DNA of 24,222 bases from positions 1 to 24,222 of the IMG/VR virus record IMGVR_UViG_3300042465_003254; one strand, 5' to 3'. This document shows positions 1 to 24,222 of the stretch, in pieces. Origin of the DNA: a virus. The translations under genes were made by a program, and so were the position numbers. Numbering within the stretch: position 1 is the stretch's first letter; each line of letters starts with the position of its first letter. The notes beneath the pieces are model-generated. The model did no database searches. It was not told the origin of the DNA and saw nothing but the letters and a program-made list of their open reading frames with translations.

Positions 1-286
1 GGTTCTCGATGTAGTACTCGTAGTACGTCTCCAGTGTCTTACGCTCTTCAGCATAGTCTTTACCGTTGGTCCGGCGGCCTATTCTCATGGTCTTTACATC
101 ACCGTTGTCATCCAACTTGGCTACCATATGCATGCTCTGCTTCTTCTCTTTACCGATCAGAGCTAGTACTTTACTGTCACGATCAAAGATTGCTTCGTTG
201 TACGGACAATCAGGAGAGAGCGGAATCAGCTTGAACGTCTTCTGGTTACCCCAGCTGCCGGTTACGAGCATCATTGATTTATTCAT
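1..286 (-). CDS. hypothetical phage protein, C-terminus outside window
   Basis: The reading frame is open from an ATG at 286 to the window edge, so the C-terminus is missing; 95 codons are visible. The start MNKSMMLVTGSWGN follows a promoter-like TAAATTTG box by about 20 bases. Two further Met codons (274, 271) are possible starts. The visible part is hydrophilic, with a basic stretch (MRIGRRTNGKDYAEERKTLE) and no motif I recognise. It is the last minus-strand gene seen, downstream of the PD-(D/E)XK nuclease cluster. Function unknown; a coding call is supported by the long open frame and the promoter placement. Confidence 0.75.
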   Translation of the reverse strand, partial: MNKSMMLVTGSWGNQKTFKLIPLSPDCPYNEAIFDRDSKVLALIGKEKKQSMHMVAKLDDNGDVKTMRIGRRTNGKDYAEERKTLETYYEYYIEN

Positions 287-300
287 AGTTCTACAGATTA

Positions 301-320
301 AGGTCTACAAATTTAAGTGG
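301..320 (-). promoter_or_regulatory. promoter-like element (TAAATTTGTAGACC)
   Basis: On the minus strand the sequence reads ACTTAAATTTGTAGACC. The TAAATTTG part matches the Bacteroidota -7 consensus TAnnTTTG, and a TTTG lies about 21 bases further upstream. It overlaps the stop codon of the preceding gene and would give a short leader before the ATG at 286. The same core with TGTAGA behind it recurs at several other gene starts in this window. Confidence 0.5.
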
Positions 321-876
321 TTTTCTGTAAGATCTCCAAATCTTCTACAGGAATTTTTAAAGTCTCTTTCTCTAAGTCACAGGGATCACAGAGTTCTCCA
401 ATGCTTTTTAGGGTACTAACATCAACATCTAAAAGCTTGGCGTACACCTCGTAGTACTTCTCCGGGTATAACCAAGAGTCTACGTACTTGTACTCACTGG
501 AATTTTCTCCATAGTGCGTCTTGATGGCCCGTTTGGTCATAGACGACAGTTTGGAGTACTTCCCCATGATGAACTGAAACCAGTCCTGTGAATGTTTTTG
601 AAAATCAAAGACATAGATATTATAGTCACGGATCTTAAGGACCCTTTCAAAGTGTGGGTTGTCAAGCAACATCGTCTTTTCGAAGATCTTAAAACCTTCA
701 GACACATCTGTCTTATAGGCACAAACTAACTTGAGGTCTTCCGGCTGGACCACACCTTCTACTGAGATGTAGATACCAGACGGGGAGAAGTTGGAGCTTT
801 TCTTGATGCCCAGTATAGGGAACAGAAAGCACCGGGACTTCTGAAAGTACTTGGTATACAGACTATCAATCATCAT
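313..876 (-). CDS. hypothetical phage protein
   Basis: A 187-residue protein starting with two adjacent Met codons (MMIDSLYTKYF). I do not recognise the family. The sequence is soluble and mixed, with an aromatic-rich middle (VFDFQKHSQDWFQF) and an acidic, Cys-containing C-terminal part (IGELCDPCDLEKETL). It lies 10 bases downstream of the PD-(D/E)XK nuclease gene on the same strand, so it is probably co-transcribed with it. A 17-bp palindrome occupies that junction. No signal peptide or membrane segment is visible. Confidence 0.8.
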   Translation of the reverse strand: MMIDSLYTKYFQKSRCFLFPILGIKKSSNFSPSGIYISVEGVVQPEDLKLVCAYKTDVSEGFKIFEKTMLLDNPHFERVLKIRDYNIYVFDFQKHSQDWFQFIMGKYSKLSSMTKRAIKTHYGENSSEYKYVDSWLYPEKYYEVYAKLLDVDVSTLKSIGELCDPCDLEKETLKIPVEDLEILQKTT

Positions 877-878
877 TG

Positions 879-895
879 GTTCTCTTTTAGAGAAC
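879..895. promoter_or_regulatory. 17-bp palindrome GTTCTCT-TTT-AGAGAAC, possible operator
   Basis: A perfect 7-bp inverted repeat with a 3-base spacer (GTTCTCTTTTAGAGAAC) spans the stop codon of the nuclease gene and the few bases before the next ATG. The half-site GTTCTCTA or TAGAGAAC recurs next to promoter-like boxes at 3256-3265, 7569-7578, 8655-8664 and 16107-16115. It could be an operator for a phage regulator or an RNA hairpin; its small size argues against a terminator. Confidence 0.4.
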
Positions 896-1915
896 TACCA
901 GCCCTTGTGCGAACTCGTAAGGAAGCTCGTAGTTTTTATTGTGATAATGCCATTCTGCTTTTTCCAGGATAGCGTTGAATCTATCCAACCAGCTATTCAT
1001 CGTCTTTTCCGTAACCGGGAAGGCGTAGCTTTGAAAAGCACGGTCTATTACCACAAAGTGGAACCTGGCAGTAAAGCCTGACTGAATCAAGTCTATATGC
1101 TCTTTAGTAACCAACATCATATAGATCACAGCCTGCATCCAGTATGAGTAGTACTCAATACTTTCAGGGAAGTCTTTGAGATCTTTTGACGTGGTCTTGA
1201 TGTCATTGATGTAGATTACTTTGTTGTCGTAATCAATAACGATGTTATCAATAATACCTTTGAGTCCATAGACTTTATTACCAAGATCTAATTGTATCTG
1301 TTCTTCATTGATCACCTGTTTGTTATCAAACTCAGTAGTATTCATACCTAAGAGATTACAGACTTGTTGGTTGGTCTTGATGATCTCTACAGCATTCTTA
1401 CAAAACTTCAGAGTATCTGCGTCAATGATGATCTTTTCCTGTCTCATCTGCAGAAAAGCCCAGTAGTTAAAGGCTTCCGGCGTCAGGATCTTATCTAGAC
1501 GTTGTTGATCTGTCTTAAGTGACTGGTGATAGTTCATATCTACCAGAACATCCAGGATTGCTTTATCAAACTCTTCGAGCTTTTTCCGGGGATCACCGTT
1601 GCGTGACAGTTCTTTGTAGTGGTTAAAGACCCGGTCAACTACAGTACGCAGGTTACCGGTGGGTAAACTGGTAGGGGATACGATAAAAAGATCATTGAAC
1701 TTGTCTTCTTCTAGTAACAGGACGTGGATAATCTTACCCTGCACCAGGTGGCTTTCTACTCGTTCTTCTTTCATTCCCAGTACGTACATCTGGTAAAAGA
1801 CCTGTGGGTTCCAGATCAGCTTATTCAGACTACTGTACGAGAAATACATCTTCTTATTGTAGAACTCTTGTTCCATGAGTTCTACGGATTCTTGCATGAT
1901 GCTTTCAAGCTTCAT
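887..1915 (-). CDS. PD-(D/E)XK superfamily nuclease
   Basis: A 342-residue protein starting at ATG 1915 (MKLESIMQESVEL); an in-frame start at 1969 would overlap the upstream gene much more. Fold signatures are a YSSLNK segment, H56-x3-G60-x3-H64 as in Cas4/RecB-type nucleases, then the catalytic core GLKGIIDN with D223, followed by D238-x-K240 in INDIKTT. A C-terminal Tyr/Gln-rich helix (YYSYWMQAVIYMML) fits the usual helix after the core. Members of this superfamily are Mg-dependent DNA exonucleases or endonucleases; in phages they often act in recombination or end processing together with annealing or RecA-like proteins. Here a Sak4-like ATPase and an SSB-like protein lie in the same module. 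Which substrate it cuts cannot be told from sequence. Confidence 0.85.
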   Translation of the reverse strand: MKLESIMQESVELMEQEFYNKKMYFSYSSLNKLIWNPQVFYQMYVLGMKEERVESHLVQGKIIHVLLLEEDKFNDLFIVSPTSLPTGNLRTVVDRVFNHYKELSRNGDPRKKLEEFDKAILDVLVDMNYHQSLKTDQQRLDKILTPEAFNYWAFLQMRQEKIIIDADTLKFCKNAVEIIKTNQQVCNLLGMNTTEFDNKQVINEEQIQLDLGNKVYGLKGIIDNIVIDYDNKVIYINDIKTTSKDLKDFPESIEYYSYWMQAVIYMMLVTKEHIDLIQSGFTARFHFVVIDRAFQSYAFPVTEKTMNSWLDRFNAILEKAEWHYHNKNYELPYEFAQGLVVL

Positions 1916-2342
1916 TGGATTCTTGTTTATATGGTTTCCATGTAATAACATCAGAGCCGCAGGTACCACATAGTGTGGCTATCCAACCTTGGGTCTGGCC
2001 GATGTTCTCTTTGGATCCGCATTTTTGACAGATATGTTCACACATGAACTCAGCCATGCGGATCATACCTTCTATTTGTTCGTCACTGTTGTTGACATAG
2101 AAGCGTAGACCTCCGAACTTCTCTTTCATCTGGGTACAGGTAACTTGTGCGGGAGAAACTCTGTTTCCGCCGGTCGTATACCTCCAGGTATTATCAATGT
2201 AATCTTGAATAGAGCCACACAGTATATCTATGACTGCCAGCCATCCGTCTGGAACATCATACCAGTTGACCCGGTGAGGATTACCTTCGTAGTCCTGAAA
2301 GATCTTCGGGTACTTTTGAATTATTTCGGTTGTAGTTATCAT
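1905..2342 (-). CDS. conserved phage protein with KEKFGGLRFYV motif and zinc-knuckle cysteines
   Basis: A 145-residue protein. The segment MKEKFGGLRFYVNNSDEQ, followed by a helix and two CxxC pairs (CQKCGS and CGTCGS) separated by GWIATL, matches a family that is widespread in phages and has no assigned function. The four cysteines probably bind one zinc ion. It overlaps the next upstream gene by 4 bases (ATGA) and the downstream nuclease start by 11 bases, so translation is probably coupled. Family recognition is good; function unknown. Confidence 0.85.
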   Translation of the reverse strand: MITTTEIIQKYPKIFQDYEGNPHRVNWYDVPDGWLAVIDILCGSIQDYIDNTWRYTTGGNRVSPAQVTCTQMKEKFGGLRFYVNNSDEQIEGMIRMAEFMCEHICQKCGSKENIGQTQGWIATLCGTCGSDVITWKPYKQESNEA

Positions 2343-2560
2343 TGCTGAGTTTCTTGTGTCTGATCGTAGTAATAATCCAGGATACTGATAAGGCGGTCTA
2401 CTAATTGTGCTTCAGACTCAAAAGCTAGTTTGAGTAACTGGTCTCTCTCTTCAAACTTTTCCTTAGAGTAATACAGAATATTTGCTACCAGCTTTTCCCT
2501 CATAGTATAGTTACTAGGAGACGGCTCTTGAATGTGTTCTTGTAACTCTATGATTTCCAT
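2339..2560 (-). CDS. small hypothetical protein
   Basis: A 73-residue, mostly helical, charged protein (MEIIELQEHIQEPSPSNY at the N-terminus; DYYYDQTQETQQ at the C-terminus). It has no recognisable motif. Its start overlaps the end of the upstream gene and its stop overlaps the downstream start by 4 bases, which supports it as a member of the same operon. Confidence 0.75.
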   Translation of the reverse strand: MEIIELQEHIQEPSPSNYTMREKLVANILYYSKEKFEERDQLLKLAFESEAQLVDRLISILDYYYDQTQETQQ

Positions 2561-2763
2561 ATGCCTTCTTCTTTAAGAAAAGATCGAATACGTACTCGGG
2601 TAGCATTATCGTAGGTCAAAGCTTCTGTCATCTCTATAAAGTGATACAGATCTTTGATCTTGTTGTTGGCTTTGTTTAGCTCATCAATAATAGGGGGTAC
2701 ATAATCTTCCTCATATACCGGGGGTACTTCTTGGATCATTGCTTCAAATTCTTCGTCTGACAT
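2548..2763 (-). CDS. small acidic hypothetical protein
   Basis: A 71-residue protein starting at ATG 2763 (MSDEEFEAMIQEVPPVYEE). The longer in-frame extension to 2982 runs inside the upstream SegE-like gene and lacks coding character, so I set the start at 2763, 4 bases after that gene ends. The N-terminal third is acidic and Pro-rich, followed by a predicted helical part (NKANNKIKDLYHFIEM). No family recognised. It overlaps the downstream gene by 13 bases. Confidence 0.75.
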   Translation of the reverse strand: MSDEEFEAMIQEVPPVYEEDYVPPIIDELNKANNKIKDLYHFIEMTEALTYDNATRVRIRSFLKEEGIWKS

Positions 2764-2767
2764 GGTT

Positions 2768-3220
2768 TTACTTTTTAGAACAGTTTTGCATATCCCTGGT
2801 ATAATAACGGCCCAGGATGTTACCGTTGTAGCTGTCTGACTTGAGTACATCAAGTTTGATCTGCCAGGCCAGCTCTGCATAAGACAGATACTTTTTAGTG
2901 CAGCATAGTTCCAAGATGACTCTTCTGAATCTACCTGCACCGTACTTGGTGATATCTGCCAGCAGCTCTTTAGAAGAACCATGATATATCTGCCAGTCAG
3001 ATTCCTTCACCTGGTACTCAAATGTTTTCCGAGTACCAGTGGCTTTTTTTACTTTTTGAGAGATCTTCTTTTTGCGGGTGTTGTATAAAACCTTCTTACC
3101 TACATAGGATCTGAGAGTTTCAGTATCCTGGATCATGTAAATAAAACCGTAAAGGTTTTCATGGTTTGGAAGGTCTTCTACGCAGGAGATCTTTCTATTG
3201 TTGTAGAACCAAGAATTCAT
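2768..3220 (-). CDS. SegE-like GIY-YIG endonuclease-related phage protein
   Basis: A 150-residue protein with a GIY-YIG-type first strand pair: YGFIYMI at residues 24-30 and YVGKK at 39-43. After it come a basic stretch (NTRKKKISQKVKKATGTRK), the segment ESDWQIYHGSS, and a C-terminal part (YAELAWQIKLDVL, YNGNILGRYY). This layout matches the T4-like family often annotated as putative SegE endonuclease, whose members may be free-standing homing or repair nucleases. The usual catalytic Arg is not obvious to me, so activity is uncertain. It has its own promoter with a 23-bp palindrome just upstream. Confidence 0.75.
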   Translation of the reverse strand: MNSWFYNNRKISCVEDLPNHENLYGFIYMIQDTETLRSYVGKKVLYNTRKKKISQKVKKATGTRKTFEYQVKESDWQIYHGSSKELLADITKYGAGRFRRVILELCCTKKYLSYAELAWQIKLDVLKSDSYNGNILGRYYTRDMQNCSKK

Positions 3221-3233
3221 AGAAGAGCATTGA

Positions 3234-3265
3234 GTTCTACAAATATACTGTAGAACATCTTCAGT
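3234..3265 (-). promoter_or_regulatory. promoter-like TATATTTG box inside a GTTCTACA/TGTAGAAC palindrome
   Basis: Positions 3234-3241 (GTTCTACA) and 3249-3256 (TGTAGAAC) form a perfect 8-bp inverted repeat with a 7-base spacer. On the minus strand the repeat contains TATATTTG, a match to the Bacteroidota -7 consensus, 20 bases before the ATG at 3220. A TAGAGAAC half-site lies further upstream, overlapping the 3' end of the primase gene. A repressor bound to the palindrome would block this promoter; that is inference. Confidence 0.55.
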
Positions 3266-4229
3266 TCTCTAGCTTTTTGTTCAGGATTGGAACCAGTCGG
3301 TTACGAACCTCTTTGGCTCCATAATCCCGGATAGAATCTGATGGGTCTTTACTCATAGGTAGAACGGCTGTCAGGATATCAGGATAGAGTTCTTTGTAAC
3401 GTTCCATGGCTTTGATACCGGCTTCGTCAAAGTCAAAAAGAACGATGATCTTCTCATACTTTTTAAAGTATTCGTTCATCAGTTCTTTACGGATCAGACT
3501 GTTCTCAGAGTCAGGAGCAATGTAGTCTACTGATAGCTTCAGGCTCTTTAGGGCCATGATGTCTTTCAGTGAGCTTGTGATCACCAGGAACCGGTGATCT
3601 TTTAGCTGCTCAGAACCCTGGACATAGTCTGAAACTTTGATGAACTTCTTATCATGTGTCTTGGGCTGATAGATCTTGTATAGTGTACCGTCGGCTTTGA
3701 AATACCCGTATAGATACAGACCCCGGATAGTCAGCTGTTTACCATCTTTTTCCATGCAGTAATACTCCAGGGGAACTACCCGGTGTTCACTAAGTAGTTT
3801 ACTGCCTATGTTAAATTTGGTCCAATAAGTCTGATCCTGGGTAGACCAGGACCGGGTAACGATCGAGCTGACTTTATACCGGCTGGACTGTTTGAACTCT
3901 TGTACGTTATACCCGCCGTTGTTATGCAGTACAAAGTCGTTAAACTCTTCGATGACCTGTTGACAGGCTTGATGATAGGGCTTCTGTGTGATCTCTTTTA
4001 CCAGATCAATAGCGTCACCCCACTTGCCGGAAGAGAAGTCTTTGAACTTATATACTTGACGAGCATTGTCAAAGTAGATGCACATAGAAGGCGTGCGTTC
4101 CTTAGTAAACAAGCTCTTGATCTTCACATCATCACCCGTTAACTTTTCTTTGAGCTTACAGTAGTGCTCAAAAATCCACGGTACAGGTACATCTTTGATG
4201 TCATGTACCAAGTTTTTAGTCTTGAACAT
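3261..4229 (-). CDS. DnaG-type primase with variant Toprim domain
   Basis: A 322-residue protein from ATG 4229 (MFKTKNLVHDI); the longer frame to 4337 runs through a terminator hairpin and is rejected. The N-terminal part (SLFTKERTPSM, then a block ending WGDAIDLV) resembles the CHC2 zinc domain of DnaG but lacks its zinc-binding Cys/His residues. The Toprim core is at residues 212-300: VITSSLKDIMAL, where the usual Glu is Ser, then VLFDFDEAG with D266 and D268, then KDPSD at 294-298. It is shorter than bacterial DnaG and has no visible helicase-interaction domain. It would lay RNA primers for the DnaB-like helicase encoded at 6271-7323. Confidence 0.85.
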   Translation of the reverse strand: MFKTKNLVHDIKDVPVPWIFEHYCKLKEKLTGDDVKIKSLFTKERTPSMCIYFDNARQVYKFKDFSSGKWGDAIDLVKEITQKPYHQACQQVIEEFNDFVLHNNGGYNVQEFKQSSRYKVSSIVTRSWSTQDQTYWTKFNIGSKLLSEHRVVPLEYYCMEKDGKQLTIRGLYLYGYFKADGTLYKIYQPKTHDKKFIKVSDYVQGSEQLKDHRFLVITSSLKDIMALKSLKLSVDYIAPDSENSLIRKELMNEYFKKYEKIIVLFDFDEAGIKAMERYKELYPDILTAVLPMSKDPSDSIRDYGAKEVRNRLVPILNKKLEN

Positions 4230-4245
4230 AGTACTGGGATTAGAA

Positions 4246-4277
4246 GATAAAAGAAGGGGAGTGTAGAAACACCCCCC
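4246..4277 (-). terminator. intrinsic terminator between SSB-like and primase genes
   Basis: On the minus strand an 8-bp stem (GGGGGGTG pairing with CACTCCCC, one G-U pair, loop of 6) is followed by TTCTTTTATC. It lies in the 76-base gap downstream of the SSB-like gene and upstream of the primase start, so read-through would set the SSB-to-primase ratio. Confidence 0.75.
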
Positions 4278-4305
4278 GTTTGTACAGCTATGAAAAGAAA
4301 GCTTT

Positions 4306-4914
4306 TTACATGTCAAAGTCATCCGTAGCAGGTTCAAAACTGCTTACCGGCTTAGTGACCAGAGCTTTGTAATGATACTTGTTGTTCTTATCAAACTTGT
4401 CCAGCTTGGTTTCGTCTAGAGACGCAAACTTATACTTGGGCAAAGACAGCTTGATAATGGTTTTACCGTTGTACTCTTCTTCGGTACCTTTGAGGAACCA
4501 GTACATCTTCTTACCTTCTACCAGGTTCAGGACTTTGGATACCCACTCTTCGATAGAGTTGGCCTGGATCTGGTTGAGCTGGTCACGCAGACCGAGTTCG
4601 GTAGCAATGATGCTCAGCTTGTACATAATCTCGTTACGAGATACGTTGGGGTTGTTGAATTCATCCGTCCAGATGGTAGCAGCAACGCGCGCTGTTTGAC
4701 CCTTGTACTTAGGTCCTTCCGGGTTATCTTTACTGATGGGCCAACCTTCAAAGTTATCCAACTCAGGTCCCTCGAGATAGAGCTCCAGTACTTTTTTGTC
4801 TCCTTTGCTGGAGGTTCTGAGCTGGCCGCTGTTAATGTGGGCATAAACTACCCCTGCTTGTAATGACTTAGAAGTACCGCCGGTCTTGACTTCCTGTCCT
4901 TGAGTGCTAAACAT
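4306..4914 (-). CDS. single-stranded DNA-binding-like protein
   Basis: A 202-residue protein. It has a beta-rich N-terminal half (VVYAHINSGQLRTSSKGDKK, VLELYLEGPE, TARVAATIW), a helical insert and a second beta part (KTIIKLSLPKYKFASL). A short acidic tail ends DDFDM. An OB-like core followed by an acidic C-terminal tip is the usual layout of SSB proteins, where the tip recruits other replication proteins. Its place between a Sak4-like ATPase and a primase fits. Identification rests on layout and context rather than a strict motif. The terminator directly downstream would let it be made in excess over primase. Confidence 0.65.
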   Translation of the reverse strand: MFSTQGQEVKTGGTSKSLQAGVVYAHINSGQLRTSSKGDKKVLELYLEGPELDNFEGWPISKDNPEGPKYKGQTARVAATIWTDEFNNPNVSRNEIMYKLSIIATELGLRDQLNQIQANSIEEWVSKVLNLVEGKKMYWFLKGTEEEYNGKTIIKLSLPKYKFASLDETKLDKFDKNNKYHYKALVTKPVSSFEPATDDFDM

Positions 4915-4946
4915 ACTGTCTGTTTTTTATAGTTAAGGATGAAAAC

Positions 4947-5630
4947 TCAGTTTTCGTATTCGTGAATTGCTTTCTTCACAAATGCCAGATCGTTGGGGAT
5001 CTCAGTATCTGTAAACATACCCCAGGGACTTTTACAAGTGTTTTCACCGTTGTTGGTGGTTTCAAACACGTAGCGTACGCCGCCCTCTTTTTCTTTCTTG
5101 ACTTTGCCAAACAGCACGATGGAGAACAGACCTTCCAGGGAAAGCTTTTCGTCTACCATTTTGCCGATCGTCTTTGCTTTGACTTTACGTTTGCCTTCGA
5201 TGTCAGTGGACTCTTCAGCATGCGTAAGAAACACGACAGTCAAATCATCTCTGAGGTCTTTGGGAAGACGGGCAATACGAGCCAGATGTGCACCGATACG
5301 GGTGAACTTCTCGTAGCCTTTTTCGTCTATTGAGTCAAAGAACTCAAAGGAACTCATGTACTGGAAGTCATCCACTATAACAGTCTTGATCTCGGGTCGT
5401 TTTTCGTTGACATAGCGTAAACACGCTTCTATCTGCTGAGCGGTAGATCCGCTGTACAGGTTACCTGCTGGATTGTCTTTACTCCACAGGATATACTTTT
5501 TCTTCCAGCCTTTAAAAGGCAGGGGCTTGTTAGCCACGTTGATGATAAATGTCTCGTTAGGATCGAGAGATTGAATACTGGTAGACTTACCAGAGCCGGA
5601 CTCTGCAATAACTAGGATGCCTTGTGCCAT
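4947..5630 (-). CDS. Sak4/AAA_24-type RecA-like ATPase
   Basis: A 227-residue P-loop ATPase. Walker A is AESGSGKST (residues 9-17), directly after the first strand. Walker B is TVIVDDFQYM (83-92, D87/D88). A third strand, VVFLTHAEE, occupies the sensor position. There is no N-terminal RecA domain, as in the phage Sak4 family (AAA_24), which supports strand annealing and recombination with phage SSB. The SSB-like gene is immediately downstream. It starts one base after the upstream gene ends, so the two are probably co-translated. A role in phage recombination or recombination-dependent replication is family knowledge; it is not shown by the sequence itself. Confidence 0.85.
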   Translation of the reverse strand: MAQGILVIAESGSGKSTSIQSLDPNETFIINVANKPLPFKGWKKKYILWSKDNPAGNLYSGSTAQQIEACLRYVNEKRPEIKTVIVDDFQYMSSFEFFDSIDEKGYEKFTRIGAHLARIARLPKDLRDDLTVVFLTHAEESTDIEGKRKVKAKTIGKMVDEKLSLEGLFSIVLFGKVKKEKEGGVRYVFETTNNGENTCKSPWGMFTDTEIPNDLAFVKKAIHEYEN

Positions 5631-5631
5631 A

Positions 5632-6258
5632 TTACTTGTTTGTTCTTATCAGTTCGTTAAGCCATAACTTGGTGCTAACCGGTTTACCGGTATGAATAGC
5701 ATAGTAGTCACGGATTGTCATCTCTGAATATGGTGCATCAGCTATAGGCTCGGGAGCTCTATATGATGTCGTATTCTTTTGGGGTGTTGAAGTAACAGCT
5801 TTAGATCTGGGCTGATCTAATAAAGCAGAAGGTCCGCTGATTGCTACGCTGGCTGGTGTAACCATACGCAGTTCTTCTAAAGGTACGAGGTAAGAACCTT
5901 TCTCGTTCATCTCATACTCTTCATCAAACGATGGATTATATGATACTTTGTAAACTGTTCTGTTGGTATCCAGCGGCTCAAACTCTCTACTTGTAAGTTC
6001 AAAGTAAAAACCATTTTCTCTTTTAAACTCAGAAGCAAAGATGCCGACTACTTTACGAGCTTGCTTGTCGTAAAATGGGATCTTGATCTGAAAGTCCAGT
6101 CTGGTAGCACCGAGTTCTTCCAGCATGGGAGCGTGAAAAGCTCGTATTTCTTCCAGGACCTGAGCTTTGTATTGTTTTTGGTCATCAAGTGACAAAGACT
6201 TAAACTCATCAAACGAGAGTCGTCTTCGTGTGTTTTGGTACTGTGCTGTTGTAAACAT
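5632..6258 (-). CDS. hypothetical protein in replication module
   Basis: A 208-residue protein. The first 120 residues look like a folded alpha/beta domain (FDEFKSLSLDDQKQYKAQVL, then KVVGIFASEFKRENGFYFEL). Residues 125-170 are Ser/Thr/Pro/Ala-rich and probably a linker, and the end is a short helical block (MTIRDYYAIHTGKPVSTKLW). I recognise no family. It sits between the DnaB-like helicase and the Sak4-like ATPase with gaps of 12 bases and 1 base, so a role alongside them is plausible but unproven. Confidence 0.8.
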   Translation of the reverse strand: MFTTAQYQNTRRRLSFDEFKSLSLDDQKQYKAQVLEEIRAFHAPMLEELGATRLDFQIKIPFYDKQARKVVGIFASEFKRENGFYFELTSREFEPLDTNRTVYKVSYNPSFDEEYEMNEKGSYLVPLEELRMVTPASVAISGPSALLDQPRSKAVTSTPQKNTTSYRAPEPIADAPYSEMTIRDYYAIHTGKPVSTKLWLNELIRTNK

Positions 6259-6270
6259 GGGAATTGTAGT

Positions 6271-7323
6271 TTAAAGTTCTTCACCGATAGGTGCGGATAC
6301 GTTTCTTGAAAAACCGGTACGCTGGGATAATCTTGTAAACGAACCATCAGGTCGGTCCGGGACCGCCGGTGGTACTTCGATCATTCGCTGGGTTTTACCG
6401 TCCATCTTCATGAAGATGATACTGTTGTCTTCACTACCGTTACGGATCTTGAGTAGATGCATAAAGACGTCGTCTTTTTCTACCCGGTACGCGTACGGAC
6501 CGTAAGACTTGATATCCATCTTGTAAGGACGAGATAGTACTACTACCATGTCGGATCCTTGCATCAGGGCGTCACCGCCAAAGATGTCAGAACTGGTCGG
6601 GTAGTTAGCAATACTGGAAGGAACCTTGCGGATAGCTTCTTCCATGGTACGGTTCATCTGGGTAATCATGATGATGATAACCGGGATCTTACGTTTGAGA
6701 CTCATCAACATCTCTGTGGTGTTGTATAAGACGTCAAACTTGTCTTTCTCGGAACTGCTGCGTTTGATCAACCAGCTGTGGTCGATCGTAACGATCAGGG
6801 GCTTGGCCCCACCATCTACATACGCTTGTTTGATCTCTTGTTCCATCTCTTGGTGAGTAAGGGACTCAGAGATAATGTCTCTTTTAATACCCTGTTTCTC
6901 CATCATGTCACAGACATTGATATACTCTTTGATCTGATCCAGGATGAAGTCATCAAGTTGTTGATTGGTACTAAGGATTACTCCGTAGTCTTGAGCTACT
7001 TCTCCGGCAAACTGCCTGGAAGCGTACTGCTCGTCACCCATCTCGAACTGAAACTCCAGGATATTAAACTTCTGGTCCGGGTTCTGACGATGAGCTTCCC
7101 GTAACATTTGGGATACAATCATCGTTTTACCTGCACCAGGACGGGCTCCGATCGTTAACATGGAGCCCCACTCCAGACCGCCTACGCCAGCGGTATTGAA
7201 ACTGGGCCATGGAGTCTTAAGACTTTTGATGTCCCCGTTTCGTCGTTTCTCGACATACTTGAGACCTTTTCGTAATACCGACGTGTATGTCTTCCGTCGG
7301 CCGATATTCTGAGGTACTTCCAT
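6271..7323 (-). CDS. DnaB-like replicative helicase (RecA core only)
   Basis: A 350-residue protein with the DnaB C-terminal motor. Walker A is GARPGAGKT (59-67), catalytic E94 is in FQFEMG, Walker B is LIVTIDHSW with D181, and motif H3 is ITQMNR with Q222 and R225. The block SDIFGGDALMQGSDMVVVLS matches motif H4 and is followed by RPYKM. The N-terminal primase-interaction domain of bacterial DnaB is missing; only about 50 residues precede the core, as in several phage helicases. It would form a hexamer that unwinds DNA at the fork with the primase encoded at 3261-4229. The C-terminal 40 residues are Pro/Arg-rich and probably unstructured. Confidence 0.92.
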   Translation of the reverse strand: MEVPQNIGRRKTYTSVLRKGLKYVEKRRNGDIKSLKTPWPSFNTAGVGGLEWGSMLTIGARPGAGKTMIVSQMLREAHRQNPDQKFNILEFQFEMGDEQYASRQFAGEVAQDYGVILSTNQQLDDFILDQIKEYINVCDMMEKQGIKRDIISESLTHQEMEQEIKQAYVDGGAKPLIVTIDHSWLIKRSSSEKDKFDVLYNTTEMLMSLKRKIPVIIIMITQMNRTMEEAIRKVPSSIANYPTSSDIFGGDALMQGSDMVVVLSRPYKMDIKSYGPYAYRVEKDDVFMHLLKIRNGSEDNSIIFMKMDGKTQRMIEVPPAVPDRPDGSFTRLSQRTGFSRNVSAPIGEEL

Positions 7324-7342
7324 ACAGGAGATGAAGGTTACT

Positions 7343-7540
7343 TCAGAGTGTACTCTCCAACAATACGTCTATGTTGTTTAAGATGCGCGTTTCTCCTCGA
7401 ACTTCGGCTTCATAGACCAGCTTGTTGACTATGTGTTCTAACATCGGAAAGCTGATAATCTTGTAGTCTTTAGTGTCAGAGAAAGCAGCATCTGGCAACT
7501 TGTCAAAGAACTCTCTGAGGGTTGTGGATACTGTAGACAT
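7343..7540 (-). CDS. small hypothetical protein upstream of helicase
   Basis: A 65-residue protein from ATG 7540 (MSTVSTTLREFFDKLPDAAF). An in-frame TTG at 7594 would extend it, but that stretch contains promoter-like sequence. It is predicted to be mainly helical, without cysteines or motifs. It ends 19 bases before the helicase gene and probably shares its transcript. Function unknown. Confidence 0.7.
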   Translation of the reverse strand: MSTVSTTLREFFDKLPDAAFSDTKDYKIISFPMLEHIVNKLVYEAEVRGETRILNNIDVLLESTL

Positions 7541-7560
7541 GTGCTTCTGTGTTTTGTGGG

Positions 7561-7610
7561 GTGTAAATTTAGAGAACTTGTTATAGAACTCCAAAATAAT
7601 TTCTACAATA
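7561..7610 (-). promoter_or_regulatory. promoter-like region with GTTCTCTAAATTTA and TATTGTAGAA
   Basis: On the minus strand this gap reads TATTGTAGAA, then GTTCTATAAC, then AGTTCTCTAAATTTAC. The last block nearly repeats the promoter-like AGTTCTCTAAATTTG before the gene at 16137. It is likely to drive the small gene and the DnaB-like helicase. Which of the two boxes is used cannot be decided here. Confidence 0.4.
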
Positions 7611-8192
7611 TTATGCCTCGTTATTGAGGATCTCGGGGTTGTCTAGGATCATCTGACAGTAGTCTGCCAGTAAAGACCGGGAAGCTTTGGTGAAGTTATC
7701 CGTACGTTGGATAAAGTAACTGCTGGTGGTCATGTACTCCAAGTTCTCTTTAGTCTTGGTGTAGATATAGTAGTCTGTAGCATCCAGTACTAGGGCCCAG
7801 TCATATTCCGGGTAAGTCTTAAAAAACCAGATAAACTTCTCTTTGAGTTCCTGAACTGTCTGCCGGAGTAGTCCGACACGAGGAACCCGTTTTGCCGGAA
7901 AAAGCTCCCGGTATGTTTTGATGTGAGTAAGTGCATCTGTACCTAACAGTTCTGAAGCAACCTTCTTTTTAGTCTTGACTAAAAGCGTTTCAAACTCATC
8001 CAGAATAAAGATTGCTCCTGGGGTAAGATTTCCATTTGAGTCAATGTGACCTCTGCTTTCTGCTACTAGACGTTCAGCATCTAAATTAATGATGCTGGTG
8101 GGCTTGATCTTGTATCGGCACGAGTCCAGGAAGTATAACTGGTTCGGACTCACATTGTACTTGATCAAGCTTTGCCATAACTGATGACTCAT
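7611..8192 (-). CDS. hypothetical protein, possible N-terminal winged helix
   Basis: A 193-residue protein starting at ATG 8192 (MSHQLWQSLIKYNVSPNQLY). The first 75 residues look like a winged-helix unit: helix, Pro-initiated helix, recognition-like helix DAERLVAESRGHI, then a wing with GNLTPGAIFILDEFETLL. The rest is helical and aromatic-rich (WFFKTYPEYDWALVLDATDYY). Its start overlaps the DnaA-like gene by 107 bases in another frame, and there is no later Met that would preserve the domain. The position between a DnaA-like protein and the helicase would suit an initiator partner or helicase loader, but no motif proves it. Confidence 0.75.
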   Translation of the reverse strand: MSHQLWQSLIKYNVSPNQLYFLDSCRYKIKPTSIINLDAERLVAESRGHIDSNGNLTPGAIFILDEFETLLVKTKKKVASELLGTDALTHIKTYRELFPAKRVPRVGLLRQTVQELKEKFIWFFKTYPEYDWALVLDATDYYIYTKTKENLEYMTTSSYFIQRTDNFTKASRSLLADYCQMILDNPEILNNEA

Positions 8193-8622
8193 ATTGTTGC
8201 TTTATATGACTAAGAATAGCTGAATACTTATGCCGAAAGTTTTCATCTGTTTCGATCCAGTTTTTAAAGTTTGTAACGCTGTTGATTACTGTAGTATGAT
8301 CCCTATTACCTATACTTTTACCGATCGTTGTAAGACTATACCGCATCTCACGAGCCAAGTAGCAGTAAATACTTCTGAGCTCTACTAGTTCTCTGGATCG
8401 TGAACGAGATTCTAAGTTTAGAATAAACCCTGCAACCTCTGGAAGGAAAGGATCAAAACACTTTTTTAGTACAGAAAGATGCATGTAAGGGATAGCTACA
8501 TCTGTGTTTACCTGAGCTGCAGTCATAACAGTAGGGTAGTACCCTAACTTGTCAAAGAAGTTTTCTCTAAACTGTTCAATCAGCTTTTTTTCTAGCTGTA
8601 AGGCATAGGTCTTACTTTCCAT
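8086..8622 (-). CDS. DnaA domain IV-like DNA-binding protein
   Basis: A 178-residue protein without an ATPase domain. Residues 78-140 match DnaA domain IV: ELRSIYCYLAREM, LTTIGKSIGNRDHTTVINSV, then a long helix. The stretch GNRDHTTVINSV (105-116) corresponds to the DnaA signature that reads bases in the DnaA box. The N-terminal 70 residues are a separate helical part, unlike the AAA+ module of bacterial DnaA. The last 35 residues overlap the next gene. It may bind the phage origin or occupy host DnaA boxes. It is transcribed away from the divergent switch region at 8623-8732. Confidence 0.8.
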   Translation of the reverse strand: MESKTYALQLEKKLIEQFRENFFDKLGYYPTVMTAAQVNTDVAIPYMHLSVLKKCFDPFLPEVAGFILNLESRSRSRELVELRSIYCYLAREMRYSLTTIGKSIGNRDHTTVINSVTNFKNWIETDENFRHKYSAILSHIKQQYESSVMAKLDQVQCESEPVILPGLVPIQDQAHQHH

Positions 8623-8640
8623 ATTGATCTTATTTGGGTC

Positions 8641-8667
8641 TACAAATATAGATAAGTTCTCTAAAAA
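8641..8667 (-). promoter_or_regulatory. leftward promoter-like element for the DnaA-like gene
   Basis: The minus strand carries TATATTTGTAGACC (-7 box at 8643-8650), 21 bases before the ATG at 8622, with TAGAGAAC just upstream. It matches the core found before the genes starting at 286 and 3220. Confidence 0.55.
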
Positions 8668-8690
8668 AGTTGTATATTATATTGTAGAGG
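8655..8690 (+). promoter_or_regulatory. rightward promoter-like element for the lysis cassette
   Basis: The plus strand reads AGTTCTCTAAA, then TATATTATATTGTAGAGG, about 45 bases before the ATG at 8733. The ATTGTAGA end matches the other promoter-like sites, but the -7 consensus is only partly met. A second TTCTACAG lies at 8701-8708. The remaining bases of the 110-base divergent gap show no gene. Confidence 0.4.
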
Positions 8691-8732
8691 TCGGTCTAGA
8701 TTCTACAGTTTTAAAGTTTACGTAAATCTTAT

Positions 8733-9008
8733 ATGATGACAAAGAAGTTCTACGCCCAAAAAGATGCTTTGGGGTGGCCTATTCCTAGCACCATGATGAG
8801 TGGTACAAAGGTACCGGCTAATCTCATTGAGATTCCTGCCCAAGATGTTACTGCTGGTGCAGGTGAGACCGTAATCATTCATCCTAGCAAGCTTCGCTAT
8901 TTTGTCCGTAAGGATGAAAAAGGAAATATTATTCCTAACAGTCTGATTATCAGTCTGAAGAAGCCCGCTGGAAATGTATACGAGTTCAAACTTGTAAAAG
9001 CTAGCTAA
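8733..9008 (+). CDS. small conserved hypothetical protein, first gene of plus-strand cassette
   Basis: A 91-residue protein with two adjacent start codons (MMTKKFYAQKDALGWPIPST); the second is equally possible. It looks beta-rich (ETVIIHPSKLRYFVRKD, SLIISLKKPAGNVYEFKLV) and resembles small structural or decoration-type phage proteins in composition, but I cannot name a family. It is the first gene of the rightward cassette, and the next gene begins 2 bases after its stop. Confidence 0.75.
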   Translation: MMTKKFYAQKDALGWPIPSTMMSGTKVPANLIEIPAQDVTAGAGETVIIHPSKLRYFVRKDEKGNIIPNSLIISLKKPAGNVYEFKLVKAS

Positions 9009-9010
9009 TC

Positions 9011-9307
9011 ATGATGAAGGAGAGTTCTGCTAACACGCTGAAGCTTTGGTTGTTTCCAAGCTTAGTGTCCATTATTGGACTACTGATCTGGAATGATGTC
9101 ACAGAAATAAAGTCTGACATCAAGGCTCTTATGGCTCAGAGTAACATTGACAAGACCCGGATCGACAACCTGGAAAGGCAGGTGTATGGGCAGATTACGA
9201 GTGTGCCGGACGATCCTAAGAAAGACAACGCGGTTTGGTTCTCCAAGTTTGCCCTGATTCCCACCAATGAGGTCAGGGTAGGTAGAGACTCCGGTAAGAA
9301 GTCTTGA
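9011..9307 (+). CDS. single-span membrane protein of lysis cassette
   Basis: A 98-residue protein. One hydrophobic segment (LWLFPSLVSIIGLLIW, about residues 12-27) is followed by a coiled-coil-like stretch (VTEIKSDIKALMAQ, IDNLERQV) and a polar tail. Such short proteins with one N-terminal membrane segment and a heptad region are common beside holin and endolysin genes in phages, where they act as holin-like or spanin-like parts. Its exact role is inferred from position only. Confidence 0.7.
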   Translation: MMKESSANTLKLWLFPSLVSIIGLLIWNDVTEIKSDIKALMAQSNIDKTRIDNLERQVYGQITSVPDDPKKDNAVWFSKFALIPTNEVRVGRDSGKKS

Positions 9308-9335
9308 CCCGCAAGTATAAAAACCACAAGTTATC

Positions 9336-9974
9336 ATGTCTCTCAAAGCTCTCAAACTTATTACGATCATACTGCTGCTCATCCTGCTGGTTATATTGAC
9401 AAGGGCCGGGTGCAGAAAAGTAGTTCAGTGCTTTAAGAAGCCTACTGCTGATACGGTGATCGTGCATGATACTACCTGGCTGGTCCGGGATAGCATCATT
9501 TATAAAGAGATGGTTGTCACGGAAACGATCTATGATATTGATACTCTTCCGCCCCAGTATATTCCGGATACAAACTATCCCAAACTTAAAGCGCAGTACG
9601 AGACGTTAGTGCAGCTGTTTCTCTCTAAGAACATCTATAGAGACACGATTATGATTGACAGTATCGGTTATGTTACAATAACGGACACTGTACAGCATAA
9701 TACCCTGAACAACAGGGCTTTTACGTATTCGTATAAGATTCCTCAAGTAACAGAAACAGTCACAATCGTAAAACCCGAAGTCAAGCGTAACGAACTTTAT
9801 ATTGGAGGCGGCATCAATACTTTTAAAGTCTTTGTGCCTTTTTCTCTAGAGGCAGGTTTGATGCTCAAGACAAAACGCGATCATCTCTACGGACTTAAGG
9901 TCGGCTCTGATATCAACCGCCAGGTCTATTATGGATTCCAGTCTTACTGGAAGATCGGCAAGAAGAATAACTAA
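9336..9974 (+). CDS. spanin-like membrane-anchored protein
   Basis: A 212-residue protein with a strong N-terminal membrane segment (LITIILLLILLVILT, residues 8-22), then a periplasmic-type region with repeated Thr/Val/Asp stretches (DTVIVHDTTWLVRDS) and a helical part (KLKAQYETLVQLFL). The end is beta-rich, with alternating aromatic residues (LYIGGGINTFKVFVPF, YGFQSYWKIGKK). Bacteroidota phages often carry such a protein beside the endolysin, and it may be a spanin that disrupts the outer membrane. A Cys at 26 follows an Ala-Gly but lacks a proper lipobox. The spanin role is inference from layout and neighbours. Confidence 0.65.
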   Translation: MSLKALKLITIILLLILLVILTRAGCRKVVQCFKKPTADTVIVHDTTWLVRDSIIYKEMVVTETIYDIDTLPPQYIPDTNYPKLKAQYETLVQLFLSKNIYRDTIMIDSIGYVTITDTVQHNTLNNRAFTYSYKIPQVTETVTIVKPEVKRNELYIGGGINTFKVFVPFSLEAGLMLKTKRDHLYGLKVGSDINRQVYYGFQSYWKIGKKNN

Positions 9975-9987
9975 TACCTAATCCCAT

Positions 9988-10212
9988 ATGAAAAACCTAA
10001 TCAGTACTTTGTTAGGGCTGCTCAAGAAGAAGAAGCCCGTAGTTGAAACCCCGGTAACCATTTTGCAAGAGATCAAAGAGGCTCCGAAGCCTGTTGAAGT
10101 TAAGCCTGCGATTTCTGACGTTAAAGCTGTGCTGACACCTGCAGCAACAGATCAGGCTACTCCAAAAAAAAAGAGGTATTACAAGCCCAAGCCGAAGAAA
10201 AGCAACGGTTGA
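9988..10212 (+). CDS. Lys/Pro-rich small protein
   Basis: A 74-residue protein with a short amphipathic start (MKNLISTLLGLLKKKKP), a Pro/Val/Lys-rich middle (EAPKPVEVKPAIS) and a very basic end (PKKKRYYKPKPKK). It is probably unstructured, possibly membrane- or nucleic acid-associated. No family recognised. Its stop codon overlaps a possible TTG start of the endolysin frame. Confidence 0.65.
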   Translation: MKNLISTLLGLLKKKKPVVETPVTILQEIKEAPKPVEVKPAISDVKAVLTPAATDQATPKKKRYYKPKPKKSNG

Positions 10213-10229
10213 TCCAAGCTCTGACGTTC

Positions 10230-10835
10230 ATGAACCTTAAGCTTGATAAACTTAAAGGGTATGTACCCGATGCTGTGATCGCACAGATCCCGGATGTAGT
10301 CCAGAAAATGGGAGTAAACACCCCGTTACGCCTGGCTCACTTCCTGGCACAGTGTGCACATGAGTCTGGTGGGTTTAAACTGGTTCAAGAGAACCTAAAT
10401 TATTCTGTCAAAGGTCTTTTATCTGTCTTTAAGAAGTACTTCCCTACGGAAGCTTTGGCTGCAGCTTATGCCCGGCAGCCGGTTAAGATAGCCAATAAAG
10501 TATATGGTAACCGTATGGGTAACGGTCCAGAAAGTTCAGGGGATGGGTATAGATATCGGGGTAGGGGATATATCCAGCTCACTGGTAAATCAAACTATCT
10601 AACTTTTGATGCGTCGGTACCCGATAATATCATAGAGAATCCAGATCTGGTAGCTACAAAGTACCCACTGCTTAGTGCAGCATGGTTCTGGAGTAAGAAT
10701 AATCTGAACGCACTGGCAGATAAGGGAGCTACTGATGCTCATGTTACTGCCGTTACCAAACGAGTCAACGGTGGAACCAACGGTCTTGCTGACCGTCTTA
10801 AGTATTTCAAGAAGTTTCATGCACTGTTGAGTTAA
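10230..10835 (+). CDS. GH19-type endolysin (chitinase-like lysozyme)
   Basis: A 201-residue protein from ATG 10230. A TTG at 10209 in the same frame would add 7 residues and overlap the preceding stop. The glycoside hydrolase 19 signature is clear: LAHFLAQCAHESGGFKLVQE with catalytic candidates E45 and E54, NLNYS, the aromatic-rich YRYRGRGYIQLTGKSNY, and the C-terminal AAWFWSKNNLNALAD and VTKRVNGG blocks. Phage GH19 enzymes cleave the glycan strands of peptidoglycan and release progeny at lysis. No signal peptide is present, so export would need a holin, for which the gene at 10999 is a candidate. Confidence 0.92.
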   Translation: MNLKLDKLKGYVPDAVIAQIPDVVQKMGVNTPLRLAHFLAQCAHESGGFKLVQENLNYSVKGLLSVFKKYFPTEALAAAYARQPVKIANKVYGNRMGNGPESSGDGYRYRGRGYIQLTGKSNYLTFDASVPDNIIENPDLVATKYPLLSAAWFWSKNNLNALADKGATDAHVTAVTKRVNGGTNGLADRLKYFKKFHALLS

Positions 10836-10856
10836 CAGCAATCTAAAACATAGACC

Positions 10857-10982
10857 ATGGGTAAAGGTAAAGGCGGAGGTGCTCACAAGATCACCTTCGG
10901 AAAGCGTAAGAAAGGTCAAGCTGCTAAGAACCAGGGACCGAAACAAAAGCGGATGTCCAAGTATCGCGGACAGGGACGCTAA
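10857..10982 (+). CDS. 41-residue very basic peptide
   Basis: ATG at 10857 opens a 41-codon frame: MGKGKGGGAHKITFGKRKK, then a Gln/Lys/Arg-rich stretch ending KYRGQGR. Roughly one third of residues are Lys or Arg, with many Gly. It fits the 163-base gap between endolysin and holin-like genes, with normal spacing on both sides. The composition resembles small ribosome- or nucleic acid-binding peptides. I know of similar short basic ORFs in Bacteroidota phages but no function. Confidence 0.65.
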   Translation: MGKGKGGGAHKITFGKRKKGQAAKNQGPKQKRMSKYRGQGR

Positions 10983-10998
10983 CTAAAACTTTACAGTT

Positions 10999-11577
10999 AT
11001 GAGTAACGAAATAGAATCAAGTAAGCTTGGTTTTGAAAGACTTTTGCACTCTATTATGAGAAAGCGGTGGATGATCACTGCCATGGTGCTGGGTGCGTTC
11101 ATCCTTATTGTAGCCGCTATCTTTACAGCCATTGAGTTAGACAGCTCGATAGCGGGTGAGTGGAAAGAACTCTTGCTCCTTATGCTCGGTGCTTTTATCG
11201 GCAGCTATGGTAAGATCATCGACTACTGGTTTTCTGATAACGACAAAGACAAGATCCTGGTACAGAAGATGGACGAGGAAGACGGTACTGCTATGTCTAA
11301 AGCCAATGACTTTAGTAATAATCCTCCTCCGGCACCGGTTGCTGCAGTTCCGGAACCAATTATAGATCCGGTGCTGGCTACCCTGATGGGAGCTAAGCTA
11401 GCTAGTAAAGAAATAGATGAAGATAATGACGGTTCAGCTGATGGTCTCGATCATGACGATGATGGAAAGATCGACGAATACTTTAGTCATAGACAGTGTG
11501 ATCATATCTGGGGAGATAGTGATCAGGACGGAGACCTAGAGTGTCTGAAATGTGGTAAGATCCTGGATCCACAATAA
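10999..11577 (+). CDS. holin-like membrane protein with calcium-loop and zinc-knuckle tail
   Basis: A 192-residue protein. Two hydrophobic segments (residues about 24-45 and 57-74, the second LLLLMLGAFIGSYGKIIDYW) resemble phage holins. An Asp/Pro-rich linker follows, then three evenly built D-x-D-x-D-G-x-x-D/E loops (140-148, 151-159, 173-181), as in EF-hand or thrombospondin-type calcium sites. C167, H169, C182 and C185 form a probable zinc knuckle around the third loop. The gene is last in the lysis cassette, followed by a terminator. Holin function is inferred from topology and place; metal binding is inferred from motif spacing. Confidence 0.7.
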   Translation: MSNEIESSKLGFERLLHSIMRKRWMITAMVLGAFILIVAAIFTAIELDSSIAGEWKELLLLMLGAFIGSYGKIIDYWFSDNDKDKILVQKMDEEDGTAMSKANDFSNNPPPAPVAAVPEPIIDPVLATLMGAKLASKEIDEDNDGSADGLDHDDDGKIDEYFSHRQCDHIWGDSDQDGDLECLKCGKILDPQ

Positions 11578-11586
11578 AGAAAGATA

Positions 11587-11614
11587 AGCCGGTAGAAGAA
11601 TCTACCGGCTTTTT
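11587..11614 (+). terminator. strong intrinsic terminator between convergent genes
   Basis: A perfect 10-bp stem (AGCCGGTAGA pairing with TCTACCGGCT, loop AGAA) is followed by TTTTT. It ends the plus-strand lysis cassette. On the minus strand the stem is followed by TTATCTTTC, so it may also stop transcription from the VWA gene. Confidence 0.9.
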
Positions 11615-11630
11615 GTATATTACGTATGTT

Positions 11631-13157
11631 CTATTTTACCACATGCCCTTTACTATCTACTTTCTTGATTGTCTTTCCATCAAAGACAACAACCTGGTTC
11701 CGGCGTGAGTATTGTGCAATAACATCGTCATCAAAAGAGGAGAACCGGGCCCCGTTAAGACCTATAAAGAAAGCTCTGTCAGTAAATGTATGACACCTGT
11801 CTTCTGCATCTGTAATGATGATGCCGTTACGATCTACCCGGGCTATGTTCTGCACCGCTACGTCAATGGTAGTACCGCCTTCGGTGTCAATCATAGAAAT
11901 GGAGATCATATCGTTACGATACTTTTTAAGCCGGGTATCAAATAGATATACATCGTTGAGCATGTCCATCTCTTTGAGTTTAGCTACCATGGATTTGGCA
12001 AACTGGATCCGGCTAACGTCTTTACCGTCTAGATCCTGTACACCACAACCAGAAGACATAGAGCCTGAGATATCTATGTACACGTCGATCTTTCCCACAC
12101 TTTTGGTGTCTTTTACCTGTACGTCTTCAGCAAAGATCTTTCTGAGCTTGGGATGAAGCAGTTCATAGTCTTCAAGACCGGAGATATCCGTGGCGTTGAA
12201 CAGATCCTCGTACGTTATGATCTTCCGGGAAGAGAAGTAGCTTGCACTTTTATCCAGGAGCTTCTTGAGCTTATCTTTCAACGCACCCATAGAGAGCTTG
12301 ATCTCAGAGAGCTTGGCTGCAATGGTGCGGATATACTCCGGACTCATCTTACCAGCCTCCGGTGTACCGTCATTTTTACCAGGCTTATTAGCTTGATCAA
12401 ACATCTTTTCCTGAATGTCTTTGTCTATGTTTTCATCCATAGCTTTACAGGTCTCTTGAGCTTGATCTAACGCCCGGTCCATGGCTTTCTTAGAAGTAGC
12501 CGAATCGGTCATTTTATCAAAGGCTTTCTGGGCAGCTTCACTGTCAAAGTCAGACTCTTCGTCTCCGTTAAGACCTTTTTGCATCTGATCATGAGCTTCC
12601 GGATCTATGTATTCCAGCTGCGTCATTTGCATCAGGTAATACATCATCATGTTACGGGTAAATATTGCTGACTTCATGTTAGACCCTTCGGTCATGATCT
12701 TACCTACCGGGTTGTTGGCTTTTTCCAGGAACCGGTACTTGGTCTCATTACCTGAAGTACGCTCTTCAAACTCAAGCTTCTGCATCTTCTGGTAGTACAT
12801 CTTAAAGATGTCATGCTTCAGATGCTTGGGAAACTTTTCATAGTTCTCTTTGAGCTTCTTATGAAACTGCTGCAAGTCAGGTTTCTTATCAGCTTCTAAA
12901 GCTTTAAACTTTGATGACTGAGCAAAATGAGCAAACTCTGTTTGTACTTGACGGGTGTCCTGAATACCAGTTTCAACTATGTGGTCGATTTTACTTTGAT
13001 CAATGTAGTGTAAATACGGCTTGATCAGATCCGGCTTCTTATAGAAGTCCAGTTTACCAAAGAGACCTTCACTTTGTTTATAGTGAGTTTTGATCTCACC
13101 TTTTTTTACTTTCTCAAGAATCGTGTATACGTTCTTGTATTGTTTTCTAGCAGCCAT
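11631..13157 (-). CDS. VWA-domain protein, partner of MoxR-type ATPase
   Basis: A 508-residue protein. The first 350 residues are helical and highly charged (for example DQMQKGLNGDEESDFDSEAA). The C-terminal part is a von Willebrand A domain with an intact metal site: DISGSMS (D362, S364, S366), GGTTID (Thr at 429/430) and IITDAED with D450. Large helical region plus C-terminal VWA is the layout of ViaA/CoxE-type proteins that work with MoxR AAA+ ATPases. The MoxR-type gene lies directly upstream on the same strand. Such pairs remodel or activate metalloenzymes and protein complexes in bacteria; the phage target is unknown. Confidence 0.88.
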   Translation of the reverse strand: MAARKQYKNVYTILEKVKKGEIKTHYKQSEGLFGKLDFYKKPDLIKPYLHYIDQSKIDHIVETGIQDTRQVQTEFAHFAQSSKFKALEADKKPDLQQFHKKLKENYEKFPKHLKHDIFKMYYQKMQKLEFEERTSGNETKYRFLEKANNPVGKIMTEGSNMKSAIFTRNMMMYYLMQMTQLEYIDPEAHDQMQKGLNGDEESDFDSEAAQKAFDKMTDSATSKKAMDRALDQAQETCKAMDENIDKDIQEKMFDQANKPGKNDGTPEAGKMSPEYIRTIAAKLSEIKLSMGALKDKLKKLLDKSASYFSSRKIITYEDLFNATDISGLEDYELLHPKLRKIFAEDVQVKDTKSVGKIDVYIDISGSMSSGCGVQDLDGKDVSRIQFAKSMVAKLKEMDMLNDVYLFDTRLKKYRNDMISISMIDTEGGTTIDVAVQNIARVDRNGIIITDAEDRCHTFTDRAFFIGLNGARFSSFDDDVIAQYSRRNQVVVFDGKTIKKVDSKGHVVK

Positions 13158-13175
13158 ATTAGAGGTTTAATAACA

Positions 13176-13260
13176 GATCGTAGAGCTCCTGGAGAGATCC
13201 CGGCGTTATTACCGGGATCTCTTTTTCAGGAGGTTTTATACCAATGTATCTTCTACGATC
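13176..13260. other. long structured inverted repeat between MoxR and VWA genes
   Basis: Three nested inverted repeats occupy the 108-base gap. The outer arms are GATCGTAGA (13176-13184) and TCTACGATC (13252-13260). The middle arms are CTCCTG (13186-13191) and CAGGAG (13227-13232). The inner stem is AGAGATCCCGG (13193-13203) with CCGGGATCTCT (13212-13222), loop of 8. On the plus strand the inner stem is followed by a T run, giving a terminator against antisense transcription. On the minus strand no T run follows, so the transcript would carry a stable hairpin between the two cistrons. Confidence 0.75.
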
Positions 13261-13265
13261 GTTTG

Positions 13266-14924
13266 TTAGAAAGGGAGGTTAACAGCCTCGTGAGGAGCTT
13301 CACTCATCATGGCGTCAAAGTCTGCAGACGTAGCTTGAGTACGGGCCGGGTGGTTAGCCAGGATATACTGCATAGACAGCTCGATCTCTTCTACCTGGGT
13401 TTCATCCATGATACCACGGGTGACATAGGTATTGATCAGAGACTCGATGTCTGCAATAGAGAGCTCCAGCTGCTCGTTGGTAGTATAGCTGTGCAGCATC
13501 TCTACCTTCGACATGACAGCTTTAACCTCCGGACTCATCAGCTTGTTCTGCAGTTCTGAACCGGCAGACTGACCGATCATGATCTGAGCTGTTTTAACCA
13601 GGGCTTTGTCAATAGAGATATCCCAGACATAGCTTACGGCTTTAGCCAGCTTCGGTACGAATGTCAGTGTACGGTCAGAGCTGTGGGTGTAACCTACTTC
13701 GAGATACTTCTCCAGTTTGTTTACCGGGATCTCCAGCTGATCAATTTCTGCACCGCTGGGTACACCGATAGAGAACTTCTCACGGTAGCTACGAGCACCC
13801 TTCTTGTAGTACTTCACCATCTCACCGGCAGATACGCGGTTAACTGTCATCTTCAACATGAAGCGGTCCCAGAACGGAGAGTCTTGCTCATCCTTGGGGA
13901 TCTCGTTACAGGTAGCAATGAACAGCTTCCACTTACAAGGGATCTTGTGCTTGCCATTGAACAAGAACTTCTCGTTCATCACACCCAACATGGCGTTACG
14001 GATAGCAGAAGAAGCTTTATCCACCTCGTTGATGACAACGATCTCTGCATCAGCAATGGGGGTGGAGAGCTCATACTTGTTCTCGGTAAAGAGCTTTGAA
14101 AGATCCGGCATACCCTTGACTTCTGAAGCCTTGGTACCCTCGTCTGTTTCCAGGATATAGATCTTCTCAGCAAAGTCTTTCGGGCTCATTTTTCCGTCAC
14201 GGTTGAGCCAGGCTTTAGCGTACTCGATGACAGTTTTGGTCTTTGCTACACCGGGTTCACCGATGAGCAAACAAGGAAGTCCGGTAGACTCTGCCAGGGC
14301 CAGCATCTTAAACACTTCTTCTTTGTTGATCAAAGAAGTTTCAATGGTACGTACGTCTTGTGCACTTTTCTTAGTGATTGTCTTCACGATAGATTTGTTT
14401 AGTTTGTTAACACTGGTTTTGACACGATCATCTGCTGCGTTAGCAGGAATAGTTACTGAACCGGTAGCAGAGTCATGAAAGGCTATACCACCAGCTAAAT
14501 CTTGTATGCTTTTTACAAGTACAAAAGACTCTTCACCAATCATTCCTCCGTAGGCAAGATTACCAACATCGTTAGGCTTACTGTTGGTCGCAAGGTCTTT
14601 TTCTTTTATACTATAACCGGGTCTGTCACTATACTTACCCTGACTTTCAATAGTCACCAGTTTACCTATGGTATCGGGATTGCACCCATAACCACCTGTT
14701 ATAATCGTAACTAAATCACCGGGTTGGAACTTATATGTCATCATACCAGTTAGACTTTGTGGAGGATTAGACCGTGTAACAACTGTAGTTGCTTTTACCC
14801 AACGATGGATACCTCCTGAGGTTTGTTGAACTTCCCAGATATTTCCATCGTTACCGATCTTTTTTGTACCCGGTTTATAGATGGTAGCACTATCCGTAGG
14901 GCTGGGTCTCTTACTCTTATCCAT
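13266..14924 (-). CDS. MoxR-type AAA+ ATPase with N-terminal GNDG and SH3-like extension
   Basis: A 552-residue protein from ATG 14924. An in-frame extension to 15167 would run through the upstream gene and is rejected. Residues 16-44 (KPGTKKIGNDGNIWEV, then HRWVK) match a short motif found in many large-virus and phage proteins. Residues 64-138 look like an SH3/KOW-like barrel (FQPGDLVTIITGGYG). The AAA+ core follows: Walker A GEPGVAKT (222-229), Walker B VVINEVD (N299, E300) and sensor 1 FIATCNE (335-341). The Walker B Asp of MoxR proteins is Asn here. With the VWA protein just downstream it forms a MoxR-VWA chaperone-like pair. The function of the N-terminal extension is unknown. Confidence 0.88.
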   Translation of the reverse strand: MDKSKRPSPTDSATIYKPGTKKIGNDGNIWEVQQTSGGIHRWVKATTVVTRSNPPQSLTGMMTYKFQPGDLVTIITGGYGCNPDTIGKLVTIESQGKYSDRPGYSIKEKDLATNSKPNDVGNLAYGGMIGEESFVLVKSIQDLAGGIAFHDSATGSVTIPANAADDRVKTSVNKLNKSIVKTITKKSAQDVRTIETSLINKEEVFKMLALAESTGLPCLLIGEPGVAKTKTVIEYAKAWLNRDGKMSPKDFAEKIYILETDEGTKASEVKGMPDLSKLFTENKYELSTPIADAEIVVINEVDKASSAIRNAMLGVMNEKFLFNGKHKIPCKWKLFIATCNEIPKDEQDSPFWDRFMLKMTVNRVSAGEMVKYYKKGARSYREKFSIGVPSGAEIDQLEIPVNKLEKYLEVGYTHSSDRTLTFVPKLAKAVSYVWDISIDKALVKTAQIMIGQSAGSELQNKLMSPEVKAVMSKVEMLHSYTTNEQLELSIADIESLINTYVTRGIMDETQVEEIELSMQYILANHPARTQATSADFDAMMSEAPHEAVNLPF

Positions 14925-14931
14925 AGTAAGA

Positions 14932-15366
14932 TCAGATGTTGGCAAAGGCGTCGAGCTCTGCGGTTCCTCCGGTAGAGAACTCATCTCCTCCTGTACGTGT
15001 TTCCGATACAGCTCTTCCAGTACTCGTACTGCTGCTTGTGTGATTGATGTCTGAGAGTCTGGGGGTTGCATTTTCAACAGGTTTTGATACCCTTGCCAGA
15101 CTGCTATCATCTTTGGAGTCACTAACGGGAACGGCAGCTGGTTCATCAGTCTTCTTTGTGTCGTCAATGATATTGAATACTGTGACGTTCGTCTCGGCGT
15201 TTTTAAGTGCCGGATGTTTACGGATCATTGCAATCTGCTGGTCTTTAGCACCATACTTGTCTTGGATATTACCATACCCAAGGTCGTCACGCTTCAGCCA
15301 TGTGAGGCCGTTGTTGAGGTCTTCGAGGATCTGAGATACATACAGATCTACTTGCTTTACTGCCAT
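14932..15366 (-). CDS. hypothetical protein with low-complexity tail
   Basis: A 144-residue protein. The first 75 residues look folded (VDLYVSQILEDLNNGLTWLK, then YGAKDQQIAMIRKHPAL). The remainder is Ser/Thr/Gly/Asp-rich and probably unstructured (TSSSTSTGRAVSETRTGG). The gene ends 7 bases before the MoxR-type start and begins 21 bases after the glycosylase gene, so the three are probably one transcript. No family recognised; a link to the MoxR-VWA pair is inferred from position. Confidence 0.75.
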   Translation of the reverse strand: MAVKQVDLYVSQILEDLNNGLTWLKRDDLGYGNIQDKYGAKDQQIAMIRKHPALKNAETNVTVFNIIDDTKKTDEPAAVPVSDSKDDSSLARVSKPVENATPRLSDINHTSSSTSTGRAVSETRTGGDEFSTGGTAELDAFANI

Positions 15367-15387
15367 AGTTGTATTGATTAAAAAGTT

Positions 15388-16104
15388 TTACCAAGTGATT
15401 TGAAACTGGGGACCGTTGTTCTGTGTCAAGATTTCATTGGTCTTGTTAAACACATCGTTACAGTCCCACGTTGTTTTTGTGTACGCAGCCGACGCAGGGT
15501 GGCTGGCTTTTAAGATGTAATGATTCTGACCGATGACTGATTCTAACTCCTGGGCTTTAGCTCCCAGTAAGATGAAGATCAGTCCTGAGTTAGTCAGACT
15601 CAACATGTCTAATACATACATGATGAAGTCTTTCCAGATGTCATAGTGGGTACCCACTTTATCTACCTGGGTGGTTAGTGCTGTGTTAAGAAGCAATACG
15701 CCTTGTTGAGACCACCGGGATAGATCCGGATCCATGTGTGTGGGATATCCCTGGTATGCCGTCTGCTCTATAGCCTCAAACAGGTTCTTGAGACTGGGCT
15801 GCGGTTTACCAGTAAGTCCACATGAGAAAGCAATCCCATCAGCCACACCAAAGTGCGGATAGGGATCTTGTCCAATAATTACTACTTTAAGATCACTCGT
15901 CGGGCATTCTTCAAAAGCCCGGAAAGCATACTTCAATGGTGGCGTAAACCGCTTACCTTCATCTCGCTCCTTTAGCAGGTTCTCGAGAATCTTATCAAAG
16001 TCAGAACTCTGAATAAACCCCCGGAGCTTTACCGCCCACCCGGACGGTGTTAGCTTTTCGATCAGCTTGCTTTTGATTTCAGCAAGATCTACAGTTTGTG
16101 TCAT
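15388..16104 (-). CDS. ung: uracil-DNA glycosylase, family 1
   Basis: A 238-residue protein with the family-1 motifs. The water-activating loop GQDPYP is at 78-83 (catalytic D80), followed by GVADGIAFSC. LLLNTALT is the strand before the uracil pocket (N140). The Leu-loop equivalent is SHPASAAY with H202. Length is normal for the family. It removes uracil from DNA arising by deamination or misincorporation. Genes for this enzyme are frequent in large Bacteroidota phages. It is read divergently from the small gene at 16137, with a 32-base gap holding a promoter-like element for the other strand. Confidence 0.95.
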   Translation of the reverse strand: MTQTVDLAEIKSKLIEKLTPSGWAVKLRGFIQSSDFDKILENLLKERDEGKRFTPPLKYAFRAFEECPTSDLKVVIIGQDPYPHFGVADGIAFSCGLTGKPQPSLKNLFEAIEQTAYQGYPTHMDPDLSRWSQQGVLLLNTALTTQVDKVGTHYDIWKDFIMYVLDMLSLTNSGLIFILLGAKAQELESVIGQNHYILKASHPASAAYTKTTWDCNDVFNKTNEILTQNNGPQFQITW

Positions 16105-16106
16105 AA

Positions 16107-16126
16107 AGTTCTCTAAATTTGTAGGA
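16107..16126 (+). promoter_or_regulatory. promoter-like element AGTTCTCTAAATTTGTAGG
   Basis: The plus strand carries TAAATTTG (16114-16121), a match to the Bacteroidota -7 consensus, followed by TAGG and preceded by GTTCTC. The ATG of the lone plus-strand gene is 16 bases downstream of the box. The block nearly repeats the minus-strand sequence at 7561-7578. Confidence 0.6.
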
Positions 16127-16136
16127 AACGTATCTT

Positions 16137-16418
16137 ATGGCTACATACACGACAATCAAGGCTGATGTTACTTTTGATATTACCGTTGGTGGAAACACAC
16201 TTATTAGTCTACAGAAGCTGTTGTTATTTTTGCTTGCTGACAAAACTGAAGAAGAGATCCAAGAGGCTTATCAAAAGATCATCAACAAAGACTTTGAAGA
16301 AGAGTGGATCCAGCACTACGCTTTCTTGGCTTATATGATTCAGTATCTTGAAAAAACAGCATCTGAAAAAGGATTGGCTACTTTAGAAGATCTTGATAAA
16401 GATCCTACCAAACCATAA
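16137..16418 (+). CDS. lone plus-strand small acidic protein
   Basis: A 93-residue protein with excess Asp and Glu (17 acidic against 9 Lys). It has a beta-like start (TYTTIKADVTFDITVGGNT) and then helices (SLQKLLLFLLADKTEEEIQ, EEWIQHYAFLAYMIQYLEK). No motif recognised. It is the only plus-strand gene right of 11614, has its own good promoter-like box, and its 3' end overlaps the convergent gene at 16405 by 14 bases. Such isolated, separately driven genes are often accessory (host takeover or counter-defence), which is only a guess here. Confidence 0.75.
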   Translation: MATYTTIKADVTFDITVGGNTLISLQKLLLFLLADKTEEEIQEAYQKIINKDFEEEWIQHYAFLAYMIQYLEKTASEKGLATLEDLDKDPTKP

Positions 16419-16800
16419 GTCCTACTTCTTCTCCGATCTCCATGGCTGCTTGAATAGCCAGACTTAGCTCATCTTTAGAACACTCAGCAAAACTCTTAGC
16501 CAGGAAGTATTCTTTACCGGATACTTCCCTGGCTATACAGAGTCCTGCTTTATCTTTGACTAAGATCTTCATGTTCTCTACCGTCTCTCCGATATGCATA
16601 GCTAACTGCTTGATTAGAACGTGCAGTTTAGCCAGCTGCGGGAGTGTACCATCATCGTGCTGCTCCTCATAAAAGAACTCTACAATCTGACCCTCCGGAA
16701 TATGTGATACAAACAGCTCGTACTGTTTAGCTGCACTCAGTGAAGCAAACTCCAGGCGGCCGTTACGTTTGACATACTTACCGTTGAAATGAAGATTCAT
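16405..16800 (-). CDS. NinB-like recombination protein (putative)
   Basis: A 131-residue protein. The pattern LHFNGKYVKRNGRLEFAS, then DDGTLPQLAKLHVLIKQLA, then MKILVKDKAGLC and a helical end (ECSKDELSLAIQAAMEIGEE) resembles phage proteins related to lambda NinB/Orf, which help recombination mediators load on SSB-coated DNA. I recognise the overall pattern rather than a catalytic motif, so this is tentative. Its start overlaps the end of the helicase gene by 23 bases, indicating translational coupling. Confidence 0.5.
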   Translation of the reverse strand: MNLHFNGKYVKRNGRLEFASLSAAKQYELFVSHIPEGQIVEFFYEEQHDDGTLPQLAKLHVLIKQLAMHIGETVENMKILVKDKAGLCIAREVSGKEYFLAKSFAECSKDELSLAIQAAMEIGEEVGLMVW

Positions 16801-17920
16801 GACTACTCATGTTTACATCGTGATACTTGATCTTGTTCTGGTCCAGGTCTTTTAAAGCTTCCGTGACCCACCGCTCGTCTACCGTATTCTGGTAGCAGAG
16901 TATGTGCACCACCGCTGTGTCGTCTGGGTTCAGACGAAGCAGACGTCCGATACGCTGTGAACTCTTGCGCTCGTTGCCGTATGCATGCATAATGATCCCA
17001 GCCCGAAGGTTTGGAATATTGATACCCTCGTTGAGCTGCAGTACACAGGATAGCTTGTCAATCTGGTCTTTCTTAAACATGTCAAGGTTTACTTCTGCGT
17101 CTGGGTTCTCGGAGTGTACCGAGTGACTGCATACACGATCTGCCTGGGCTTGGGTGTTACAGAAGACAATACACTTTTCTTCTATTTCTTCCAGTAGATA
17201 CTTGGCGTAGTCTTCTTTGGTTCGAAAGTCCATCAGGACCCTCATTCGCATAACGGACGAGATCTGTTCCTGCTTCTTACTCTGGGCTTCCATGATACGT
17301 TTGCTCCAGTAGTCATAGCTTTTACGCTCAGAGGTCATGAACGTACTGTTCTTCATAGTTACCGGTATCGTATTCTGGGTACTTAATGGCATCCGGTGTA
17401 CGATGATCCGGTAATCATTCAGGATCTGATCATCTACCGCGTCATCGGTGATGTACTTAAACATCACAGGACAGTACTTACCGACGATCCTGCCTTTTTC
17501 ACTGTTGTGATACCGGGGCGGAGTACCCGTCAGACCCAGTACTCTACCGTGGTAGTTAGCCAGGAAAGTTTGATGGGACTCTAAAAGACTGTGACACTCG
17601 TCCAACACCACTATGTCATAGTGATGCGGGTTATGTTTGTTTAGTGATAGATACGTGGTAAAGGTGACCTTCTCTAGGAGTTCCTGGGGAAGGCCAAACT
17701 TTACTGCGTCATCTTGCCAGCTCTGAAATATGCTGAGCTTTGGAGCCACCACCAGCACATTGAGCTTGTACATGTTAGACTGCTGGTAATGGTCCAGGTA
17801 TCGTAGTCCGATGAGGGTTTTACCGACCCCCATGCTTAAGGCTAACGAACAACATTTGTGATTTAAAGCAACTTCTATAGCATCAGCTTGTATACTGTCT
17901 CTTGTATTTTTTTGTTTCAC
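16778..17920 (-). CDS. SF2 DNA helicase (DEAD/H type), probably chimeric 5' end
   Basis: A 380-residue helicase. A Q-motif-like IQADAI (10-15) is followed by Walker A SMGVGKT (29-35), motif II DECH (107-110), motif III TGTPP (131-135) and motif VI QRIGRLLR (322-329), so it has both RecA-like domains. Phage helicases of this type act in replication or recombination. The start is GTG at 17920, inside the 3' end of the GIY-YIG gene, which it overlaps by 38 bases; the ATG one base earlier is in another frame and meets a stop at once. Codons 1-29 are AT-rich like the endonuclease gene, while those after the P-loop are GC-richer. A second 5' fragment of the same gene lies at 18604-18687. Confidence 0.9.
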   Translation of the reverse strand: MKQKNTRDSIQADAIEVALNHKCCSLALSMGVGKTLIGLRYLDHYQQSNMYKLNVLVVAPKLSIFQSWQDDAVKFGLPQELLEKVTFTTYLSLNKHNPHHYDIVVLDECHSLLESHQTFLANYHGRVLGLTGTPPRYHNSEKGRIVGKYCPVMFKYITDDAVDDQILNDYRIIVHRMPLSTQNTIPVTMKNSTFMTSERKSYDYWSKRIMEAQSKKQEQISSVMRMRVLMDFRTKEDYAKYLLEEIEEKCIVFCNTQAQADRVCSHSVHSENPDAEVNLDMFKKDQIDKLSCVLQLNEGINIPNLRAGIIMHAYGNERKSSQRIGRLLRLNPDDTAVVHILCYQNTVDERWVTEALKDLDQNKIKYHDVNMSSHESSFQR

Positions 17921-18545
17921 ATAGCTCTTTTTTAGTAATACATTTCTGTTCAGGTCTAAGCAAGAAATGCCTTTTATATCTACTAACTACTCTTTTGTTT
18001 TTTAAGTTTATAGTACTGTTGACTACGGATTGAGAGTACTTTAGCCCGGGATAAAGCTCTTCTAACTTTTTAGCAGCAGCCCGCTCAGATTCATAAGTTC
18101 CAAAACAGTTACAGTCTATATCGTATATTGTCACTGGTTTTTTTTTATCATCATGCGTAGGATATTTTAATAAACCCATTAACTTTTGCTGTTTTAGAGT
18201 AGCTGAGATTTTTCTTCTAGACTCTTGAGAAGGAGTATTTCTAATAACTTCTAGTGTGATATTATATGCTGGTTCTAGATTATTAATATACTCCTGTTCT
18301 TTTTGGACTAAAAGTTCTACAGGAACTTCTTCAAGAATTGAGACCTCAAAGCAGTTTTTACCATGCTTATTATAACTGTTTTGAAGATGCGGGTTGGCAT
18401 GAATACCTCGTCGCAGCTCTGACTGATGCCGTTTTAACCTATGGTATATATTTTTACTACTACCGATATACTGTTTTTTGTTACTAGTATTAGTTATACA
18501 GTATATACCACAAGTTTTTAAACCAAAAGACCTTGGAATTTTCAT
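17883..18545 (-). CDS. GIY-YIG homing endonuclease
   Basis: A 220-residue protein. The N-terminal nuclease domain has GIYCITN (13-19), QYIGSSKNIYHRLKRHQSEL with R36, the HLQNSYNKHGKNCFE block, and catalytic E72 in ILEEV. Residues 105-118 (PSQESRRKISATLK) look like a NUMOD-type DNA-binding motif, and 140-170 hold a second one (IYDIDCNCFGTYESERAAAK). The region is visibly AT-richer than its neighbours. It lies between a truncated 5' helicase fragment and the intact helicase, whose start lies within its last 38 bases. No intron core fits in the short flanks. The likely homing site is the helicase P-loop codons. Confidence 0.92.
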   Translation of the reverse strand: MKIPRSFGLKTCGIYCITNTSNKKQYIGSSKNIYHRLKRHQSELRRGIHANPHLQNSYNKHGKNCFEVSILEEVPVELLVQKEQEYINNLEPAYNITLEVIRNTPSQESRRKISATLKQQKLMGLLKYPTHDDKKKPVTIYDIDCNCFGTYESERAAAKKLEELYPGLKYSQSVVNSTINLKNKRVVSRYKRHFLLRPEQKCITKKELCETKKYKRQYTS

Positions 18546-18558
18546 AGGGTTTAGATTT

Positions 18559-18591
18559 GTTCTATAATATAATATACTAATATTGTAGAAC
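18559..18591 (-). promoter_or_regulatory. 33-bp palindromic promoter-like region before the GIY-YIG gene
   Basis: The arms GTTCTATAATAT (18559-18570) and ATATTGTAGAAC (18580-18591) pair at 11 of 12 positions across a 9-base AT spacer. On the minus strand it reads TATATTATATTATAGAAC, close to the rightward element at 8673-8690. It lies about 14 bases before the ATG at 18545. It also contains the stop codon of the helicase 5' fragment. Confidence 0.45.
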
Positions 18592-18687
18592 TTTTACAAA
18601 CAAACCCATCGAGATACCCAAGCCACAGCGTTGATGCCTGAAGGCTATCTCCAGGGCTTGATCCTGGATCTCATTACGTTTACTCAT
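18577..18687 (-). pseudogene. truncated 5' fragment of the SF2 helicase gene
   Basis: ATG at 18687, 3 bases after the stop of the preceding gene, opens a 36-codon frame. Residues 7-28 (IQDQALEIAF through GISMG) align without gaps to helicase residues 10-31 (IQADAIEVAL through ALSMG), with 11 of 22 identical and several conservative changes. The match ends at the Met-Gly of Walker A; the fragment continues as LFVKVLQY to a TAG instead of VGKT. Its normal operon spacing and ATG suggest it is the original start of the helicase gene, cut off by insertion of the endonuclease cassette. It cannot encode a functional ATPase. Confidence 0.8.
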
Positions 18688-18690
18688 AGC

Positions 18691-19011
18691 TTACCATTCA
18701 AATCTTTCTTTCTTTACAGGAGTCCAGGTTTCTACCGGAGGATCAATATTGTAATACGCCTGATAGATCAGCTTAAGATTAGCCATGGTCTCTGCATCAG
18801 CATAACCTATGGTACGCTGCAAATCATTGTTCAATACAGCTTGTACAAAACCGCTGTTCTGAAGAAGACGTTTGTCTCTTCCAAGCAACAAGTAAAGCAT
18901 TTGTGTTTTAACCGGTTCAGTAGCTGTATACTTATTACGAGCTAACCAGTAATTGATGTCCCGAGCATAGGCGTTTACGATCTCCTGGGTAGTATTCTCT
19001 GTAACGTTCAT
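18691..19011 (-). CDS. small hypothetical protein
   Basis: A 106-residue, mostly helical protein (NVTENTTQEIVNAYARDINY, then YLLLGRDKRLLQ and LIYQAYYNIDPPVETW). No family recognised. Its start overlaps the HNH gene by 4 bases (ATGA), and the helicase fragment starts 3 bases after its stop, which indicates that the original gene order was HNH, this gene, then helicase. Confidence 0.75.
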   Translation of the reverse strand: MNVTENTTQEIVNAYARDINYWLARNKYTATEPVKTQMLYLLLGRDKRLLQNSGFVQAVLNNDLQRTIGYADAETMANLKLIYQAYYNIDPPVETWTPVKKERFEW

Positions 19012-19397
19012 GTTAATCGGTTTTCTGATAGTCCTAATTCTTTAGCTTCTTCTGGATTATTCTCAGCCCAGGTATGACAGTTACGACACAGAGCTCTCCA
19101 CTTAGACATGTTTAGATAATTATCTCCTACACGACCTGCTGTGTGGTGCACATCGGTAGCCTCCCCGGTACATCCGACCAGTTTGGCCTGACATACCGGA
19201 TTGGCTATCAAAAAGAGCATGCGTTTCTTGCTGTACTCGTCCAGTGCTGTTTTTTGTTTAGCAGACACGGGCTTGAGTTTCTTTGGTTTTTCTATCTTAT
19301 ACCAACACTCTTTGCAATACTTCGCTTTTTCATGGCTCTTCCAGATGTGTTTGAGCTCTTTGCAACCATTACAAGGTTTCAGTTTTGTCTGTATCAC
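19008..19397 (-). CDS. HNH endonuclease with N-terminal zinc motif
   Basis: A 129-residue protein. C9, C12, C28 and C31 (CNGC and CKEC) form a treble-clef-like zinc site. The HNH core is TDVHHTAGRVGD (H84, H85), a helix with the middle Asn, then CRNCHTW with C104, C107 and H108, and finally NNPEEAKELGLS. This layout is common in phage HNH proteins of the NinG/Rap-like or free-standing type. The start is GTG at 19397, since no upstream ATG exists in frame before the stop; it overlaps the upstream gene by 29 bases. It could be a recombination nuclease or a homing enzyme. Confidence 0.85.
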   Translation of the reverse strand: MIQTKLKPCNGCKELKHIWKSHEKAKYCKECWYKIEKPKKLKPVSAKQKTALDEYSKKRMLFLIANPVCQAKLVGCTGEATDVHHTAGRVGDNYLNMSKWRALCRNCHTWAENNPEEAKELGLSENRLT

Positions 19398-19590
19398 TTA
19401 CGTAGTTTGTTTTAGGTCTGATGATCATTGCATCTTTAACAGACTTACCTAGTACACCAACAGGTTGACTGATCAACTGAAACTCAACAGGGCCGGAGTT
19501 CAGGAGTTTATTAAGTAACATTCGTTCCAGCTCGTCTTCAGGAGATAGTATCAACTGGGTTTCCCCATTACTAACAAATATTGCTTCCAT
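19369..19590 (-). CDS. small hypothetical protein
   Basis: A 73-residue protein (MEAIFVSNGETQLILSPEDE at the N-terminus) with a beta-like start, a helix (LERMLLNKLLN) and a second beta part. No motif recognised. It begins 6 bases after the upstream gene's stop and overlaps the HNH gene by 29 bases, so its reading is supported by operon packing. Confidence 0.7.
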   Translation of the reverse strand: MEAIFVSNGETQLILSPEDELERMLLNKLLNSGPVEFQLISQPVGVLGKSVKDAMIIRPKTNYVSDTDKTETL

Positions 19591-19596
19591 GAGTGA

Positions 19597-20118
19597 TTAC
19601 GTTAACTGAAAAAAGTTTTGTGGTAGAAAACCCATCTCTACCAGCTTATTAGCGACAGCTTCCTGGGTAAGTCCCAGTTCTTTGAAAGAATACCTGGCAG
19701 TAAACGCCCGGTTGTACCCTTTAACAGTGCTCATGTCTTTTACGACTTTAGAGTGGGGAAAGAGTTTAGACAGCAAAGCATCTACTTTACAGTCCATGAT
19801 CTCTTGTTTCCACCGGTTCAAAAAGAACTGAACGCGGCGGTGCAGAGCTGTGATCCGCAGAATATCTTTATGAGTCAGCGTCATAATCTCAGATTGATCA
19901 TAAGCGTTGATACCATAAAGAGCTTCGGCATACAGCTTCTGTTGAATCTTGTTGAAAGCGGGCAGGTCAAACGTCTGGTACAGACTACGTCCAAGATGCT
20001 GCAGATTATCTACTTCTTTGTTCTTGTACGGAATGTACTTAGGTTTGTTGTCGTCTCTAAAGGATATGATAATACCCTTAGAGTTAGCCGTGATGGTTTT
20101 GTTCGGATTGTAAGGCAT
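19597..20118 (-). CDS. hypothetical protein
   Basis: A 173-residue basic protein. It has a beta-like start (GIIISFRDDNKPKYIPYKN) and a long helical middle (ALHRRVQFFLNRWKQEIMDC). A C-terminal block (FKELGLTQEAVANKLVEMGF) could be a small helix-turn-helix. It is first in its operon. A promoter-like box ends only 7 bases before the ATG, so the transcript would be leaderless or nearly so if this start is right. Function unknown. Confidence 0.75.
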   Translation of the reverse strand: MPYNPNKTITANSKGIIISFRDDNKPKYIPYKNKEVDNLQHLGRSLYQTFDLPAFNKIQQKLYAEALYGINAYDQSEIMTLTHKDILRITALHRRVQFFLNRWKQEIMDCKVDALLSKLFPHSKVVKDMSTVKGYNRAFTARYSFKELGLTQEAVANKLVEMGFLPQNFFQLT

Positions 20119-20120
20119 CT

Positions 20121-20138
20121 TCTACAAATTAGAGAGGT
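20121..20138 (-). promoter_or_regulatory. promoter-like element TCTCTAATTTGTAGAAG
   Basis: The minus strand reads TCTCTAATTTGTAGAAG immediately before the ATG at 20118. It shares CTCTAA, TTTG and TAGAA with the other promoter-like sites, but the -7 box is one base off consensus. Confidence 0.4.
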
Positions 20139-20171
20139 GAAGGTATACAATATGTCTCAGTTCTGCAAATA

Positions 20172-20205
20172 AAGAGGCCCAAACCTCTACAGGTTCAGGC
20201 CTCTT
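20172..20205 (-). terminator. hairpin terminator after the gene at 20227
   Basis: An 8-bp outer stem (AAGAGGCC with GGCCTCTT) encloses a 2-base internal loop and a 5-bp inner stem (AACCT with AGGTT). On the minus strand it is followed by TATTTG, a weak T tract. It lies 21 bases after the stop of the gene at 20227-20703. Confidence 0.7.
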
Positions 20206-20226
20206 GCTGTGTTAGATTATTTAGTG

Positions 20227-20703
20227 TTAGATCTCTGCGACCTGGTTCATCTGCGGCCTCATCTTCAGAGACACCATAGCTCTCTGGGCTGCCTGTACCT
20301 CACGGATTTCTTCCGTATTGGTATGTGCAATGAACTGATCTTGAGCTGCTTCGTTCGTGGTATAGAACGTCTGGCGGAAGATTGGTTGATCATCCAGGCG
20401 GCATACTACACCGGAGTCACCGGCAATCTTCAGATCACGGTCGGGGTTTTCCGGATTGAACGGACTTAGGGACTCTTTTACGACGATCTTACCGGGCATT
20501 TCTTGACCTTCTGTAAAACCAGTTTCTACTAGGTCTTTAACGAGACCCTTGATCAGAGCAGAACGGCGGCTAATCCTCAACCAACCTTGATCGTTGATGA
20601 ATGAACCAGTTTGCTCTACCCGTACGTAACCGTATTCGGGGTTGTTTTCAGATACACTAATTACGTTGCCGTTCTTGTCGGCAGTTACTACTACTTTACC
20701 CAT
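20227..20703 (-). CDS. conserved-looking hypothetical phage protein
   Basis: A 158-residue protein. It has a beta-rich start (KVVVTADKNGNVISVSENNP, then YGYVRVEQTGSF), a helical segment with RISRRSALIKGLVKDLV, then a second beta part (MPGKIVVKESLSPF, GDSGVVCRLDDQPIFRQTFY). The end is Gln/Met-rich (VQAAQRAMVSLKMRPQM). No named family. Terminators on both sides (20172 and 20723) suggest separate transcription, often seen for abundant proteins. No promoter consensus was clear in the short upstream gap. Confidence 0.8.
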   Translation of the reverse strand: MGKVVVTADKNGNVISVSENNPEYGYVRVEQTGSFINDQGWLRISRRSALIKGLVKDLVETGFTEGQEMPGKIVVKESLSPFNPENPDRDLKIAGDSGVVCRLDDQPIFRQTFYTTNEAAQDQFIAHTNTEEIREVQAAQRAMVSLKMRPQMNQVAEI

Positions 20704-20722
20704 TGTTTAAGGTATTGATTGT

Positions 20723-20762
20723 GAGAAAATAAAAAGCCCCCAGGAGTTCTTCCGTGGGGGCT
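20723..20762 (-). terminator. strong intrinsic terminator after the gene at 20788
   Basis: On the minus strand an 8-bp stem (AGCCCCCA with TGGGGGCT, loop of 12) is followed by TTTTATTTTC. It lies 25 bases after the stop of the gene at 20788-21051. Confidence 0.85.
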
Positions 20763-20787
20763 CGGTGGGTTAACACCATCTAGGGGA

Positions 20788-21051
20788 CTATTCTTCATCC
20801 GGATCGTAGTCTATATCCGTATACGTTATCTTGTCTATGTCAGGTATATCAGTCAGGTCAGGCAGCACATCGGGTGGGTCTTCTGAGTGGGTTACCGGTT
20901 CTTTCTTATGCAAGACGGATCCAAACCATGGGTCTTCCAAGGTATCTCCGTAGTTGTAAGCAATAAGGTATTCCAGTTCTTCATCGGACATCTCTAGGTA
21001 CTGTTCTGTGCTGATCTCAATCACCCGTCCCGTGGGAAGTTGATACAACAT
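20788..21051 (-). CDS. small acidic phage protein
   Basis: An 87-residue protein. The N-terminal half is folded-looking (LYQLPTGRVIEISTEQYLEM, then DEELEYLIAYNYGD), and the C-terminal half is Asp/Pro-rich and acidic (DPPDVLPDLTDIPDIDKI). I have an impression of similar small proteins in Bacteroidota gut phages, but no function. It has its own promoter-like region and terminator, so it is a single-gene unit. Confidence 0.75.
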   Translation of the reverse strand: MLYQLPTGRVIEISTEQYLEMSDEELEYLIAYNYGDTLEDPWFGSVLHKKEPVTHSEDPPDVLPDLTDIPDIDKITYTDIDYDPDEE

Positions 21052-21059
21052 CAGGGTAG

Positions 21060-21114
21060 TATTTATATAAAACTAAGTTCTATATATTATACTACAAAGG
21101 TCTACAAGATATTA
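21060..21114 (-). promoter_or_regulatory. promoter-like region with TATCTTGTAGACC and CTTTGTAG
   Basis: The minus strand holds TATCTTGTAGACC (21099-21111), near-identical to TATATTTGTAGACC at 8637-8650, then CCTTTGTAG and TATAATATATAGAAC. It lies 10-60 bases before the ATG at 21051. The rest of the gap to 21141 contains no gene. Confidence 0.45.
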
Positions 21115-21141
21115 GGCGGATAATAGGGCTATACTCCGGGC

Positions 21142-21309
21142 TTAAGACTTACGAGTGGCGTCACGGAGCCTCTTTTTCCAGTAGGCATTGGTCTTATTAA
21201 TGACCTCTTGACGCTCTGCCAACTTGGTTTCAAGCTGCTTGACCCTGGTTTTCAGTTCCTCGGTTTGATCTTCGGTTCTAAAGAACACTTTACGCAATAG
21301 CTTGATCAT
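21142..21309 (-). CDS. 55-residue coiled-coil peptide
   Basis: ATG at 21309 opens a 55-codon frame. It begins MIKLLRKVFFRTEDQ and continues as a charged heptad-like helix (EELKTRVKQLETKLAERQ), then a basic end (WKKRLRDATRKS). It starts 6 bases after the stop of the helix-turn-helix gene, typical operon spacing. It fills what would otherwise be a 260-base gap. Function unknown. Confidence 0.65.
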   Translation of the reverse strand: MIKLLRKVFFRTEDQTEELKTRVKQLETKLAERQEVINKTNAYWKKRLRDATRKS

Positions 21310-21315
21310 ACAAAC

Positions 21316-21666
21316 TCAATATTTGACATCAACCAACTCCGGAGAGATAAACACGGACTTCACATTCTTCAGATCAATCTGGGTGCCATTGATCATCAGA
21401 GTAAACTGCGGCATATCTTGAGCCACCGCAATATCAGCGGCCGGGGCTTCTGCAGGGATACGATGCTTTCTGCTTGCACGCTTTTTACCTGATGTTTTAT
21501 ACAGCGGTTTTACTATACCTGCTTCAACCATTCTTTTTCTTACACTCTGTACCAGGCTGTAAGGAAGACCTGTTTGCTTGGAAATCTTAGTAAGACCGTG
21601 CCCATTGATCAGCAGAGTGTGCAGTTTGTTTAGCTCGTCTTGGGGGAGTTTCTTAACGCTGGTCAT
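21316..21666 (-). CDS. helix-turn-helix protein, putative regulator
   Basis: A 116-residue protein. Residues about 12-52 form a helix-turn-helix of the resolvase/MarR-like kind: ELNKLHTLLINGHGLTKIS, then TGLPYSLVQSVRKRMVEAG. A basic linker follows (SGKKRASRKHR), then an Ala/Pro stretch and a small C-terminal beta unit (FTLMINGTQIDLKNVKSVFI). This arrangement suits a DNA-binding regulator with a dimerisation tail. It is a candidate for the factor reading the GTTCT...AGAAC palindromes in this window, an untested idea. Confidence 0.7.
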   Translation of the reverse strand: MTSVKKLPQDELNKLHTLLINGHGLTKISKQTGLPYSLVQSVRKRMVEAGIVKPLYKTSGKKRASRKHRIPAEAPAADIAVAQDMPQFTLMINGTQIDLKNVKSVFISPELVDVKY

Positions 21667-21685
21667 GACTTGTGTTAATTGACGT

Positions 21686-21716
21686 GAATAAAAAAGCGTG
21701 ATACTCTACCACGCTT
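21686..21716 (-). terminator. intrinsic terminator after the gene at 21743
   Basis: On the minus strand a 7-bp stem (AAGCGTG with CACGCTT, loop of 9) is followed by TTTTATTC. It lies 26 bases after the stop of the gene at 21743-22285. Confidence 0.8.
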
Positions 21717-21742
21717 CATTGAGGATTAAAAAAAAGGACTAC

Positions 21743-22285
21743 TTAGTCTTTGAACTTTTGATACAGCCCGGTAAAGCGGCCGCTGACCATCTCGGGACTT
21801 TTCATACCCTCGATCTCTTGAAGCTTAATTTGATCTACCAGGTCACCATCTTCAGTTACCTGTTGACCATCTCGAACAATCTCATAGATAAGGGTCTCTG
21901 TGACATGTTCAAACTCCATATTGATGATCAGTACTTCTTTTTGGATCGGAAGATCCTTCCAGTTTTCCGGGACTTCCCCATCTATAGGAGCGGTACGCAG
22001 ATAAGCTTCTGAAGTCCAGGCTACCCCGTGCGGAGTGATCTTATCCCGGATCTTAGTAGCAATACCGGGTATCATCTTGTCTAGAAAGAGGTCTTTCCCG
22101 CGGTCAGATTTCATGATAGAGCTCGGGATCTCAATATGAATAATAGCGTCCCGGACGTCTATCGACTCATCCTTATGAACGCCAAAGATCGCAATATGAG
22201 CAGGCATACCTCCCATATCCGTCATCATCCTGGTTATGTTATCCAGGTATGTTTTCTTAAGTTCCTGATACGATTGATCAGTCAT
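21743..22285 (-). CDS. hypothetical protein
   Basis: A 180-residue protein. It has a helical start (YQELKKTYLDNITRMMTDMG), an alpha/beta middle (PAHIAIFGVHKDESIDVRDA, then IIHIEIPSSIM) and an acidic beta-like end (VLIINMEFEHVTETLIYEIV). No motif recognised. It lies 11 bases after the AAA+ gene and is the last gene of that operon before a terminator, so a link with the AAA+ protein is possible. Confidence 0.8.
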   Translation of the reverse strand: MTDQSYQELKKTYLDNITRMMTDMGGMPAHIAIFGVHKDESIDVRDAIIHIEIPSSIMKSDRGKDLFLDKMIPGIATKIRDKITPHGVAWTSEAYLRTAPIDGEVPENWKDLPIQKEVLIINMEFEHVTETLIYEIVRDGQQVTEDGDLVDQIKLQEIEGMKSPEMVSGRFTGLYQKFKD

Positions 22286-22296
22286 ATAAAAAGGGT

Positions 22297-23331
22297 TTAG
22301 AATACGAGGCCAGAGTTCACAAAGGACAAGTGGGTTCTTACGGCTTTTTCTCGGATGTAGACAACCTCATCAGTATACTCATCTGTCTTTTCATCGTACT
22401 CTTTGATAACAAACTGATCTTCAGAGATTACTTTAGTAATGATACCAACGTGTCTGTGATTAATATGCAAGTTTGAGTTAACGCTATATTCGGTGATATA
22501 GTCCGGATGAACGTTGACATAGGTGTTAACCTCTTGTTTCTCACCATCTACCAGCTTGTACACGTTGTACATGTCGGTCTTGTCTGCGTGAATGTTGAAG
22601 ACATCTTTGAAGTTCTCCGGGCTTTCATCGTGAATGTTAACTTCCTCTACTACGGATTTAACCAGGTCCATGGTGATAATGGGCAGCTCACTGATAAACT
22701 TTACCGTAGCGTCATACCAGTGATCATGAACCAGTTTGTCTTTAACGACTTCCATGATGACCGGTAGGGTCAGATCAGAGAAGGTCTTTACGTAACGCAC
22801 CCGGCTGGGACGCTGGAGCAGATTCTTGTCTACCCGGAGTTCGTTGGTAGTAAGCAGGAAGAACAACCGGTGTTGGGTCTTCAGTGCTCCATCCATGATG
22901 GTAAGCAAAGAGTTCTCATAACCGTCGTAGATCTTCTCAAATTCGTCTACAAAGACAACAACATCTTGCTGGATCTCGTTCAAAAAGCTGATCAGTTTAC
23001 CACTGTGAAAAGACACGATAATGACCGGTAACTCTAAACGGTTGGCAATCAGTTCTGCAGTTACTGTCTTTCCTGTACCCTTTAGCCCGTTCAGAAGAAT
23101 ACCGAAGTTGCCGGTAGTATGTTCCCAGGAGCGGATGACGCGGTCTACAAAGTCTGTTTCTACCCCGTAGATCTTATACGGGAAGACAAACTCTTCTTGT
23201 ACCTGGGCTAGATAAGGATTTTCAAACTGATCCAGTTGAAACTTGTATACACCTTTAGGTAATAGTTGCTTCTGAGTAGATACTTCACGAAGCATAAAGT
23301 TGTTAGCTGACTGCACCCATACGTTGTTCAT
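22297..23331 (-). CDS. AAA+ ATPase with C-terminal beta domain
   Basis: A 344-residue protein from ATG 23331; an in-frame start at 23385 would overlap the upstream gene. Walker A is NGLKGTGKTVTAE (K88, T89), Walker B is VVVFVDEFEK (D129, E130), sensor 1 is FFLLTTNE, and a probable Arg finger lies in LLQRPSRVRYV. The core resembles FtsH/Cdc48-type or phage clamp-loader-like AAA+ modules but lacks a protease domain. The last 90 residues look like a small beta barrel (HRHVGIITKVISEDQFVIKE). It may remodel a DNA or protein complex; the substrate is unknown. It starts 11 bases after the upstream gene's stop. Confidence 0.85.
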   Translation of the reverse strand: MNNVWVQSANNFMLREVSTQKQLLPKGVYKFQLDQFENPYLAQVQEEFVFPYKIYGVETDFVDRVIRSWEHTTGNFGILLNGLKGTGKTVTAELIANRLELPVIIVSFHSGKLISFLNEIQQDVVVFVDEFEKIYDGYENSLLTIMDGALKTQHRLFFLLTTNELRVDKNLLQRPSRVRYVKTFSDLTLPVIMEVVKDKLVHDHWYDATVKFISELPIITMDLVKSVVEEVNIHDESPENFKDVFNIHADKTDMYNVYKLVDGEKQEVNTYVNVHPDYITEYSVNSNLHINHRHVGIITKVISEDQFVIKEYDEKTDEYTDEVVYIREKAVRTHLSFVNSGLVF

Positions 23332-23342
23332 AGCTGTTGTTT

Positions 23343-23921
23343 TTAATCTGACCAGGTGTGTTGTTTGTAATAAAGTAGTTTCCAAAAGATTCGTTCACAT
23401 TTGTCATGGTTGTACGCGCAGACATACTGTGCCAGGGTTGCATTATCTTTATCCGTGTAACCCAGGTTAAACTTTTTACGCAGCTTTGTAGCTGTTCTCC
23501 TGTACTTAAACAGGAAGCTTGCCAGACGATCCTCGTGGATAGTAGCTTCCAGGGTGAGATAGTCACCGGTCGCGTCCACTGGTTTTAACCAATGAGATAC
23601 CTTGAGGTACTCATACATCTCGAACATGTAATACTCTTCAATGATCCGCTCGATCAGGTTGAGGGCCAAGGTTATATCCTTGTTGGCCTTTTCTACGCCA
23701 TAGTAGCGGTTGTTGGTCACCAGGTTCTCTCTCATGAACTCCAGCTTGCGTTGAAGCAGCGTGAGCATGTAGTGATTATGCCAGTGGTGATTGGTAAACA
23801 TCACCGGGAACCAGCGGATCGTGTTGTACAGACCCTGGAAGAACCGGCGGATAAATACGGGGATGTAACGATAGCCAAACTTAGACTCCTTTGGAATCCG
23901 TAGGGGGTAATACCTTTTCAT
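23343..23921 (-). CDS. conserved phage hypothetical protein
   Basis: A 192-residue basic and aromatic-rich protein. It has an Arg/Phe-rich start (VFIRRFFQGLYNTIRWFPVM), a His-rich patch (NHHWHNHYMLTLLQRKLEFM) and helical blocks around LALNLIERIIEEYYMFEMYE. The IRWFP plus Leu-rich helix pattern recurs in phage proteins of unknown function. There is no clear membrane segment. Its start overlaps the upstream gene by 41 bases, so translation is probably coupled. Confidence 0.8.
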   Translation of the reverse strand: MKRYYPLRIPKESKFGYRYIPVFIRRFFQGLYNTIRWFPVMFTNHHWHNHYMLTLLQRKLEFMRENLVTNNRYYGVEKANKDITLALNLIERIIEEYYMFEMYEYLKVSHWLKPVDATGDYLTLEATIHEDRLASFLFKYRRTATKLRKKFNLGYTDKDNATLAQYVCAYNHDKCERIFWKLLYYKQHTWSD

Positions 23922-24177
23922 CGAGATGGTTGATTAAGTCTTGTAGAGCAGGTACATCAGAAGGTTCAAGACGCATCATCTCCCAGTGTCCTTTGATCCC
24001 GGTGATCCCCAGGATATACTTCAGACCTACAGCGAGCCGTTTGAAAAACCCGAATGGTTTGAGCTGTACGTAGATGTACACATTGGGCGGGAAAAAGTCG
24101 TTGCCCGGTGCCTTACAGATAGTCAGCTCTTTGTGTTTCCTGTTAAGTTGGAAAATCGTTGATCCTTTGATCATCAT
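23881..24177 (-). CDS. conserved phage hypothetical protein
   Basis: A 98-residue protein starting MMIKGSTIFQLNRKHKELTI, with a beta-rich first half (VYIYVQLKPFGFFKRLA) and then GIKGHWEMMRLEPSDVPALQ, a helical end resembling a short domain seen in other phage proteins of unknown function. Its 3' end overlaps the next gene by 41 bases. The longer overlap is unusual, but both frames look coding. Confidence 0.7.
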   Translation of the reverse strand: MMIKGSTIFQLNRKHKELTICKAPGNDFFPPNVYIYVQLKPFGFFKRLAVGLKYILGITGIKGHWEMMRLEPSDVPALQDLINHLDEKVLPPTDSKGV

Positions 24178-24189
24178 GATCGGTTTTGG

Positions 24190-24222
24190 TTAAGAAATCG
24201 GTTTCACAGCTTTCACCCTGAC
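24190..24222 (-). CDS. C-terminal end of an upstream gene (partial)
   Basis: The last 10 codons of a minus-strand frame (VRVKAVKPIS) run from the window edge to a TAA at 24190-24192, 12 bases before the next ATG. This fits the close packing of neighbouring genes. Too little is visible to say more. Confidence 0.3.
   Translation of the reverse strand, partial: VRVKAVKPIS

Follow-up and report, generated by a model that had tools for sequence, protein, structure and literature searches.

Why does a short reading frame that resembles the beginning of a helicase stand in front of an endonuclease gene, when the helicase gene behind that endonuclease gene has a full beginning of its own? The locus that raises this question lies on the minus strand of a virus record of 24,222 bases, which was analysed over its whole length and is here called the window. 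On this strand, a gene for 106 amino acids (18691-19011) is followed, 3 bases past its stop codon, by the orphan frame (18577-18687), and then by a GIY-YIG endonuclease gene (17883-18545) and an SF2 helicase gene (16778-17920). We regard it as very probable that the Walker A codons of this phage helicase gene are the insertion site of a homing cassette, in which the GIY-YIG gene is combined with a diverged copy of the helicase 5' end. The cassette would have arrived by cleavage and homing and would have left a hybrid helicase that still functions. In a single step, it thereby seems to break the helicase gene and to repair it.

The helicase contains ResIII and Helicase_C domains and matches the PHROG family phrog_16 (DNA helicase). 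Among named phages, related helicases come mainly from Bacteroides and Flavobacterium phages, Cellulophaga phage phi14:2 and uncultured gut phages; 87 named phage records match the helicase protein, all of them with less than 60% identity, and the region has no DNA match in the named phage records. No relative was found in bacterial and archaeal genome contigs that were scanned with the endonuclease alignment and with the helicase, and the window likely belongs to a crAss-like phage of a Bacteroidota host. An assembly error is argued against by two contigs from two samples (L003 and L004), which show the same arrangement and contain the window helicase at 99% and the endonuclease at 100% identity. 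Two genes upstream of the orphan frame, the window also contains an HNH endonuclease-like gene (19008-19397, minus strand; phrog_144).

The orphan frame and the empty site

The orphan frame begins with ATG, comprises 36 codons and reads MSKRNEIQDQALEIAFRHQRCGLGISMG followed by LFVKVLQY. Its codons 1-28 (18604-18687, minus strand) are the displaced native helicase 5' end, and the last eight codons are read-through into the cassette. In a gapless alignment with the helicase start of the window, 11 of 22 residues are identical between IQ and SMG, and over the whole fragment the identity to the present helicase start amounts to 12 of 28 amino acids and 42 of 84 nucleotides. A helicase search of the window returned two matches only, the helicase gene itself and the orphan frame (E 3.2e-4), which confirms the preliminary description of a 36-codon frame just past the preceding gene whose likeness to the helicase stops at the SMG of the Walker A motif; it is there that the native 5' end is cut off.

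The resemblance between orphan frame and helicase start is not due to chance. In a flank test, which asks whether the DNA upstream and downstream of a GIY-YIG gene encode similar peptides (threshold 26 bits), the orphan/helicase pair of the window reaches 30.8 bits, and at least 30 bits are reached by 22 of 13110 cross-locus pairs, real homologues among them. An orphan-like copy of at least 26 bits lies upstream of the helicase in 6 of 9 cassette carriers and in 0 of 56 cassette-free relatives among the matches listed (best 18.1 bits), and a scar lineage that is described below is also without it. This control covered up to 2.5 kb upstream of each helicase, the shortest stretch searched being 357 nt, and within these limits the 36-codon frame was not seen as a separate gene upstream of any of the 56 cassette-free helicases, an occurrence that had been named beforehand as speaking against the insertion.

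Decisive for the identity of the orphan frame is the contig L005 from another sample, in which the fragment appears as the true start of a cassette-free, uninterrupted helicase. This helicase begins with MSKRNEIQAQALEIAFRHQRCGLGISMGVGKTLIG, and its first 28 codons agree with the orphan frame of the window in 27 of 28 amino acids and 76 of 84 nucleotides, whereas the best cassette-free match of the present, substitute end of the window helicase is 55 of 84 nucleotides; in the comparison of window and L005, the displaced native end stands nearer to relatives than does the substitute. The blastn comparison of L005 with the window gives blocks on the upstream gene, on the orphan frame (91.8%) and on the helicase body (86.1%; the two bodies are 92% identical), and between the matched orphan and body blocks remain 776 bp, 17828-18603, with ends that are uncertain by a few bases because ATGGG is common to both sides. 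The cassette limits proposed earlier, about 17831-18603, come very near to this.

It had also been predicted that in a cassette-free relative the upstream gene is followed directly by one helicase gene, with an N-terminus closer to the orphan frame than to the present start. L005 indeed has a single helicase with such an N-terminus; in one detail it departs from the prediction, as the upstream gene and the helicase are separated by a further ORF. Because L005 shows the predicted orphan-like N-terminus, the joint reading is supported that an endonuclease cassette entered the helicase gene at its P-loop and would have brought a substitute 5' end with it; beside the empty site of L005, eight further lineages with the cassette point in the same direction. 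Uninterrupted helicases that resemble the present start would have argued to the contrary, but of the 56 cassette-free N-termini 47 are closer to the orphan frame, 4 tie and 5 are slightly nearer to the substitute (at most 15 versus 11 of 28 amino acids, in L170). These five show no close kinship to the window in the tree.

The anatomy of the insertion is compact. The endonuclease gene overlaps by 38 nt with the substitute helicase 5' end (17828-17920, minus strand), which comprises 31 codons from GTG to SMG, and the GTG start of the helicase therefore lies inside the 3' end of the endonuclease gene. The hybrid gene (16778-17920, minus strand; 380 amino acids) consists of this substitute end and the native body from VGKT onwards (16778-17827), so that the end of the cassette divides the Walker A codons SMGVGKT (17816-17836) into SMG and VGKT. 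With a GC content of 32% (36% in its substitute end), the cassette is AT-rich compared with the helicase body (47%) and the orphan frame (50%).

Endonuclease and substitute end as a mobile unit

The endonuclease of 220 amino acids matches the Pfam family GIY-YIG (PF01541, E 1.9e-13), the NCBIfam family TIGR01453 (79.1 bits, cut-off 56.05) and homing endonucleases of PHROG, and with a profile of five relatives (A2) it matches the I-TevI catalytic domain structure 1mk0 (E 7.7e-18). R36, E83 and N95 are invariant in all five aligned relatives, and from the 1mk0 alignment and the I-TevI numbering we take them to be the catalytic arginine, glutamate and asparagine. Catalytic residues of these three kinds are named for GIY-YIG endonucleases in PMC2988022. 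The endonuclease is under purifying selection, with a dN/dS of 0.07-0.25 in 10 pairs, several of which are close to saturation at synonymous sites. Two relatives have longer endonucleases with a different C-terminus (L017:1361-2164, 267 amino acids; L109:1708-2514, 268 amino acids), and their overlaps with the helicase start are 11 nt and 14 nt, respectively, versus 38 nt in the window.

Relatives were gathered by searches with the endonuclease and with the helicase, and counts refer to the matches listed. Among these are 66 distinct helicase bodies, namely nine cassette carriers (the window, L014, L015, L016, L017, L021, L022, L024 and L109), one scar (L106) and 56 cassette-free rows, which include the isolate FpV21 (L019) as outgroup. 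The other eight carrier endonucleases are 42-85% identical to that of the window. A quick tree, with long branches for L016 and L024, was built on the helicase bodies with the replaced end excluded; rows with at least 98.5% identity were merged, and L118, which has no usable body, and loci whose match stops short of the Walker A region were left out. On this tree the nine carriers need nine state changes, eight of them forced by starred branches, and since shuffled carrier labels need 8.6 changes on average, the carriers are not clustered. The number stays at nine if the scar is counted as a carrier, and it is a count that is blind to gain versus loss. L021 and the scar L106 are sisters, and one insertion may therefore be shared there, while the sister of the window among the matches listed is the cassette-free L005. 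The cassette thus shows the sporadic presence at one fixed site, with relatives that have the site empty, that is characteristic of GIY-YIG homing endonucleases.

The endonuclease and the substitute end have moved together between diverged phages, as the cassettes of L015 and L021 are alike and their helicase bodies are not. Including the substitute, the two cassettes have an identity of 0.83-1.00 in all 26 bins (30 nt each, the last one shorter), whereas it is 0.57-0.83 in the ten bins of the helicase body directly past SMG and 0.52 in the 60 nt upstream of the cassette; identity hence drops at the outer border as well as at SMG|VGKT. The helicase bodies are 67% identical, and four-fold sites differ at 5 of 63 positions in the endonuclease versus 30 of 60 in the helicase body (Fisher p 2e-7).

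For 7 of 10 substitutes (those of the window, L014, L015, L016, L017, L021 and L106), the nearest DNA among the matches listed is another substitute. The substitute of L109 is nearest to a cassette-free helicase (59 versus 57 of 84 nt), that of L022 is equally near to its own orphan and to a cassette-free helicase (53 of 84 nt), and for that of L024 its own orphan comes nearest (55 of 81 nt, 18 of 27 amino acids). These three are the most diverged cassettes, and that their substitutes are not nearest to other substitutes counts against the homing cassette. Six known members supplied a DNA signature of the substitute, and the 12 viral contigs that it matched were all carriers or of the scar lineage, none of them cassette-free; ten were already known, and the other two belong to the L021 type as additional copies. 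For selection on the substitute itself there is weak support from a pooled pN/pS of 0.47 (10 non-independent pairs over 20 codons). AGC ATG GGG is the cut-site sequence in 5 of 9 carriers versus 2 of 56 cassette-free rows among the matches listed, which is not taken as proof of silent re-coding because the carriers may share it by descent.

The fate of the displaced fragment differs between lineages. The orphan frame is open in six of the nine carriers (the window, L014, L109, L016, L022 and L024). In L015 and L021 only its last codons remain, in L017 it has a frameshift, and the scar L106 lacks it. It thus seems to be dispensable, which counts for the homing cassette. In the scar lineage (L106-L108, about 2455-2585), only the last approximately 28 endonuclease codons still match; behind them come the substitute end and an intact helicase, and both the endonuclease body and the orphan frame are missing. 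As these contigs keep the substitute without the endonuclease body, a replaced gene start can evidently outlive the element that brought it.

In the carriers, codon comparison shows that the substitute end contained in the insert is in phase with the host gene. In 7 of 9 carriers, the distance from the most upstream in-frame start to the serine of SMG is exactly 28 codons; taking the most upstream one as the hybrid start is a choice, as six of the nine have further in-frame starts downstream. This start overlaps the end of the endonuclease gene in all carriers except L022, where an extra ORF (about 3800-4240) separates the two. A glutamine at position 11 is kept in all ten sequences (nine carriers and the scar) and in 54 of 56 cassette-free rows among the matches listed, and it presumably represents the Q motif of SF2 helicases. 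On the basis of the conserved start distance and this residue, it is predicted that the hybrid helicase should work.

Six relatives have a conserved intergenic RNA directly upstream of the helicase region (within L021:1255-1450 and L106:2290-2475, and in L124, L128, L130 and L136 at 2290-2505). RNAalifold predicts 32 pairs, 13 of them with changes on both sides in at least one sequence, and a hairpin with a U run at the end. The four sequences scanned (L021, L106, L124, L136) have no Rfam match, a search of seven relatives, prompted by the conserved RNA upstream of some helicases, found no tRNA, and the pattern of its 19-base core does not occur in the window.

Proposed mechanism and alternatives

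How could such a cassette be installed in an essential gene? During co-infection, the endonuclease would recognize and cut the conserved P-loop coding sequence of a cassette-free phage, and repair templated by the cassette-bearing genome would bring in the endonuclease gene jointly with the substitute 5' end. Upstream, the native 5' end would stay behind as a dead fragment, and the substitute would provide a new start codon, the Q motif and SMG, so that one hybrid helicase is read. As the cassette supplies a complete but diverged 5' end, the invaded gene would stay whole while the site stays split, and the product should escape re-cutting because the substitute DNA differs from the native end and because the site is split. 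Since P-loop codons cannot change freely, few targets would be able to escape by mutation.

What alternatives exist for this mechanism? A group I intron with the endonuclease gene inside would make the orphan frame exon 1, spliced to VGKT, and the AT-rich frame the intron. Joining SMG to VGKT would in fact give back the exact reading frame, and the NCBIfam name of the endonuclease protein is group I intron endonuclease, a family (TIGR01453) that also has free-standing members. However, at the gathering score Rfam found no family in the window or in seven other loci (the carriers L015, L021 and L109 and one scar among them), and a permissive RNA search of 17750-18750 gave five sub-threshold hits, none of them an intron. 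The part of the cassette outside the endonuclease gene amounts to 113 of 776 nt only, compared with a size of 250-500 nt for group I introns (PMC10964413), although an endonuclease frame can overlap an intron core. Moreover, exon 1 is nearly gone in L015 and L021 and frameshifted in L017, so that these carriers do not retain both exons intact, and an intron would have no reason to encode a second, colinear helicase start. We consider an intron to be extremely unlikely.

The orphan frame could also be one part of a gene in pieces, with an orphan peptide that is made and works together with the helicase body, like the split NrdA of phage Aeh1. The open orphan frame in 6 of 9 carriers would fit to this, but the body has a full N-terminus over the same residues, and because orphan frame and present N-terminus cover the same residues instead of complementing each other, a gene in pieces is not supported. 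Since 3 of 9 carriers have a deleted or frameshifted orphan frame and the scar has none, the probability of such a split gene is close to nil. A simple tandem duplication of the helicase 5' end, with the endonuclease gene arriving later and without any single mobile unit, could describe the origin of the first or oldest cassettes, and it agrees with the substitutes of L022 and L024, which are as near or nearer to their own orphans than to other substitutes. It does not account for L015 and L021, where endonuclease and substitute have a common recent history that is distinct from that of the body, nor for the substitute signature being found only with an endonuclease or its remnant (12 of 12 contigs), and none of the 56 cassette-free helicases among the matches listed has a doubled start. 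As a general explanation, such a duplication is therefore highly improbable.

Relation to known systems and other doubled gene ends

The principle of end replacement is already known from 3' ends in fungal mitochondria; here it occurs in phages and with the 5' end. Hybrid genes have been described for atp6 of Allomyces macrogynus and for atp6, atp9, cox2 and nad3 of Glomus sp., where the inserted end was found in the mRNA and the displaced end of atp6 and cox2 was not found there (PMC3630166), and alternative 3' ends have been described for Phlebia radiata (PMC4019555). Like the helicase cassette, the fungal mobile ORFs consist of an endonuclease gene that brings along an in-phase foreign end of the host gene, and the displaced native end is closer to relatives. 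In the fungal systems, however, it is the 3' (carboxy-terminal) end that is replaced, in mitochondria and by LAGLIDADG elements with the exception of atp9, which has a GIY-YIG element (PMC3630166), whereas the helicase cassette replaces a 5' end in a phage, at a helicase P-loop, and provides a new start codon that overlaps the endonuclease gene.

The GIY-YIG endonucleases of T4-like phages (I-TevI, Seg proteins) have the I-TevI-type catalytic domain and the insertion in or near critical genes in common with that of the window, but the passages of the review that deal with them treat co-conversion, introns and split genes (mobE in nrdA, mobA in gene 60, seg43) and not a carried substitute gene end (PMC2988022). 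The part of a survey of phage homing genes that covers islands, introns and domain swaps likewise notes no substitute gene end (PMC10448857). In the titles and abstract beginnings of the literature searched, which lies mostly outside subscription journals, there is no description of end-replacing homing genes in phages. An artificial counterpart follows a similar logic: the HomeR drive also cuts an essential gene, inserts there and carries a re-coded rescue, but it is engineered, based on Cas9, operates in flies and is directed at 3' coding sequence, while the helicase cassette is natural, resides in phages and carries a 5' end (PMC7968924).

The cassette would be a further way for a homing gene to live in an essential phage gene, beside introns, inteins and split genes, and it illustrates how the most conserved codons of a gene can serve as target for an endonuclease that is not housed in an intron, as the repaired end comes along. 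It would be a natural precedent, at the sequence level, for engineered home-and-rescue gene drives, and its outcomes would be legible in wild populations, where it moves between diverged phages, the displaced end decays, and the drive can be lost while the replaced end is kept. Some of the short orphan ORFs and of the doubled gene starts that appear in phage annotations would find their explanation here as well.

Is the helicase a single case? The flank test, which is applicable to any genome set, was carried out on 71 distinct loci and then on an enlarged set of 115, where same-locus pairs reached at least 26 bits at 16 loci, compared with 59 of 13110 cross-locus pairs (Fisher p 2e-18, a rough value because cross-locus pairs are non-independent and some are real homologues). 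The test misses carriers with a decayed orphan; of the nine helicase carriers, five reach 26 bits. The 16 loci comprise these five helicases, nine apparent replaced gene ends and two that were not accepted, L309 and L278, which exceed 26 bits and were judged to be unlike gene ends. L040 remained under the threshold with 23.9 bits.

Doubled 5' ends were found for PurA (L089), GroEL (L303), a GH19 endolysin (L270) and an unknown protein (L085), and doubled 3' ends for a glycosyltransferase (L083, L098), a 5'-3' exonuclease (L047), a GNAT-domain protein (L031) and, more weakly, an HNH gene (L308); L083 was named by eye from its likeness to L098, and L308 from its likeness to the window gene at 19008-19397. 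In case of PurA, orphan and substitute are identical in 12 of 12 amino acids, and 9 of 36 nucleotides are changed, all of them silently. The cassette-free PurA gene of L180, which matches the orphan in 33 and the substitute in 27 of 36 nucleotides, represents the empty site and confirms this case. Among the eight candidate gene families besides the helicase, PurA alone has such an empty-site check; L085 is without one because the scan for relatives of its gene returned only the L085 locus. In L083, nothing is re-coded, as the two copies are identical over the last 16 codons. Taken together, these loci suggest that other phage GIY-YIG genes may also replace the ends of unrelated genes, and we tend to the view that phage GIY-YIG homing genes often are natural home-and-rescue drives, which insert in genes, often at conserved or catalytic codons, together with a diverged or re-coded copy of the 5' or 3' end. 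In phage FpV21 (KT876726; L019, 1-2104), a hypothetical protein that matches GIY-YIG is encoded between two CDS that are annotated as putative DNA polymerase, and this pair is perhaps another interrupted gene.
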